From: Mesorhizobium sp. L-8-3 | GTDB taxonomy: Bacteria; Pseudomonadota; Alphaproteobacteria; Rhizobiales; Rhizobiaceae | DNA length: 64,000 nucleotides | NCBI RefSeq assembly: GCF_016756615.1 | Contig: NZ_AP023262.1 | Coordinates: 1,610,501-1,674,500, forward strand | Direction of reading: 5' to 3' | Made by a program: the position numbers and the translations under genes | Notes under the pieces: model-generated | The model's input: only the letters and a program-made list of their open reading frames with translations | Told to the model about the DNA's origin: nothing | Database searches by the model: none | Shown here: one piece after another, positions 1 to 64,000 of the stretch | How the letters are laid out: every line of letters begins with the position of its first letter | How positions within the stretch are numbered: position 1 is the first letter of the stretch

Positions 1-491
1 GCGCTCGTGCGGTCGGTATAGCCGGGGGAGCCGCAAAATGTCGCGCCGTCGTCGATGCCTATGGTTTCGATGCATGCGTCGACTACAAGGCGGCGGATTT
101 CCTGGAGCAGCTCGATGCCGCATGTCCTGACGGGGTAGATGTCGGCTTCGAGAATGTGGGCGGCGACATCCTGCGCGCCGTCTACGACCGCATGAATCAG
201 GACGGGCGCGTGATCGTCTGCGGTCTGGTCTCGGAATACAGCCGCGACGACGGCTTCCTGCCTGGTCCCAGCCTCTGGCCCGCCGTCTACAAATCGCTGC
301 GGATCGAAGGCTTCCGGGCTTCCCGCTATTTCGACCGGATTCCGGAGTTCGTGTGCAAGGCGCTGGAATGGTCGCAAGCTGGCCTGTTCACGCACTGCGA
401 ACATATCACCGAGGGGATCGAGAACGCTCCCCAAGCCTTCATCGACATGTTGGCCGGGCGCCATTTCGGCAAGGCGATGGTCAAGATCTGA
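1..491 (+). CDS. NADP-dependent oxidoreductase, CurA-like MDR family (C-terminal part)
   Basis: The reading frame is open from the first bases of the window, so the N-terminus lies outside it. About 160 residues remain, covering the nucleotide-binding half of a zinc-independent medium-chain dehydrogenase/reductase. The glycine-rich turn (GIAGGAAKC) and the later ENVGGD and GRVIVCGLVSEYS stretches match NADPH-dependent alkenal/curcumin reductases, which reduce alpha,beta-unsaturated carbonyls. The C-terminus (AGRHFGKAMVKI) is typical and complete. The family call is good; the substrate is unknown. Confidence 0.85.
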   Translation, partial: ARAVGIAGGAAKCRAVVDAYGFDACVDYKAADFLEQLDAACPDGVDVGFENVGGDILRAVYDRMNQDGRVIVCGLVSEYSRDDGFLPGPSLWPAVYKSLRIEGFRASRYFDRIPEFVCKALEWSQAGLFTHCEHITEGIENAPQAFIDMLAGRHFGKAMVKI

Positions 492-828
492 GTCACATAT
501 CTCACGGCTTCGAGAGTTCGTTGTTTGGCAAGAGCAAACGCAGGGTCGCGTGCGAGAAGAAGGTCAGGCAAGGCAGAGAAGCCCTGCGGCCGCGTCTGGA
601 TGCCACAAACCCCCATGGCCCACGATGGGCCGCGCGCGGTCGAACAAGCCCTCGAAGTCCTTCGTCTTCCAGGTGGCTATCCGCGAGGATCGACGATCCC
701 AAGCAGCGTCCCATAGGCGCGATGGGTGGGTTTTACCACAACCGCGGGCACTCGCCGCACAAGGGGGTGTGAGCTGCTGAGGATTGACGGGCACGAGTGA
801 GGTATCAGTGCCCATTTCTGGTCTGAAA

Positions 829-852
829 TGGCGGAGCGGGAGGGATTCGAAC
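829..852 (-). other. tRNA-Ser 3'-end remnant, possible attachment site
   Basis: Read on the minus strand, these 24 nt match the end of an alphaproteobacterial tRNA-Ser: T-loop TTCGAAT, T-stem 3' strand CCCTC, acceptor strand CCGCTCC, discriminator G and CCA. Upstream of the T-loop the sequence no longer pairs: there is no GAGGG T-stem strand and no GGAGCGG 5' acceptor, so this is not a functional tRNA. A bare 3' tRNA end is the usual scar of an integrase attachment site. No integrase gene lies in the window. Confidence 0.45.
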
Positions 853-948
853 TGGACTTACGTCGAAAAGCTAGGCCGCTAACCGCGGAACAGCCACCTC
901 AACCAATCGCAGGAATCGGGTGTTGCGAGTCCCCGCAACCAAACCGAT

Positions 949-983
949 CGCAAACGGCCCGCCTTCCCGGCGGGCCGTTTGCG
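949..983. terminator. 15-bp perfect hairpin, probable intrinsic terminator
   Basis: CGCAAACGGCCCGCC and its exact complement flank a 5-nt loop (TTCCC). The A-rich left arm and T-rich right arm make it usable on either strand. No clear gene ends immediately beside it, so it may be the leftover terminator of a lost gene. Confidence 0.55.
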
Positions 984-1178
984 TTTGAACTGGTCGATAG
1001 GTGTTCCTGCGGTAAGCCTACGGTGGCGCGCTCGCGGAACGTCGCACCATCGTCCCGTCGACGGTTTCGCAGCGGATTGTCGAATCGCGGAAAAGGTGTA
1101 GCGCACCCGGTCCCGATCGGACAGGAAGCACGGCAAGGCAAGGCACAGGTCCTGCCTGCGACGCTGCCCGCCAAGCGC

Positions 1179-1412
1179 TTATGGCGCCGGCCGCGTGAAC
1201 AGCATGCGGAACAACTCCTCCGAACGCCGCAGGCCTTCGTCGGTCAGAACCACCGACTTCGCCTTGTTTGCCGGATTCATGATCAACCCCTTCTCGTACA
1301 AGCGATCCAGGACGTCCCAATCCAGCCCCCTCCAGGCGCGCCTGTCATCATGCAACGTCAACCAAAGCAGACCCAGGGCCGCATCATCGATTCTGTCGTT
1401 GTCGATCTCCAT
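1179..1412 (-). CDS. DUF6429 family protein
   Basis: A 77-residue protein with the features of DUF6429: an N-terminal DNDRIDDAALGLLWLTLHDD helix, a central tryptophan-rich WRGLDWDVLDRLYEKGLI segment and an AKSVVLTDEGLRRSEELFR C-terminal helix. The middle looks like a small winged-helix fold, but no biochemical role is established. AGAGGG lies 6 nt before the ATG. It stands alone between a hairpin and a pseudogene. Confidence 0.8.
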   Translation of the reverse strand: MEIDNDRIDDAALGLLWLTLHDDRRAWRGLDWDVLDRLYEKGLIMNPANKAKSVVLTDEGLRRSEELFRMLFTRPAP

Positions 1413-1710
1413 GCAAACCCTCTACGCGAAAAGCGGTGCCGCCCGCAGCCCTCGCCGGATGTTCGCCCAAATCCTGGCAACTCGGCAGCGCAGAATATTC
1501 CAGCAGCCCAGGCCATACCAGCGGTCGATGAAATCGGCCGCCGGAGGCGACGAAGGTGCGTTCGCGCCCCTTTGGCTCGAAAGCCGGGCAGGCAGGATGG
1601 GCCACATGTCCCGGAACGAGCGCTGAGAATCATCCGGGCGCGGCCGGATAGGCCAAGCCTGGTCCTGGACGCGGCATGTCAGCTCAGCGTCCTCGCGTCA
1701 TCCCTGTCGA
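1413..1710. other. Intergenic, no gene seen
   Basis: 298 bp between the DUF6429 gene and the end of the broken SRPBCC gene. No family-like reading frame, RNA gene or repeat was recognised. Confidence 0.5.
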
Positions 1711-2186
1711 TCAACTGTTTTCTGCCGCTGCATGGTAAGCCGCCAGCAGGTTGCCCCAGCCGCGTTCGGACTCGAAGACTTCGCGCGCCGTCCCGGCCTC
1801 CTCGCCCATGTTTTCGAGGAGCCGGTGCTCGAGGTCGACCCGAGTGCTCTCGCCGCCGAGCGCGGTGAAGCGAACATCGACCTCCGTCAACAGATTGGGA
1901 TCGAACTGCCAGTTCATGCCGATCCGCCAGGCAAGAAGCACCCGCGTCGGAGGCTCCCTGCCAGCACCTCGCCCCACTGGCACTCGCTGCCGTCCTCGCC
2001 GATCTCATACCAGCGCCCGCCGGTCCTCTGCTCCATGATCGCGTTCTTGATCGGCGACTTTCCGATCGAATGCGTGGCCGGCCACTATCGGCCGAACCCT
2101 GCGGTGAACACATCGAAGGCGCGCGCGATCGGCGCGTCGACCGTCACGGATTTCTTCACAGGCGCCGGCTTGATCACGACAGTCAT
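1711..2186 (-). pseudogene. SRPBCC/AHSA1-domain protein, broken by a stop codon and a frameshift
   Basis: Starting at the ATG that overlaps the ArsR stop codon, the frame encodes an AHSA1-type N-terminus (VKKSVTVDAPIARAFDVF). Codon 34 (2087-2085) is TAG where the family has Trp (the WW of a WWPATHS-like stretch). The frame then continues sensibly (SIGKSPIKNAIMEQRTGGRWYE) until about 1957. There one base is missing, so EPPTRVLLAWR and the rest of the domain, down to the stop at 1711, lie in another frame. Intact members are lipid or stress-ligand binding proteins often paired with ArsR regulators. Two independent lesions make a sequencing error unlikely. Confidence 0.85.
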
Positions 2187-2500
2187 GGCTTCTCCTCCTG
2201 AGTCAGGTTGATTTCCCGTTGGAAGGCTTCCAGGGCATCGCCCCACATGCGGTCGATCCATGCACGCATCAGCCCAAGTCCATGCGGGTCGAGGTGATAG
2301 ATATTGCTGGCCCCGCGCGCCTCGGCCCGAACGAGGGTGGCTTCCCGGAGCACCTTGAGGTGCTGCGAGACTGCCGGCTGCGACACCGGCAGCAGGTGGG
2401 TCAGTTCCGCGACCGAACGCGGTCTCTCTGCGAGCAGTTCAAAAACCCTGCGCCTTGTGGGGTCGGCCAGCGCCACCATGCCTGCATAATCATAATTCAT
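2183..2500 (-). CDS. ArsR-family transcriptional regulator
   Basis: A 105-residue winged-helix repressor: DPTRRRVFELL, a VSQPAVSQHLKVLREATLV recognition-helix region and an NIYHLDPHGL wing. It lacks the CxC metal site of ArsR/SmtB sensors and belongs to the subgroup that partners AHSA1/SRPBCC genes. Its stop overlaps the start of the dead SRPBCC gene in an ATGA arrangement, so the two were translationally coupled. A 13-bp palindrome lies at its start codon. The regulator itself looks intact although its presumed target is dead. Confidence 0.88.
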   Translation of the reverse strand: MNYDYAGMVALADPTRRRVFELLAERPRSVAELTHLLPVSQPAVSQHLKVLREATLVRAEARGASNIYHLDPHGLGLMRAWIDRMWGDALEAFQREINLTQEEKP

Positions 2501-2501
2501 A

Positions 2502-2514
2502 GCTTATGATAAGC
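2502..2514. promoter_or_regulatory. Palindrome at the arsR start, candidate operator
   Basis: GCTTAT-G-ATAAGC is a perfect palindrome directly 5' of the ArsR start codon, in an AT-rich patch that contrasts with the GC-rich surroundings. Small ArsR proteins commonly bind such sites to repress their own operon. Inferred from position and symmetry only. Confidence 0.4.
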
Positions 2515-2740
2515 ACATACTTATTATGTGCGCAAGGCGTATATGAGAGTCCTGATATATGTATGGTTCCCGCGCGGAAATATACCGAGCCAGGGGATTG
2601 ATATATCAGAACCGGGCCGCATATCCTCGCCCGACGCGGGGCGCTTCCGCCCTATCGCGGCTTCCTTCCCTGCTCGACTCTTTTGCGATCTTTTGGCCGC
2701 CACGGCCTCGAAGGGACGCGTCATGTCGAGCGCCGCGCAC

Positions 2741-2952
2741 CTCCTGGAAATCATCGAGGACCGGTACGAGAGGCGGTCCACCATCGTCACCAGCCAGGTG
2801 CCCGTCGATCACTGGTACGACATGATCGACATCCGACCATTGCCGATGCCATTCTCGACCGCCTCGTGCACAACGCTTACCGCATCGAACTCAGCGGCGA
2901 GGGCATGCGAAAGCGGCGCTCCGCGACCACTGCGGAAACGACCCTGGCTTGA
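2741..2952 (+). pseudogene. IS21-family istB (ATP-binding helper) C-terminal remnant
   Basis: Two frames together give the conserved end of Ist[20 protein letters not shown] and PVDHWYDMI in the first, then after a one-base loss near 2830 [20 protein letters not shown] and SGEGMRKRR in the second. IstB is the AAA+ helper of IS21 transposases. The Walker regions and the whole istA gene are missing, so only about 70 codons of a once longer element survive. The sequence downstream to about 3060 may be the rest of the element's right end, but no terminal repeat was identified. Confidence 0.8.
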
Positions 2953-3227
2953 CCGCGAACTGCGTTCCGGCCAAAACTCCAAACGGCCCATAGGCACGCC
3001 GACTGTCCGGCTTCAGATCGGAATCACCGTCCAGCATCACTGGAATACGCGCTCAGCCCAAGGCTTTCTATTTCCAGTCAGTGGACAGCGTCCAAGCCGA
3101 TCAAAGGAAGCAGAAGGAGCGGTGGAGCCGGGCACCCGCCGGAATGGCCAATGAGCCGTGATCGCGCGCCCCGCGCAGGCTGGGCCGCTCGTCCGTTCTG
3201 ACCGCGCCGCGCACCTGCCCCGGTCCG

Positions 3228-3971
3228 TCAGGCCTTGACGACCGCCGGAAAGGCATCGGGCCAGTAGTGGGAGTCCGGCAGCTGCCTCGCCCCGAACACC
3301 GCCTGGCCCACACGCACGGTCGTCGCGCCCTCCTCGATGGCAATCTCGAAATCCCCGGACATGCCCATGGAGAGTTCGGCGAGCGCCCCACTCTGCGGCG
3401 CGTCCTGCCGGGCCCGGTCGCGGACGGCGCGCAGCACACGAAAACAGCGGCGCACCTCATCCAAGTCAGGCGTGAAGCGCGCCAGCGTCATGAAGCCGCG
3501 TGGGCGAAGCGCGTCGAAGCGGGCGAGATCGGAAAGGAAGCCCGGTACCTCTTCCGGCGCGAGGCCGTATTTGCTGGCCTCGCCGGACGTGTTCACCTGA
3601 ACCAGAACGTCGAGCCCGCGGCCGAGATGCTGCAGGCGCTTCTCCAGCGCCACGGCGAGCGACAGCCGGTCGAGCGACTGTACCTCGTCGGAAAAACGCA
3701 GCACGTCCTTGACCTTGTTGCTCTGCAGATGGCCGATCATGCTCCAGCGGACGCGCTCGCCGGCGAGCGCTTCGGCCTTGCCCCATCCTTCCTGGACCTT
3801 GTTCTCGCCGAGATCCCGCTGGCCGGCGGCAATCGCTTCGCGCACCCGCTCGGGCGGCACGGTCTTGGTCACGAGGACCAGCCGCACCGCGTCGGGAGTG
3901 CGGCCTGAGCGCGCCGCCGCATCGCCGATCCGGCCACGCAGCCTGGTCAGATTGTCGGCAATGCTGCTCAT
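3228..3971 (-). CDS. YggS-family PLP-binding protein (first copy)
   Basis: A 247-residue member of the YggS/PROSC family, alanine-racemase-like TIM barrels that bind pyridoxal phosphate and buffer vitamin B6 pools. Visible marks are the PLP lysine (LVLVTKT, Lys36), RDLGENKVQEGWGK, WSMIGHLQSNKVKDV, VLVQVNTSGEASKYG and the phosphate-binding end LSMGMSGDFEIAIEEGATTV. The ATG at 3971 starts a typical N-terminus. It is the last gene of a three-gene minus-strand operon. A second, shorter paralogue lies at 19885-20547; this copy diverges more (SGEASKYG). Confidence 0.9.
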   Translation of the reverse strand: MSSIADNLTRLRGRIGDAAARSGRTPDAVRLVLVTKTVPPERVREAIAAGQRDLGENKVQEGWGKAEALAGERVRWSMIGHLQSNKVKDVLRFSDEVQSLDRLSLAVALEKRLQHLGRGLDVLVQVNTSGEASKYGLAPEEVPGFLSDLARFDALRPRGFMTLARFTPDLDEVRRCFRVLRAVRDRARQDAPQSGALAELSMGMSGDFEIAIEEGATTVRVGQAVFGARQLPDSHYWPDAFPAVVKA

Positions 3972-4006
3972 GGCTTTATTTCCGTCGTCCTTCCGCATCG
4001 CCCGTT

Positions 4007-4708
4007 TCAGGCATCCAGCCCTTCGAGCCATTCCGTGAACATGGCGCGCGCCGCCTTGCGCAGCGCGGGACCGAAACGGGCCGCATCGGCGCGGATGGTG
4101 CGTGGGTCGATGCCTGATGCCGCAAGCTCGGCCGCGTGGCCGATCAGCCAGCGCTCCAGGCCCGTGCAAGCCTGCGCCTCGGCATGGAACTGCAGGGCAA
4201 GTACGTTTGGGCCCAGCGCGAAGGCCTGGTTCGCACAGGCAGCCGTCGCCGCGAGATGAGACGCTCCGTCGGGGATGGCGAAGGCATCGCCGTGCCAGTG
4301 CAGCACCGCGGTGCCTTCGAGATGCCGAAGCGGACCGGCGCTACCCGCCGCCGTCAGGGCAAGCTCCGAAAAGCCGATTTCCTTGAGGCTGGTGGGCGCC
4401 ACCCGGGCGCCGAGCGCCGCGGCGATCAGCTGGGCGCCCAGGCAGATGCCGAAGGTCGGGCGTCCGGCGGCGAGCCGCATTGCCAGCATGTCCTTCTCGA
4501 GGTCGAGGAAAGGATAGGCGTCGGCGTCATAGACCCCGACCGGGCCGCCAAGCACCACGAGCAGGTCCGGCCTCAGCGGATCGATGGCCGACAGATCGAC
4601 CACGCCGACGTCGTGATAAAGAAGCTTGTAGCCTGCCCCGGCCAGGACCGCCTCAAGCGTGCCGAGATCCTCGAAATGGACGTGCCTGATCGCTACCGCC
4701 GTCTTCAT
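4007..4708 (-). CDS. Class I glutamine amidotransferase-like protein
   Basis: A 233-residue stand-alone GATase1 domain of the GMP-synthase type. The nucleophile elbow FGICLGAQ contains Cys89, and LQFHAE supplies His175 and Glu177, completing the Cys-His-Glu triad; the oxyanion strand LVVLGGPVGVY precedes it. No synthase domain is fused, so the ammonia acceptor or gamma-glutamyl substrate is unknown. It lies 15 nt downstream of a thioredoxin-like gene and 35 nt upstream of the yggS-like gene, all on the minus strand. Confidence 0.88.
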   Translation of the reverse strand: MKTAVAIRHVHFEDLGTLEAVLAGAGYKLLYHDVGVVDLSAIDPLRPDLLVVLGGPVGVYDADAYPFLDLEKDMLAMRLAAGRPTFGICLGAQLIAAALGARVAPTSLKEIGFSELALTAAGSAGPLRHLEGTAVLHWHGDAFAIPDGASHLAATAACANQAFALGPNVLALQFHAEAQACTGLERWLIGHAAELAASGIDPRTIRADAARFGPALRKAARAMFTEWLEGLDA

Positions 4709-4723
4709 CGCTCGCCCCTGCCG

Positions 4724-4960
4724 TCAGCGCAGCGCCGACAGGTCCGCCCCGTGATTGATGTGATAGAAATTGCCGTCGATCACGAAGGCCGGAACCGACC
4801 TGACGCCGGCCGCCTGCGCCTCGGCGATGCGTGTCTTGTCCTGCCCGAGATGGACCACATCGACATCGTAGAATTTGCTGTCCAGTGCGGTGGCAAAACG
4901 GCGTTCCGCATCGACGCAGACGGCACAACCAGCATGGTGGAAGACGGCTTTCTCGGCCAT
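4724..4960 (-). CDS. Small thioredoxin/glutaredoxin-like protein
   Basis: 78 residues, the minimal glutaredoxin size. It has a Cys12-Ala-Val-Cys15 redox pair after a short first strand and a cis-proline segment (RSVPAFVIDG, Pro57), so it is probably a cytosolic disulfide reductase. It is the first gene of the operon with the amidotransferase and yggS-like genes and is divergent from the MocR-type regulator, with only about 110 bp between the two starts, so shared control is likely. Confidence 0.8.
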   Translation of the reverse strand: MAEKAVFHHAGCAVCVDAERRFATALDSKFYDVDVVHLGQDKTRIAEAQAAGVRSVPAFVIDGNFYHINHGADLSALR

Positions 4961-5073
4961 TTCAAATCCTCCTTGGGTTTTCCGCGGCGGGCTTGCCGCG
5001 GCACAGGCAACATGCGATAGCCCTTCGCCGGCTGGTCCAAAAGGTCCGGTTTCGCCAAACGAGGTAGGCCGGT

Positions 5074-6507
5074 TTGATCAGGGGCAATGCCATCGCGATC
5101 GAGCTGAAGGGAGACGGCAGGCAGGCCGTGTTCCTCGAGCTCGCCGCCGCGATCGTGACCGAAATCGAGCGGGGCCGGCTGAAGCCGGGCGATCCGCTCC
5201 CCGGGACGCGTGGGCTGGCGAGAAGCCTTGGTCTCAATCGCAATACGGTGGACGCCGCCTATCACGAGCTTCTCATGCAAGGTTGGCTGGTCGCCGAACC
5301 GTCGCGTGGCACCTTCGTCGCGCATGACCTGCCCGAGCTGAGCGCGGCTGCGGGGCGCGGGCGCCGCGCGGTCCCAGTGGAAACAAGGGCCACGACGCCG
5401 AGGCCGACGATCAACTTCTGCGACGGGTCGCCCGATCCGAGGCTGCTTCCATCGGCGGATCTCGCCCGGGCGTTTCGTCGGGCGCTCGCCGCACCGGCTT
5501 TCCTCGCAGCCGGGTCCTATGGCGATGTCAGGGGCAGCCCTGCGCTCCGGCAGGCCCTGGCCGGCTATCTTGGGGATGAGCGCGGGCTCGTCATCTCGGC
5601 CGACGAGGTGCTGGTCACGCGCGGCAGCCAGATGGCGCTCTTTCTCGCGGCCAGTGCCGCCCTGGAGCCCGGGCAGACGATCGCCGTCGAAGTCCCGGGC
5701 TATCCGCTGGCCTGGGCGGCATTCCGCGCCGCCGGGGCACGGATCGTCGGAATTCCGGTCGACGGCGGCGGCCTCGATATCGGGCGGCTGTCGGAGCTTG
5801 CGCTGAGTGAGCCGGGGCTGAAGGCCGTCTACGCCACGCCGCATCACCAGTATCCGACCACGGTGACGCTCGGCGCCGGCCGTCGGCTGAAGCTGATGGA
5901 GATCGCCCGTCGCCATGGCCTCACCGTCATCGAGGACGACTATGACCACGAATACCGCTTCGACGGTCGTCCCGTCCTGCCGCTCGCCGCACGTGCGGAC
6001 CAGGAGCTTCGCGTGGTCTATGTCGGCTCGCTTTCCAAATTGCTCGCACCAGGCATAAGGGTCGGCTACGCGGTGGCGAGCGGTGCCCTCCTGCAGCGCA
6101 TGGCGGATCGGCGCGAGGCGATCGACCGGCAGGGCGACCAGCCGCTGGAACAGGCGCTCGCCGCGCTGATCGAGGATGGAACGATGCGCCGGCATGCGCG
6201 CAAGGCGCGGCGCATCTATGCCGAGCGGCGGGCCTGTCTGGCCGGGCTGCTGACGGAGGCGCTCGGCGACAAGGTGTCCTTCACAGTTCCCGCCGGCGGT
6301 CTGGCGCTCTGGCTGCGGCTGGAGCAAGGCCTGAGCGCCGAGAGCTGGGCGGGCAAGGCTGCAGCGCTCGGCCTCTCCGTCATGCCGGGCATCCGCTTCG
6401 CTCTCGATCCGGCCAATCCGCCGGAAGCCTTCCGCGTCGGTTTCGGCAGCCTGAACGCAACTGAGCTGAAGCACGCCGTCGAGCTGCTCGCAAGCGCCTG
6501 TCCCTGA
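5074..6507 (+). CDS. MocR/PdxR-family regulator (GntR helix-turn-helix fused to aminotransferase)
   Basis: 477 residues. Residues about 15-85 form a GntR winged helix (GDPLPGTRGLARSLGLNRNTV). Residues about 110-477 form a fold-type-I aminotransferase domain with VIEDDYDHEYRFDG and the PLP lysine in VGSLSKLLAPGIRVGY (Lys322). Such proteins sense PLP or PLP adducts and usually control a divergent operon. Here that is the thioredoxin-like/GATase/YggS operon, which itself contains a PLP-binding protein. The start used is TTG at 5074, preceded by GAGGTAGG; the nearest downstream ATG is out of frame. Confidence 0.9.
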   Translation: MIRGNAIAIELKGDGRQAVFLELAAAIVTEIERGRLKPGDPLPGTRGLARSLGLNRNTVDAAYHELLMQGWLVAEPSRGTFVAHDLPELSAAAGRGRRAVPVETRATTPRPTINFCDGSPDPRLLPSADLARAFRRALAAPAFLAAGSYGDVRGSPALRQALAGYLGDERGLVISADEVLVTRGSQMALFLAASAALEPGQTIAVEVPGYPLAWAAFRAAGARIVGIPVDGGGLDIGRLSELALSEPGLKAVYATPHHQYPTTVTLGAGRRLKLMEIARRHGLTVIEDDYDHEYRFDGRPVLPLAARADQELRVVYVGSLSKLLAPGIRVGYAVASGALLQRMADRREAIDRQGDQPLEQALAALIEDGTMRRHARKARRIYAERRACLAGLLTEALGDKVSFTVPAGGLALWLRLEQGLSAESWAGKAAALGLSVMPGIRFALDPANPPEAFRVGFGSLNATELKHAVELLASACP

Positions 6508-6563
6508 GCCGCGTCTCCCGAAGGAGTGCAGCGGTTCCGGGAAATGACATGGGCGCGCGGGGC

Positions 6564-6594
6564 CTGTCAGCTCCTGACAGACTGCTGTCAGGAG
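6564..6594. promoter_or_regulatory. Palindromic operator upstream of the DUF1127-pfpI genes
   Basis: CTCCTGACAG-N4-CTGTCAGGAG (6571-6594) is a perfect 10-bp inverted repeat. A third half-site, CTGTCAG (6564-6570), sits in front of it, giving three half-sites in a row. It lies 42 bp before the DUF1127 start. The same palindrome recurs at 7410-7433, in front of the operon encoding a WYL regulator. No T-run follows, so it does not look like a terminator. Inferred to be the YafY-type regulator's binding site. Confidence 0.75.
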
Positions 6595-6635
6595 CGGTGT
6601 GCGATAGTGCTGCCGTAACGTCAGGGAGACTTGTC

Positions 6636-6803
6636 ATGAACGCTTTGAATCCGATCGGGATCGCCCGCGACTATTTCCACCGGATAAGGCGGATGCGCGA
6701 GGAGATTCGCACCGAGCAGCTCATCAGCTCGCTGCCCAGGGAAATCCGCAAAGACATCGGCTGGCCAGACGCCTATGCCGCCCGTCGCGCACGGCGCGCC
6801 TGA
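6636..6803 (+). CDS. DUF1127 family small protein
   Basis: 55 residues, basic, with the DUF1127 signature near the C-terminus: a LPREIRKDIGW helix after an arginine-rich RIRRMREEIRTEQL helix. DUF1127 proteins are small RNA-binding or phosphate-homeostasis-linked proteins in alphaproteobacteria; this member's role is unknown. GGGAG lies 9 nt before the ATG. It overlaps or abuts the pfpI-like gene and is preceded by the operator at 6564-6594. Confidence 0.82.
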   Translation: MNALNPIGIARDYFHRIRRMREEIRTEQLISSLPREIRKDIGWPDAYAARRARRA

Positions 6804-6813
6804 GCGGAACGGG

Positions 6814-7416
6814 ATGCCGGCCATGGCGTCGAAGACAATCGGCTTCGTCTTCATCGATCGCTTCGCCGATTGGGAATACGGTCTGCTGGCCGCGTCCGCG
6901 GTCGAGTGGTTCGGCGCCAGCACCCTTTCGCTTTCGCCTTCCGGAGAGCAGGTGGTGTCGGCGAGCGGTTTCCGCCTCGTCCCGGACCTGTGTCTCGATG
7001 CCGGCGAGAATCGCGATCTCGACGCAATCGCGGTGGTGGGCTCCGAACTGTGGCCGACCGCCGAGGCGCCCGACATATCGGCGCTTATCAAGGCCGTCGT
7101 CGCGCGCGGCGGAGTCGTCGGCGGTATCTGTGCCGGCACCCTGCCGCTGGCGCGCGCCGGCCTGTTCGCCGCGGCCCGCCACACCAGCAACGGTCGTTCC
7201 TGGCTACTGGAGAAGCTACCGGGCTATGCGGGCGCCGCGCTATACCAGGACGTGCCGCATGCCGTCGCCGACAGGAACGTGGTGTCTGCGCCCGGTTCCG
7301 CACCTGGAACCTTTGCGCATCGATATCTTGAGACGCTGTTTCCGGAAGAAGAAGCGCAGCTCGCGCACATGCCGACCATCTTTGCCAGGGAGTACGTCTC
7401 CCGCCAATCCTCCTGA
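6814..7416 (+). CDS. DJ-1/PfpI-family protein
   Basis: About 195-200 residues of the DJ-1/PfpI fold. The conserved early acid is in FADWEYG and the nucleophile elbow is VGGICAGTLPLARAG (Cys about 103). Families with this fold include glyoxalases, deglycases and chaperone-like stress proteins. An adjacent VOC (glyoxalase-fold) gene and a common operator suggest a role in carbonyl or electrophile stress. ATGs at 6814 and 6823 are both possible, with no strong SD for either. The stop codon lies inside the next operator. Confidence 0.85.
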   Translation: MPAMASKTIGFVFIDRFADWEYGLLAASAVEWFGASTLSLSPSGEQVVSASGFRLVPDLCLDAGENRDLDAIAVVGSELWPTAEAPDISALIKAVVARGGVVGGICAGTLPLARAGLFAAARHTSNGRSWLLEKLPGYAGAALYQDVPHAVADRNVVSAPGSAPGTFAHRYLETLFPEEEAQLAHMPTIFAREYVSRQSS

Positions 7417-7433
7417 CAGAATGCTGTCAGGAG
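7410..7433. promoter_or_regulatory. Second copy of the palindromic operator, upstream of VOC-yafY
   Basis: CTCCTGACAG-AATG-CTGTCAGGAG, with arms identical to those at 6571-6594 and a spacer of the same length. It overlaps the pfpI stop codon and lies 39 bp before the VOC start. Because the third gene of this operon is the WYL regulator, the site is probably autoregulatory. Confidence 0.78.
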
Positions 7434-7472
7434 AATCATGCGACAGATGCAGTCCGAAGAGGAGACCATGCG

Positions 7473-7841
7473 ATGACGTCATACGTGCCCGCCCGCGCAT
7501 CGGCCTGGTTCGAGATACCGGTGCGCGACCTCGATCGGGCGCGCGCGTTCTACGGCGCCGTGCTGCAGACCGAGATCCCCGTCATCGAGGGTGATCCCAA
7601 TCCGATCGCCATCTTTCCGAGCGAGGACGAGAAACTGGCCGGTCATCTCTATCCGGGCAAGCCGGCCGGGGACGGGACGGGGCCCACGGTCCACCTTTTC
7701 GTCGCCGCGCCGCTCGAGAGCGCCATGGAACGCGTGAAGGAGAATGGCGGCCAGGTGGTTTCGCCGATCCTTGCTGTGCCTTCAGGCAGTTTCGTCTATT
7801 GTATCGACCCCGACGGCAACAGCTTCGGGTTGTTCGTCTGA
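7473..7841 (+). CDS. VOC-family protein (glyoxalase/dioxygenase fold)
   Basis: 122 residues, two beta-alpha-beta-beta-beta modules: RASAWFEIPVRDLDRARAFYGAVL and a C-terminal SFVYCIDPDGNSFGLFV. Proteins of this kind neighbour YafY/WYL regulators in many proteobacteria, but the substrate is unknown. GAGGAG precedes the ATG. First gene of the VOC / conserved protein / regulator operon. Confidence 0.88.
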   Translation: MTSYVPARASAWFEIPVRDLDRARAFYGAVLQTEIPVIEGDPNPIAIFPSEDEKLAGHLYPGKPAGDGTGPTVHLFVAAPLESAMERVKENGGQVVSPILAVPSGSFVYCIDPDGNSFGLFV

Positions 7842-7882
7842 GCGGCGGAGCCGGATTCCGGCCGAAGTCGAAGGCTTGGACC

Positions 7883-8290
7883 ATGAAAAGCTGGACCGAA
7901 AAGTTCAACGCGCCGGCCCGTGTAGAGATCAAGCCGGTGCCGATGAGCATCGCCGGCATGAAGGCGGGCGAGATCATGCTCGTGCCCACGCCGAAACTGG
8001 TCGACGAGTTCATGCGCTCCATTCCGCGGGGTAGCCATGTCGACGTCAAGGCCATGCGCAAGATGCTGGCCGAGCGTCACGATACCGAGGTGACCTGCCC
8101 GATCTACACCGGCTACCATCTGCGGACCGTCGCGGAGGCCGCGCATGAGGCTCTTGAGCGCGGCGCGCCTCTCGAAGATATCACGCCATTCTGGCGCGTG
8201 CTCGACGCCGCCACACCGACAACCGGGCGTCTCTCCTTCGGTGCCGAGTTCGTGCATCAGAGACGCCGTGAAGAGGGCCTGCCCGCATGA
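7883..8290 (+). CDS. Conserved protein, weakly alkyltransferase-like C-terminal half
   Basis: 135 residues with no confident family. The C-terminal half (YHLRTVAEAAHEAL, then ITPFWRVLDA and LSFGAEF...RRREEG) resembles the DNA-binding half of O6-alkylguanine transferases and alkyltransferase-like proteins, in which PxHRVV precedes a GG...R element. The acceptor Cys is absent, so it cannot be a normal methyltransferase. Its last codon overlaps the regulator start (ATGA), so the two are coupled. The resemblance is tentative. Confidence 0.7.
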   Translation: MKSWTEKFNAPARVEIKPVPMSIAGMKAGEIMLVPTPKLVDEFMRSIPRGSHVDVKAMRKMLAERHDTEVTCPIYTGYHLRTVAEAAHEALERGAPLEDITPFWRVLDAATPTTGRLSFGAEFVHQRRREEGLPA

Positions 8291-8997
8291 GACGCGCCGA
8301 CCGGCTGTTCCAGATCGTCCAGCATCTGCGTGGCGGGCGCCTCGTCACTGCGCAGAAGCTCGGTGTGTGGTTGGAGGTTTCCGAACGCACGATCTATCGC
8401 GACATCGCCGATCTCCAATCCACCGGAGTGCCGATCGATGGCGAAGCGGGCGTAGGCTACATGATGAGGGAGGGTTTCGACCTTCCGCCGCTTATGTTCA
8501 CAAGGGATGAGATCGTCGCCCTGGTCGCCGGCGCCCGCATGGTGCGCGCTTTCGGAGGGGCTGCAATGGCGCGCGCCGCCGAGGAGGCGCTGGTCAAGAT
8601 CGGCGCGGTCCTGCCGGACGCCGAGAAGGACCGTATCGCCCGCACCGAGATCCACACGCCGATGTGGGTGGTGACCGACGCCGATCGCGAGGCCATCGAC
8701 CTGATCGAACGGGCCGTCGAGAAACGCGACGTGCTGGAACTCGACTACAGCGACGAGGCAGGGCGCGGCACGGCCCGCGAGGTGCGGCCGCTCGGCCTGT
8801 GGTTCTGGGGTAAGGTCTGGACGCTGATCGCCTGGTGCGAAATGCGTAATGATTTCCGGGCCTTCCGCATCGACCGCATCGGTTCGGTCAAATGCGCCGG
8901 ACGCACCTTCCGCCCGGAGCGCGGCAAGATGCTCGCGGACTATTATCGCAGCCTAGAGCGGGGCGAGGGGCCTGATCAGGCGCAGCGCCGCACCTAG
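8287..8997 (+). CDS. YafY/DeoR-type transcriptional regulator with WYL domain
   Basis: 236 residues. The N-terminal helix-turn-helix (RRADRLFQIVQHLRGGRLVT, then LEVSERTIYRDIADLQSTG) is followed by a linker and a WYL domain about 130-220 (LELDYSDEAG, WGKVWTLIAWCEMRNDFRAFR). WYL domains sense small or nucleic-acid ligands. It closes the VOC operon, and the matching palindromes at 6571 and 7410 are its likely targets, giving a self-contained two-operon regulon. Confidence 0.92.
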   Translation: MRRADRLFQIVQHLRGGRLVTAQKLGVWLEVSERTIYRDIADLQSTGVPIDGEAGVGYMMREGFDLPPLMFTRDEIVALVAGARMVRAFGGAAMARAAEEALVKIGAVLPDAEKDRIARTEIHTPMWVVTDADREAIDLIERAVEKRDVLELDYSDEAGRGTAREVRPLGLWFWGKVWTLIAWCEMRNDFRAFRIDRIGSVKCAGRTFRPERGKMLADYYRSLERGEGPDQAQRRT

Positions 8998-9299
8998 CGT
9001 TGCGCCCTTCCTATCCTGCGAGGCCGGGCGACCCTTCGCCGGTCGGGAGAGAAGCGCACAGTCGACACGACCTCCGGCCGTTGGTGTGAGGGGCGGCACG
9101 ACGGTCAAAGGTTGGAACCTATCGCATCACTTCTTGCTGCCCCGCCTGCTTTTCCATTGACGACAGGGCCGGCCTCGCCGATTTTCTGACGGATCATTTC
9201 AACTTCGAAAAGTGCGTCCGGCCAGTCCGTTGAAGTTCGTTTGACGGCGACGAGTATCATCATTCGTCGATGGCTCGCGCGCCGCCGAAAAACAGGCTT
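8998..9299. other. Intergenic, no gene seen
   Basis: No reading frame or RNA gene was recognised between the WYL regulator and the hairpin at 9300. No terminator-like hairpin was identified in it either. Confidence 0.45.
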
Positions 9300-9329
9300 G
9301 TCCTGTAAATTCCCAGTTTTTTACAGGAC
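9300..9329. promoter_or_regulatory. 10-bp inverted repeat upstream of purH
   Basis: GTCCTGTAAA and TTTACAGGAC are separated by ten bases. The AT-rich inner arms and T-run make it either an operator or an attenuator-like hairpin, on the path between a presumed promoter and the purH leader. Function inferred only from symmetry. Confidence 0.35.
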
Positions 9330-9382
9330 GACGCGGGTCTGTCAGTCCGGGTATCGCATTATCGCGTCTTTAAAACGAGGCA

Positions 9383-9466
9383 TGAATGCGCCGTGGTGAA
9401 CCACGGGGAAAGCGATCCGAACACGATGCGGTGGCGTTGGAAAGGCTCAATCTGGCGGCGCATTCA
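9383..9466 (+). ncRNA. Structured leader candidate upstream of purH
   Basis: TGAATGCGCCG (9383-9393) pairs perfectly with CGGCGCATTCA (9456-9466), an 11-bp helix enclosing 62 nt. Inside it CCGTGG-TGAA-CCACGG (9391-9406) forms a 6-bp hairpin that competes for the last bases of the outer helix, so two alternative folds exist. It lies about 180 nt before purH. The segment CCACGGGGAAAGCGA recalls part of the ZTP (pfl) riboswitch, which senses the PurH substrate. The 3' pseudoknot CCGCCTGGGC of that class was not found, so identity is open. Confidence 0.45.
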
Positions 9467-9532
9467 AAATGCCCTTGGCTTTCTCCGTTTCGCTTCGGCC
9501 GTTCATGTGTTAGGCCGCGCGCGAAGGCTGGA

Positions 9533-9612
9533 GCGTGGCGTGTTCATCGGAGAGCACAATGGGCGCTCCAGCGGTTTGAAGCCACGCATCGCGCCTTCCG
9601 AACCCTGGTTCT
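9533..9612 (-). repeat. Dispersed palindromic repeat, copy 1
   Basis: On the minus strand this unit contains a 28-nt core (9602-9575) that recurs with two mismatches at 24945-24972. Shared pieces are TTCGGAA, GCGCGATGCGTGG and TTCAAA. It also holds a CTGGAGCG/CGCTCCAG inverted pair. Intergenic mobile-looking repeats of this kind are common in rhizobial genomes. Confidence 0.65.
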
Positions 9613-9644
9613 CGGGCCGATACGGTATATAGGGGAACTCCGCC

Positions 9645-11261
9645 ATGGCGGTCGCATCGAAGAACATTCCCGCGCCCGATCTCGTTCCGGTCCGCCGTGC
9701 GCTTCTGTCGGTCTCCGACAAGACCGGCCTCGTCGAATTTGCTGCCGCTCTTTCTCATGCCGGCGTCGAGTTGGTCTCCACCGGCGGCACGGCGAAGGCG
9801 ATCGCCGCGGCCGGCATTGCGGTGAGCGACGTGTCGGAACTGACGGGTTTTCCGGAGATCATGGACGGCAGGGTCAAGACGCTGCATCCTTCCGTCCATG
9901 GCGCTTTGCTCGGGGTACGGGGCGACCCCGACCATGTCGCGGCCATGAACGAGCACGGCATCGCGCCGATCGACCTCGTGATCGTCAATCTCTATCCCTT
10001 CGAGGAGGTGCGCCATTCGGGCGCCGACTATGCCTCGGTCGTCGAAAACATCGATATCGGCGGGCCGGCCATGCTGCGCGCCGCCGCCAAGAACCATGCC
10101 TATGTCGCGGTCGTCACCGATCCCGAGGACTATGCGTCCGTCGTCAACGCGCTGGAGATGAACTTCGGCAGCCTGTCGCTCGACTTCCGCAAGAGGCTGG
10201 CGGCCAAGGCCTTTGCCCGCACCGCCGCTTATGACGCGGCGATATCGGGCTGGTTCGCCGAGGCGCTCGACGTCGAGCACCCGACCTGGCGGGCCTTCGC
10301 GGGCAAGCTGGACAATGTCATGCGTTATGGTGAGAACCCGCACCAGCAGGCGGGTTTCTATGTCACGGGCGAGAAGCGGCCGGGCGTTGCCACGGCCAGG
10401 CAATTGCAGGGCAAGCAACTCTCCTACAACAACATCAACGACACCGACGCCGCCTACGAACTCGTGGGTGAGTTCGATCCCTCGGCGGCCGCCGCGGTCG
10501 CGATCATCAAGCATGCCAATCCCTGCGGCGTCGCCGAAGGCGAATCGCTGGTGGAGGCCTACCGGAAGGCGCTGCGCTGCGACCCGGTCTCGGCCTTCGG
10601 GGGCATCGTCGCCGTCAACCGCCTGCTCGACGCCGAGGCTGCCGAAGAGATCGTGAAGGTCTTCACCGAAGTCATCATCGCGCCGGAGGCGAGCGAGGAA
10701 GCGCAGGCGATCATCGCCGCGAAGAAGAACCTGCGCCTCCTCCTCACCGGCGGCCTGCCCGATCCGCGCGCTCCCGGCATGACGGTGAAGTCGGTGGCCG
10801 GCGGGCTCCTCGTGCAGTCGCGCGACAATGCCGTGGTCGATGGTATCGACCTCAAGGTGGTTACGCGCCGGGCACCGACTGCGGCCGAGATGGCCGACCT
10901 GAAGTTCGCCTTCCGCGTGGCCAAGCATGTCAAGTCGAACGCCATCGTCTACGCCAAAGGCGGCGCGACCGTCGGCATCGGCGCCGGTCAGATGAGCCGC
11001 GTCGATTCCTCGCGCATCGCAGCGCGCAAGGCGGACGACGCCACCAAGGCGGCGGGTCTCGGCGAGTCCCTCGCAAAGGAATCCGTCGTCGCTTCCGACG
11101 CCTTCTTCCCCTTCGCTGACGGGCTGTTGTCGGCGATCGAGGCCGGCGCGACGGCAGTCATCCAGCCCGGCGGCTCGATGCGCGACGACGAGGTGATCGC
11201 GGCAGCGGACGAACACGGCATCGCCATGGTCTTCACCGGAGTCCGCCACTTCCGGCATTGA
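9645..11261 (+). CDS. purH: Bifunctional AICAR formyltransferase / IMP cyclohydrolase
   Basis: 538 residues, the full length for PurH, which catalyses the last two steps of IMP synthesis: formylation of AICAR with 10-formyl-THF, then ring closure. The N-terminal MGS-like cyclohydrolase domain (about 1-160) shows [11 protein letters not shown] and [14 protein letters not shown]. The C-terminal transformylase shows [21 protein letters not shown] and [14 protein letters not shown]. The ATG at 9645 follows GGGGAACTCCGCC. It is transcribed alone, behind a long leader with structured RNA potential. Confidence 0.98.
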
Positions 11262-11484
11262 AGGCATGGCTCTTCGGAGCGCGCAGCCGTTTGATGATGA
11301 AGAGCTCAATCCAGAACCCGCGCCGGGTCGCGTGAATCCCGTTCCTGACGGAGCTCTTTGAGCAGCGGGCCGCCCGACATTCGCAACGCGCTTTGAAGCA
11401 CCGCGGAATGGTCGCTGCGGGATGGTGAGCTGCGGTTCCACTCGCAGCATTGCCTGATCCGTCATATAGGAATAAAATCCTTGA

Positions 11485-11949
11485 ATGGCGGCGAACACGC
11501 GGCGGCTGGAGACGAGAAGAATGGTCGCTGCGGCGGCCGCCCTCGTCGCGTTACACGTCCCGGCCGAGGCTGCGCGGCGCAGGCCGTTCCCGGGACCGGT
11601 CGAGGCCACCGTCATCGAGGTCATCGACGGTGACACCTTCCTGGCGGAAGCGCATGTCTGGCCGGGCCATTCCGTGACGGTGAATATCCGCATCCGCGGC
11701 ATCGACGCGCCGGAGATGAAGGCCCGCTGCAGCAAGGAACGTGAGGCGGCACTGCTGGCCCGCGACGAACTCAACGCTCTGATCACTGGCGCATCGATCC
11801 GGCTCAGCAATATCGGCGGCGCCAAATATTACGGGCGCGTTCTGGCGGACGTCGCGACGCAGGATGGTCTCTCCGTCGGCCCGGCCCTGCTCGCCCGGGC
11901 GCTGGTGCGCCCCTATAGCGGCGGCAAGCGCGGCGGCTGGTGCCGCTGA
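11485..11949 (+). CDS. Secreted thermonuclease-family (SNase-like) protein
   Basis: 154 residues with an N-terminal basic stretch and hydrophobic segment (MVAAAAALVALHVPAEA), a probable signal peptide. The staphylococcal-nuclease fold follows: VIEVIDGDTF, IRIRGIDAPEMKA and YYGRVLADV carry the Asp, Arg and substrate-loop positions. A conserved cysteine pair (RCSKE and the C-terminal GGWCR) may form a disulfide. Probably a periplasmic or secreted nuclease of uncertain activity. A strong bidirectional hairpin follows at 12010. Confidence 0.88.
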   Translation: MAANTRRLETRRMVAAAAALVALHVPAEAARRRPFPGPVEATVIEVIDGDTFLAEAHVWPGHSVTVNIRIRGIDAPEMKARCSKEREAALLARDELNALITGASIRLSNIGGAKYYGRVLADVATQDGLSVGPALLARALVRPYSGGKRGGWCR

Positions 11950-12009
11950 CCGCGATTGCTGCTGCGGGTCGCGTGCCCGATATGTCGCCGGTTCGATCCC
12001 GGGAAAGAG

Positions 12010-12050
12010 AAAGGCCGCCGCTTCATTCCCGAAGCCGGCGGCCTTTCCGT
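12010..12050. terminator. Bidirectional intrinsic terminator
   Basis: AAAGGCCGCCGCTTC and GAAG-C-CGGCGGCCTTT form a 15-bp stem with one bulged C and a 6-nt loop. T-rich runs flank both sides. It can end the nuclease gene on the plus strand and the small ORF at 12119-12187 on the minus strand. Confidence 0.8.
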
Positions 12051-12118
12051 GTTTTCGTCCGTGGCGCGGCCGTCAGCCGTGATCTGCCTCGATCACTGAC
12101 CGCGCGTCATGCTCTGTT

Positions 12119-12187
12119 TCAGGAAGGCTGCTTCCCGAAAGGGCAATCCGCTGAGGCCACGTTCTGGAAAACGAAATCACTCGACAT
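12119..12187 (-). CDS. 22-codon ORF with a near-perfect extended Shine-Dalgarno
   Basis: The predicted peptide is MSSDFVFQNVASADCPFGK plus QPS. The reason to call it is the initiation region: GAAAGGAGGTGATCC ends two bases before the ATG and is complementary to the last 15 nt of 16S rRNA. A terminator-like hairpin lies about 70 nt beyond its stop. The peptide has one Cys, no signal sequence and no membrane segment. It could be a small protein, a leader peptide or a modified-peptide precursor, but no maturation gene is adjacent. Not recognised as any known family. Confidence 0.5.
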   Translation of the reverse strand: MSSDFVFQNVASADCPFGKQPS

Positions 12188-12318
12188 CGGATCACCTCCT
12201 TTCGATCTGTTGGACACACCAGCAACTTGGGATGTCCGAGCGTCTTGCGCAAGACCAAAAGACACGGCTGCAACGGTGACCCTTCCATTGTTCGGGTGGA
12301 ACGTCGGATCGATTTCGT

Positions 12319-12894
12319 TCACGCGGCCGCAAGCAAAGCCGGCATGCCCGGCTTCGCCAGATGCAGGACCTCATGGACAAGGCCGTTTCCCGGCCGATCG
12401 ACGGCCTGGGCCGACAGCAGGAAACGTGACAGCCGCCATGACGAGAAATCGATCGCGGTGATGGCGGCGAATGTGCCGGCGCGACGCGCAAGGGCCATGT
12501 TACGCTCGCCTTCGGCGTGCCTGACGGCGGCAATATCCGCTCCGGCATCGATCGGCAGGTCCTCGCGGTGCAGCGCCGAAGCCTCGCAAGCGCGGCCGAG
12601 ATGCAGGGCGAACGGAAGCCAGGTCTCGATCGCGGGGCGCCCGAACGTCCCGGTCACCGCCTTGAAACGATCGTCGGCGATGAAGTCGACCGCGGCCTCG
12701 TCCTCGAGCCAGAGATAAAGCGAGGCATAACTGTTGCCGACCGCGCCACGATTGCCGCGCTCCTGTGCGAGGAACACCTTGAAGCCCAGGCCTTTCGTAT
12801 CGTCCCACGTCTTGCCGAGCAGACCGGCACGTTCGCGGATGCGGCCCATCTCGTAATCGGCAGGCAGCCGGTGGGTGTATTGCATCATGAACAT
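12319..12894 (-). CDS. DUF4865 family protein
   Basis: 191 residues. The N-terminus MFMMQYTHRLPADYEMGRIRER and the central LYLWLEDEAAVDFI...AVTGTFGRPAIETWLPF are hallmarks of DUF4865, a family recurrently found beside LysR regulators and thought to be related to EthD-like barrel folds. Function unknown. GGAGG lies 6 nt before the chosen ATG at 12894. It is divergent from a LysR gene 87 bp away, its likely regulator. Confidence 0.82.
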   Translation of the reverse strand: MFMMQYTHRLPADYEMGRIRERAGLLGKTWDDTKGLGFKVFLAQERGNRGAVGNSYASLYLWLEDEAAVDFIADDRFKAVTGTFGRPAIETWLPFALHLGRACEASALHREDLPIDAGADIAAVRHAEGERNMALARRAGTFAAITAIDFSSWRLSRFLLSAQAVDRPGNGLVHEVLHLAKPGMPALLAAA

Positions 12895-12981
12895 CGGAAC
12901 CTCCATCGCTGGACGAAGCATTGCCGAGTGCCATGAATTATGAAAGCATATGACTGGATATATCAGAAATAAGAAATTGGA

Positions 12982-13839
12982 ATGATTGGCCCGGCGCTCG
13001 ACATCGATACCGTCCGTGCATTCGTCCTGGTCGCCGATCTCCGCAGCTTCACGCGCGCGGCCGAAGCCATGGAGACGTCGCAGGCCGCGGTCAGCCTGAA
13101 GCTCAAGCGGCTGGAGGAGCGGCTCGACTGCCGGCTGCTTGAACGTACGCCGCGCCAGGTCCGCCTCTCCGGCCATGGCGGCGTGTTCCTGCCGGCCGCG
13201 CGGCAACTGCTTGACACGCATGACCGCGCCCTGACGGGCCTTGCCGGCAGGCCGCCGGCAAGGCTGAAGCTCGGGATCAGCGACCATGTCGCCGGGCCGG
13301 AACTGCCTTCTCTGCTCGGCCGGATGAACGCCCATGATCCGACGTTGGTCCTGGAGATCAGGGTGGCTGCGTCGAACGAGCTCATCGGCCTTCACGACCG
13401 CGGCGATCTCGACGCCGTCATCGTCAGGCGCGGCGACGGACGGGCGGACGGCGAGAAGCTGCTCGCCGAGCCGTTCGGCTGGTATGCCTCGCCGGCGTTC
13501 CGGCACATGCCGGGCGAGCCCCTGCGGCTTGCGTCGCTGGCGGCGCCCTGCGGCATAAGGGCGATGGCACTGAACGCCCTCGACGGCGCCGGCCTCGCCT
13601 GGACGGAGGTCTTCGTCGGCGGCGGTGTGCTGGCACTGGGGGCGGCCGTCACGGCCGGCCTCGCCGTGGCCGCTTTGGCGCGGCGGGTCGCGCCGCCAGG
13701 ATCGGTTGAGGTGGGAGCCGAATTCGGCCTGCCGCTTTTGCCTGAAGTCGACATCATGCTGCATGCCCGACTGGCCGACCGACGATCGCGCGACATGGTG
13801 AAGACGCTGTCGGCCGCCTTCCGGAGCCTTGCGGCATGA
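12982..13839 (+). CDS. LysR-family transcriptional regulator (partner of DUF4865)
   Basis: 285 residues. The N-terminal winged helix IDTVRAFVLVADLRSFTRAAE...TSQAAVSLKLKRLEERLD is followed by an effector domain from about residue 90 (RLKLGISDHVAGPELPSLLGRM). The divergent AT-rich 87-bp gap to the DUF4865 gene contains ATGAATTATGAAAGCATATG, a region suited to LysR T-N11-A binding. The effector is unknown. Confidence 0.9.
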   Translation: MIGPALDIDTVRAFVLVADLRSFTRAAEAMETSQAAVSLKLKRLEERLDCRLLERTPRQVRLSGHGGVFLPAARQLLDTHDRALTGLAGRPPARLKLGISDHVAGPELPSLLGRMNAHDPTLVLEIRVAASNELIGLHDRGDLDAVIVRRGDGRADGEKLLAEPFGWYASPAFRHMPGEPLRLASLAAPCGIRAMALNALDGAGLAWTEVFVGGGVLALGAAVTAGLAVAALARRVAPPGSVEVGAEFGLPLLPEVDIMLHARLADRRSRDMVKTLSAAFRSLAA

Positions 13840-13849
13840 AAGCAACAAC

Positions 13850-13877
13850 CGGCCGGCGCCGATAGGCAGCCGGCCGG
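13850..13877. terminator. Hairpin between converging lysR and acs
   Basis: CCGGCCGGC and GCCGGCCGG flank an 11-nt loop in the 47-bp gap between two genes that end facing each other, where a bidirectional terminator is expected. No long T-run is present. Confidence 0.5.
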
Positions 13878-13886
13878 CGGATGTCG

Positions 13887-15851
<1,965 letters not shown>

Positions 15852-16156
15852 CTGTTTTCTCCCCGGAATCGCCCGGGCCGTTGCAGCCCGGCTGCGCCGT
15901 TCGGCGGCGCGTCGGGGCGCATTATTATCAATTCGCGCCCGGTCACAATATTAGACGTTCGATTCGGCGTGGCGGGATGACGCAGGGTCTGCCCGCGGTT
16001 CATCAAGGGTGGTGTCAGCACTCAGCGGGCGCTGCTGCTGGCAAGATGTTGTTTTCAAAGGCGAAACCTATTGCCAAACAAGGCGTTTCAATAGACGATT
16101 AACAATCGCGGCGCACACTTCCATCGGGAGGAAGGACCGAGCGCCGGAGGAACGCG
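15852..16156. other. 305-bp intergenic between divergent acs and usg
   Basis: No gene seen. Promoters for both flanking genes must lie here. A moderately AT-rich patch near 15921-15955 and another near 16045-16110 (CAAAGGCGAAACC, CAAACAAGGCGTTTC) are candidates, but no consensus element was convincing. Confidence 0.45.
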
Positions 16157-16429
16157 ATGCCTGACAAGCGCGAGATCGAGCTGATGCTCGAAGGGTATGG
16201 GCTGACGACGGCCAGGATTCTCTACCATTTTCCTGACCACCCCCATCTGCTGCAGACCTTTGTGTGGCAGGACTACGATCTGGCGCCGAAGTTCCCTGCG
16301 CTGATCGGCTTCATCGAATTCTGGAAGGCCAAGCTGGAGGGCCCGCTCCATTCAGTGACCTACACGCACCGCCGGCTGATCGCTCCCAATGAGTGGCGCA
16401 AGGTCGACGGCGAGTTCGTCCTGCACTGA
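16157..16429 (+). CDS. usg: Usg family protein
   Basis: 90 residues, nearly all conserved family core: LMLEGYGLTTARILYHFPDH, LLQTFVWQDYDLAPKFP, FWKAKLEGPLHSVTYTHRRL and APNEWRKVDGEFVLH. Usg was first noted next to trp genes, and its function is unknown. Start ATG at 16157, with GGAGGAACGCG immediately upstream. Confidence 0.92.
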   Translation: MPDKREIELMLEGYGLTTARILYHFPDHPHLLQTFVWQDYDLAPKFPALIGFIEFWKAKLEGPLHSVTYTHRRLIAPNEWRKVDGEFVLH

Positions 16430-16435
16430 GGCGGC

Positions 16436-16459
16436 CACGGCGCGCCTTCGCGCGCCGTG
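16436..16459. terminator. 10-bp hairpin after usg
   Basis: CACGGCGCGC-CTTC-GCGCGCCGTG directly follows the usg stop codon. The stem is perfect, but there is no T-run. Confidence 0.45.
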
Positions 16460-16571
16460 AACTTGATCGATCCTTCGCCACATCCCGGATGTTCCGGCGG
16501 CGGCCCGATCACGGCATCGAGCCGGAAGCGGGTGAGGCCGCGTTGCTCCGAAATCGCGAGCGTCTTGAGTT

Positions 16572-17606
16572 CTACACGGCCGGCGGGTTGAGCCGCGCAA
16601 AGCCCTCCTGCCGGCGGTAGGGGAAGTAGGGATAAGGCGCCGTCACCGTGCTTGCCGCATCGAGTCGGGCAATCTGATCAGGGGTAAGCGACCAGCCGAC
16701 GGCGCCGAGGTTCTGCCGGAGTTGCGTCTCGTCGCGCGCGCCGATGATCACCGAGGAGACGGTCGGCCTCTGGAGAAGCCAGTTGATCGCGATCTGCGGG
16801 ACGGCCCTGCCGGTTTCCGCCGCAATCGCATCCAGCACATCGACCACGTCGAACAGCAAGGCCTCGTCGACGGGCGGACCGAAATCGGCGGTCTGGTGAA
16901 GGCGGCTCCCCTTGGGCAGTTCCTGACCCCGGCGCAGCCTGCCTGTCAGGCGACCCCAGCCGAGGGGACTCCATACGAGTGCGCCGACACCCTGGTCGAG
17001 GCCCAGCGGCATCAGTTCCCATTCGTAGTCGCGGCCGACCAGGGAATAATAGACCTGGTTCGCGACGTAACGCGGATAGCCGTGGCGCTCCGCTGCTGCG
17101 AGCGACTTCATCAACTGCCAGCCTGAGAAGTTGGAGACGCCTGTGTAACGCAGCTTGCCTGATGAGACGAGGTCGCCGAGGGTCGACAGAACCTCCTCGA
17201 CCGCAGTTCCGGCGTCGAAGGCATGCAGTTGCAAAAGGTCGATGTAGTCGGTGCCGAGCCGCCGCAGCGCGTCCTCGACAGCGCGGATCAGGCGGGAGCG
17301 GGAGGAGCCGGCGTCGTTGGGGCCATCGCCCATCGGCAGTGAGGTCTTGGTCGAGATCAGCACTGCGTCGCGCCGGCCCTTGATGGCCTGGCCGAGCACT
17401 TCCTCGGAAGCGCCGTTCGAATAGACGTCCGCCGTGTCGAAGAGGTTGACGCCGGCTTCGAGGCAGATGTCGATCAGACGGCGGGCTTCGCTGGCGTCGG
17501 TGTTGCCCCAGGCGCCGAACAGCGGGCCGGTTCCGCCGAAGGTTCCCGCGCCGAAGCTGAGAACGGGGACTTTCAGACCGGATGCGCCAAGACGTCGATA
17601 TTCCAT
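16572..17606 (-). CDS. Aldo/keto reductase
   Basis: 344 residues, a TIM-barrel NADPH-dependent carbonyl reductase. The catalytic tetrad is visible: Asp and Tyr in NLFDTADVYSNG, Lys in LISTKTSLPMG and His in YIDLLQLHAFD. The NADP phosphate loop appears as VIIGARDETQLRQNLGAVGW. The start at 17606 has AAGGA nine bases upstream. It follows an MFS transporter gene by 32 bp on the same strand and is probably co-transcribed. Substrate unknown. Confidence 0.93.
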   Translation of the reverse strand: MEYRRLGASGLKVPVLSFGAGTFGGTGPLFGAWGNTDASEARRLIDICLEAGVNLFDTADVYSNGASEEVLGQAIKGRRDAVLISTKTSLPMGDGPNDAGSSRSRLIRAVEDALRRLGTDYIDLLQLHAFDAGTAVEEVLSTLGDLVSSGKLRYTGVSNFSGWQLMKSLAAAERHGYPRYVANQVYYSLVGRDYEWELMPLGLDQGVGALVWSPLGWGRLTGRLRRGQELPKGSRLHQTADFGPPVDEALLFDVVDVLDAIAAETGRAVPQIAINWLLQRPTVSSVIIGARDETQLRQNLGAVGWSLTPDQIARLDAASTVTAPYPYFPYRRQEGFARLNPPAV

Positions 17607-17638
17607 GATTGAGTTCCTTCTTCGGTTGGGAGGCGGAT

Positions 17639-18823
17639 TCAGGGGCATGAGACCGCGGGCGCCGCGACGACGGAGCCGCGCTCGAGGCGAAGCGTGAGCG
17701 AGGCCAAAGCGAGGCTGAGGAGCGGGGCGACCGCGGCAATCAACGGGACCGCGCCGAGGCCCGGGCCGTGGTCGATGACGAGGCCGCCGAGCAGGGCACC
17801 GGCCGCATTGCCGAGATTGAAGGCGGCGATGTTCAGGCTGGAGGCGAGCGCCTGGCCGGCGCCCGCGGCCTTCTCCAGCACCCAGATCTGGAGCGGCGGA
17901 ACCGTTGCGAAGCCGGCTGCGCCAAGCAGGCCGACGAAGACCACGGCTGCGACGCGGTCATGCATGGCGACGGTCATGCCGGCCAGCACGACTGCGAGCA
18001 TGCCCAGGCTCCCGAGCAGTGTCGGCACGAGCCGGCGATCGGCCAGCCTGCCGCCGACGAGATTGCCGGCGACGAGGCCAGCGCCGAAGACCAGCAGGAT
18101 CGGCGAGACGGCAGCCGCGGGGAAGCCGGCGATCTCGGTCAGCATCGGCGCGATATAGGTGAAGGCGGCAAACACGCCGACCCAGCTCAGCACGGTGGTC
18201 GAGAGGCCGAGAAGCACCTGCGGGCGTGACAGCACCGCCAGGTCCGAACGCCAGTTGCCCCCTTCCTCGGCTCTCGCGGTGCCGCGCGGCACGAAGAGGG
18301 CGATCACGGCCACGGCTACCAGGCCGACGGCGGTGACGGCCCAGAAGGTCGACCGCCAGCCATGGGCCTGGCCGAGCCAGGTGCCGAGCGGAACGCCGAG
18401 TATGTTGGCGACGGTCAGGCCGGTGAACATGACGGCGATCGCCGAGGCGCGCTTGTCGGCCGGAACGAGGCTCGTCGCCACGACGGAGCCGACGCCGAAG
18501 AACGTGCCGTGGGCAAAGGCGGTCAGCACCCGCGCTGCCATCAGCGGCCAATAGCCGGGGGCCAGCGCACAGGCCAGGTTACCCAGGGTGAAGACCAGCA
18601 TCAGCACGATCAGCGTGGTCTTGCGCGGCCAGCGCGCGGTGGCCACCGTCATCAGCGGCGCGCCGACCACGACGCCCAGCGCATAGCCTGATATCAGCAT
18701 GCCGGCGGCGGGGATCGAGACGCCGAGATCGGCGCCGACCTCGATCAGCAATCCCATGATGACGAATTCGGTGACGCCGATGCCGAAGGCGCCGGCGGTG
18801 AGGGCATAGAGGGCGAGAGGCAT
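17639..18823 (-). CDS. MFS transporter, AraJ/sugar-efflux type
   Basis: 394 residues with about 12 hydrophobic segments and no signal peptide. The first helix GAFGIGVTEFVIMGLL and motif A (ARWPRKTTLIVLML) fit the arabinose-efflux/drug-H+ antiporter group. A probable proton-driven exporter of sugars, purine analogues or drugs. It forms an operon with the aldo/keto reductase downstream and is divergent from a LysR gene. ATG at 18823. Confidence 0.9.
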   Translation of the reverse strand: MPLALYALTAGAFGIGVTEFVIMGLLIEVGADLGVSIPAAGMLISGYALGVVVGAPLMTVATARWPRKTTLIVLMLVFTLGNLACALAPGYWPLMAARVLTAFAHGTFFGVGSVVATSLVPADKRASAIAVMFTGLTVANILGVPLGTWLGQAHGWRSTFWAVTAVGLVAVAVIALFVPRGTARAEEGGNWRSDLAVLSRPQVLLGLSTTVLSWVGVFAAFTYIAPMLTEIAGFPAAAVSPILLVFGAGLVAGNLVGGRLADRRLVPTLLGSLGMLAVVLAGMTVAMHDRVAAVVFVGLLGAAGFATVPPLQIWVLEKAAGAGQALASSLNIAAFNLGNAAGALLGGLVIDHGPGLGAVPLIAAVAPLLSLALASLTLRLERGSVVAAPAVSCP

Positions 18824-18943
18824 GGACGGTCCCCGTGATTGGCTGTGCGCTCCGCTCGTCGCGGTCCGGGCCTCAAGATCGGCATGCGGGGTGGCCGGCA
18901 ACACCCTTGCGGCGCTCACATGATTTATGAGATCAATTCACGA

Positions 18944-19855
18944 ATGGCGCGCCTCGACATCAACCGCTCCGGCGAGATCGAAGTCTTCGTCCGCGTGGTG
19001 GACCGGGGCACCTTGTCCGCAGCGGCCGAGACGCTCGACATGACGCCCTCGGCGGTCAGCAAGCTGATCGGCCGTCTTGAAGACAGGCTCGGCGCGCGCC
19101 TGCTCAACCGCACGACCCGCAAGTTGCGGCTGACCCCGGAGGGCGCCGCCTTCTACGAAAGCGGCGTGCGCATCCTGGGCGAGATCGAGGCGGCCGAACG
19201 CGAAGCGGCGGCCGGCGCGGTGCCGCGCGGCCGGCTGCGGGTGAACTGCAACGTGCCTTTCGGTCAGCATTATCTGATGCCGCTGATCCCGGCCTTCCTT
19301 GCGGCGCATCCCGAGATCGCGGTCGACATCTCGCTCACCGACAGGGTGGTCGATCTCCTGGAGGAACGGGCCGACGTCGCGATCCGGGCCGGCCCGTTGC
19401 GCGATTCGCGCCTGGTCGCGCGGAAACTATGGCAGAGCCGGATGGTGCTGGTCGCCGCGCCCGCTTATCTGGAGAAGCGCGGGGCTCCGCATTCGCCGGT
19501 AGATCTGGCGGGTCACAACTGCCTCGATTTCTGCTTTTCGCGGCTGATCGAAGGCTGGCCGTTCCGAGAGGCCGATGGGAGGGCCCTGGTTTTCCATCCG
19601 CAAGGCAACGCGCTTGTCAGCGACGGCGAGGCGATGCGGCTCGCCGCACTGTCAGGCCTGGGTCTCGCCCGGCTGTCGCGTTTCCATATCGCGCGCGACA
19701 TCGCCGCGGGGTCGCTGGTTCCGGTGCTGGAGGAATTCAACCCCGGCGACGAGGAAGCGCTCCATGCCATCTATGTCGGCCAGGGAGGGCATCTGCCGGC
19801 CCGCGTGCGCGCCTTCCTCGATTTCCTCGCCGCGCATGTCAATGCACCGGGATAG
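18944..19855 (+). CDS. LysR-family regulator divergent from the MFS-AKR operon
   Basis: About 303 residues. The typical start MARLDINRSGEIEVFVRVV is chosen at 18944, although an ATG at 18920 is possible. Winged helix: GTLSAAAETLDMTPSAVSKLIGRLE. The effector domain starts near residue 88 (RGRLRVNCNVPFGQHYLMPLIPAFLAAHPEIAVDI), which places it in the large CrgA/DsdC-like LysR branch. The 120-bp divergent gap implies control of the efflux pump and reductase. Confidence 0.9.
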   Translation: MARLDINRSGEIEVFVRVVDRGTLSAAAETLDMTPSAVSKLIGRLEDRLGARLLNRTTRKLRLTPEGAAFYESGVRILGEIEAAEREAAAGAVPRGRLRVNCNVPFGQHYLMPLIPAFLAAHPEIAVDISLTDRVVDLLEERADVAIRAGPLRDSRLVARKLWQSRMVLVAAPAYLEKRGAPHSPVDLAGHNCLDFCFSRLIEGWPFREADGRALVFHPQGNALVSDGEAMRLAALSGLGLARLSRFHIARDIAAGSLVPVLEEFNPGDEEALHAIYVGQGGHLPARVRAFLDFLAAHVNAPG

Positions 19856-19884
19856 GGGATGGAGTGCCCGGCTGCGCCAGGCGC

Positions 19885-20547
19885 TCAGCGGGCACCGAAG
19901 ATCGCCGTGCCGACACGCACGCTGGTGGCGCCGAAGGCGATGGCCGTCTGATAGTCGCCGGACATTCCCATCGACAGCCGCTCCACGCCGGCCTCGCGCG
20001 CGAGATTTTCGAGCAGCGCAAAATGCGGTCCGGGGTTGTCCTCGAAGGGCGGTAGGCACATCAGTCCGTCTACGGCAAGGCCATGGACCTCGCGGCAGCG
20101 CCTGACGAAAGCGACCGCCTCGCGCGGGTCGACGCCGGCCTTCTGCGGCTCGGAGCCGGTATTGACCTGCACATAGAGCCGCGGCGCCTTGCTCTGCCGG
20201 CGAATTTCCCTGGCGAGTTCGGCAGCGATCTTCTCCCGGTCGACAGTCTCCACGACGTCGAAGAGCGCAACCGCCTCCTTCGCCTTGTTGGATTGCAGCG
20301 GTCCGATAAGGTGGAGTTCGACATCGGCGAATTCGGCCTTGAGCGCCGGCCATTTGCCCTGAGCCTCCTGCACCCGGTTCTCGCCGAAGACGCGCTGGCC
20401 CGCCTCGAGCACCGGGCGGATGGCGTCGGCGTCGAAAGTCTTGGAGACGGCGACCAGCGTCACCGAGCCGGCCGCGCGGCTGGCCTCGCGTTCGGCGGCT
20501 GCGATATTGTCCCTGACCTGCCCCAGCCGCGTCACTGCGTCGTTCAT
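19885..20547 (-). CDS. YggS-family PLP homeostasis protein (second copy)
   Basis: 220 residues, the standard length. PLP lysine in LVAVSKTFDADAI (Lys36, the same index as in the first copy), then GQRVFGENRVQEAQGKWP, LHLIGPLQSNKAKEAV, YVQVNTGSEPQKAGV and the phosphate loop RLSMGMSGDYQTAIAFGATSVRVG. It is closer to the classical family consensus than the 3228-3971 copy and is likely the housekeeping member. It sits between the LysR gene and the divergent leuS. ATG at 20547 is preferred over an upstream one at 20571. Confidence 0.93.
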   Translation of the reverse strand: MNDAVTRLGQVRDNIAAAEREASRAAGSVTLVAVSKTFDADAIRPVLEAGQRVFGENRVQEAQGKWPALKAEFADVELHLIGPLQSNKAKEAVALFDVVETVDREKIAAELAREIRRQSKAPRLYVQVNTGSEPQKAGVDPREAVAFVRRCREVHGLAVDGLMCLPPFEDNPGPHFALLENLAREAGVERLSMGMSGDYQTAIAFGATSVRVGTAIFGAR

Positions 20548-20706
20548 GCCCTGATCCTGCCGTCTTGCCATGCGTGATTTTGGCGCCGGAGACGCCCTTT
20601 CGGTTGACGGGTCCGGTAATCCATGGTGAAGACCCCAACCGAGCTCTCGACCGCGCGGCGCGCGCCTAGCGGTTTTTCCGCATGTCTTTTAAGTGAAAAT
20701 CCGGGC

Positions 20707-23352
20707 ATGGCAACCGAACGATACAATCCCCGCGCTTCCGAACCCCGATGGCAGAAAGCCTGGGCCGAGGCGAAGCTGTTCGAAACCCGGAACGACGATC
20801 CGCGCCCGAAATACTACGTGCTCGAGATGTTCCCCTATCCGTCGGGGCGCATCCATATGGGCCATGTCCGCAACTACACCATGGGCGACGTGGTAGCGCG
20901 CTTTCGCCGCGCCAATGGCTACAACGTGCTCCATCCGATGGGCTGGGATGCCTTCGGCCTGCCGGCGGAGAACGCGGCGCGCGACAACAAGGTCAATCCG
21001 CGCGACTGGACCCATGCCAACATCGACACGATGAAGGGCCAGCTCAAGACAATGGGCCTGTCGCTCGACTGGGCACGCGAATTCGCCACCTGCGACCCCG
21101 GCTACTATCGCCACCAGCAGAAGATGTTCCTGGATTTCTGGAAGGCCGGACTGGTCGAACGCAAGTCGGCCAAGGTCAACTGGGACCCGGTCGACATGAC
21201 CGTTCTGGCCAACGAGCAGGTGATCGACGGCCGCGGCTGGCGTTCCGGCGCCCTGGTCGAACAGCGCGACCTGACGCAGTGGTTCTTCAAGATCACCGCG
21301 ATGTCGCAGGACCTGCTCGACAGCCTGGACACGCTGGATCGCTGGCCCGAAAAGGTCCGCATCATGCAGCAGAACTGGATCGGCCGGTCGGAAGGCCTGC
21401 TGATCCGCTGGCCGCTGGCCGAAGGGACCGCACCCGCCGGCGAGACCGAGCTGGAAGTCTACACGACGCGCCCCGACACGATCTTCGGGGCGTCCTTCAT
21501 GGCGATCGCGGCCGACCATCCTCTGGCCAGGAAAGCGGCCGAGGACAACCCCGGGCTCGCCGCCTTCATCGACGAGGTCCGCCATATGGGCACCTCGGTC
21601 GCGGCGCTCGAAACGGCCGAGAAGAAGGGCTTCGACACCGGCATCAGGGTCGTGCACCCGTTCGACCCCGATTGGACGCTGCCCGTCTACGTCGCGAATT
21701 TCGTGCTGATGGACTATGGCACGGGCGCCATCTTCGGCTGCCCGTCAGGCGACCAGCGCGACCTCGACTTCGCCAACAGATACGGCCTGCCGGTGGTGCC
21801 GGTGGTGATGCCGGAAGGAGCCGACGCGAGGACCTTCCAGATTACCGAGGAGGCCTATGTCGACGACGGCGTGATGATCAATTCGCGCTTCCTCGACGGC
21901 ATGAAGCCCGGCGATGCCTTCGACGATGTCGCCACGCGGCTCTCCGGCGTCGCGATCGGCGGGCGGCCGATGGGCGAACGCAAGGTGCAGTTCCGGCTGC
22001 GCGACTGGCTGATCTCGCGCCAGCGCTACTGGGGCTGCCCGATCCCGGTGATACATTGCGAGGCCTGCGGGGCGGTTCCGGTGCCGCAGGGTGCGCTGCC
22101 CGTGGTGCTGCCGACCGACGTCAGCTTCGACCGGCCGGGCAATCCGCTCGATCATCATCCGACCTGGAAGCATGTCGATTGCCCGCAATGCGGCAAGCCG
22201 GCGCGGCGCGATACCGACACGATGGACACATTCGTCGATTCGTCCTGGTATTTCGCTCGCTTCACCGATCCGTGGAACGAGACGGCGCCGACGACGTCGG
22301 CCTATGTCGACGGTCCGAACGGCTGGCTGCCGGTCAACCAGTATATCGGCGGGATCGAGCACGCGATCCTGCACCTGCTCTATTCGCGCTTCTTCACCCG
22401 AGCCATGAAGGCCACCGGCCACCTCAATCAGGTGACGGAACCGTTCGAGGGCCTGTTCACGCAGGGCATGGTCGTGCATGAGACCTATCGCCTGGGTACC
22501 GGGGCCAATGCGAACTGGGTGACGCCCGCCGAGGTCAGGATCGCTGAGACCGACGGCAGGCGGCAGGCTTCGCTGATCTCCGACGGATCGCCGGTCGAGA
22601 TCGGGCCGATCGAGAAGATGTCGAAGTCGAAGAAGAATGTCGTCGATCCCGACGACATCATCGCCAGCTACGGCGCCGACACGGCACGCTGGTTCATGCT
22701 GTCCGATTCGCCGCCCGACCGCGACGTCATCTGGACGGAAGCCGGCGTGGAGGGCGCTCACCGCTTCGTCCAGCGCGTCTGGCGCCTGGTCTCCGAAGCG
22801 GCGCCGCGGCTGAAGGACGTCACGGCGCGAACTGCGACCGACGGCGAGGCCGCTGCCATCTCCAAGGCTGCGCACAAGGCGCTGAAGGCCGTTGGCGACG
22901 ACATCGGCAAGCTCTCCTTCAACAAGGCGGTCGCGCGCGTCTACGAGCTGGTCAACACGTTGCAGGCGCCGCTCACGGCCCTCGGCGAGGACAAGGGCGA
23001 CCAGGCGACGCTGCCGGCGCTCCGCGAGGCCGTCGAGATCCTGCTCGCTCTTTTCGCGCCGATGATGCCGCATCTGGCCGAGGAATGCTGGGCCGCCCTC
23101 GGCGGCGAAGACCTCGCGGCGAACCGGCGCTGGCCCGATTTCGATCCGGCGCTTACCGTCGACAACGAGATCACGCTGCCGGTCCAGGTGAACGGCAAGA
23201 AGCGCGGGGATTTGACAATTGCCCGCGACGCGGATCAAGCTGCGGTCGAAAAAGCGGCATTGGCTCTCGACGTCGTGCAGAAGGCGCTCGAGGGCAAGCC
23301 GCCGCGCAAGGTCATCGTCGTCCCGCAGAGGATCGTGAATGTCGTCGCCTGA
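20707..23352 (+). CDS. leuS: Leucyl-tRNA synthetase
   Basis: 881 residues from the ATG at 20707 (MATERYNPR); an upstream in-frame start only adds non-conserved sequence. Class I synthetase: HIGH signature HMGH at 50-53 in [20 protein letters not shown], an editing (CP1) domain with [13 protein letters not shown], and KMSKSKKN at 637. It charges tRNA-Leu in the cytoplasm. It overlaps or abuts lptE downstream, as in other alphaproteobacteria. Confidence 0.98.
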
Positions 23353-23368
23353 GCGAGGGGGAAATCCG

Positions 23369-23911
23369 GTGAACGTCAGATTCGCCAGACTTGGCGTCGG
23401 GCTCGGCCTTTTGCTGTCCGTGGCGGCCGTCTCGGCCTGTACCGTGCGGCCGCTCTACTCCAACGCTCCGGCCACGACCAGCGGCACGGCCTCGATGGCG
23501 GCCGAACTGTCGTCGATCTCGATCAAGCCGGTATCGACCAGATATGCTCAGGAAGTGCGCAACAATCTGATCTTCCTGTTCAACGGAGGCGCCGGGCAAC
23601 CGTCCTCGCCGGCCTACACGCTCGATCTGAACGTTGCGCGCAGGGTCGAGGTCGCGGCCACGACCCAGGTCACCACCGTCGACGACGAGCCGACCGCCTC
23701 GACGGTGACGTTGATCGGCAGCTATTCGCTGAAGAAGGCGGGCACGGGCGAGGTGGTCGCTACCGGCCGACGGCAGATCATGTCGTCCTATGACGTGCCG
23801 CGCCAGGAGTTCGCCGCCTTGCGCGCACTACGTGACGCGGAGAACCGGTCGTCGCGCGAGCTGGCGGAGTTGCTGCGCATGTCGATCGCGCAGGACATCG
23901 CCAGCAAGTGA
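23369..23911 (+). CDS. lptE: LPS-assembly lipoprotein LptE
   Basis: About 180 residues. A lipoprotein signal ends in VAAVSAC (Cys24), followed by TVRPLYS, the mark of alphaproteobacterial LptE, which plugs the LptD barrel in the outer membrane during LPS export. The GTG at 23369 is chosen because GAGGGGG precedes it; an ATG at 23339 would overlap leuS and lacks an SD. In most relatives leuS-lptE is followed by holA (DNA polymerase III delta); here an acyltransferase follows instead. Confidence 0.9.
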   Translation: MNVRFARLGVGLGLLLSVAAVSACTVRPLYSNAPATTSGTASMAAELSSISIKPVSTRYAQEVRNNLIFLFNGGAGQPSSPAYTLDLNVARRVEVAATTQVTTVDDEPTASTVTLIGSYSLKKAGTGEVVATGRRQIMSSYDVPRQEFAALRALRDAENRSSRELAELLRMSIAQDIASK

Positions 23912-23993
23912 TGCGTCCAGGCGGGTCGCTCATGTTTGTCCGGCTGTGACGCGATGATCGTTCGCCGGATGAAGCGGCAGGGAGCTTGACCTC

Positions 23994-24899
23994 ATGGATC
24001 CGAGGACCAGACCCGCCGCGATGGGGATGCCGGCCCGAATCGCCGCGGCCGGCAGCCGCCACATCGTCGACCAGCTGATCGACGAACGTTCCGTCGAGCT
24101 ATCGCGGCATGCCTGGTGGCCGTTGGTGAAGCCGTTTCTGATGCGGTTCTTCCACTACAACCAGGCTGTGCGCATGTGCGACGACGTCGCCGGCATGTCG
24201 GGCTGGGACGCCTTCAGCTATCTGAGCACGCTTCTGGCGCTGAAGATCGACATGCGCGGCGGCGAGAACCTGCCCGCGAAAGGCGGCTTCATCCTGGCTC
24301 CCAGCCATCCGACCGGCATCGCAGACGGCATTGCGGTGTTCGACGCGCTGAAGCACATCCGGCCCGACATGGCGATTTTCGCCAATCGCGACGCGCTGCG
24401 AGCGGCGCCGGGCTTCCGCGACATGATCATCCCCGTCGAATGGCGGCAGGGCGAAAAGAGCCACGCCAAGAGCCGCGACACGCTGGAGATGACCGCCAAG
24501 GCTTTTGCGGCGCAAAAGGCCGTGGTGCTCTTCCCCGCGGGACGCATCGCCTACTGGAACGAGGACCGGCTGACCGAGAGGCCATGGCAGGGCTCGATCG
24601 TCGCCCTCGCTCGCCGCTACAACTTTCCGATCGTGCCGGCCAGCATCTCGTCGCGCAATTCGGGCCTGTTCTATCTGCTGTCGAAATATTCGACGGATCT
24701 CCGGGATATCACCATCTTCCACGAGTTCCTCAACAAGAAGGGGCGGCCCTTCTCGATCGTCGTCGGCAGGCCGATCCCGGCGGAGGCCCTCGCCGGTGAT
24801 GTGGCCGAGGTCGCCGCGCGCTTGCAGGAGCACACGGTTCACGCCCTGGCGCGGGACCCGCAGGCAGAGTTCGCGGCTTTCCCGGTGCCGGCCAAGTAG
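23994..24899 (+). CDS. PlsC-like 1-acylglycerol-3-phosphate O-acyltransferase family protein
   Basis: 301 residues. The acyltransferase core shows ENLPAKGGFILAPSHPTGIADG, where His and Asp form an H-x5-D variant of the usual Hx4D motif. FANRDALRAAPGFRDMIIPVEWR, VVLFPAGRIAYW and FPIVPASISSRNSGLFY occupy later motif positions. Probably membrane-associated phospholipid or ornithine-lipid synthesis. AGGGAG precedes the ATG. It occupies the place where holA usually follows lptE. Confidence 0.85.
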   Translation: MDPRTRPAAMGMPARIAAAGSRHIVDQLIDERSVELSRHAWWPLVKPFLMRFFHYNQAVRMCDDVAGMSGWDAFSYLSTLLALKIDMRGGENLPAKGGFILAPSHPTGIADGIAVFDALKHIRPDMAIFANRDALRAAPGFRDMIIPVEWRQGEKSHAKSRDTLEMTAKAFAAQKAVVLFPAGRIAYWNEDRLTERPWQGSIVALARRYNFPIVPASISSRNSGLFYLLSKYSTDLRDITIFHEFLNKKGRPFSIVVGRPIPAEALAGDVAEVAARLQEHTVHALARDPQAEFAAFPVPAK

Positions 24900-24927
24900 C
24901 CTCGGCGACCCACTTCCGCATCGCCCC

Positions 24928-25019
24928 GAAAATCGTCCTCGATTTTCGGAAAGCGCGATGCGTGGATTCAAAGAGTTGAAGCGTCCTTTGCGCGTCCGAA
25001 TGGACGCGCGGCGCTCTGG
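24928..25019 (+). repeat. Dispersed palindromic repeat, copy 2
   Basis: Contains the 28-nt core shared with 9575-9602 (24945-24972), plus two hairpins: CCGAAAATCG/CGATTTTCGG around 24930 and GCGCGTCC-GAAT-GGACGCGC further on. It fills the gap between two convergent genes and could also serve as a terminator. Confidence 0.7.
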
Positions 25020-25043
25020 CCCGAACTTTACCCGGCCGGGGTC

Positions 25044-25859
25044 TCAGGCGATCTCGACGGCGAGGCCGGGCAGATCGAAGTCCTCGATTTCGGTCGACCA
25101 TTTCTCGCCCGGCGCCACGGGAAAGGCCCGCGTCACGGTGCCCGTGGTCACCAGTTCGCCCTTGCGCAATGGCGGGCCGAGGGGATCCCCGGCAAGGACA
25201 CCGGCCAGATGACCGAGCGCCTGGATGGGGCCGTCGAGCACGTTGGAGCCGATGCCGCGATCGACGGCAGTCCCGTTCCGGGAAAGGGTGACCGCGAGGC
25301 CGGCCAGGGCGGCCGTCAGGCCGGGTCTTTCGCCTTCCCGCACCGACCGTCGGGGCCCGACGAAGAGCGCGCCGTGCAAACCGCCGTCGGCGATGCAGTC
25401 GGCCACGCCGAATCGCCAGCCGGGGAAGATCGACTGAACGATCTCGAAACCATGGGCGACCCAGTCGATCGCGCCGGCAATGTCGTCGAGGGTCATATCC
25501 GATGTCACGTCCCGGCCGAGGCCGAGCACGATCTCGGGCTCGATGCGCGGCTCGGGAAGATGCGACACCCGGATCCGAGTGCCGGTGGCGATGTCGTGCT
25601 GCGTGCGATCGTAGACGTCGCCCCAGATAGGCTCGTAGACGCCGTATTCCGCCCAGATGTTGCGATTGGTGAAGCCGATCTTGCGGCCGATCGCTCTTTC
25701 GCCGCGCGCGACGCGCAGGTCGCGCAGAGCGCTCGCGACGCCATAGGCGGCCGCGCTGTCGAAGCCGCCGATGCGGGCCGTCAGCGGCTCGACCTGGCGC
25801 CCGGCGTCGAGGGTCGCCAGTATCTCGGCGGCGATATCGCCAGTGCCGCCGGCTGCCAC
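25044..25859 (-). CDS. 2-keto-4-pentenoate hydratase / FAH-family protein
   Basis: 271 residues. Domain organisation and motifs match 2-hydroxypenta-2,4-dienoate hydratases and oxalocrotonate decarboxylases: AIGRKIGFTNRNIW, metal-binding acids in EPRIEPEIVLGLG, HGFEIVQSIFP and GELVTTGTVTRAFPVAPGEKW. Such enzymes act in meta-cleavage pathways, but no such pathway is adjacent. It begins 3 bp after the fsa stop codon, so it is co-translated with the aldolase. Confidence 0.85.
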   Translation of the reverse strand: MAAGGTGDIAAEILATLDAGRQVEPLTARIGGFDSAAAYGVASALRDLRVARGERAIGRKIGFTNRNIWAEYGVYEPIWGDVYDRTQHDIATGTRIRVSHLPEPRIEPEIVLGLGRDVTSDMTLDDIAGAIDWVAHGFEIVQSIFPGWRFGVADCIADGGLHGALFVGPRRSVREGERPGLTAALAGLAVTLSRNGTAVDRGIGSNVLDGPIQALGHLAGVLAGDPLGPPLRKGELVTTGTVTRAFPVAPGEKWSTEIEDFDLPGLAVEIA

Positions 25860-25862
25860 GGA

Positions 25863-26516
25863 TCAGCCGATCTTCTGGCCGGTCTTGGCCCAGTCGGCCA
25901 GGAACATTTCGAGGCCCCTGTCGGTCAGCGGGTGCTTGACCAGGGCCTTCAGCGTCGCCGGCGGGACGGTCGCCACATCGGCGCCGATCAGCGCGGCCTG
26001 CTTGACATGATTCACCGTGCGGATCGAGGCGGCCAGGATCTCGGTCCGGAAGTCGTAATTGTCGTAGATCGTGCGGATCTCGGAAATCAGCTCCATGCCG
26101 TCGATCCCGATGTCGTCGATGCGGCCGATGAAGGGCGAGATGAAGGTGGCGCCGGCCTTGGCAGCCAGCAACGCCTGGTTGGCCGAAAAGCAGAGCGTGA
26201 CGTTGACCTTGTGGCCGTCCGAGGTCAGCGCCTTGCAGGCCTTGAGGCCGTCGAGCGTCAGCGGCAGCTTGATGCAGATATTGTCGGCGATCCTGGCGAG
26301 CACCGCGGCCTCGCGCATCATGTCGGCATATTCGGTGCCGGTCACCTCGGCCGAGACCGGCCCTGAGACGATGTCGCAGATCTCCTTGGTCACTTCCTTG
26401 ATGTCGCGTCCCGATTTCAGGATGAGCGACGGGTTCGTGGTCACGCCGTCGAGCAGGCCGAGATCGTTGAGCTCGCGGATCTCCTTCACGTCGGCGGTGT
26501 CGACAAAGAATTTCAT
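25863..26516 (-). CDS. fsa: Fructose-6-phosphate aldolase / transaldolase-like protein
   Basis: 217 residues, the short transaldolase type. The strands [23 protein letters not shown] and [14 protein letters not shown] hold the Schiff-base lysine (Lys83), and [29 protein letters not shown] is the family signature. It catalyses reversible aldol cleavage of fructose-6-phosphate or dihydroxyacetone transfer. Its position just before priA is typical for rhizobia. It is co-transcribed with the hydratase gene. Confidence 0.93.
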
Positions 26517-26606
26517 GACGGTCTCCTTGGATGACGGATCGACGGCAACGGGCCATCTCCCTTTGGGACTTTGCTCTAGAACAAGTTCGGGGCAAGGTCA
26601 CGCCCG

Positions 26607-28790
26607 ATGAAGGAAGATTCGCCGAAAAGCCGGGCAGCGCCGGTGCTCGTGCCGATGCCGGCCGAGCGGCCCTACACCTATGCCGTGCCCGACGGCATGA
26701 CGGTGGTGCCGGGTTCGGTCGTCCGGGTGCCGCTCGGCCCGCGGGAGGTCGCCGGCATCGTCTGGGACGGGCCGGGCGAGGCGGTCGACCCCAGGAAGCT
26801 GAGGCCGATCGCCCAGGTCTTCGACTGTCCGCCGATCGACGAGGCGTCGCGTCGCTTCGTCGACTGGATCGCGGCCTACACGCTGGCCGCGCCCGGTATG
26901 GTGGCGCGCATGTTCCTGCGCGCGCCGGAGGCATTCGATCCGGAACCGTGGACGGAAGGGCTGCGGCCGACGGGCTCCCGGCCGGAGCGGCTGACGGCAG
27001 CGCGCGAGCGCGTGATGGAGATCGCCGGCGAAGGCGTGGCCTGGACCCGATCGGGCCTTGCCCATGCCGCCGGCGTGTCGCTCGGCGTCGTCGACGGGCT
27101 GCGCGAGCAGGGGGTCTTCGAGACCACCTGGATCCCGCCCCGGCCGGTGGTGGCACCCCCCGATCCGTCATTTTCCCGGCCCGATCTGACGGCCGACCAG
27201 CAGGCGGCCGGCGACGCGCTGCGCGAAGCCGTCGACAAGGGCGGCTTCGGCGTCACCCTGCTCGACGGCGTCACCGGTTCGGGCAAGACGGAGGTCTATT
27301 TCGAGGCGGTCGCCGCGGCCATCGCGAAGGGCCGGCAGGTGCTGATCCTGCTGCCGGAGATCGCGCTCACCCAGGCCTTCCTCGAACGCTTCCACGACCG
27401 GTTCGGCGCGCGGCCGGCCGAGTGGCACTCGGATCTGCCCCCGCGCATGCGCGAAAAGGTCTGGCGCCAGGTGGCCGAAGGCTCGGTCAGGGTGGTGGCC
27501 GGCGCCCGCTCCGCGCTGTTCCTGCCGTTCCATGACCTCGGACTGATCGTCGTGGACGAGGAGCACGACCCCGCCTACAAGCAGGAGGACCGCGTCTTCT
27601 ACAGCGCCCGCGACATGGCGGTGGTGCGCGGCCGGCTCGGCGGCTTTCCCGTCGTGCTCGCCTCCGCGACCCCATCGCTCGAGAGCCGTGTCAACGCCCA
27701 GCAGGGCAGATATGCCCGGGTCGTGCTGCCGGGTCGCTATGCCGAAGCAGCCTTGCCCGACATCAAGGCGATCGACATGCGCCGGGCGCCGCCGGCGCGC
27801 GGCGGCTTCCTGTCGCCCGTTCTGATCGACCAGGTCCGGGCGACGCTGACGCGCGGCGAGCAGTCGCTGCTCTTCCTCAACCGGCGCGGCTATGCCCCGC
27901 TGACGCTCTGCCGCGTCTGCGGCCACCGCTTCGGCTGCCCGGTCTGCTCGTCCTGGCTGGTCGAGCACCGCTTCCGCGGACAGCTCGTCTGCCACCACTG
28001 CGGGCACAACGAAAAACGTCCGGATGCCTGTCCCGAATGCGGGACTTTCGATCATCTGGTTGCCTGCGGCCCCGGCGTGGAGCGGATCGCCGAAGAGATC
28101 GACGGCCATTTTCCGGAGGCCCGCACCATCGTGCTTTCCTCCGACATGCTGGGCGGGGTGAAGCGGCTGCGGCTCGAGCTGGAGGCGATCGCGAACGGCG
28201 AAGCCGATATCGTCATCGGCACCCAACTCGTCGCCAAGGGCCATAATTTCCCCGGGATGACGCTGGTCGGCGTCGTCGATGCCGATCTCGGCCTCGCCAA
28301 TGGCGATCCGAGGGCGGCGGAGCGCACCTTCCAGCTCCTGTCGCAGGTCACTGGCCGCGCCGGCCGCACCGGCAGGAAGAGCGTCGGCCTGCTGCAGACC
28401 TACCAGCCCGACCATCCGGTGATGCGGGCGATCGTCTCGGGCGATGCGGAAGCCTTCTACGAGCGCGAGACGATCGAGCGGGAGCGCGCGCATCTGCCAC
28501 CCTTCGGTCGGCTGGCAGGCATCATCGTCAGCGCCGCCACCAGGCCCGAGGCCGAGACCCATGCGCGCCACCTACGCCGGGCAGCGCCTCATGTCGCCGG
28601 CATCGACATCCTCGGCCCGGCCGAGGCGCCGCTGGCGCTGGTCGGCGGGCGCCACCGCTTCCGGCTCCTGGTCCATGGCGAGCGGCGCTCGGATATGCAG
28701 GGCTTTGTCCGCAAGCTTCTGGTCGACGGCGCGAGGCCGCGCGGCTCGGTCAGGGTGCAGGTCGATATCGACCCGCAGAGCTTTCTCTGA
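26607..28790 (+). CDS. priA: Primosomal protein N' (replication restart helicase PriA)
   Basis: 727 residues. The N-terminal DNA-binding domain (RPYTYAVPDGMTVVPGSVVRVPLG) is followed by an SF2 helicase with Walker A GVTGSGKTEVYF near residue 224, a DEEH box (IVVDEEHDPAYKQ) near 315 and a zinc-binding insert with four CxxC pairs (CRVCGH, CPVC, CHHCGH, CPECG). Motifs V and VI follow in IVIGTQLVAKGHNFPGM and LLSQVTGRAGRTGR. It restarts stalled replication forks. Confidence 0.97.
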   Translation: MKEDSPKSRAAPVLVPMPAERPYTYAVPDGMTVVPGSVVRVPLGPREVAGIVWDGPGEAVDPRKLRPIAQVFDCPPIDEASRRFVDWIAAYTLAAPGMVARMFLRAPEAFDPEPWTEGLRPTGSRPERLTAARERVMEIAGEGVAWTRSGLAHAAGVSLGVVDGLREQGVFETTWIPPRPVVAPPDPSFSRPDLTADQQAAGDALREAVDKGGFGVTLLDGVTGSGKTEVYFEAVAAAIAKGRQVLILLPEIALTQAFLERFHDRFGARPAEWHSDLPPRMREKVWRQVAEGSVRVVAGARSALFLPFHDLGLIVVDEEHDPAYKQEDRVFYSARDMAVVRGRLGGFPVVLASATPSLESRVNAQQGRYARVVLPGRYAEAALPDIKAIDMRRAPPARGGFLSPVLIDQVRATLTRGEQSLLFLNRRGYAPLTLCRVCGHRFGCPVCSSWLVEHRFRGQLVCHHCGHNEKRPDACPECGTFDHLVACGPGVERIAEEIDGHFPEARTIVLSSDMLGGVKRLRLELEAIANGEADIVIGTQLVAKGHNFPGMTLVGVVDADLGLANGDPRAAERTFQLLSQVTGRAGRTGRKSVGLLQTYQPDHPVMRAIVSGDAEAFYERETIERERAHLPPFGRLAGIIVSAATRPEAETHARHLRRAAPHVAGIDILGPAEAPLALVGGRHRFRLLVHGERRSDMQGFVRKLLVDGARPRGSVRVQVDIDPQSFL

Positions 28791-28859
28791 AGCGATTGGC
28801 AAATTTTGAGAAACAGGGGTCTCACGGCTACATTCTCTTGTGCGACGGAGCAGGCGAAG

Positions 28860-29159
28860 ATGCCGACAATGAATGTGAGCCTGACTGCCGAAATGGTGGA
28901 GTTCGTCGAGGGCGAAGTCTCCAGCGGCGACTATGTTTCCGCGAGCGAGGTGGTACGCGACGCGATCAGGTTGATGCGCCGTGAAAAGGAGCGAGAGGAA
29001 GCGAAGTTCAGGCTCCTCCGCGAAGAGATCGACCGCGGATACGAGCAGTCGGAGCGCGGTGAATTCTCCAGCCGCACGGTCGACGGGATTGCCGAGTCGG
29101 TTCTAAATCGGCGAAGCAATCGAAGGTCCGGCTCACCAGGGAAGCCGATCGTGACATAG
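28860..29159 (+). CDS. ParD-type antitoxin (CopG/RHH family)
   Basis: 99 residues. The N-terminal ribbon-helix-helix MNVSLTAEMVEFVEGEVSSG and DYVSASEVVRDAIRLM match ParD antitoxins, which bind DNA and neutralise ParE gyrase-poisoning toxins. The C-terminal 20 or so residues (NRRSNRRSGSPGKP) look frameshifted compared with the family, apparently through an extra C at 29109. Removing it would give ATGGCGAAG, a natural toxin start. The ATG at 28860 has GGAG upstream; an ATG at 28869 is an alternative. Confidence 0.82.
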   Translation: MPTMNVSLTAEMVEFVEGEVSSGDYVSASEVVRDAIRLMRREKEREEAKFRLLREEIDRGYEQSERGEFSSRTVDGIAESVLNRRSNRRSGSPGKPIVT

Positions 29160-29490
29160 AGCGAATACTCGCCGAGACCCTTCGTCTTTTCGGCGAAAAT
29201 CAGGTGCGTCGTTATGCCGGCATCATCGATGCAGGGATTTCCATGCAGGGATTTCCATGCTCCGGGAGAATCCCGCGCGGCCGTCCTCTCGGGATCGGAG
29301 TGAGATCAGAGCAGGGGTTCGTTCCTTTCACCTGCAATTCGCAGCGCGCCGCCGAGATGGCGCGTCTCACATCGTCTACTACCGTGTCCCCGGTCGCGCT
29401 GACGATCCCGAACTGGCGATCCTTCGGGTCCTCGCTGACGCCATGGAACCGACACGCAGGATCGCCGCGGCGCTGCGCGGGGAAGCTTGA
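29108..29490 (+). pseudogene. ParE-type toxin, broken by a 14-bp tandem duplication
   Basis: The first frame encodes QSKVRLTREADRDIERIL and FGENQVRRYAGIIDAGISM. At 29231-29258 the 14-mer GCAGGGATTTCCAT occurs twice in direct succession and shifts the frame. The rest of the toxin (ENPARPSSRDRSEIR, HIVYYRV, ILRVLADAMEP) continues in the other frame to 29490. Deleting one copy rejoins a complete ParE. No start codon remains in the first frame either. The toxin is therefore inactive while the antitoxin promoter-proximal gene persists. Confidence 0.88.
29231..29258 (+). repeat. Exact 14-bp tandem duplication inside parE
   Basis: GCAGGGATTTCCAT occurs at 29231-29244 and 29245-29258 with no intervening base. 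The unit is not a multiple of three, so it frameshifts the toxin. Slipped-strand duplications of this kind are reversible in principle. Confidence 0.95.
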
Positions 29491-29589
29491 TCTGGCGGAG
29501 ACGCTCGGCACATCTTTTCGGTCTGGCGCCGTTCTCGCGCCCGGCTAAGATGCACCCCCGATGGCGCTGATTCTGCAGGGGGGACTTCG

Positions 29590-29985
29590 ATGGAATTCGC
29601 GTTTCCGTGGCCGCTGAGCCAGGGCGAGTGGCTGGCCTGGGCGTCGGCGGCGGTCACTGTTCTGTTCGGGCTCCTGCTCCTGTTCGCGCCGGGAATCTCG
29701 CTCCGCGTCCTCCGGCTGCAGCCGACGGCGGAACATCCGGAGGCGATTGCCGGGGCCCGCGCCACCATGTCCGGCTTCTATCTCGGCACGGGCCTGTGCT
29801 GTATCCTGCTCGCCCAGCCGCTGCTCTACATGGCGCTCGGCTTCTCCTGGCTGCTGACGGGTTTCGGGCGGATCATTTCGATGCTGTCGGACCGCGGCAA
29901 CACCGCCTACAATTGGTCTGCGGTCGTTGTCGAACTGGTGCTCGCGGCCCTTCCGCTCGGCTTCGCCTTCGGCTTTCTGCCGTGA
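29590..29985 (+). CDS. DUF4345-like small membrane protein
   Basis: 131 residues with four hydrophobic segments (about 14-34, 57-78, 80-96, 108-129). The pattern GARATMSGFYLGTGLCCILLA, then LTGFGRIISMLSDRG, resembles DUF4345 (AGFYLGLG...GLGRLLS). Inner-membrane protein of unknown function. It stands alone between the toxin remnant and the atp operon. Confidence 0.75.
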   Translation: MEFAFPWPLSQGEWLAWASAAVTVLFGLLLLFAPGISLRVLRLQPTAEHPEAIAGARATMSGFYLGTGLCCILLAQPLLYMALGFSWLLTGFGRIISMLSDRGNTAYNWSAVVVELVLAALPLGFAFGFLP

Positions 29986-30221
29986 ATCACCGCGTCGCCG
30001 CGTCGACCCCGCGCGGACTGCGACAAAACTGCCGGAAAAGCCTGTTAGAGATCGTGTTGCGGTCGTAAGAAGCCTGTGCTAGACGGCAATCGACTTTCGG
30101 CCTGGGGACGCCGTAAATGCACCCTTGCGGCCGGCAAAATGCAATAAGGTCAAAGATTTAGCTAGAGTACCCGACTCGCGCCAAAAATCTTGCGGCCTGT
30201 CAGACAGAGAAAAGACGGTCC

Positions 30222-30782
30222 GTGGCCCAGTCAACCTCGCCCATCTCCGGTGTCGCCGAGCGCTATGCCGCTTCTTTGTTCGACCTCGCCGCCGAGGCGA
30301 AGTCCGTACCGGCCGTGGAGGCCGACCTTGGCAGGTTCGAGGCGCTTCTGGAGGGCAGCGAGGATCTGCAGCGGCTGATCAAGAGCCCCGTATTCTCCGC
30401 CGACGACCAGGCCCGCGCCATCGCGGCGGTCCTGGAGAAGGCCGGGATCGGTGGGCTCGCCGGCAATTTCCTGCGTGTCGTCGCCAGGAACCGTCGCCTC
30501 TTCGCCATTCCCGGAATGATCAAGGCCTTCCGCCGCATCGCCGCAGAACGTCGCGGCGAAGTCGCGGCCGAAGTCACCTCGGCGCATGCGCTTTCCGCCG
30601 CCCAGGAGACCGAGCTCAAGGCCGCGCTCAAAAGCGTTGCCGGCAAGGATGTCGCAATCACCGTCACGGTCGATCCGTCCCTGCTCGGTGGCCTTATCGT
30701 CAAGATGGGCTCGCGCCAGATCGACACGTCGCTCAAAACCAAACTCAATTCGCTTAAGCTTGCACTGAAAGAGGTCGGCTGA
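30222..30782 (+). CDS. atpH: ATP synthase F1 delta subunit
   Basis: 186 residues. The N-terminal six-helix domain ([15 protein letters not shown]...LGRFEALL) and C-terminal part with [25 protein letters not shown] are typical of the stalk protein (OSCP) joining F1 to the b stator. Translation starts at GTG (30222). It is first of the atpHAGDC operon; its stop overlaps the atpA start (TGATG), so the two are coupled. Confidence 0.97.
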
Positions 30783-32311
30783 TGGATATCCGCGCAGCGG
30801 AAATTTCCGCAATTCTGAAAGACCAGATCAAGAACTTCGGCAAGGAAGCCGAGGTCTCGGAAGTCGGTCAGGTTCTTTCCGTCGGCGACGGCATCGCCCG
30901 CGTCTACGGTCTGGACAATGTCCAGGCCGGTGAGATGGTCGAGTTCCCCGGTGGCATCCGCGGCATGGCGCTCAACCTCGAGAGCGACAATGTCGGCGTC
31001 GTCATCTTCGGCGCCGACCGCGACATCAAGGAAGGCGACACCGTCAAGCGCACCGGCGCCATCGTCGACGTGCCGGTCGGTCCGGCCCTTCTGGGTCGCG
31101 TCGTCGACGCCCTCGGCAATCCGATCGACGGCAAGGGCCCGATCAAGGCGACCGAGCGCAAGCGCGTCGACGTCAAGGCCCCCGGCATCATCCCCAGGAA
31201 GTCGGTTCACGAGCCGATGTCGACCGGCCTCAAGGCCATCGATGCCCTGATCCCGGTCGGCCGCGGCCAGCGCGAACTGGTGATCGGCGACCGCCAGACC
31301 GGCAAGACCGCCATCATCCTCGACACGATCCTGAACCAGAAGGCCATCCACGAGAGCGGCCCGGAGAAGGAGAAGCTCTACTGCGTCTACGTCGCCGTCG
31401 GCCAGAAGCGCTCGACCGTCGCGCAGTTCGTGAAGGTGCTCGAGGAGCGCGGCGCGCTCGACTATTCGATCATCATCGCCGCCACCGCTTCCGATCCGGC
31501 GCCGATGCAGTTCCTGGCGCCGTTCGCCGGCTGCACCATGGGCGAGTACTTCCGCGACAACGGCCAGCATGCCCTCATCGCCTATGACGATCTGTCGAAG
31601 CAGGCCGTCGCCTACCGCCAGATGTCGCTGCTGCTGCGCCGCCCGCCGGGCCGCGAAGCCTATCCCGGCGACGTGTTCTACCTGCATTCCCGCCTGCTCG
31701 AGCGCGCGGCGAAGATGAACGATGACAACGGCGCCGGTTCGCTGACCGCCCTGCCAATCATCGAGACGCAGGCCAATGACGTGTCGGCCTACATCCCGAC
31801 AAACGTGATCTCGATCACGGACGGCCAGATCTTCCTCGAGACCAACCTGTTCTTCCAGGGCATCCGCCCGGCCGTGAACGTCGGTCTCTCGGTGTCGCGC
31901 GTCGGCTCGTCGGCGCAGGTCAAGGCGATGAAGCAGGTCGCCGGCTCGATCAAGGGCGAGCTCGCGCAGTACCGCGAAATGGCGGCCTTCGCGCAGTTCG
32001 GCTCGGACCTCGACGCCGCGACGCAGCGCCTGCTCAACCGCGGCGCCCGCCTGACCGAGCTCCTGAAGCAGCCGCAATTCTCGCCGCTCAAGACGGAAGA
32101 GCAGGTCGCGGTGATCTTTGCCGGCGTCAACGGCTATCTCGACAAACTCGCCCTCAACCAGGTGCAGAAGTTCGAGCAGGGTCTGCTCGCGCATCTGCGC
32201 TCGGAAGGCAAGGACGTGCTCGAAGGCATCCGTGCCGAGAAGGCGCTGTCCGACGATCTCCGGGCCAAGCTCAAGGCGCAGATCGACGCCTTCGCCAAGA
32301 ATTTCGCCTGA
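30782..32311 (+). CDS. atpA: ATP synthase F1 alpha subunit
   Basis: 509 residues, full length. Walker A GDRQTGKT at 169-176, a Walker B region [16 protein letters not shown], and the signature [14 protein letters not shown]. Non-catalytic nucleotide-binding subunit of the F1 hexamer on the cytoplasmic face. Overlaps atpH by one base; atpG starts 18 bp downstream. Confidence 0.99.
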
Positions 32312-32329
32312 GGGAAGTAGGTTCGGGGC

Positions 32330-33208
32330 ATGGCTTCGCTAAAAGACCTCCGCAACCGCATCGCCTCGGTCAAGGCGACGCAGAAGATCACCAAGGCGAT
32401 GCAGATGGTCGCCGCGGCGAAGCTGCGCCGCGCCCAGGAAGCGGCGGAGGCGGCACGCCCCTATTCGCAGCGCATGGGTGCGGTTCTGGCCAACATCACC
32501 CAGGCGGTCGGCGGCGGTGGCGATGCGCCGGCGCTGATGACCGGGACCGGCCGGGACGACGTGCATCTGCTCGTCGTCTGCACGGCCGAGCGCGGCCTCT
32601 GCGGCGGCTTCAACAGCCAGATCGCGCGTTTTGCACGCGATCATATCCGCAAGCTGCAGGCAGCCGGCAAGACGGTGAAGATCATTGCCGTGGGCAAGAA
32701 GGGCTACGATATCCTTCGCCGCGACTATGCCGCGCTGGTCATCGACCGGATCGAGCTGCGCGAAGTGAAGACGCTGGGCTTCGTCAATGCCGACGCCATC
32801 GCCAAGAAGGTGATCGCGCTGTTCGACGACGGCCAGTTCGATGTCTGCACGCTGTTCTACTCGGAGTTCAAGTCGGTGATCTCGCAGATCCCGACGGCGC
32901 AGCAGATCATTCCGGCCGCGTCGGCCGCCAATGGCGGCACCGGCGAGGCCGGCGCCGTCTACGAATACGAGCCGGAGCCGGGCGAGATCCTCTCCGACCT
33001 CATCCCGCGCAATATCGCCGTCCAGATTTTCCGCGCGCTGCTCGAGAATGCCGCCGGCGAGATGGGCGCCAAGATGAGCGCGATGGACAATGCGACGCGC
33101 AACGCCGGCGACATGATCAACAAGCTGTCGATCACCTACAACCGCCAGCGCCAGGCGCAGATCACCAAGGAACTGATCGAGATCATTTCGGGCGCGGAAG
33201 CGCTCTAG
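32330..33208 (+). CDS. atpG: ATP synthase F1 gamma subunit
   Basis: 292 residues. N-terminal coiled-coil helix [36 protein letters not shown] (shown here only as landmark ends MASLKDLR and KLRRAQ) and C-terminal helix [20 protein letters not shown] form the rotor shaft. The central domain shows [14 protein letters not shown]. Complete and ordinary. Confidence 0.98.
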
Positions 33209-33263
33209 GCACGGCCGCCGCTTTGCGGCGCGGCACGTGAGAAACCAGATAGGCAAAGGGTAA

Positions 33264-34817
<1,554 letters not shown>

Positions 34818-34823
34818 GTGCAA

Positions 34824-34920
34824 AGCGAATAACGAATAGGGAGTAGCGAATAGGGGAATTGCGGAACTGAGCGAGGTTGCCTGTTCAACTGTTCGCTGTT
34901 CGCTATTCGCCGCTCGCTAG
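34824..34920 (+). repeat. GCGAATA-rich inverted repeat between atpD and atpC
   Basis: Left arm 34824-34854 repeats CGAATA three times (GCGAATAACGAATAGG, then TAGCGAATAGG). Right arm 34880-34920 holds the complementary TTCGCTGTTCGCTATTCGC. The arms are imperfectly complementary and could fold into one long hairpin ending 8 nt before atpC, which would affect atpC translation or transcript processing. It is AT-richer than the genes around it and looks like an inserted short repeat. Confidence 0.7.
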
Positions 34921-34927
34921 ATGCGAA

Positions 34928-35335
34928 ATGGCTGAAGCTTTCAAATTCGAACTGGTCTCGCCGGAGCGTTTGCTCGTCTCGCAAGACGTCGAGTCGGTCG
35001 TCATCCCGGGCGCCGAAGGCGAGATGACGGTCATGGCGAACCATGCGCCTGTCATGACCACGGTGAAGCCCGGTGTGGTGACGGTCAAGCCGGCAGCGGG
35101 CGGGGAAGAGCGTTATGTGGTGTTCGGCGGTTTCGCCGACATCCTGCCTTCGGGCTGCACGCTGCTCGCCGAATCCGCCGTGTCCGTGCGGGACATCGAC
35201 CGCAACGACCTCGCCCGTCGCATCCAGGAGGCGAGGGAAGACGTCGTCGATGCGAAGGATGACCAGGCGCGGACCAAGGCCGAGCAGTTCCTCGGCCAGC
35301 TGACGACGCTCGAAGGCGCTATCCTGCCCGCCTGA
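34928..35335 (+). CDS. atpC: ATP synthase F1 epsilon subunit
   Basis: 135 residues. The N-terminal beta-sandwich (FKFELVSPERLLVSQDVESVVIPGAEGEMTVMANHAPVMT, landmark ends FKFELVSPE and NHAPVMT) and C-terminal helical hairpin match the inhibitory epsilon subunit. Start at ATG 34928. The gap after atpD (110 bp) is long for this operon and is filled by the repeat at 34824-34920. Confidence 0.96.
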   Translation: MAEAFKFELVSPERLLVSQDVESVVIPGAEGEMTVMANHAPVMTTVKPGVVTVKPAAGGEERYVVFGGFADILPSGCTLLAESAVSVRDIDRNDLARRIQEAREDVVDAKDDQARTKAEQFLGQLTTLEGAILPA

Positions 35336-35358
35336 GCTTTGCAGACATAGAAGTAGAG

Positions 35359-35387
35359 AAAAGCCGGGCGTCGACCCGGCTTTTTTT
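35359..35387 (+). terminator. Strong intrinsic terminator of the atp operon
   Basis: AAAAGCCGGG-CGTCGA-CCCGGCTTTT followed by further Ts (seven in total). Classic Rho-independent terminator 23 bp after the atpC stop. Confidence 0.93.
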
Positions 35388-35869
35388 GAGGGTCGTCGTC
35401 CGATCGTACAGAGGGTCATGCTGTTTCGACCCCCTGCAAGGTACTCTTGCGGCTCGTCCGGTCTCCTCAACGAGGGGAGGCGGGAGGTTTGCCGCGCCTT
35501 TCCCTTGATGGAGGGGATTGAAACCAGGCGCGGAGACCAACGGCCTTGCAGACGGGAGACCCGCGCCGACCCGCCGGCATGTCTGACATGGGGTTGAATA
35601 GGCCGATACCGCTGCCTCCGAGCGCATGGCAATTGTCTGAGTCAAGTCAAGCCGCCGGCTCTTTCGAATGCTCGTCACAGTGAGCAATGGGTCACACAGG
35701 CGGCCCGCTCTTTCAGCCGCGCGGAGTGTGCCGCACGCAATCGCCAACTGTCGCGATCAGGCCGTCGGACGGTAGTGGAATGATGAGTCGGGCGCTTGCC
35801 ATGGTTTCGAGCTATGGTTCTTGACGACCGAAACGCATTTCTGTGCGATGAGATGAATGGAGGCTGGGT
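35388..35869. other. 482-bp intergenic, no gene seen
   Basis: No convincing coding frame. There are many short GC-rich inverted repeats and one purine-rich element ending in GGGGATTGAAACC near 35510 that superficially resembles a CRISPR repeat end but occurs once only. The promoter of the downstream protease must lie here. Confidence 0.5.
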
Positions 35870-37015
35870 ATGGGCTGGTCCTTGAACCTCGGCACGATTG
35901 CGGGCACGACGCTGCGCGTCCACGTCTTGTTCCTGTTGCTCCTGGTGTGGGTGTGGATCATGCACTTCACCATCGGCGGAGCCTGGGCGGCCTGGGAAGG
36001 CGTCCTTTTCGTGATCGCCGTCTTCGCTTGCGTTGTGTTGCATGAGTTCGGCCACACTGCCGCGGCGCGTTACTACGGAATAAGAACGCCCGACATCACA
36101 TTGCTCCCGATCGGGGGAGTTGCGCGCCTGGAGCGCATACCGGAAAAGCCTGTCGAGGAGATCGTCGTTGCCCTGGCGGGGCCGCTGGTCAACATCGTGA
36201 TCGCCGCCTTGATCTTCGTCTATCTGGGGCGATGGTCGACCGCGGAGGAACTCGTCTTGATCGAGGACCCGCGGCTCGACTTCCTGGCCCGCCTCGCCGC
36301 CATCAACGTGTTCCTGGCCCTGTTCAATCTTATTCCTGCCTTTCCAATGGATGGCGGCAGGGTGCTGAGGGCAGTGATGGCGATTTTCATGCCATGGTGG
36401 CGAGCGACGCAGATCGCCGCCACCATCGGGCAAGGCCTCGCTTTTGTCTTCGGCTTCCTTGGCCTGTTTTACAACCCGCTGCTGATCCTGATCGCGGTCT
36501 TCGTTTATCTCGCTGCGGCTGCCGAGGCACAGAACGCGCAGCTGCGCGACGTTGCATCAAGCCTGCTTGTGCGGGACGTCATGGTCACCGATTTCGCGAC
36601 CCTCGAACGTTCTGCGACCATCGAGGAGGCGGTGGAGAAGCTGCTGGCGACGACGCAGCACGAATTCCCCGTCGTCGGCGAGGACGGACGTTTCGCCGGC
36701 CTGTTGACTCGCAACGATATCGTCAAGGCGCTGAAGGAGAGCGGCGCGTCCGCATCCGTCGTTGGCGGCATGCGGTCCGACATTCCCGTGGTCGACGGGC
36801 AGCAAAGCCTGCGTGCCTGCCTGCGGTTGATGCAGGGGAAGGGCGCGCCAGCCGTGGCGGTGACAGCCCGGGACGATCGGCTCGTTGGCCTGATGACCTT
36901 CGAAACTCTTGGCGAAATGCTGATGGTCCGTTCGGCGCTTGCGGATGGCTTTCGCTTCGGACGTCTGCGCCGCGAGGGGCTCCGGACGAAAGGACGTCAC
37001 GCCCGGGAAACATAG
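35870..37015 (+). CDS. Site-2 protease (M50) family membrane protein with two CBS domains
   Basis: 381 residues. Multi-pass N-terminal half with the zinc-binding HEFGH (58-62) and the second metal motif NLIPAFPMDGGR (Asp161). The C-terminal half carries two CBS domains (about 235-290 and 295-355; VTDFATLERSATIEEAV, GRFAGLLTRNDIV) that probably sense adenosine nucleotides. Related to SpoIVFB/Rip proteases that cleave membrane anchors of regulators. No obvious substrate gene is adjacent. ATG at 35870 with GGAGG upstream. Confidence 0.92.
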   Translation: MGWSLNLGTIAGTTLRVHVLFLLLLVWVWIMHFTIGGAWAAWEGVLFVIAVFACVVLHEFGHTAAARYYGIRTPDITLLPIGGVARLERIPEKPVEEIVVALAGPLVNIVIAALIFVYLGRWSTAEELVLIEDPRLDFLARLAAINVFLALFNLIPAFPMDGGRVLRAVMAIFMPWWRATQIAATIGQGLAFVFGFLGLFYNPLLILIAVFVYLAAAAEAQNAQLRDVASSLLVRDVMVTDFATLERSATIEEAVEKLLATTQHEFPVVGEDGRFAGLLTRNDIVKALKESGASASVVGGMRSDIPVVDGQQSLRACLRLMQGKGAPAVAVTARDDRLVGLMTFETLGEMLMVRSALADGFRFGRLRREGLRTKGRHARET

Positions 37016-37019
37016 TTCG

Positions 37020-37119
37020 GGCCGGCGAGTTCCGGAACGACACGCTCGACGGCGGCGACGGTAACGACATGCTCGATCCGGCGGATTTGCATCCGCGCTC
37101 AGGCGCTCTACGATCGTGA
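37020..37119 (+). other. Short RTX-like nonapeptide remnant
   Basis: One frame reads GEFRNDTLDGGDGNDMLDPADL and then stops at 37119. The GGDGNDxL pattern is the calcium-binding nonapeptide of RTX proteins, and the preceding NDTLDGG would be a second repeat. There is no start codon or other coding sequence outside the neighbouring protease gene. Either a decayed fragment of an RTX gene or chance. Confidence 0.35.
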
Positions 37120-37148
37120 AACAAGCAATCCGCGAAGGGATGGATGCA

Positions 37149-37982
37149 ATGAAGGTCGTCACGCTCCAGGCAGGCGAGGTGGTTCCCCGTCTCGGCCAGG
37201 GCACCTGGAATATGGGCGAGGATCCGCGTCGCCGCGCCGAAGAGGTGGCCGCCCTGCAACTCGGCCTCGACCTCGGCATGACCCTTGTCGACACCGCGGA
37301 GATGTATGCTTCCGGGGGCGCCGAAGCGATCGTCGCGGAGGCCATGGCCGGGAGGCGGCAGGAGGTCTTCATCGTCAGCAAGGTGCTGCCGACCAATGCG
37401 ACGCGGCGGGGTGTCCAAAAAGCCTGCGAGGCAAGTCTCGAAAGATTGCGAACCGAGGTCATCGACCTCTATCTGCTGCACTGGCGCGGCGCGGTGCCGC
37501 TATCGGAAACCATCGAGGCTTTCGAGGAGCTGAAGTCGGCCGGCAAGATACGGCATTGGGGCGTCAGCAACTTCGACACGGACGACATGGAAGAACTGCT
37601 GCGCCTCCCGGCCGGTGCGGCGGTGCAGACGAACCAGGTCCTCTACAACCTCACACGACGCGGTATCGATTACGACCTGCTGCCCTGGTCCAACCGTCGC
37701 CGCATCCCGGTCATGGCCTACTCGCCGGTGGAGCAGGGCAGGCTCGGCAACGAGAGGCGGCTCGAGGCGATGGCACGACGCCTGGGCGCCACTGCCGCGC
37801 AGGTCGCCTTGGCCTGGTTGTTGCGCCAGGACGGCGTGATCGCCATCCCCAAGGCCAGCCGTCCGCAGCATGTCAGGGACAACCGGGCGGCACTCGACCT
37901 CGAACTGACGGCTGAGGATCTGGCTGAACTCGACCGCGCCTTTCCGCCTCCACGGGGCAAGCGGCCGCTGGAAATGATATGA
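37149..37982 (+). CDS. Aldo/keto reductase
   Basis: 277 residues. Tetrad positions: MTLVDTAEMYASGGAE (Asp, Tyr), FIVSKVLP (Lys) and DLYLLHWRG (His), with AIPKASRPQHVRDN for cofactor binding. The ATG at 37149 is chosen because AAGGGA lies eight bases upstream; a GTG at 37116 and an ATG at 37140 are less well placed. Substrate unknown. It is not related closely to the aldo/keto reductase at 16572. Confidence 0.9.
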   Translation: MKVVTLQAGEVVPRLGQGTWNMGEDPRRRAEEVAALQLGLDLGMTLVDTAEMYASGGAEAIVAEAMAGRRQEVFIVSKVLPTNATRRGVQKACEASLERLRTEVIDLYLLHWRGAVPLSETIEAFEELKSAGKIRHWGVSNFDTDDMEELLRLPAGAAVQTNQVLYNLTRRGIDYDLLPWSNRRRIPVMAYSPVEQGRLGNERRLEAMARRLGATAAQVALAWLLRQDGVIAIPKASRPQHVRDNRAALDLELTAEDLAELDRAFPPPRGKRPLEMI

Positions 37983-38001
37983 AGGCCTGCGCGTGAGATG
38001 G

Positions 38002-38484
38002 TCATAGCCACCTGCGGACGCTTTGCTTGTAGCCGAGATAGGCGTCGCCGAACTTGCGCGCGAGATAGATCTCTTCGCGCGCCACCACGCCATGGCGGAT
38101 CACCAGATAGAACGGCACCAGCAGGATCAGATGCCATAGGCTGTCGAAGCCGATGGAGACACCGACGAGGCCGATGAACATGGCGACATAGATCGGATTG
38201 CGGCTGTAGCGATACGGGCCATCGGATACGATGCTGGTCGTCGGTACGCTTGTCGGGACCGCCGTTCCTGCCCGGCGAAAGGTCGAGGCGGCAAAGATCA
38301 GCAGCGCGAGGCCGGCGAGGAAGACGAGGCCGCCGACCCAGCCGGCCGGCATTGCGGCCGGCAGAAACGGCAGCGGATAAAGCCACTGAAGAACGAGCCC
38401 CGCCACGACTGCCAGCGCCATGGCGATCGGTGGGCGCACGATCGGCCCGGATGTGTCGTGGAGATTGCCGCTCGCCTCGCTCAT
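38002..38484 (-). CDS. Isoprenylcysteine carboxyl methyltransferase-family membrane protein
   Basis: About 160 residues with four or five transmembrane segments and the ICMT/PEMT-like C-terminus: DGPYRYSRNPIYVAMFIG (SAM-binding RNPxY core), then AREEIYLARKFGDAYLGYKQSVRRWL. Bacterial members methylate small lipophilic substrates; the target here is unknown. It lies 90 bp downstream of the sulfolipid genes on the same strand and may belong to that transcript. The start could be 38484 or 38523; neither has a clear SD. Confidence 0.85.
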   Translation of the reverse strand: MSEASGNLHDTSGPIVRPPIAMALAVVAGLVLQWLYPLPFLPAAMPAGWVGGLVFLAGLALLIFAASTFRRAGTAVPTSVPTTSIVSDGPYRYSRNPIYVAMFIGLVGVSIGFDSLWHLILLVPFYLVIRHGVVAREEIYLARKFGDAYLGYKQSVRRWL

Positions 38485-38576
38485 GCTGTCGCCAAGCCGT
38501 GATCGGATCTTGCCGGAGATCATAGCACATGAAGTGCCTCGATGTGGAAGCCTTGGCGCGGGCGGTGGGATACGGT

Positions 38577-39506
38577 TCAGGGGCCCTGCAACAACACCAG
38601 GCGCTCATGTTCCGTGACCAGCCCCACTACCGTTTCCCGAAGTAACCGATGGCCGCCCGGCCGCCATCCCAAGGCTTGCAGCCTGTCGGTCGCCATGACG
38701 CCCAGCGAAGAGGCGTCCGCCCTGACAGGCAAGGCATGCGGCGATCCCGTTCTTTCTTTGACGATGGCGAGCAGGTCGTGCCGGTCCACCACTATGTCGG
38801 AGACGTTGAAGAGCTTCCCGGACATCGTTTTGGCGGCCACCGTGAGCATCAGCTCGACCGCGGCGGCCACATCCTCGCCATGGACTTCCGTGCCGGCTCG
38901 AGGCTCTATGGGTTTGCCCGCGAGATAGTCGCCGAGCAGTGCGGACCATTTATGCTCCCGGCCCGGTCCCGCCGGACCGTAGACGCCGGTGATGCGCAGC
39001 GATGCCGTAGCGAATTCGGGCGTTGTCAGCCGGCCCAGGGCCGACTCGGCGGCGAGCTTGGCCTTGCCGTAGAGCGTGTCGGGGGCGCAGGCCAGGTCCT
39101 CGTGCAGAGGAGCACCAGGCGCCTCCCCGCCATAGGCGGCGCGGCTGGACAGGAAAATGGTCCGCGCCACGCCGGCACGCCGGGCCGCATCGAACAGGGC
39201 GACCGAACCCTCATGGTTTCGTCGCCAGAAGCCGTCGGGATCGCCGCCCTCGCCGCCCCTGTACTTTCCCGGCAGATGATCGAAGGCTGCGTGGACGAAG
39301 AAATCCATCCCGTCGAATGCCTGGAATTGATCGCGGTCGGGGTCGAGGGCTCCCTCGAGGAAGCGTACGGGATTGCTGAAGAAGCCTTTCGGCGGAGACG
39401 TGCGGCCTAGCACAATGACGTCGTGGCCGGCCGCAGCGAGATGCTCGACGATGAACCGTCCGACCAGGCCGGTGCCGCCCGATACCAATGTCGCCGGCCG
39501 TCTCAT
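38577..39506 (-). CDS. sqdC: NAD-dependent epimerase/reductase, SqdC-like
   Basis: 309 residues, an extended SDR with GGTGLVGRFIVEHL at the N-terminus, the active-site region FLSSRAAYGG and YGKAK. In Sinorhizobium and Rhodobacter, sqdC accompanies sqdB and sqdD in sulfolipid (SQDG) synthesis. Here it is third in the same order and overlaps sqdD by four bases (ATGA). The symbol is assigned mainly by operon context. Confidence 0.82.
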   Translation of the reverse strand: MRRPATLVSGGTGLVGRFIVEHLAAAGHDVIVLGRTSPPKGFFSNPVRFLEGALDPDRDQFQAFDGMDFFVHAAFDHLPGKYRGGEGGDPDGFWRRNHEGSVALFDAARRAGVARTIFLSSRAAYGGEAPGAPLHEDLACAPDTLYGKAKLAAESALGRLTTPEFATASLRITGVYGPAGPGREHKWSALLGDYLAGKPIEPRAGTEVHGEDVAAAVELMLTVAAKTMSGKLFNVSDIVVDRHDLLAIVKERTGSPHALPVRADASSLGVMATDRLQALGWRPGGHRLLRETVVGLVTEHERLVLLQGP

Positions 39507-40330
39507 CCCCGCGCGGCCGGGGCGGGCAGGGCGGCGATGTCGGGGATAGGCCCGCCGTCGTGAAAGGCCTGCCACAGTGCGATCAACGGGCCGAGCCTGT
39601 CGGCCTTGGGATGGTTCTTCTCCCAGGGCTTTTCATACTGGTAGTGAAGCACCGCGATCGACTTCCAGTCCCACAGTTCGGGCAGGTTGAACCAGACATA
39701 TTGAAGCATGTTGCAGAACACGGGCAGGCCGTGCCAGTCGGGAAAGAAGGCCTGCAGGAAGGTCTGGTCGGTCCGCGGCCAGAAGGCATCGGGCCGGTCG
39801 AGACGGGCGAGCATGCCGGCAAAGGTCTCATGCGACGGCTTTGCGACGAATACGCCTGAATTCAGCCGGTGGAAGTCGGCCAGGCTCTCATAGACGTTCG
39901 GAGCGGCCGAGAACTCAGGGTAGGAGAACAGCCGGTCTATGTTGCGCAGCACGATCGCATCGGCGTCGATGAAGACGATCTTCTCAAATTCGACATGCTG
40001 CCACAGGCGAAGCTTGGCGAAATTGTCGAGCGGTGTATGGAATTCAGGCTTTCGTCCCTTGGTGAAGGGCGCATTGGCATGAAGCCTGGCCCGCGCATGC
40101 CGCTCGTTGAACGCCTCCGACGTCGGCAGCAGCTCCGCCTCGCACAGGCGTGCGCCCAGCGCGGAGAGCGGCGCGAGGTCGCGGGCAGCAACGCCACCTG
40201 TATACAGCACGAGGATGTCCGCTTCGGTGCCGGTCAGGCGCAGTGAGCGGACCAGCGCGAGCGCGCCCCTCGCATAGTCGGCATTGGTGACCAGCGTCGC
40301 ATAGGCGCGGCCCGCCGAGACCTTGGTCAC
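39503..40330 (-). CDS. sqdD: Family 8 glycosyltransferase, SqdD-like
   Basis: 275 residues, glycogenin-like GT8: YATLVTNADYARGALALVRSL, nucleotide-sugar metal motif FIDADAIVL (Asp-Ala-Asp 122-124), NSGVFVAKPS and DQTFLQAFF. In SQDG synthesis SqdD is the transferase thought to put sulfoquinovose onto diacylglycerol. It overlaps sqdB upstream (four bases) and sqdC downstream. Confidence 0.88.
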   Translation of the reverse strand: MTKVSAGRAYATLVTNADYARGALALVRSLRLTGTEADILVLYTGGVAARDLAPLSALGARLCEAELLPTSEAFNERHARARLHANAPFTKGRKPEFHTPLDNFAKLRLWQHVEFEKIVFIDADAIVLRNIDRLFSYPEFSAAPNVYESLADFHRLNSGVFVAKPSHETFAGMLARLDRPDAFWPRTDQTFLQAFFPDWHGLPVFCNMLQYVWFNLPELWDWKSIAVLHYQYEKPWEKNHPKADRLGPLIALWQAFHDGGPIPDIAALPAPAARG

Positions 40331-41547
40331 GAGACGCTCTTCAGCCGCTTGCCCTCGGGGTCGCGTTCCAGCGTCGGGGCGATGTCCTTCGTCCAGGCGG
40401 ACACGGCCGGAATGCGGCTCCGGTCGACGCGATAGGCATATTTCTTCGCTACGTCGATGACTTCCGAGAGCAGGCCCTTTTCCAGCGTGATCGGTTCCAG
40501 GCCGAGCTCCCTGAACTGGTCGTTGCGTACGACGAGTTCGTTCTCGACCGCCTCCTTGCGCGGATTGGGCAGATGCGCGATGCGTGCGCCCGTGATCTCG
40601 GAAACGATCCTGGCCAGGTCGCGGACGCGGTGCGTCTCCGTCATCTGGTTGAAGATCTTCACCTTGTCGCCGCGCTTGGGCGGATTGTCGAGCGCGAGCT
40701 CGATGCAGCGGACCGAATCCTGGATATGTATGAAGGCGCGGGTCTGTCCGCCGGTGCCGTGCACTGTGAGGGGATGGCCGATCGCCGCCTGGATGAGGAA
40801 GCGGTTGAGCACCGTGCCGTAGTCGCCGTCATAGTCGAACCGGTTGATGAGCTGCAGGTGCTGCCGCGTCTCTTGCGTGTGCGTGCCCCAGACGATGCCC
40901 TGGTGCAGGTCGGTGATGCGCACGCCGTCGTTCTTCGCATAGAATTGGAAGAGCAGCTGATCGAGGCATTTGGTCATGTGGTAGATCGAGCCGGGATTAG
41001 CCGGATAAAGGATGTCCTGGCTCGCCGTCTCGCCGGTCAGCGTTTCGATGCCGACTGACAGGTAGCCCTCCGGGATGGCCGCCCCGATCGTCGAATAGCC
41101 GTAGACGCCCATTGTGCCGAGGTGGACGAGATGGGCATCCTGATCGAGCTCGACCAGCGCGTTGAGCAGGTTGTGGGTGGCGTTGACGTTGTTGTTGACC
41201 GTATAGTTCTTGTGCCGGTCGCTTTTCATCGAATAGGGCGCGGCGCGCTGTTCGGCGAAATGGATGACCGCGTCCGGCCGATGGTCGGCCAGCCAGCGTT
41301 TGAGCACCTCATAGTCGCGCGCGAGGTCGATCAGGTGGAAATGGATGCGCCGCCCGGTCTCCAGATGCCAGATGCGGGTGCGTTCCTGGATGGAATCCAT
41401 CGGCGTCAGCGACTGTACGCCGAGTTCGGTGTCGATCCAGCGGCGCGACAAATTGTCGAGAATATGGATCTCGTGGCCGCGCGCCGAAAGATGCAAGGCC
41501 GTCGGCCATCCGATGAAGCCGTCGCCGCCCAGAATTGCAAGCCGCAT
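40327..41547 (-). CDS. sqdB: UDP-sulfoquinovose synthase
   Basis: 406 residues. Nucleotide-binding GGDGFIGWPTALHL (7-20), catalytic Thr145 in LGTMGVYG and Tyr189-x3-Lys193 in YHMTKC, with HFAEQRAAPYSMKS conserved in SQD1/SqdB. It forms UDP-sulfoquinovose from UDP-glucose and sulfite, the committed step of sulfoquinovosyl diacylglycerol synthesis. First gene of sqdB-sqdD-sqdC, with GAGGGAG before the ATG. Such operons often rise under phosphate limitation; only one weak Pho-box-like half-site is visible upstream. Confidence 0.95.
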   Translation of the reverse strand: MRLAILGGDGFIGWPTALHLSARGHEIHILDNLSRRWIDTELGVQSLTPMDSIQERTRIWHLETGRRIHFHLIDLARDYEVLKRWLADHRPDAVIHFAEQRAAPYSMKSDRHKNYTVNNNVNATHNLLNALVELDQDAHLVHLGTMGVYGYSTIGAAIPEGYLSVGIETLTGETASQDILYPANPGSIYHMTKCLDQLLFQFYAKNDGVRITDLHQGIVWGTHTQETRQHLQLINRFDYDGDYGTVLNRFLIQAAIGHPLTVHGTGGQTRAFIHIQDSVRCIELALDNPPKRGDKVKIFNQMTETHRVRDLARIVSEITGARIAHLPNPRKEAVENELVVRNDQFRELGLEPITLEKGLLSEVIDVAKKYAYRVDRSRIPAVSAWTKDIAPTLERDPEGKRLKSVS

Positions 41548-41666
41548 CGAATCGCTCCCTCGCTGGTAAGACGCATTTGCCGCACATCTAGTTTGACAGC
41601 AATTTCAAAGCGAGATGCGACTGGATCGATCACAAAAGGTTTCCAGTCGACACATAAGTAGGGCAG

Positions 41667-42932
41667 TCACGCCACGGCGGACAGCCAGAAGACGGCCGCG
41701 CCGGCGACGAGCGAGACGGGCAGCGCCAGCGCCACCTGGATTGCGAAGGCGCGGCTGCCGAAGGCGATCGCGTAGGCGGCTTTCGCCATCGTGTTGGAGG
41801 CCACGGCGATGCCGATCGCCGCGGCGGCCACCGTCGTCGACAGCGTGTCCAGCATGCCCGCGACCGTCACGGTCACCGCATCGACGTCGGCCAGACCCGA
41901 CAAGGTGGAGACCACCAGCACGCCGCTCTCGCCATACCATGCAGCGGCAGCGCGCGCGATGAAGGCGACGGCGACGAGCACCAACGCCATGGTGACGACG
42001 GAATCGAGATCGAACGGGTTTTTTGGTTTGTGTTCCTGATGCTCCGTCGCGTCCTTGCGGGCGAGCAGGCCGGCATAGGCGATCATCACCAAAGCGGCAG
42101 CCAGTAGGGCCGGTACGAGAAGCTTCATCAACGGGGCAGCCAGCAGGCCGACCAGGAAGGCGGTCCTGATACAGGAGACGGCCGAGGCCGCGAGCGTGCC
42201 CGCCGCCAACGTAGGGGCATCGGCGCCGTCGGCCGCGCGGCGGGCATTGGTGAGCGTGGTTCCGGTCGAGGAGACCAGGCCGCCCACCGCTCCGGCCACC
42301 AGCTCGCCGCGCGCGCTTCCCAGCATCTTCACCGCGATGTAGCCGCAGAAGGAGATGGCGGCCAGCATGATGACCAGTATCCAGGTCCTTGCCGGCGAAA
42401 TGCCGCCGAACGGACCGATCGGATCGGAAGGAACCAGCGGCAGGATGACGAAGGTCATGGCGAGCAGGATGATCGCCGCGCGCAGCTCGTCCCAGGAGAG
42501 CCGGCGCACGAAGCCGTGCAGCGCTTCGCGGCTAGCGAGCACGGCGACCAGCACGACACCGCCCGCAGATGCCAGGCCAATGTCGCCGACGACCGCGACG
42601 ACGCCGAGCGCGAAGGTCAGCATGGCGGCGACCACCGATGTGACGCTGAAGTCGTTCTCGGCGACCTGTTCGCGATACTGGAAGACGGCGAAAACCGAGG
42701 AGAAGGCAATGAAGACGCCGACCACGGTGATCGCCGCCGCGGGGCCCGACTGCGGGAACGCGTGCGCGATCAGTCCGGTGACGCCGCCCAGCATGCCGAT
42801 GAGGATGTAGGTCCTCAGCCCGGCCGTGCGTCCCCCCGCTCCGGCGTCGCGTTCACGTCAATGGCGTTCGGCGCCGACCAGGGCGCCGATCGCGATCGCC
42901 AGACCGAGCCGCTCGAAGATTTCGATGTCCAT
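41667..42932 (-). pseudogene. MgtC/SapB-DUF4010 membrane protein, interrupted by an in-frame TGA
   Basis: From the ATG at 42932 the frame reads MDIEIFERLGLAIAIGALVG and AERH, then codon 25 (42860-42858) is TGA where Trp is expected, then RERDAGAGGRTAGLRTYILI continues in the same frame without a shift. The remaining 390 or so codons form a polytopic protein: MgtC-like N-terminus (GLRTYILIGMLGG) and a DUF4010 C-terminal half. An internal ATG at 42794 could start a truncated product lacking the first membrane helix. Probably inactive or weakly expressed. Confidence 0.85.
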
Positions 42933-42987
42933 GAGCGGACCTTATCGGCCGAATTGCTCAAAGCGGTCAATCGCGACAATAAGCGGG

Positions 42988-43509
42988 TCACGCCAGATGC
43001 CGGAAGGCGGCGACCACTTCTTCATAGACTTTGCGCTTGAACGGCACGATCAATTCGGGCAGCTCGGCCATAGGCTTCCACGCCCAGGCGTCGAATTCCG
43101 GTTCGTGGCCGCCCGGAGGCGGCTGGATGGAGATCTCGCTGTCGTCGCCCTCGAAGCGGAAGGCGAACCATCTCTGCGCCTGACCGCGGAATTTTCCCTT
43201 GAGCGCGATGCCCAGGACCTCGCGGGGCAGATCGTATTTGATCCACTCCGGCGCCTCGGCGAGCAGTGAGACGGAGCGGATCCCGGTCTCTTCATAGAGT
43301 TCGCGGCGGGCCGCCGGCAGGGGCTCCTCGCCCTTGTCGATACCGCCCTGCGGCATCTGCCAGAGCTGCGTGCTGCCGGCGAACTCGCTGTCCGACGCGG
43401 CGATGCGCCTGCCGGCCCAGACGAGCCCGTCGCGATTGAGCACCATGATGCCCACGCACGGGCGGTAGGGCAGGGTTTCGGGGTTGATCGTCCGGTTCTT
43501 CTTGGCCAT
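42988..43509 (-). CDS. rppH: RNA pyrophosphohydrolase
   Basis: 173 residues. N-terminal [20 protein letters not shown] and the Nudix box [20 protein letters not shown] (residues 55-77) match RppH, which removes pyrophosphate from 5' triphosphate RNA ends to start decay. It is the last gene of the block from rsfS; the polysaccharide deacetylase gene ends 8 bp before it. Confidence 0.95.
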
Positions 43510-43517
43510 GATTTCCG

Positions 43518-44678
43518 TTATCCGCGCTCGGGATCGCTGGCAACAGCAGAGACCGGGACGATCTCGATGCCGCGACGCTTCGCCTCTTCCACCCAACTTG
43601 CGACGGCATCGACGGTCGCGTCGAAGGCGGAGCCGGTGCCGACGGCATAACCCTTGGCGCGGGCGATGCGCTCCAACTCGTCGAGCTTCTTCAGGATATC
43701 GCCGCGCTCCCGGGCGGCGTCGATTGCCGTGTCGCCGGCCACGAAGGGCACGCCCGACTTCAGGGCGAGCTCGGCCGCCGTGCTGCGGGCCGAGGAGCCG
43801 TCGTCGAGATAAAGCAGGCCGCGCCTGCCGAGTTCCTCCATGAGGGGCGCCATGGCGTCGGCGTCGGCCGAGAAGCGCGCGCCCATGTAGTTCATCACCC
43901 CGGTGTAATTGGTGATGCGCGACAGCGACCAGCGCAGGGCCTCGACGTTCTCGGCCGGGCTGGCCGCGACCGTCAAAGTGTTGCGGCCGGGATCGACATT
44001 CGGATAGTCGAACGGCTCCAGCGGCACCTGCATGACGATTTCGTGGCCGCGCTGGCGCGCAGCCTGCATCCAGCGGCCGAGGCTGTTGCCCTGCGAGGCG
44101 AAGGCGAGCGTCACCTCGGGAGGCAGCTTTTCGATCGCCTCCATCGTCCCCGTCTGGGAAACGCCAAGGCCGCCGATCACGATGGCGACGCGGGCGCCGC
44201 GGGCGCCCGACCACGGCCGGGCATAGACATCGAAAGGCCGCCGCCCGTCGGCGGAGCGGATCGGCAGCGGGCCTATGGCCGACGCCTCGATGAGCGCTTT
44301 GTCGGGCAGATGGGCCACCCTGAGATTCTGCCCGATCGCCGATGGATCGCGGAAGACGACGACATTGCCGCCCGAGCGCGGCGTTTCGGGGTCTACGCGG
44401 ATGATTGCAGGGCTTCCGTCGGTCGGGGCCTGCTTGGAGGGCGCGGGATGGGCCCGGGCAATGTCGGACGCAGGGGCGGGCTCCGGAGCCGCCGCGACGA
44501 CAGGCGTGCGGAAGGGCCTTTCGCGCAGGGCGACAAGGCTGGAGGCCGCCACGATGACGACAGCCGCCAGGACCAGCCCGACGCCGCCTTTCGTCACCTT
44601 GAAGAGGCGCCGGCCTTGCTGCCGCGCCTTGGCCGACTGCCCGAGCGGGCTGTCGAGGGAATTGTTCGCTGGCGACAT
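43518..44678 (-). CDS. Divergent polysaccharide deacetylase family protein
   Basis: 386 residues. One membrane anchor (about 34-53, [20 protein letters not shown]), a proline/alanine-rich linker, then a divergent polysaccharide deacetylase domain ([49 protein letters not shown]). Members of this family sit beside EnvC and CtpA genes and are linked to cell-wall turnover in the periplasm. The start at 44678 has AGGGGGG upstream. Confidence 0.9.
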
Positions 44679-44694
44679 CGCGCCCCCCTGCCGC

Positions 44695-44880
44695 GAACCG
44701 GTTTCCGAAGCATGTCTCCCGAAAGTGTGCTGCCGTTTCGGGAAAAAGACATGCGCCAAATCTAGACCCTAAAGCGCGTCGCGACCCTTCGGATTCGCTT
44801 TGCACGCTTTAGCTGTTTGTTCTTGCGCATGTCTTTGTCCCCGAAACCGGTTCCCGCATCAGGGAGACATGCTTTGGAAT
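44695..44880. repeat. Nested inverted repeats between ctpA and the deacetylase gene
   Basis: Inner arms AAAGACATGCGC (44745-44756) and GCGCATGTCTTT (44825-44836) are exact complements. Outer arms GAAGCATGTCTCCC (44707-44720) and GGGAGACATGCTT (44862-44874) nearly so. The centre contains a TTTAG/CTAAA-rich palindromic stretch. A typical rhizobial intergenic repeat mosaic; a 22-codon frame within it is not considered a gene. Confidence 0.75.
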
Positions 44881-44951
44881 CGAGACTGCCGGAATCGGAC
44901 GACCCCGGCAGTCGAGCAACGATGACACGGCGGCCGGTCGGCCGCCCGTCG

Positions 44952-46277
44952 CTACTGGTCGAGCACGGCCTGGTCCGGATTCGGCGGGAAGGCCGCATCC
45001 GTCTTGGCGCCGCGCAGCAGGTCGAGCGCGTGGCCGAGCTGGAGGTCGTCCTTCGGATCCGGCGGCACGTAGGCGGCAGAGCCCGAGCCCTGATCGCTCT
45101 CTTCGACGCCCTTGATGTGACCCTTCAGATCGGACTCGCCGCGCGACACGTCGCGACCCTGCAACTCCGGCGGCAGCGGCTGCTCGATCTTGATGTCGGG
45201 GGTGATGCCCTTGCCCTGGATCGACTTGCCCGACGGCGTGTAATAGAGCGCGGTGGTGAGCCGCAGGGCACCGTTCTCGGCGAGCGGGATGATGGTCTGG
45301 ACCGAGCCCTTGCCGAAGGACTGGGTGCCGAGCACGGTGGCCCGGCGCTGATCCTGCAACGCGCCCGCGACGATCTCGGACGCGCTGGCCGAGCCGCCGT
45401 TGATCAGCACGATGATCGGCTTGCCGTCGGTCAGGTCGCCGGCGCGCGCGTCGAACCGCGTGATGTCCTTCGGGTCGCGTCCACGCGTCGAGACGATCTC
45501 GCCCCGGTCGAGGAAGTCGTCGGAGACCGCCACGGCCTGGTCGAGCAGGCCGCCCGGATTGAGGCGCAGGTCGAGCACATAGCCCCTGAGCTTGTCGGCC
45601 GGAATCTGCTTCTTGATCGTCTCGATCGCAGTGCGCAGATCGTCGTCCGTCTTTTCGGTGAAGGACGTGATCTTCATGTAGCCGACATCGTTCTCGACGC
45701 GGAACTTGACCGCCTTCACCTTGATGACGTCGCGCACGATGGTCAGCTTGATCGGCTTGTCGGCCCCTTCGCGCAGGATCGTGAGCTCGATCGGCGTGTT
45801 GACCAGGCCGCGCATCTTGTCGACCGCCTCGCTGAGGGTGAGGCCGCGCACCTCCTCGCCGTCGATCGCCGAGATGAAGTCGCCGGCAAGCACGCCTGCG
45901 CGGGCCGCGGGCGTGTCGTCGATCGGCGTGATCACCTTGACGAGCTCGTTCTCCATCGTCACCTCGATGCCGAGGCCGCCGAACTCGCCCTTGGTCTGGA
46001 CGCGCATGTCCTTGGCGGCATCGGGATTGAGATAGGAGGAATGCGGATCGAGCGAGGTGAGCATGCCGTTGATGGCGTTCTCGACCAGGGATTTCTCGTC
46101 CGGCGGGGTGACGTACTGGCTGCGCACGCGCTCGAAAATATCGCCGAAAATGGCCAGCTGCCGGTAGGTCTCGGACCCTGCCGCATTCGCCGTCGTACCC
46201 ACCGCCCCGTGGACCAGGCTCATGGCCGAGGCACCCATCAGCGCTCCGGCAAGCAGAAGCGACACCTTACGAATCAT
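44952..46277 (-). CDS. ctpA: S41-family carboxy-terminal processing protease
   Basis: 441 residues. Signal peptide 1-33, PDZ domain about 98-180 (GGLGIEVTMENELVKVITPI), and the serine protease core with GSASASE at 295-301 and the lysine in SFGKGS (about 321-325), the Ser-Lys dyad of tail-specific proteases. Periplasmic degradation or processing of cell-envelope proteins. Starts inside the last 11 bp of envC, implying coupling. Confidence 0.95.
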   Translation of the reverse strand: MIRKVSLLLAGALMGASAMSLVHGAVGTTANAAGSETYRQLAIFGDIFERVRSQYVTPPDEKSLVENAINGMLTSLDPHSSYLNPDAAKDMRVQTKGEFGGLGIEVTMENELVKVITPIDDTPAARAGVLAGDFISAIDGEEVRGLTLSEAVDKMRGLVNTPIELTILREGADKPIKLTIVRDVIKVKAVKFRVENDVGYMKITSFTEKTDDDLRTAIETIKKQIPADKLRGYVLDLRLNPGGLLDQAVAVSDDFLDRGEIVSTRGRDPKDITRFDARAGDLTDGKPIIVLINGGSASASEIVAGALQDQRRATVLGTQSFGKGSVQTIIPLAENGALRLTTALYYTPSGKSIQGKGITPDIKIEQPLPPELQGRDVSRGESDLKGHIKGVEESDQGSGSAAYVPPDPKDDLQLGHALDLLRGAKTDAAFPPNPDQAVLDQ

Positions 46278-47598
46278 TTCCTGTCCTTCCAGAAAGACGC
46301 TCCGACCACCACGGTGCCGGATCGACGGGTTTTCCATCCTTGCGGAACTCAATATAGAGTTCCGGCGCGGTATTGCCATTCTCGAAAGCCGCAGCGCTCG
46401 CCACCCTGGCTTCCCCCATGGTGCCCACCGGCTCGCCCGCCAGGACGGACTGACCCAGCGACACGCTGATTCTGCCCATTCCCGCCAAGACGACATGATA
46501 GCCGTCGCCGGCGTTCAGGATCAAGAGTTGACCATAGGAGCGGAACGGACCGGCATAAAGCACGCTGCCATCGGCGGGCGCGGTGACGATGGCGCCCGAT
46601 TGTGTCGCAAGCATGTCGCCCCGCATCACCGCGCCGTTACCGTCACCCTTGCCGAAACGGCGGCTGAAACGGCCGGCCGCGGGCAGCGCCAGCTTTCCCT
46701 GCATCAGCGAGAACGGCGCTGTCTCGATCAGCCGGTTGGCCTCCGGCACCGGCAGGGCGGCGAGCGTCGCCTCGCGCGCCTTGCGTGCTTCCTCGGCGCG
46801 GCGCGCCTTCTCCTCGGCCGAACGGGTGGCGGCGATATCCTTCTCGAGGGATGCGATGAGATCCTGCAGATTCCGGGACTTTGCGGCGAGCCGTTCGGAT
46901 TTCTGCCGCTCTTCGTCGAGCGCCGCCTCGGACTTCTGCTGGAGCGTCTGCTTCTCCAGCAGGAGCAGGTTGAGCCGCTGCTGCTCGGCGACCTGCTCGC
47001 CGATCGTGGCGCTCAGCCGGTCGCGCTCGGCTTCGATCGTCGCGGCGATCCGGGCGAGTTCCTTGAGATCGTTCAGCAGCACGGTCGTCTCCGCGCGCAG
47101 TTCCGGCACCACCGCGCCGAGCAGGATGGCGCTGCGCACGGAGGAGAGCGCGTCCTCGGGCTTGACGAGCAGGGCCGGCGGCGGGTTCAGGCCCATGCGC
47201 TGCAGCGCTCCCAGCACCTCAGCCAGCACGTCGCGCCGCGCGCTGAGCGAAAGTTGGATCTCCTCCTGCTGCCCCTTGAGCCCGGCCAGGCGGTCGGTGA
47301 TGTCCTCGACGTCCTGGGAGAGCTTCTTTTCGGTCTTGGCGGTCTGGATCAGGGCGGCCGTCAGGCTCGCATGGTCCTTGCGCATATCGGCGATCTCGGC
47401 AGACAGCCGGTCGAGCCGTTCCTTGGACAGCGCGACCTCGCGCGAGACGCGCTCATATTCCGCCTGGCTCTCGGCCTGACGGGCCTCCATCTCCGCGGCG
47501 CCGTCGGCTTCCTGGCCGAAGGCCGGCGGCGCCGCCAGCGCCGCGACGAGCAGGAGGAGCCGCGCCACCGCGCCTGATTTGGACAACATAGCGCTCAC
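46267..47598 (-). CDS. envC: Murein hydrolase activator EnvC-like (degenerate LytM)
   Basis: 443 residues. Signal peptide 1-28, two long coiled-coil stretches (about 35-120 and 170-285), then a C-terminal M23/LytM domain (FSRRFGKGDGNGAVMRGDML, VTAPADGSVLYAGPFRSYGQ, PELYIEFRKDGKPVDPAPWW). The zinc ligands of active M23 peptidases are missing: the HxxxD site reads MRGDM and the second His pair is absent. It therefore probably activates amidases rather than cutting peptidoglycan itself. Confidence 0.88.
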   Translation of the reverse strand: MSAMLSKSGAVARLLLLVAALAAPPAFGQEADGAAEMEARQAESQAEYERVSREVALSKERLDRLSAEIADMRKDHASLTAALIQTAKTEKKLSQDVEDITDRLAGLKGQQEEIQLSLSARRDVLAEVLGALQRMGLNPPPALLVKPEDALSSVRSAILLGAVVPELRAETTVLLNDLKELARIAATIEAERDRLSATIGEQVAEQQRLNLLLLEKQTLQQKSEAALDEERQKSERLAAKSRNLQDLIASLEKDIAATRSAEEKARRAEEARKAREATLAALPVPEANRLIETAPFSLMQGKLALPAAGRFSRRFGKGDGNGAVMRGDMLATQSGAIVTAPADGSVLYAGPFRSYGQLLILNAGDGYHVVLAGMGRISVSLGQSVLAGEPVGTMGEARVASAAAFENGNTAPELYIEFRKDGKPVDPAPWWSERLSGRTGNDS

Positions 47599-47798
47599 CG
47601 TGCCAACCGGATCATGAAGCCTCGACCTTAGAATCGGGTCGTTAACGAATCATCAACCATAACATCGGCGTTGCCCGACCGCCCACGGAGGAGCTAAGCG
47701 CGGCATCGTGTCGAAATGCCGGCGCGGATCTTCGCCGGACGTATCATGCCCGCGGTCGACAAGATCGGCAGCAGGAGCGCTCTTCTGGCCCATCGGTT

Positions 47799-48281
47799 TC
47801 AGGCACGATGATAGGGGTGGCCGGAAAGGATGGTCGCGGCGCGATAGAGCTGCTCGGCGAGCATGACGCGCACCAGCTGATGCGGCCAGGTCGCGGCGCC
47901 GAAGGAAATCACCAGCTCGGCGGTGTCGCGCAGGGCCGGATCGTGCCCGTCGGCCCCGCCGATGGCGAAGACGAGGCTCTTGTGGCCGCCGTCGCGAAGG
48001 GTGGCGATCTTCTGCGCCAGGGCTTCGGAGGAAATGTTCCTGCCGCGCTCGTCGAGCAGGATAAGCGTGGCGCCCGGCGCGAGCTGGGTGCGCAGACGCT
48101 CGGCTTCCTCACGCTTGCGCTCGGCCACGCTCCGCGCGCGGCTTTCCGGCACTTCGGAAACGCCCGGGAATTCCAGCCCGACGGCCGGCCCGCTCTTGGC
48201 GAAACGGTCGAAAAAGCGGTCCGCCAGTTCCTTTTCGGGGCCGGCCTTCATCCGGCCCACGGCGTGTACCGCAATACGCAT
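47799..48281 (-). CDS. rlmH: 23S rRNA (pseudouridine1915-N3)-methyltransferase
   Basis: 160 residues, SPOUT fold. The trefoil-knot SAM site is recognisable in LILLDERGRNISSEALA, SLVFAIGGADGHDP and ISFGAATWPHQLVRVMLAEQLYRAATILSGHPYHRA (landmark ends ISFGAATWPH and HPYHRA), typical of RlmH (formerly YbeA). It methylates pseudouridine 1915 in helix 69 of 70S ribosomes. It follows rsfS by 23 bp. Confidence 0.97.
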   Translation of the reverse strand: MRIAVHAVGRMKAGPEKELADRFFDRFAKSGPAVGLEFPGVSEVPESRARSVAERKREEAERLRTQLAPGATLILLDERGRNISSEALAQKIATLRDGGHKSLVFAIGGADGHDPALRDTAELVISFGAATWPHQLVRVMLAEQLYRAATILSGHPYHRA

Positions 48282-48304
48282 GTCCAGACCTCAGGCGGAA
48301 GCGC

Positions 48305-48658
48305 TCAGTGGAGCGTCTCTTCCTCGAGGTCCGGTGCCAGCCACATCTTCTCCAGATTGTAGAACTCACGGACTTCCGGACGGAAGACATGGACGATGAT
48401 GTCGCCCGAATCGATCAGGACCCAGTCGGCGCTGGCCAGGCCCTCGACGCGGGCATTGCCGAAGCCGCCATCCTTCAGCGCCTTGAGCAGATTGTCCGCC
48501 ACGGCGGCGACATGGCGGTGCGACCGGCCCGACGCGACGACCATGAAGTCGCCGAGGCTCGATTTACCCTGGATGTCGATGGGGACGATGTTTTCGGCCT
48601 TGGAGTCTTCGAGACTGGCAAGAACCGTCTTGAGGGCGCGGGACACGAAGTCGTTCAT
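48305..48658 (-). CDS. rsfS: Ribosome silencing factor
   Basis: At least 117 residues of the RsfS/Iojap family: SLEDSKAENIVPIDIQGKSS, GDFMVVASGRSHRHVAAVAD, EGLASADWVLIDSGDIIVHVF and EVREFYNLEKMW. It binds L14 and blocks subunit joining in starvation. The ATG at 48658 is used, but the frame continues upstream with coding-like sequence (LRTALRKKADIVPSP). A good SD (AAAGGAAAG) precedes a CTG at 48709, and a GTG lies at 48676. nadD, the usual neighbour upstream, is absent. Confidence 0.88.
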   Translation of the reverse strand: MNDFVSRALKTVLASLEDSKAENIVPIDIQGKSSLGDFMVVASGRSHRHVAAVADNLLKALKDGGFGNARVEGLASADWVLIDSGDIIVHVFRPEVREFYNLEKMWLAPDLEEETLH

Positions 48659-48897
48659 CCCGGCCGGCGAAGGCACGATATCGGCCTTCTTCCGTAGTGC
48701 TGTTCTCAGTGTCTTTCCTTTCGCGACAAGAACAACCAAATCACCCGACGAAGCAGGCGATACAATATAGATAGTCAGAGTTGGGTAACAGTTTCAAGAC
48801 GCCTGCGACCGGCCAAATGTTCGATATGGACCGCCGCAGCCGACCTATGGTCGACGGCTTCCCGGGGGGCTCTACCTCCACGGAGGGAGGCGATCGG

Positions 48898-50250
48898 TCA
48901 ATTCCGCAGGTTCGGCATTCCTGCCGCCGCCTCCCCGAATGCCGGTTCCGGATCCACCGCGCCGTGATGGTCGGCCGGGCCCTCGGACGGGAAGGCGAGA
49001 TCAGCGGCCAGAGGCGCCTGCGCCGACATCGGCGCGAAGGGAGAGGGGATCTCCGGCTGCGCCGCCGGCGATTGTGTGAGCCGCCAGACGACGAAGGCGC
49101 AGAAGGTGGCGGCGATGGCGACCGCGACATACATGAAGGCTTCGGTGCCGAAGGCAGCCGTCAACGCCGTCGCGGCGCCCTGGATCAGGAAGCCGGACAA
49201 GGACCACGCGAACAGCATCGTGCTCGAAAGCGCGACCAGATCCTCCTTGCCGGCGCGGTCGCCGGCATGGGCGCTGGCGATCGAGTAGATCGATTCCGTG
49301 GCGCCGCTCCAGATCATGAAGATCAGGACGACCGTAAGGAAAGGGGCGCCGATGGTCAGGCTGGCTGCCAGGCCGGCCAGCGTCACCACGGCCGAGGCGG
49401 CGACCAGGACGTAGCGGCGGTCGGTTCGGTCGGAGAGCCAGCCGAAGGGAAGCTGGATGAGGATGGTGCCGAGTTGCATCGACAGCAGCAGGACGGACAC
49501 TTCGTTCTTGGTGAACCCGCTGTCCGTGGCATAGATCGGCGCGAAGCCGGCGACCATCATCGAAAGCCCGCCGACGGCAAGCATGCCGGCGAGACCGACC
49601 GGGGAGATGCGCCAGGCCTGGGCAATGGCGATGGAGGCGGATTCCGGCGCCGGCGGCGGCCGCAGGCTGGTCAGCCCGACCGGAATGATCGACAGGGCGG
49701 CGAAGCAGACCGCGACGATCGGCGCGGCCGGCGTGTCGATCGGGATGAAGCTCAGCGTTAGGGAGCCGAGGCCGAGCCCCACGATGTAGCAGATGTAGAA
49801 GATCGCCATGACGCGGCCGCGGATGGCGTTTCCCACGGCGTCGTTCAGCCAGCTCTGCGCGACGATGAAGAGACCGCAGATCGCGAAGCCGTAGAGCGCG
49901 CGCGAGGCCATCCAGAGCACCGGATATGTACCCGCGGCAAGGGCGGCATTGGACAGGATGATCATCGCCGAGACGGTCATGTAGGCGCGGGCATGGCCGA
50001 CGCGTCGCACCATGGCGCCGGTCAGGAAGCAGCCGAGCATTCCCCCGGCCGACAGCCCCGTCAGGATCAGCCCCGCCCAGATCGGCGGAAGCCCTTCCGC
50101 GCCCAACCGCACGGGTACATAGGCGAAAAGCAGACCGTTGCCGACCGCCACCAGCGTCACCGAGACGATGACGCTGGTTATGGCGACAAGCGATGCGGGC
50201 GCCTCGCCTGCGCCTGTGTCTTCCCGAGGCTTTTCGCGTAATGTGGTCAT
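48898..50250 (-). CDS. MFS transporter, YcaD-like
   Basis: 450 residues with 12 hydrophobic segments; FAYVPVRLGAEGLPPIWAGLI and SRALYGFAICGLFIVAQSWLNDA resemble the YcaD/UMF group of MFS proteins. Substrate unknown. The last 60 residues form a proline/alanine-rich cytoplasmic tail. It interrupts the usual nadD-rsfS order. ATG at 50250; divergent from the ACT-domain gene. Confidence 0.87.
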   Translation of the reverse strand: MTTLREKPREDTGAGEAPASLVAITSVIVSVTLVAVGNGLLFAYVPVRLGAEGLPPIWAGLILTGLSAGGMLGCFLTGAMVRRVGHARAYMTVSAMIILSNAALAAGTYPVLWMASRALYGFAICGLFIVAQSWLNDAVGNAIRGRVMAIFYICYIVGLGLGSLTLSFIPIDTPAAPIVAVCFAALSIIPVGLTSLRPPPAPESASIAIAQAWRISPVGLAGMLAVGGLSMMVAGFAPIYATDSGFTKNEVSVLLLSMQLGTILIQLPFGWLSDRTDRRYVLVAASAVVTLAGLAASLTIGAPFLTVVLIFMIWSGATESIYSIASAHAGDRAGKEDLVALSSTMLFAWSLSGFLIQGAATALTAAFGTEAFMYVAVAIAATFCAFVVWRLTQSPAAQPEIPSPFAPMSAQAPLAADLAFPSEGPADHHGAVDPEPAFGEAAAGMPNLRN

Positions 50251-50357
50251 GCGGCGGAGCTTCGCCGGCAGTGCGGCGACATGAAGCTGCAAAAGCGACA
50301 TCGGCGCGCGCTGGACCACAGGGAAGAAGCCGGTGGTATGACCTGCGAGGAACGGGA

Positions 50358-50759
50358 ATGCAGGGTGAAACGGATCTGGCCGTTCTGATCGGCGGCATGA
50401 AGCCACGGCTGCGCAACGGGGTCTATGTCTTTGCCACCCTGCCGCCGGGCCAGCCGGCGCCGCCCACGGTCGAACCCGTGATGGTCTTCCGGGAGGCCGA
50501 AGGCTGTACATTCATCCTGACAGAAGGGGACGCCGCAAAGCTGGGGCTCGACGTGACCTTCCGATGCCGCATGATCACGCTCGAGATCCACTCCGCGCTG
50601 GAAGCAGTCGGTTTCCTGGCGGCGATCACGACGCGGCTGGCGGCGTCAGGGATGGGCGTCAACCCGGTCTCGGCCTTCTATCACGACCATCTCTTCGTGC
50701 CGGCGGACCGTGCCGAGGAAGCGGTCGCGCTGCTGGAAGAGATGGCGCGGGAGGCGTGA
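50358..50759 (+). CDS. ACT-domain protein
   Basis: 133 residues, two ACT-like modules: DLAVLIGGMKPRLRNGVYVFATLP and ALEAVGFLAAITTRLAASGM, with FYHDHLFVPADRAEEAVALL at the end. This small family is widely conserved and thought to bind amino acids; the function is unknown. Ribosome binding site GAGGAACGGGA. Divergent from the MFS gene 108 bp away. Confidence 0.88.
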   Translation: MQGETDLAVLIGGMKPRLRNGVYVFATLPPGQPAPPTVEPVMVFREAEGCTFILTEGDAAKLGLDVTFRCRMITLEIHSALEAVGFLAAITTRLAASGMGVNPVSAFYHDHLFVPADRAEEAVALLEEMAREA

Positions 50760-51110
50760 GTGCTGCTCGCTTGCCGCTGGGTTACCCCTCATCCGACCTC
50801 GCTGCGCGAGGTCACCTTCTCCCACAAGGGGAGAAGGCCGGAGCCTGGCTTGGCCGGCTCTGCAAATCGTCAACGCCTGCGATTGGCCGAGACGCTGCTG
50901 CAGGGTGTTTCCTTCTCCCGTTGTGGGCCCCTTGTGGGAGAAGGTGGCCGCGCGCAGCGCGGTCGGATGAGGGGTACTCCACGATCCGCCAATGTCGACG
51001 ATCAAGCCCGCGACCGCGGGCCGCCGGTCGTCCGGCGCGCCCGCGCAGGGCCAGCCGCCGTCAGGCGGCGGAACGGCCCGTGAGCGATGCAATACCGCCC
51101 TTGAGCGACA
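50760..51110. other. 351-bp intergenic occupied by a large inverted repeat
   Basis: No gene. Most of the stretch (50783-50976) is the inverted repeat listed separately; the rest, between the repeat and the end of asd, shows a GGCCGCCGGTCGTCC-type GC-rich segment without clear signal. Confidence 0.7.
50783..50976. repeat. Large inverted repeat (rhizobial intergenic element)
   Basis: Left end ACCCCTCATCCGACC, GCGCGAGGTCACC and TTCTCCCACAAGGGGAGAAGG is mirrored at the right end by CCTTGTGGGAGAAGG and GGTCGGATGAGGGGT. The arms of about 45-50 bp surround about 95 bp of spacer. Such units recur in rhizobial genomes between genes and can fold into cruciforms or large hairpins. Confidence 0.85.
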
Positions 51111-52145
51111 TCAAGCCGCCTGGCGCTTGGGCTGGATCAGCCCGCGCTCGACCAGGAGTTCGGCGATCTGCACGGCGTTGAGAGCGGCGCCCTTGCGCAG
51201 ATTGTCCGACACCACCCACATGGCGAGGCCGTTTTCGACGGTCGAATCCTCACGGATGCGGGAGATGTAGGTGGCGTCCTCGCCGGCAGATTCGAGCGGC
51301 GTGATGTAGCCGCCGTCCTCGCGCTTGTCGATGACGAGGCAGCCGGGCGCCTCGCGCAGGATTTCGCGCGCCTCGTCGGCCGTGATCGGCTTCTCGAACT
51401 CGATGTTGACGGCTTCCGAGTGGCCGATGAAGACCGGGACACGCACGCAGGTGGCGGTCAGCTTGATCTTGGGGTCGAGCATCTTCTTGGTCTCGGCCAC
51501 CATCTTCCATTCTTCCTTGGTGAAGCCGTCCTCCATGAAGACGTCGATATGGGGGATCACGTTGAAGGCGATGCGCTTGGTGAACTTCTTGGCCTCGACC
51601 GGATCGGCGACGAAGACGGCGCGGGTCTGGGTGAACAGCTCGTCCATGCCCTCCTTGCCGGCGCCGGACACCGACTGGTAGGTGGCCACCACGATGCGCT
51701 TGATGGTGGCGCGCTCATGCAGCGGCTTCATGGCCACGACGAGCTGCGCGGTCGAGCAGTTCGGATTGGCGATGATGTTCTTGCGGGAGAACTGGGTGAT
51801 CGCGTCGGCGTTGACCTCGGGCACGATCAGCGGCACATCGGCGTCGTAGCGCCAGGCCGTGGAATTGTCGATGACGACGCAGCCCTGCTTGCCGATCTTC
51901 GGCGACCATTCCTTGGAGACGTTGCCGCCGGCCGACATCAGGCAGATGTCGGTGTCGGAGAAGTCGTAGCCGTCGAGCGCCTTCACCTTGAGGGTGCGGT
52001 CGCCATAGGACACTTCGGTGCCCACCGAGCGGCGCGAGGCGAGCGGCACGACCTCGTCGGCCGGGAAACCGCGCTCCTCCAGAATGTTGAGCATTTCGCG
52101 GCCCACATTGCCCGTGGCGCCGGCGATCGCAACCTTGAAACCCAT
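51111..52145 (-). CDS. asd: Aspartate-semialdehyde dehydrogenase
   Basis: 344 residues. NADP-binding VAIAGATGNVGREMLNIL, catalytic Cys130 in NPNCSTAQLV, GSGAGKEG-like VSGAGKEGMDELF and the substrate-binding region RVPVFIGHSEAVNIEFE. Converts aspartyl phosphate to the semialdehyde for lysine, methionine and threonine synthesis and for diaminopimelate. The ATG at 52145 is used; an ATG at 52154 touches its SD. Confidence 0.97.
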   Translation of the reverse strand: MGFKVAIAGATGNVGREMLNILEERGFPADEVVPLASRRSVGTEVSYGDRTLKVKALDGYDFSDTDICLMSAGGNVSKEWSPKIGKQGCVVIDNSTAWRYDADVPLIVPEVNADAITQFSRKNIIANPNCSTAQLVVAMKPLHERATIKRIVVATYQSVSGAGKEGMDELFTQTRAVFVADPVEAKKFTKRIAFNVIPHIDVFMEDGFTKEEWKMVAETKKMLDPKIKLTATCVRVPVFIGHSEAVNIEFEKPITADEAREILREAPGCLVIDKREDGGYITPLESAGEDATYISRIREDSTVENGLAMWVVSDNLRKGAALNAVQIAELLVERGLIQPKRQAA

Positions 52146-52260
52146 GGCTTTCATCTCCTGTTCCCTCTCCGCTCGTTTCGCTTCGGGAACACCGCCGGCC
52201 GATGCGGGTTCTCGCTCCCCCGGCCTGACCCGGGGAGAGAGGGCGAGCTGGCCAAGGGAT

Positions 52261-52383
52261 TCAGACGGTTTTGGTCGTCGTTTTTTTGGCCGGGGTTTTG
52301 GTCGAACGGAGACGCGCACGATCGCTCTCTCCGGCATGGCCGGGGAAATCGACTGCAAAAAGCGCCATCAAAAGGCCGCGCAT
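52261..52383 (-). CDS. Possible 40-residue basic protein
   Basis: An ATG at 52383 with GGAGA six bases upstream opens a 40-codon frame: MRGLLMALFAVDFPGHAGES then a Lys/Thr-rich tail (TKTPAKKTTTKTV). The tail composition is unlike chance GC-rich DNA and is AT-richer. It lies between asd and the HxlR gene. No family recognised; it may equally be a spurious frame. Confidence 0.4.
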   Translation of the reverse strand: MRGLLMALFAVDFPGHAGESDRARLRSTKTPAKKTTTKTV

Positions 52384-52430
52384 GGAGGTCTCCGTATCGA
52401 CCGCGCCTTTTACGCGGTTTCCCGCAATAG

Positions 52431-52943
52431 TCAATCGAGCGATCGTGCCGCAGCCTGCCTGGCCACCACCGCTTCGTAGGCGGCCTGCAGGGTGGCGCGC
52501 ACGGACGGTTCGCCTGCGCCGGCGGCGATACCGAGATGCTCCTGGCGCAGTTCGGCCATGAAGCGGTCCCAGAGCGGCTGTCCGCCTTCCTCGAGGAGCT
52601 GCGCCCGGATGCTGAGTTCGGGTGTGGCCGGCAGCCACCTGCGGCCCCAGGCGCCGAGTTGGGCAAAGACCGGAACCAGCGAGATCGCCATCTCCGTCAG
52701 GCTGTAGATGGCCTTCTGCTTGTGCGTCGGATCGTCCGCCCTGGTGAGCAGGCCGAGCTCGACCAGCGACTTCATCCGGTCGGCGAGGATGTTGGACGAG
52801 ATGCCTTCCTCGGATCGCAGCAATTCGCGGAAATGCCGTTTCCCGCCGAAGATCATATCGCGCAGGATCAGCAGGCTCCATTTGTCGCCGAACACTTCGA
52901 GCGAGAGATTGATCGGGCATCCCGAGCGATGTGTCGCGTCCAT
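52431..52943 (-). CDS. HxlR-family winged-helix regulator
   Basis: 170 residues. HxlR/MarR-like fold: CPINLSLEVFGDKWSLLILRDMIFGGKRHFRELL, then LADRMKSLVELGLLTR (landmark pieces), with the conserved cysteine at CPINL that senses electrophiles or oxidants in this family. Chosen start ATG 52943 with GAGG upstream. Divergent from the SDR gene, its likely target. Confidence 0.9.
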   Translation of the reverse strand: MDATHRSGCPINLSLEVFGDKWSLLILRDMIFGGKRHFRELLRSEEGISSNILADRMKSLVELGLLTRADDPTHKQKAIYSLTEMAISLVPVFAQLGAWGRRWLPATPELSIRAQLLEEGGQPLWDRFMAELRQEHLGIAAGAGEPSVRATLQAAYEAVVARQAAARSLD

Positions 52944-53045
52944 TCCGCTACCTCGAAAAACCGGTTGCAAATCCGTATCAGTGATCATATGGTGCAACTA
53001 GTTTCATATTGCTATCAGTCTGTCGAAGCAAGCCGGAGGACGCAG

Positions 53046-53843
53046 ATGCTGCTCCAGAACAAGACGGCCATTGTCTATGGCGGCGGCGGAGCGATTGGCG
53101 GCGCCGCCGCCAGAGCGTTTGCCCGGGAAGGGGCAAAGGTCTTTCTGGCCGGACGCAGCCTTGAAAAGCTGGAGGCAGTGGCCTGCGACATCGCGCGATT
53201 CGGCGGAGCGGCTGCCACGGCCGTGGTGGATGCGCTCGACGCGCAATCGGTCGAACGCCATGCCGAGGCCGTCGCGGAAGCCGCGGGCGCAATTGACGTG
53301 GCGCTGAATGCGGTCGGGATTTTCCATGTGCAGGGACAACCATTTGCGGAACTCTCGGTCGAGGACTTCATGCTTCCGATCGAAGCCTACACGCGGACGG
53401 TCTTCATCACCGCAAAGGCGGCGTCCCGCTTCATGGCCCGCAAGGGCTCCGGCGTCTTCATGATGATATCGACGCCGGGCGCGCGCCTGGCGGGCACCGG
53501 CTATCTCGGCTACGGCACGGCCTGCGCCGCGAAGGAGGGCATGGCCAGGCTGCTCGCCGCGGAGCTGGCGCCCGTCGGCGTCCGTGTGGTCTGCCTGCGG
53601 CCGCACGCCATTCCCGAAGCCTCCGCGAGAGGATCGCATAGCGAGAAGGTCTTTCGGCCGATAGCCGAGCGGGCCGGCCTCACCGTCGGCGAGATGCTTG
53701 AGGGAGCCGCGGAGGGCACGCTGCTCAAGCGCCTTCCCACCTTGGAGCAGGTGGCCGAAACGGCTGCCTTCATGGCGTCGGACCGGGCCGGCGCGATGAC
53801 CGCCGTCGTTGCCAACCTGACTTGCGGCGCCGTGGTCGATTAA
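53046..53843 (+). CDS. SDR-family oxidoreductase with altered active site
   Basis: 265 residues. Rossmann start KTAIVYGGGGAIGGAAARAFA (atypical glycine run) and DALNAVG-like VALNAVGIFHVQG. The usual Tyr-x3-Lys is not present: the segment reads YLGYGTACAAKEG, with the position four before Lys being Ala. It may be a poor or non-canonical reductase. Divergent from the HxlR regulator gene. Confidence 0.82.
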   Translation: MLLQNKTAIVYGGGGAIGGAAARAFAREGAKVFLAGRSLEKLEAVACDIARFGGAAATAVVDALDAQSVERHAEAVAEAAGAIDVALNAVGIFHVQGQPFAELSVEDFMLPIEAYTRTVFITAKAASRFMARKGSGVFMMISTPGARLAGTGYLGYGTACAAKEGMARLLAAELAPVGVRVVCLRPHAIPEASARGSHSEKVFRPIAERAGLTVGEMLEGAAEGTLLKRLPTLEQVAETAAFMASDRAGAMTAVVANLTCGAVVD

Positions 53844-53953
53844 CCCGGACAGTTACTGAAGCTATGACTTAACCATTGACCCCAATGGCCCGGTACTATA
53901 GTTAAGTGATGGCTTCACAATTGATGCCGAAACAAGGCGAGTTCGGAAAAACG

Positions 53954-54610
53954 ATGTCCCTGACGCTCCATTTCCATCCGCTGGCTTCGTTCTGCTGGAA
54001 GGCTTTGATCGCCTTCTACGAGAACGGTACGCCGTTCGAGCCCGTCATCGTCGATCTCGGCGATCCCGTCTGCCGCGCCGCGTTCCTCAAGCTGACGCCG
54101 GTCGGCAAGATGCCGGTGCTGCGCGACGAGGCCCGCGACATGACCGTGCCGGAATCGACCATCGTCATCGAGTATCTCGACCGCCTCTATCCGGGGCGGG
54201 TGCGACTGATGCCGGACGACCCCGAGCTTGCATTGCAGGTACGGCTCGCCGACCGCTTCTATGATTTCTATGTGCACGAGCCGATGCAAAGGTTCGTCGC
54301 GGATTATCTGCGGCCGGCAGACCGCAGGGATCCTTACGGGGTCGACCAGGCGCGCGCCCAGATCGAAAGCTCCTGCGCGATCATCGATGCCGACATGGCG
54401 ACGAAGCCCTGGGCGGTCGGCGATGCGTTCACGCTCGCCGATTGCGCGGCATTCCCCGCGCTCTTCTACGCCGACAAGGTTTCGCCGCTCCGCGAGCGCT
54501 TCCCCCATGTCAGAGCCTATCTCGACCGGCTGTCGCGGCGCCCGTCGGTGGCACGTGTGCTCGAAGAGGCGCAGCCCTATTTCCACCTCTTCCCGGTCAA
54601 GGAGGCCTGA
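53954..54610 (+). CDS. Glutathione S-transferase
   Basis: 218 residues. Thioredoxin-like N-domain (LHFHPLASFCWKALIAFYENG, KMPVLRDE with the cis-Pro, PESTIVIEYLD) and helical C-domain (AFTLADCAAFPALFYADKV). Conjugates electrophiles to glutathione. Start at 53954 rather than an upstream ATG because the conserved strand begins there. The ArsR gene begins 2 bp beyond its stop. Confidence 0.92.
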   Translation: MSLTLHFHPLASFCWKALIAFYENGTPFEPVIVDLGDPVCRAAFLKLTPVGKMPVLRDEARDMTVPESTIVIEYLDRLYPGRVRLMPDDPELALQVRLADRFYDFYVHEPMQRFVADYLRPADRRDPYGVDQARAQIESSCAIIDADMATKPWAVGDAFTLADCAAFPALFYADKVSPLRERFPHVRAYLDRLSRRPSVARVLEEAQPYFHLFPVKEA

Positions 54611-54612
54611 TC

Positions 54613-54984
54613 ATGTATCATGATCCGGCCCAGATCGATCGGATGTTCCAGGCTTTGGCCGATCCGGCGCGGCGCATCATGGTCGAGCGGCTGAGCCTTG
54701 GCCCGGCTTCGGTGAGCCAGCTCGCGGAGCCGCTCGACATGTCGCTTTCGGCGGTCATGCAGCATCTGCAGATCCTGGAGACCAGCGGGCTGGTCCACAG
54801 CGAGAAGGTCGGGCGCGTGCGCACCTGCCGGATCGAGCCGCTGGCGCTCGGCACCGTCGAGCGCTGGGTCAGCGACAGGCGGGCGATCTGGGAGCGCCGC
54901 TTCGACCGGCTCGGCCAGTTCCTGGCAGAGAATCCCGGGGAGCCCGACCAGGGTCCGGCGCAATCGAAACCAGGGAGAGAATGA
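54613..54984 (+). CDS. ArsR-family regulator
   Basis: 123 residues. DRMFQALADPARRIMVERLSLG and SLSAVMQHLQILETSGLVHSEKVG form the winged helix; no metal-binding cysteines. First gene after a GST and immediately before two SRPBCC genes; the stop overlaps the next start (ATGATGA). The same ArsR-SRPBCC pairing exists in decayed form at 1711-2500. Confidence 0.92.
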   Translation: MYHDPAQIDRMFQALADPARRIMVERLSLGPASVSQLAEPLDMSLSAVMQHLQILETSGLVHSEKVGRVRTCRIEPLALGTVERWVSDRRAIWERRFDRLGQFLAENPGEPDQGPAQSKPGRE

Positions 54985-55457
54985 TGACCAAGCGATCCGT
55001 CCATCCCGCCACCATCGTGCTCGAACGCGCCTACGAGGCTTCGCCGGAGCGGGTCTTCGCGGCGTGGTCCACGCCGGAGGCGCTTCTGCGCTGGGGATCG
55101 CCCGGCGACGACTGGGAGATGAGCTACGAGCGGTTCGAGTTCCGGGAAGGCGGAGGCGATCTCTGCCGCTTCGGCCCGAAGGGCGGCGAAGTCTATGTCA
55201 ACGAGACCCGCTATTTCGACATCGTACCCAACGAACGCATCGTTTCGGCCGGTTCGATGTCGTCGGCGGGCAAACGCCTCTTCGCCGGCATGCTGACCGT
55301 GGAGTTCCACCCCTCCGGCTCCGGTTGCCGGATGGTGATGACCGAGCAGGGCGTGTTCCTCGACGGCTACGACCGGCCGGAGAACCATGAAGCGGGTTGG
55401 AACCACATGCTCGACCAGCTCGGCGACGAGCTGAAGCGCGGCCGCGCAGCCGCCTGA
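54981..55457 (+). CDS. SRPBCC (AHSA1-type) protein 1
   Basis: 158 residues of the START-like fold: ATIVLERAYEASPERVFAAWSTPEALLRWG, EFREGGGDLCRF, YFDIVPNERIVSAGSM and ENHEAGWNHMLDQLGDEL (landmark pieces). Likely binds a small hydrophobic ligand. Coupled to the ArsR gene by overlapping codons. A paralogue follows 18 bp downstream. Confidence 0.9.
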   Translation: MMTKRSVHPATIVLERAYEASPERVFAAWSTPEALLRWGSPGDDWEMSYERFEFREGGGDLCRFGPKGGEVYVNETRYFDIVPNERIVSAGSMSSAGKRLFAGMLTVEFHPSGSGCRMVMTEQGVFLDGYDRPENHEAGWNHMLDQLGDELKRGRAAA

Positions 55458-55475
55458 GCCACAGGGAGAAAGCAA

Positions 55476-55955
55476 ATGACCGAACTCGCCAAGCCTCCCG
55501 TCAACCACGCCACGCTCGTCATCGAACGCGGCTACGAGGCGTCGCCCGCCCGCCTGTTCGCGGCATTTGCGAATCCTGTCGCCCGCATGCGCTGGGGCGT
55601 GCCGTCGAGCAATGTCGAGCTCGTCTACGACGAGGCGGATTTCCGCGTGGGCGGGCTGGACCGCAGCCGATGCGGCCCGCGCGGCAATCTGATCTATCAC
55701 GTCGAGGCGCGTTACCACGACATCATCCCGGGACAACGCATCGTCTACTCGGAAGTCGTCCGCCAGGGAGAGTATCCGCTGTCCTTCGCGCTGATCACAG
55801 TCGACTTCGAGGCGACGGCAGGCGGCAGCCGGCTGGTCCTCACCGACCAGGTGGCCGCCTATGGCGGCGCAAGCATGGTCGACGGCCACAGGGCAGGCCT
55901 CGAAGGCGCCCTCGACAACCTCACCCTGGAGCTCGAACGCGACGTGGCGGCCTGA
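55476..55955 (+). CDS. SRPBCC (AHSA1-type) protein 2
   Basis: 159 residues, a tandem paralogue of the preceding gene (HATLVIERGYEASPARLFAAF, DEADFRVGGLDRSR, YHDIIPGQRIVYSEVVRQG). The pair probably arose by duplication and diverged. Role presumably related to the ArsR-controlled stress response. GGGAG precedes the ATG. Confidence 0.9.
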   Translation: MTELAKPPVNHATLVIERGYEASPARLFAAFANPVARMRWGVPSSNVELVYDEADFRVGGLDRSRCGPRGNLIYHVEARYHDIIPGQRIVYSEVVRQGEYPLSFALITVDFEATAGGSRLVLTDQVAAYGGASMVDGHRAGLEGALDNLTLELERDVAA

Positions 55956-56006
55956 TCGCCGCGATGCGATCGGCGACGATCGAACAAACGAAGGAAGGAG
56001 AATGTC

Positions 56007-56753
56007 ATGACGTTGCCCGATATCGTTTCCCGCGAAGAATGGCTGGCCGCACGCAAGGCCCTGCTCGCCAAGGAAAAGGAGATGACGCGCGCCCGCGACG
56101 CGCTCAATGTCGAGCGCCGCATGCTGCCGATGGTCAGGATCGAAAAGGACTATGTCTTCGAAGGCTCCGCCGGCAAGGCCTCCCTTCTCGACCTGTTCGA
56201 AGGCCGGCGCCAGCTGATCCTCGGCCATTTCATGTTCGATCCGCGCTGGGAAAACGGCTGCCCCGGCTGTTCGGCCGGCGCGGACGAGATTTCGGACGGG
56301 CTGCTGGCGCATCTTCACAAGCGCGATACGACCTATGCCGCCGTCTCGCGCGCGCCGATCGCCAAGATCGAAGCCTACAAGGCAAAGAAGGGCTGGACCT
56401 TCCCCTGGTACTCGTCCTTCGGCAGCGACTTCAATTACGACTTCGACGTCACCATCGACGAGCGCGTGAAGCCGGCGGTCTACAACTACAAGACCAGAAA
56501 GCAGCACGAGGCTGCCGGAACCGGATATTATTTCGAGGGCGAGCCACCCCTCGAACAGCCCGGCACCAGCATCTTCCTGCGCGACGGCGACACGATCTAT
56601 CACACCTATTCCACCTTCGGACGCGGCGCGGAGATGTTTGGAGGCTCCTACTACTGGCTGGATTTGACCGCGCTCGGGCGCCAGGAGCAATGGGAAGAGC
56701 CGAAGGGTCGCGCCGACCTGGTGCGAGAGGCCTCGCCGACTTTCGAGAATTGA
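56007..56753 (+). CDS. DUF899 family thioredoxin-like protein
   Basis: 248 residues. The family core REEWLAARKALLAKEKEMTRARDAL, RRMLPMVRIEKDYVFEG, LILGHFMFDPRWENGCPGCSAGADEI and the closing FGGSYYWLDLTALGRQEQWE are intact (landmark pieces). Redox role suspected because of the CPGC motif. In many bacteria it accompanies ArsR-SRPBCC genes, as here. Confidence 0.93.
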   Translation: MTLPDIVSREEWLAARKALLAKEKEMTRARDALNVERRMLPMVRIEKDYVFEGSAGKASLLDLFEGRRQLILGHFMFDPRWENGCPGCSAGADEISDGLLAHLHKRDTTYAAVSRAPIAKIEAYKAKKGWTFPWYSSFGSDFNYDFDVTIDERVKPAVYNYKTRKQHEAAGTGYYFEGEPPLEQPGTSIFLRDGDTIYHTYSTFGRGAEMFGGSYYWLDLTALGRQEQWEEPKGRADLVREASPTFEN

Positions 56754-56773
56754 ACGCGTACCGGGAGGAAAGC

Positions 56774-57382
56774 ATGAAACTCTACCAAAGCATCGGCCCG
56801 AATTCCTATCGCGTGCGCATCTTCATGGCCGAGAAGGGCATAGAGCTGCCCTCCGTTCAGATCGACTTCGCCAGGATGGAGCACAAGGCTCCGGAGTTCC
56901 TGAAGCTGAATTCGCTCGGCCAGGTTCCCGTGCTCGAGCTCGACGACGGCACCGTCATCACCGAGAGCATCGCCATCTGCCGATACCTCGAAGCGCTCCA
57001 CCCTGAGCCGCCGCTGTTCGGCGCCGATGCGGTCAGCCAGGGAAAAATAGAAATGTGGAACAGACGCATGGAGCAGGAGGTGTTCGCGACCATCGGCAAT
57101 GTCGCCCTCCACACCGACCCGTTTTTCAAGGAACGCTTGACCCAGGTGCCGGCCTTTGCCGAGGCTCAACGGGCTGACGTACCTCGCAAATGGGCCTGGC
57201 TCGACCGTGAGCTGGCCGACGGCCGGCCCTACATCGCCGGCGACGCCTTCTCGACCGCCGACATCATCGGCATGGTCGCGTCATGGCTCGGCGACGTGTT
57301 CGGAATGGTCATTCCTGATGGCCTCGACAATGTGGGCGCCTGGGACCGGCGGATGCGAGCGCGGCCGAGCTGGAACGCGTAG
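56774..57382 (+). CDS. Glutathione S-transferase
   Basis: 202 residues. N-terminal KLYQSIGPNSYRVRIFMAEKG, LNSLGQVPVLELDDGTVITESIAICRYLE, and a helical C-domain with GRPYIAGDAFSTADIIGMV. Ribosome binding site GGAGGAAAG. It closes the stress/detoxification operon. Different branch from the GST at 53954. Confidence 0.93.
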   Translation: MKLYQSIGPNSYRVRIFMAEKGIELPSVQIDFARMEHKAPEFLKLNSLGQVPVLELDDGTVITESIAICRYLEALHPEPPLFGADAVSQGKIEMWNRRMEQEVFATIGNVALHTDPFFKERLTQVPAFAEAQRADVPRKWAWLDRELADGRPYIAGDAFSTADIIGMVASWLGDVFGMVIPDGLDNVGAWDRRMRARPSWNA

Positions 57383-57558
57383 CCCTCAGCTGATGGAGGC
57401 GACAGGGCGGGACGGTTCCGCCCCCGTCGATGGCGCGCTGCAGCAGTGTTTCCCGCCGTTGATGGAGGCGAGCATCTCAGCGAGGTGCCATTTGTCGGCA
57501 ATGAACCTCTGGATCCGCGGCGGGTGTGACGAGGGTATTCTCGTCCGGGAACGGCGGT

Positions 57559-57594
57559 GGCCCCGCGCCATGCGATTTCCTCATGGCGGGGGCC
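57559..57594. terminator. Hairpin between convergent GST and hydrolase genes
   Basis: GGCCCCGCGCCATG and CATGGCGGGGGCC (with a small internal bulge) enclose a 9-nt loop in the 219-bp gap between two genes that face each other. A likely bidirectional terminator without a strong T-run. Confidence 0.6.
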
Positions 57595-57601
57595 GCTGCG
57601 C

Positions 57602-58438
57602 TTAGCCCATGCGCTTCAATGCGTCAGCGAAATAGGGCCGGAAGGCCTGCGGGTGCTCGGACATCGGAAAATGCCCCAGCTCCGGCATGATCGTCAGTGT
57701 CGCACCGGCAATGGCATCAGCGGTGCGTCGCGCATCATGCGGCGTGCAGGTAAGGTCATAAGCCCCGACCAGCAGATGCACCGGCGTGCCGCTGGTGTCG
57801 ATCAGATGCAGGCGCTCGATCAGGCTTGGGTCCTGCGTGTAGAAGGACAGGTCGCCGCGGAACACGCCGGGCCCAGACTGCATGAACATCCATAGTGTGG
57901 CCCAGCGGTTCTGGGCCGGTGCGTGCGGGGTGATGTTGGCCGAGACGAGGGCCGCTCCCATCTCGCCGCCATGGGCGTCAGGCCGATGGAACCAGTCGAT
58001 ATCGTACCAGGCGGGCTGGAAATCCGAGGCCTCGATGGCGATGAAGCCCGAGAAGCGCTCGGGGCGAAGTGCTGCGATCTGAAGCGCGATGCGCCCGCCC
58101 ATCGAACAGCCGGCGAGGATAGGCTTGTCCAGCGAAAGGGCATCGGCCACCGCCAGCACGGTTTCGATATAGGATTCGGTGGTCAGCAGATATTCTTCCG
58201 TCTCGAAACCTTGCGGAGGCAGCGACTTGCCATGCCACGGCATGTCGAAGGCGATGAAGCGGTGCGAGCCGGTCAGGTCGGCATCGTTGAGGATATGCTG
58301 CCACTGGCGGGTGTCGGCGCCAGCCGTGTGCAGGCACAGAACCGGGCGGCCTTCGCCGGCCATCTCGACATAGATGCGCTGGGCGCGTCCGGCGACGGTG
58401 ACATTGATATAGCGTCCGGTGATCGGTTCGAACCTCAT
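57602..58438 (-). CDS. Alpha/beta hydrolase, aromatic-degradation type
   Basis: 278 residues. Nucleophile elbow GCSMGG (Ser112), oxyanion strand VLCLHTAGADTRQWQHIL and catalytic His in LGHFPMSEHP. It belongs to the C-C bond or ester hydrolases related to meta-cleavage hydrolases and enol-lactone hydrolases. It is co-transcribed with the SCP2-like gene (four-base overlap) and opens the ring-cleavage cluster. Confidence 0.85.
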   Translation of the reverse strand: MRFEPITGRYINVTVAGRAQRIYVEMAGEGRPVLCLHTAGADTRQWQHILNDADLTGSHRFIAFDMPWHGKSLPPQGFETEEYLLTTESYIETVLAVADALSLDKPILAGCSMGGRIALQIAALRPERFSGFIAIEASDFQPAWYDIDWFHRPDAHGGEMGAALVSANITPHAPAQNRWATLWMFMQSGPGVFRGDLSFYTQDPSLIERLHLIDTSGTPVHLLVGAYDLTCTPHDARRTADAIAGATLTIMPELGHFPMSEHPQAFRPYFADALKRMG

Positions 58439-58821
58439 GCCGGTCGTTCCTCATTGCCTTGAAGGCGGCCAAGCGCCATGAATTCCTTGAAGAAGCGCAG
58501 GTTCTTCACCAGCGTCAGGATGTCCCCGTCGATACGGCCGCGCCCGATCTTCACCAGCCCGAAAATGTCGTGGAACCCGGGTTTGGGGAGCGGTTCCCAG
58601 AAAGCTTCAAGTGCCGCCCTGTCGGTGCGCAACGCAAAGCGCCACGGCGTCCTGGTCGAGGGGCCAGGCGTGACCGACACCAGGCGCCCGTCGCGGAATT
58701 CAAGATAGAACGACTGGTCTTCGACCTCGATGAGGACGGTTTCGCAAAAGAGCCTTCCGAGGCGAAGGAGATGCGGCGTGGCGTTAAGCCGCTGCTGCAT
58801 CGTCAACAGGGTTTCCAGCAT
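58435..58821 (-). CDS. SCP2/sterol-carrier-like small protein
   Basis: 128 residues with an SCP2-like pattern: SFYLEFRDGRLVSVTPG, LRTDRAALEAFW, and a C-terminal LVKNLRFFKEFMALGR. SCP2 folds bind hydrophobic molecules. It is coupled to the hydrolase through overlapping stop and start codons. Perhaps it presents the aromatic or acyl intermediate, but this is an inference. Confidence 0.75.
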   Translation of the reverse strand: MLETLLTMQQRLNATPHLLRLGRLFCETVLIEVEDQSFYLEFRDGRLVSVTPGPSTRTPWRFALRTDRAALEAFWEPLPKPGFHDIFGLVKIGRGRIDGDILTLVKNLRFFKEFMALGRLQGNEERPA

Positions 58822-58835
58822 GTGTCTTTATCCTC

Positions 58836-58867
58836 CGGCCGGCATCGACCTCGGCCGGCATCGACCT
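58836..58867. repeat. Exact 16-bp tandem duplication
   Basis: CGGCCGGCATCGACCT occurs at 58836-58851 and again at 58852-58867. It lies 15 bp 5' of the SCP2-like gene start in the divergent promoter region, so it could change spacing of promoter elements. Confidence 0.95.
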
Positions 58868-59078
58868 CTCCGAGGCGACGCGGCATCATCCCATCAAGGA
58901 CAGGGAGCCTCCCTTGGCAATGCCGGCCGGGGTATGCCCTCATACCGCCAGGAGAAAGGGCAAAGAGGGGTATCGAGCGATACCGGCCGGGGCATTGGCG
59001 AGGCCGCGCGGGGCGTGGATAGTCGGGACAGTTCAGGGAGCAGGGAAAGCTCCCGATGGCATACCCGGGAGGAAAGGC

Positions 59079-59954
59079 ATGCGCAACGTAACCATCGAAA
59101 ACGTCACCGACGCCGTGATCGGGTCGCTGGGCCGGCACGGCGAAATCTCGCCGCGCCAGCGCGAGATCATGGCATCTCTGCTCAGGCATCTGCACGGCTT
59201 CTGCCGTGATGTGAAGCTGCAGCACCACGAGTTCCTGCAGGCCTGCGACTTCCTGGCCCGTGCGGGCAAGGTCTGCGACGACAAGCGGCAGGAGTTCATC
59301 CTTCTGGGTGACATCCTCGGCGTCGAGGTGCTGGTCGACATGCTCTCCAACCCGATCGACGGCAGTGAGAGCGAGTCCACCGTGCTCGGGCCGTTCTATC
59401 GCGAAAATCCGCCGGTCCTGCCCAAGGGAGCGTCGACCGTACAAAAGCATTTCGACGACGAAGAAAGCGTTCTGGTCGAGGGCTATGTGCGCGACACTGA
59501 TGGCAAGCCGCTGGCCGGCGTCACGCTCGACATCTGGGAGGACGCGCCGAACGGCCTTTACGAGAACCACGATCCCGACCAGCCCGAATACAATCTGCGT
59601 GGCCGCTTCGAGACGGACGAGGATGGCCATTTCGCGCTGGGCGCGGTGCGGCCGGTTCCCTATCCGATCCCGGACAACGAGACGGCGGGCGAACTGATCC
59701 GCTACATGGGCCACCATCCCAACCGACCGGGGCACCTTCACTTCATCCTCGCCAAGGACGGATACCGCACACTGGTCAGCCAGATATTCGACGCCGACAG
59801 CCCGTGGCTGGACGAGGACTCGGTGTTCGCGGTGAAGAACAGCCTTGTCGCCAGGTTCGAGCCCGGCCGGCCCGGCGACGATACCGATCTCCACGTCCGC
59901 TTCGACTTCACGCTGAAGCCGCAGGCGGAAGAGAAGATGCTCGCGGCCGAATAG
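59079..59954 (+). CDS. Intradiol ring-cleavage dioxygenase (hydroxyquinol/catechol 1,2-dioxygenase type)
   Basis: 291 residues. Fe(III) ligands align to Tyr161 (NGLYENHD), Tyr195 (PVPYPIPDN), His219 and His221 (RPGHLHF). The N-terminal helical dimer domain is present. PVPYPIPDN and RPGHLHF favour the hydroxyquinol 1,2-dioxygenase subtype, although catechol cannot be excluded. It cleaves between two hydroxyls to give a muconate or maleylacetate. Start ATG 59079, SD GGAGGAAAG. Followed by a terminator and a LysR gene. Confidence 0.88.
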   Translation: MRNVTIENVTDAVIGSLGRHGEISPRQREIMASLLRHLHGFCRDVKLQHHEFLQACDFLARAGKVCDDKRQEFILLGDILGVEVLVDMLSNPIDGSESESTVLGPFYRENPPVLPKGASTVQKHFDDEESVLVEGYVRDTDGKPLAGVTLDIWEDAPNGLYENHDPDQPEYNLRGRFETDEDGHFALGAVRPVPYPIPDNETAGELIRYMGHHPNRPGHLHFILAKDGYRTLVSQIFDADSPWLDEDSVFAVKNSLVARFEPGRPGDDTDLHVRFDFTLKPQAEEKMLAAE

Positions 59955-59976
59955 ACTTCATCTCCCAAGCAATGAT

Positions 59977-60004
59977 GCCGCGCCCTCCGGGGCGCGGCTT
60001 TTTC
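59977..60004 (+). terminator. Intrinsic terminator after the dioxygenase gene
   Basis: GCCGCGCCC-TCC-GGGGCGCGGC followed by TTTTTC. Good stem and T-run 23 bp after the stop codon. Confidence 0.9.
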
Positions 60005-60167
60005 GTGTGCGCCAGTCACGGCGCGCAGAGCCGCGACTGGCCGCCGTCCGGGCCGCTGTGTGGCTGGGGCGACGCCGCAAGGCCCCCTTACCCGATCGTT
60101 GCCTGTCATGAGCGCGGCGCTTGCCATATGGGTGGCCCTTCGTCAGCTTGGAGCCGGGAGGACGCCG

Positions 60168-61055
60168 ATGAACCTGAAGCAGATCGAATATTTCATCGCC
60201 CTTGCCGAGGAGCTGCATTTCGGCCGCGCCGCCGAGCGGCTCGGCATGGCGCAGCCGCCGCTTTCACGCCAGATCCAGCAGATCGAGAGTGATCTCGGTG
60301 CCCAACTCATCAATCGCGGCCGCAATGCCATTTCGCTCACCCAGGCCGGCGAACGCTTCTATGAGCGCGCCTCGGCCCTGGTGGCGGAACTGAACGACAT
60401 CAGGCTGGAGATCCGGCGCATCGGGCAGGGGGCCGAGGGGCGGCTGCGCATCGGTTTCGTAGGCTCCGCCACCTACGGCATGCTGCCGACCATCCTGAAG
60501 TCCTTCCGGGCTTCATACCCGGAGGTGAACCTGTCGCTGGCGCCGATGAACAATGCACAGCTCCAGCGCTCGCTGGTCCGGCGCGACATCGACATCGCCA
60601 TTGCACGGCCGGCCTTGAACGACAGCGAGATCGTCACCCGTAAGCTTATGGAAGAGCCACTCGTGCTGGCAGCACCGGACGCGTTGATCACGACGCCCGG
60701 ACCGGTGTCGCTGCCCGATCTCGGCCAGCCGGCCTACATCCTCTATCCCGAATATCCGCGCCCTTCATTTGCCGATATCGTCATTGCCGCCTGCGAGAGC
60801 GTGGGCGCGGACACGGCACGGCGGGTCTTCACCATGGATTTCCAGACGGCCATCGCGCTGGTGTCGGTGGGCGAAGGGGTTGCGCTGGTGCCCGCTTCGG
60901 TGGGCACTACCCAGCGCAACGGCGTGCGCTATCACGAGATCGCGGGGCTGACCGTGCGGACCGGAATTTCCGTCAATCACCGCGTCGACGAGCAGGGCAT
61001 CCACGTCCACAATTTCGTGACGCTGGCGCAGAAAGTGGCGCGCAAGGTCGTCTGA
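60168..61055 (+). CDS. LysR-family regulator of the ring-cleavage cluster (1)
   Basis: 295 residues, BenM/CatR-like. Winged helix MNLKQIEYFIALAEELHFGRAAERLGMAQPPLSRQIQQIE (landmark MNLKQIEYF and AQPPLSRQIQQIE) and effector domain RIGFVGSATYGMLPTIL. Sits between the dioxygenase and the convergent muconate cycloisomerase gene. GGGAGG precedes the ATG at 60168. Confidence 0.93.
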   Translation: MNLKQIEYFIALAEELHFGRAAERLGMAQPPLSRQIQQIESDLGAQLINRGRNAISLTQAGERFYERASALVAELNDIRLEIRRIGQGAEGRLRIGFVGSATYGMLPTILKSFRASYPEVNLSLAPMNNAQLQRSLVRRDIDIAIARPALNDSEIVTRKLMEEPLVLAAPDALITTPGPVSLPDLGQPAYILYPEYPRPSFADIVIAACESVGADTARRVFTMDFQTAIALVSVGEGVALVPASVGTTQRNGVRYHEIAGLTVRTGISVNHRVDEQGIHVHNFVTLAQKVARKVV

Positions 61056-61070
61056 GGAGGCGGCTCGGGA

Positions 61071-62222
61071 TCAGGCGGTGCTGACCGCCATCCGCGAGCT
61101 GGAGCGGTCACGGCGATAGAACCTGATCTTGTCGGGATCGGGAGCAGTGCCGATGCCCGGTCCGTCGGGCACGGTAACGGAAAAGTCGCCATAGCACAGA
61201 GGTTCGGCGAGGATTTCCTCGGTGAGCAGCAGGGGGCCGAACAGTTCCGTCCCCCAGGCCAGTTCCGGCACCGTGGCGAAAAGCTGAACGGCAGCCGCCG
61301 TTCCAAGCCCGCTTTCCAGCATGGTGCCGCCATAGAGCCCGATGCCTGCGGCGCGTGCGATGGCGATGACCTCGGCGGCCGGCATCAGCCCGCCCGACTG
61401 GCAGACCTTGACGGCGAAGACGTCGGCGGCACGCTCAGCGGCTACGCGCATGGCGTCGGCGGGACCCTGGAGCACTTCGTCGGCCATGATGGCGATCTCG
61501 TAGCCGTGGGTGAGCGCGCGCAGACCGTCAAGGCGTTCGCGCGGCACCGGCTGCTCGACCAGCACGCAGCCGATCTCCTGCAAACCCTTCACCCCGTAGC
61601 GGGCCTCGGTCAGGCTCCACGCCTGGTTGACGTCGACGCGGATCGTGCCGCGGTCGCCGACCGCTCGGGCAATCGCCGCGACATGGGCGAGGTCGTCCTT
61701 CACCTTGCGCTTGCCGATCTTCAGCTTGAAATCGCGATGGCGGCGCTCGGAAAGCATACGCTCGGCCTCGGCGATGTCGGTCTCGCTGTTGCCGGAGGCG
61801 AGCGTCCATGCCACGGACAGCCGGTCGTGGATGCGGCCTCCGAAGAGTTGCGCGACCGGAACGCCGAGCCGGCGAGCGAGCCCGTCCCAGAGAGCGGTTT
61901 CCACCGCCGCGCGGGCCGCATGGTTGCCCTTGACCGCCCGCGCCATCAGCCCGAATGCGGCGGAGATGCGGTCGGCATCCTTTCCGAGCAGGACCGGGGC
62001 GATATAGGTGTCGATGGCGAGCTTGATGCTCTCCACACTTTCGGGACCGTAGGACAGGCCGCCGATGGAGGCGCCTTCGCCCCAGCTTTCCGATCCGTCG
62101 GAGAAACGGACATGCACCAGCACAACGGACTGGGTCATCATCGTCGTCATCGACAGCACGTGGCCGCGCACGGTCGGCACGTCGATGATGATGCTTTCGA
62201 TCTGGTCGATGGTGGTGGTCAC
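61071..62222 (-). CDS. Muconate/mandelate-type cycloisomerase
   Basis: 383 residues, enolase superfamily. The active site is complete: Lys166-x-Lys168 (FKLKIG), metal ligands Asp197 (RVDVNQAW), Glu223 (VLVEQP) and Asp248 (IMADEV), and Lys272 (AVKVCQSGG), each one residue below the classic muconate lactonizing enzyme numbering. Converts cis,cis-muconate to muconolactone. Start is GTG at 62222, which gives the N-terminus VTTTIDQIESI. Ends facing the LysR gene at 60168. Confidence 0.9.
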   Translation of the reverse strand: MTTTIDQIESIIIDVPTVRGHVLSMTTMMTQSVVLVHVRFSDGSESWGEGASIGGLSYGPESVESIKLAIDTYIAPVLLGKDADRISAAFGLMARAVKGNHAARAAVETALWDGLARRLGVPVAQLFGGRIHDRLSVAWTLASGNSETDIAEAERMLSERRHRDFKLKIGKRKVKDDLAHVAAIARAVGDRGTIRVDVNQAWSLTEARYGVKGLQEIGCVLVEQPVPRERLDGLRALTHGYEIAIMADEVLQGPADAMRVAAERAADVFAVKVCQSGGLMPAAEVIAIARAAGIGLYGGTMLESGLGTAAAVQLFATVPELAWGTELFGPLLLTEEILAEPLCYGDFSVTVPDGPGIGTAPDPDKIRFYRRDRSSSRMAVSTA

Positions 62223-62319
62223 GTCACGCTCGTTTCTTCGATGCAGTCTCCGGTGGAGTTTTGAGGCGGAGCGGCCAATTGTCCAATACTCGGCAGGTCT
62301 GGCGCGATACCGCACTGCA

Positions 62320-63264
62320 TCATGCCGCCACCTGTCCGTTGGCGACGCTGCGCGCGAAGCAGCGGGCGAAATCAAGGAACTTGAAAACCTGCGGGCTCTG
62401 GTTGTCGCTGCGGGCGCAGATCGACAGGCGGGTGCGGGCCTGTTCGTCGCTCAGATGGCAGAAGCTGACGCCTGGTCGGTGCGCGGCCTCGCAGCATGCC
62501 GGTACGATCGATATGCCTTCGCCCACCGCCACCAGGCTGATTGCGGTCTGGTAGTCCGGCGCCCACACGATTTCCGGCGGCTGAAAGCCGGCTCCGGCGC
62601 ACAGGCTGAGCACCATGTCCGCGAAACAAGGGCGCGGCTTGCGCGGAAAGAGCACGAAAGGCCGATCCTTCAACGCCGCGAGGCGGATGGAGCAGCCAAG
62701 TTCCTTCGCCGCACCTTCATGCACCGCGGCAACAAGCGGCTCCTCGACGAAGAGCTGCTGGCGCAAGGTGGCGTCATCGAGGCTCGGCCGCACCAGCGCC
62801 ACGTCGATAGCGCGGGTGATAAGTTGCTCGTGGGACTCGGCGTTGTTCATGGCGCTGAGCCTGAGGTCCACTTCCGGATAGGCGGAGCGGAAGCGCTTGA
62901 TGAGCGTCGGGAACGGGCCGTGCGTGGCCGAGCCGACGAAGGACACGCGCAGCACGCCGGAACCACCCTTGCCGATCAGTCGCACATCGCGAACGGCGCG
63001 GTCGAGCTGCTCGGCGATATAGCTCGCCCGCGTCTTCAAAAGGTCGCCGGCTTGCGTGAGCGCGATCTGGCTGCGGCTGCGGTCGAAAAGCTGCACATCG
63101 AGGTCGCGTTCGAGTTGCGCGATCATGCGCGACAGCGGCGGCTGGGCGAGGCCCAGCCGGTCGGCGGCGCGGCCGAAATGCAGCTCGCGTGCAACGGCGA
63201 GAAAATAGCGCAGCCGCCTGATATCGAAGGGCTGCGCCGTGTTCGCGCCGTCTTCGGCGCTCAT
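62320..63264 (-). CDS. LysR-family regulator of the ring-cleavage cluster (2)
   Basis: 314 residues, CatR/BenM-like: RRLRYFLAVARELHFGRAADRLGLAQPPLSRMIAQLERD (landmark RRLRYFLAV and LAQPPLSRMI) and RVSFVGSATHGPFPTLI. It is a paralogue of the LysR at 60168. It lies upstream of the cycloisomerase gene and downstream of the flavin reductase gene on the same strand. Confidence 0.93.
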   Translation of the reverse strand: MSAEDGANTAQPFDIRRLRYFLAVARELHFGRAADRLGLAQPPLSRMIAQLERDLDVQLFDRSRSQIALTQAGDLLKTRASYIAEQLDRAVRDVRLIGKGGSGVLRVSFVGSATHGPFPTLIKRFRSAYPEVDLRLSAMNNAESHEQLITRAIDVALVRPSLDDATLRQQLFVEEPLVAAVHEGAAKELGCSIRLAALKDRPFVLFPRKPRPCFADMVLSLCAGAGFQPPEIVWAPDYQTAISLVAVGEGISIVPACCEAAHRPGVSFCHLSDEQARTRLSICARSDNQSPQVFKFLDFARCFARSVANGQVAA

Positions 63265-63280
63265 CGGACCCTCTCCATGA

Positions 63281-63763
63281 TCATGCCACCTCCGGCAGGC
63301 TGGCGAAGCGCCCGCCATGAAAGACGAGCGGCCGCGCCTGCGGGTCGCGGCGCATGGAATGGACATGGCCGATGACGATGACATGGTCGCCGGCCGCCAC
63401 TTCGCTGTGCACGTCGGCCACGAAGATCGAGGCGGCATCGCCGATAACCGGCAGGCCGGCGAGTTCGGCAAAGGGCGCGGGCCCATCGAGGCGGGGTCTG
63501 CCGGCAAAATGCCAGGCGATGTCCTCCATCCCTTCGCGCAGGACGCTGACGGCGAAGGCGCCTGCGGCGCGCAATCTTGGGAGCATTCTGGCCGTGCCGG
63601 CAATGGAGATGGCGATAAGCGGCGGGTCGAGCGAGATCGACATGAAGGCGTTGGCTGTCATGGCATGGTCGCCTTGCCCGCAACGCGTGGAGATGACGGT
63701 GACGCCGGTGCTGAAACCGCCGCAGGCGTTCCGGAATTCGCGAGCGTCGAGAACGGAGGCCAT
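63281..63763 (-). CDS. Flavin reductase family protein
   Basis: 160 residues of the FMN-binding split-barrel type (HpaC-like): ASVLDAREFRNACGGFSTGVTVIST, ANAFMSISLDPPLIAISI, VHSEVAAGDHVIVIGHVHSM (landmark pieces). Supplies reduced flavin to a two-component monooxygenase, here probably outside the window. The start may be GTG 63772 (overlapping the upstream stop) or ATG 63763. Confidence 0.88.
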   Translation of the reverse strand: MASVLDAREFRNACGGFSTGVTVISTRCGQGDHAMTANAFMSISLDPPLIAISIAGTARMLPRLRAAGAFAVSVLREGMEDIAWHFAGRPRLDGPAPFAELAGLPVIGDAASIFVADVHSEVAAGDHVIVIGHVHSMRRDPQARPLVFHGGRFASLPEVA

Positions 63764-63768
63764 CGTGG

Positions 63769-64000
63769 TCACGTCAACACCTCCAGGTCGAGGGGAGAAA
63801 GGGGTTGGACGGCAGCTTCCTGCACAAGGGCAAAGGCACTGGGCAAAAGGCCGAGCAGGGCGCGCGCCGCACCGACCTGGCCGCTGGCACGCAGGCCGCG
63901 TATGCGGGTGGAGGATATGCGCTCGCCTTCAGGGCAGGTCACGCCGTCGGCGATGATTACCCGGAAATGCGCGGCAAGCAGCGCCAGATCGCCGCTGCGT
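63769..64000 (-). CDS. FAD-synthetase-like protein, N-terminus beyond the window
   Basis: The frame is open to the window end and stops at 63769. Its visible 76 residues contain GERISSTRIRGLRASGQVGAARALLG, the ISSTRIR element and helix of the RibF-type FAD synthetase nucleotidyltransferase, with no riboflavin kinase part. It overlaps the flavin reductase start. A dedicated FAD supplier for a flavin-dependent oxygenase is plausible. Confidence 0.65.
   Translation of the reverse strand, partial: RSGDLALLAAHFRVIIADGVTCPEGERISSTRIRGLRASGQVGAARALLGLLPSAFALVQEAAVQPLSPLDLEVLT

Follow-up and report, generated by a model that had tools for sequence, protein, structure and literature searches.

A compact WYL regulator and its putative palindromic operator mark a candidate LexA-independent regulon of DNA repair and detoxification in Mesorhizobium and relatives

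A stretch of 64,000 nucleotides from Mesorhizobium sp. L-8-3 (NZ_AP023262.1, positions 1,610,501 to 1,674,500; hereafter the window) carries a gene cassette whose compact WYL-domain regulator is predicted to read the palindrome TCCTGACA-N6-TGTCAGGA, presumably as a dimer. Comparative analysis showed that this putative operator occurs, in almost all genomes having the regulator, at the promoter of the regulator itself, and also at a dispersed set of candidate targets, namely uvrB, GST and fatty-acid desaturase genes and, less often, genes for uvrA, GFA, MFS pumps and DNA glycosylases. The genome-wide set of repair, detoxification and pump genes resembles an alarm system that responds to chemical damage of DNA without LexA. 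To our knowledge, WYL regulators are very common, but regulons or operators are known for few of them; no open-licence PMC paper among the matches listed describes the operator or regulon reported here. Because the operator, the candidate regulon and the geometry of the promoters are all legible in the sequences of dozens of genera and of other phyla, it becomes directly testable whether Alphaproteobacteria that fix nitrogen or live in soil control nucleotide-excision repair independently of LexA. For lineages that lack Ada, the regulator is also a candidate to supply the alkylation response that is missing there.

Operators and genes of the cassette

Two exact palindromes were found, at 6571..6594 (operator 1, CTCCTGACAG-ACTG-CTGTCAGGAG) and at 7410..7433 (operator 2, CTCCTGACAG-AATG-CTGTCAGGAG, overlapping the 3' end of pfpI), neither assigned to a strand; the chance expectation for such a 24-mer palindrome in the window, allowing up to 3 mismatches, is 0.01. 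The first-pass annotation had called the two identical, which holds for the arms but not for the spacers (ACTG and AATG). An additional half-site that it had recorded, CTGTCAG (6564..6570, no strand), is present but not conserved, being found within 11 bp 5' of the first site in 0 of the 78 relative loci that have such a site. Among 78 unique relative sequences, conservation at operator 1 was 98% for the arms, 98% for the spacer, 90% for the next 15 bp and 53% for the 40 bp upstream; at operator 2 the arms showed 100%, the spacer 83% and the 40 bp upstream 59%.

The genes, all on the plus strand, form two transcription units (6636-6803 with 6775/6823-7416, and 7473-7841 with 7883-8290 and 8287-8997), as annotated earlier. 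The first unit encodes a small basic protein of 55 amino acids with an IGWPD motif (6636..6803), with a homologue in 79/80 relative loci, and a DJ-1/PfpI family protein (6823..7416, alternative start 6775; Pfam PF01965, E=1.5e-16; 42/80 loci). The second encodes a VOC/glyoxalase-fold protein (7473..7841; Pfam PF00903, E=2.1e-9; 18/80 loci), a conserved protein with weak resemblance to the MGMT DNA-binding domain (7883..8290; 63/80 loci) and the regulator, a compact HTH and WYL protein of 236 amino acids belonging to the YafY family (8287..8997; Pfam WYL 1.7e-17, HTH_11 1.3e-15). The DJ-1/PfpI, VOC and HTH plus WYL labels given previously are thus all supported by Pfam. The DUF1127 identity proposed for the 55-residue protein was not supported, as none of the 15 sequences compared (14 homologues plus the protein of the window) matched the Pfam model at E up to 1. 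For the 'alkyltransferase-like' protein at 7883-8290, the match to PF01035 (MGMT domain) reached 12 bits, below the cut-off of 27 (E=0.19). In a check of MGMT-type identity, the PCHR/PWHR motif of O6-alkylguanine transferases and alkyltransferase-like proteins was not seen in the alignment, and the AF2 model (pLDDT 58) was too poor for use of the fold. The cassette appears to stand alone because its MocR-like and PurH flanking genes almost never recur: in stretches of up to 5 kb, some shorter, on each side of 80 relative loci, the MocR-like gene was present in none and PurH in one (32% identity, other strand), and both were rejected as members of the system.

Assignment of the regulator to the WYL-domain YafY family follows from the Pfam HTH_11 and WYL matches above cut-off, the AF2 model (pLDDT 87.6) and the PDB matches, the nearest of which are PafBC, the best Foldseek match, and DriD. 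Its homologues carry the annotation 'YafY family protein'. Beyond the end of the WYL domain (about residue 207) the model contains two short helices, with no further Pfam domain, and no WCX domain, the C-terminal domain of WYL activators of the DriD/PafBC type, was seen there.

Distribution of the operator

A total of 81 genomes of the family, one per genus, were used for the survey, 39 with an orthologue of the regulator and 42 without. The exact core occurred in 32/39 orthologue-bearing genomes versus 1/42 of the others (Fisher 2e-14), so that 32 of the 33 core-positive genomes have the orthologue; a reversed control of the core was found in 0/81. These counts give good support to the earlier proposal that the palindrome is linked to the yafY-type regulator and contradict an unlinked palindrome. 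In 38 of the 39 orthologue-bearing genomes the promoter of the regulator itself has the site; in the 39th (G081) a contig end cuts the sequence 8 bp before the regulator gene. A uvrB site, defined by at most 2 mismatches within 1.3 kb upstream of a conserved UvrB match, was identified in 34/37 orthologue-bearing genomes versus 2/40 others (reversed control, 0/77). It is missing in three orthologue-bearing genomes, and G080 possesses it without a close orthologue.

Classification of 78 distinct exact sites, with 7 rows placed by hand, assigned 34 to the regulator locus, 14 to uvrB, 9 to GST, 9 to desaturase/XRE, two each to uvrA and GFA, one each to Tag/YkuD and MFS, and 6 to other or unclear classes. 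An XRE gene adjoins the desaturase site in every such locus seen, and the XRE protein could be the reader of that site. A tree test for independent changes offered 3 usable pairs, of which on average 2.4 agreed and none opposed, too few for significance. Overall, the comparative evidence supports well the auto- and cross-regulation predicted by the first-pass annotation.

The earlier description of the regulon as 'self-contained' is incorrect, because eight further places occur in the same genome and because uvrB, GST and fatty-acid desaturase targets recur across genera. Searching the 8.45 Mb genome for the 24-mer with up to 3 mismatches revealed 10 places versus 0.38 expected (assuming independent bases at 63% GC), and none for the reversed control. 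Outside the window, the genes close to these places encode GST, MFS pumps, an AlkZ-like glycosylase, an AlkD-like protein, UvrB, a desaturase and a TetR protein; 3 mismatches, the level at which the 0.38 chance places are expected, are found in the sites at the AlkD-like, uvrB, desaturase and TetR genes. No AlkZ-like or AlkD-like gene turned up as a target in the other genera retrieved.

The link between regulator and palindrome extends to Enterobacter and Myxococcota. At four distant homologue loci (44-48% identity), the site or a TGCTGACA-N6-TGTCAGCA form is retained in three cases and absent from the fourth. In G011 the locus of a diverged homologue (44%) and uvrB have the same altered outer bases, TGC/GCA. 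The sole site of a 5.37 Mb Klebsiella record lies at the VOC-YafY operon.

Promoter geometry

In the promoters of the regulator locus and of GST, the palindrome occupies the -35 position with a constant spacing to an extended -10, an arrangement of WYL activators of the DriD/PafBC type that has been published for the ssDNA-activated DriD. Operator 1 is followed by TG-C-GATAGT, an extended -10, the spacing being TGTCAGGA-N9-(T/G)ANNNT. The (T/G)ANNNT pattern at offset 9 was found in 20/40 regulator-locus promoters (mean per offset 1.36) and in 5/9 GST promoters (mean 0.29), and over these 49 promoters the T and the G of the extended -10 each occurred at 92%. This spacing was absent at the uvrB (13) and desaturase (7) sites, so that activation there is lacking or follows another mechanism. 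On visual inspection, just three of the ten sites of the Mesorhizobium genome conform to the geometry, namely operator 1, GST and, in part, operator 2. A scan of positions 6400-9700 found no sigma-70 -35/-10 pair.

Proposed function and alternatives

The regulator, a compact WYL protein, probably activates a LexA-independent regulon directed against electrophiles and against DNA that is alkylated or carries bulky adducts; we infer both the signal and the direction of control. At its own cassette and at GST, the activator would take the place of the -35 element and recruit RNA polymerase to a poor promoter with an extended -10, as in DriD. Alkylating or bulky electrophiles would produce the signal, DNA damage, which the WYL groove probably senses as single-stranded DNA; the response would combine repair (nucleotide excision, base glycosylases) with removal of electrophiles (glutathione transfer, DJ-1, VOC, efflux). 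Of the electrophile or carbonyl stress suggested previously, the electrophile theme is well supported by comparison. Carbonyl stress by itself is too restricted a reading, since uvrA, uvrB and the DNA glycosylases indicate alkylated DNA or bulky adducts. It is also conceivable, if unlikely, that oligonucleotides excised by UvrABC are themselves the signal, repair reporting on itself in a positive loop, and that the regulon grew from a one-operon VOC-regulator unit like the one still present in a Klebsiella record; the first part is suggested by the linkage of the regulator to uvrB (in some genera uvrA) and by the activation of such WYL proteins by short ssDNA.

The same regulator and regulon could instead operate by repression, the protein bound at -35 blocking polymerase until an inducer releases it. 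The overlap of the site with the -35 position and the location of the desaturase site, downstream of a conserved block and ahead of the gene, would suit such a repressor; moreover, the WYL proteins BrxR and CapW, which regulate defence systems, act as repressors. We regard repression as unlikely, however, since the -10 elements deviate from the consensus with no -35 hexamer detected, which suits activation, the protein is closest in fold to the activators PafBC and DriD, and most uvrB sites shown lie about 50 bp upstream of a CATATT box. Unlikely too is direct sensing of an electrophile or small thiol adduct in place of DNA damage, for example via Cys184 of the WCE motif. This residue is invariant in 32/32 aligned sequences and the targets include GST, GFA, VOC and DJ-1, but homologues in the alignment without such a palindrome at their loci conserve Cys184 just as strictly, and uvrA, uvrB and the glycosylases are DNA-repair genes. 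Furthermore, all 32 sequences have R191 and R194, and R187 and R197 vary little among them, like the arginines that SiwR requires to bind ssDNA (PMC10693628). That another factor reads the palindrome, the WYL gene being merely one of its targets, is very improbable: the uvrB site of G080 and the XRE gene adjoining the desaturase site would fit it, whereas the 32 of 33 core-positive genomes with the orthologue, the single Klebsiella site and the shared altered bases in G011 argue for the WYL protein as the reader.

Comparison with known systems

The LexA box is a GTTC/GAAC-N7 direct repeat. An exact box at uvrB was found in 0/37 orthologue-bearing and 1/40 other genomes, and SOS (LexA) control of uvrB was rejected since the box is essentially absent in both groups. 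The Ada adaptive response is an inducible response to DNA alkylation. No Ada metal-binding domain was found in the Mesorhizobium genome, and across the family it was present in 7/39 orthologue-bearing genomes versus 21/42 others; the Ada system is named in PMC6813329.

DriD of the alphaproteobacterium Caulobacter crescentus (PMC12340889, preprint) is an HTH-WYL homologue and ssDNA-activated WYL activator with a non-SOS DNA-damage regulon. Its pseudo-palindromic site overlaps the -35, and the distance to a weak -10, in which G-14 is conserved, is fixed. DriD chains, however, have 324-347 residues, compared with 236 and no WCX domain seen for the regulator here, and the DriD operator is ATACGAC-N7-GTCGTAT, unlike the conserved operator of this study, so that motif comparison does not identify the regulator as a DriD orthologue. 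The DriD targets named in the part of the preprint consulted are didA, bapE, recJ, dnaG and one divergent operon, and not uvrA, uvrB or detoxification genes.

SiwR of Mycobacterium smegmatis, according to PMC10693628, is a homodimeric WYL activator for genotoxic stress with a 19-bp imperfect palindrome spanning -35 to -10. Its neighbours are genes of the DinB superfamily, to which thiol S-transferases belong, joined in some species by a glyoxalase-like gene. It differs in having a WCX domain, in being described primarily for one operon and in belonging to Actinobacteria. Mycobacterial PafBC, as described in PMC6789036 and PMC11804915, is a heterodimer with a non-palindromic motif and WCX domains, in contrast to the regulator reported here; it resembles the model proposed here in being a WYL activator of a LexA-independent repair regulon, in its activation by ssDNA and in substituting for the -35 element through contacts with sigma domain 4 and with a promoter motif at -26 (sigma adaptation).

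Linkage of the palindrome and the regulator

A total of 81 family genomes, one per genus, were surveyed for orthologues of the 236-aa HTH and WYL regulator of the YafY family (8287-8997, + strand), which were accepted at 260 bits or above (next-best match 185) and found in 39 genomes. The exact 16-of-22 core of the palindrome occurred in 33 genomes (82 sites altogether; reversed control 0). In keeping with the first-pass annotation, which tied the palindrome to yafY orthologues, the exact core was present in 32 of 39 orthologue-bearing genomes versus one of 42 orthologue-free genomes (G080), linkage counts across genomes here and below ignoring kinship. All seven genomes with the orthologue and no exact core carry a site with one or two mismatches at the regulator. 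With up to two mismatches, a regulator promoter site was found in 38 of the 39 genomes, 64 to 1417 bp upstream; in the remaining one, G081, a contig end cuts the promoter region.

The uvrB gene was located in 77 of the 81 genomes. Allowing at most two mismatches, 34 of 37 orthologue-bearing genomes have a site in the 1.3 kb preceding the matched part, versus two of 40 other genomes; the exceptions were G052, G064 and G081 (orthologue, no uvrB site) and G080 and G011 (uvrB site, no orthologue). In G011 the locus of a diverged homologue (44%) and uvrB share altered outer bases, TGC...GCA. The G080 site at uvrB is the exact operator, and a TGC...GCA variant lies near its 38% homologue. In an order-wide draw of 41 genomes, 11 gave a match of 200 bits or better, and eight of the nine pattern-positive genomes belong to these; in the ninth, the site immediately precedes a 41% homologue. 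A UvrB tree shows seven changes of the regulator and ten of the site; only three independent pairs are scorable, of which 2.4 on average agree and none is opposed. The operator-regulator pair is real and widely conserved.

Palindromes and gene content of the cassette

Both palindromes of the first-pass annotation were matched exactly at 6571-6594 and 7410-7433, far above chance in the window (0.01 expected). Described there as identical, they have the same arms but unlike spacers (ACTG and AATG). Pfam upheld the labels DJ-1/PfpI (6823-7416), VOC (7473-7841) and HTH+WYL; the DUF1127 label of the small protein (6636-6803) fell, with a Pfam match in 0 of 15 members. The 7883-8290 protein gave a sub-threshold match to the MGMT domain and nothing stronger.

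Regulator relatives came from a scan of species genomes; the best 80 of 184 were used, all 80 were analysed, and their record titles read Mesorhizobium, Aminobacter, Rhizobiaceae, Alphaproteobacteria or bacterium. Two sites are present in 77 of these loci, two plus a weak third in one, and one in two. Conservation at the first and second sites is 98% and 100% for the arms, 98% and 83% for the spacer, and 53% and 59% for the 40 bp upstream. Genes between the sites were the small protein (79 of 80 loci), PfpI (42), VOC (18), MGMT-like (63) and the regulator (80); small protein and regulator thus form the constant pair, and the named 'cargo' is optional.

The small protein, the regulator's most constant partner, and its homologues (alignment A3) are basic, 55 aa long, invariant at D-x-GWPD and without a Pfam family. 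A MocR/PdxR-like regulator (5074-6507) lies immediately upstream of the cassette; in the 80 relative loci (best 80 of 184) it was not found beside the cassette, within stretches of at most 5 kb on each side.

Predicted target genes

The predicted regulon, first taken to be self-contained, extends to eight further places outside the window in the same genome (8,445,954 bases). Three places carry the 18-base core without a mismatch, and ten match the 24-mer when as many as three mismatches are allowed (reversed control 0; chance expectation 0.38, assuming independent bases and 63% GC). Sites with one mismatch lie 45 bp ahead of a glutathione S-transferase (GST) and 168 bp ahead of an MFS transporter; of those with two, one has an ArsR-type regulator on one side and a second MFS transporter on the other, and one lies 119 bp ahead of an AlkZ-like DNA glycosylase (PF06224, E=1.6e-68). 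Four sites have three mismatches: one flanked by an AlkD-like protein (PF08713, E=9.7e-8) and UxuA, one ahead of uvrB, one separating an XRE regulator from a fatty-acid desaturase, and one with a TetR regulator on one side and a short ORF on the other.

Among the fetched family loci, 78 distinct exact sites were classified, seven placed by hand (five regulator locus, two uvrB); adding the AlkZ-like and GST sites of the own genome brings this to 80 of the 82 exact sites, two being outside the count. The main classes were regulator locus (34), uvrB (14), GST (9) and desaturase/XRE (9), followed by uvrA (2), GFA (2), MFS (1), Tag glycosylase/YkuD (1) and six other or unclear sites (GMP synthase, PNPOx, BKACE, one protein without Pfam match, two unclear). 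Pfam upheld the UvrB, UvrA, GFA and Tag identities in examples.

The desaturase/XRE pair is conserved, with the operator near the desaturase start in ten loci, and several such loci have a GTCGCATTG-like block upstream in common. The pair may be under double regulation.

Promoter geometry and regulator structure

Of 40 regulator-locus promoters, almost all taken from other genera, 20 have a (T/G)ANNNT hexamer at offset 9 after TGTCAGGA (mean per offset 1.36), as do five of nine GST promoters (0.29) and 75 of 132 Mesorhizobium-type sequences (5.33); in the last set offsets 11 (27) and 33 (25) are also prominent. The extended -10 T and G each reach 92% in the pooled regulator-locus and GST sets. 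Given this fixed offset to an extended -10, the palindrome covers the -35 position. The spacing was not seen at 13 uvrB and seven desaturase promoters.

The AF2 model of the regulator is good (pLDDT 87.6), with HTH, helical linker and WYL; a WCX domain is absent from it. Matches in PDB by sequence include PafBC (1.4e-8), CapW and DriD. Foldseek was led by PafBC (1.5e-11) and DriD (2e-11) at TM-scores of about 0.5, so that the domain arrangement differs or is uncertain. Across 32 sequences R191, R194 and Cys184 show no variation, and R187 and R197 almost none.

Distant homologues

The plasmid collection yielded 11 records with homologues at 44-48% identity, and four loci were scanned for the site. 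An Enterobacter hormaechei VOC-YafY locus has the exact CTCCTGACAGTATGCTGTCAGGAG, Sandaracinus and Erythrobacteraceae loci have CTGCTGACA-N6-TGTCAG variants, and the Vibrio homologue locus scanned has no site. A fifth homologue comes from a 5.37 Mb Klebsiella record, where the single site (at most two mismatches) lies at the VOC-YafY operon; the unit can thus be local there and dispersed in the family surveyed here, Rhizobiaceae.

The Klebsiella record (CP125156.1), filed as a plasmid, contains secF and more than 4000 features and looks like a mislabelled chromosome. On the Erythrobacteraceae plasmid (CP115967.1), VOC, YafY, GFA and glyoxalase-superfamily genes cluster near the regulator.

Proposed mechanism and comparison with known systems

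Linkage, predicted target set and spacing were demonstrated at the level of sequence. The regulator would activate as a dimer at -35, DNA damage would be the signal, and the inducing chemistry would be alkylation or bulky adducts. An Ada domain was found in seven of 39 orthologue-bearing versus 21 of 42 other genomes (p=0.005, kinship ignored), a distribution which fits replacement but does not prove it. PMC6813329 describes an Ada-based system as missing in Brucella abortus, as in some other alphaproteobacteria.

No earlier description of the operator or regulon was found among the matches listed in the open-licence PMC literature. Judged by sequence, it would be a new WYL-activator regulon. 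The DriD site is reported to overlap -35, with a constant spacing to poor -10s in which G-14 is conserved (PMC12340889), and the SiwR palindrome spans -35 to -10 (PMC10693628). The system here differs from DriD, SiwR and PafBC alike in its operator, its domain composition and its predicted targets.
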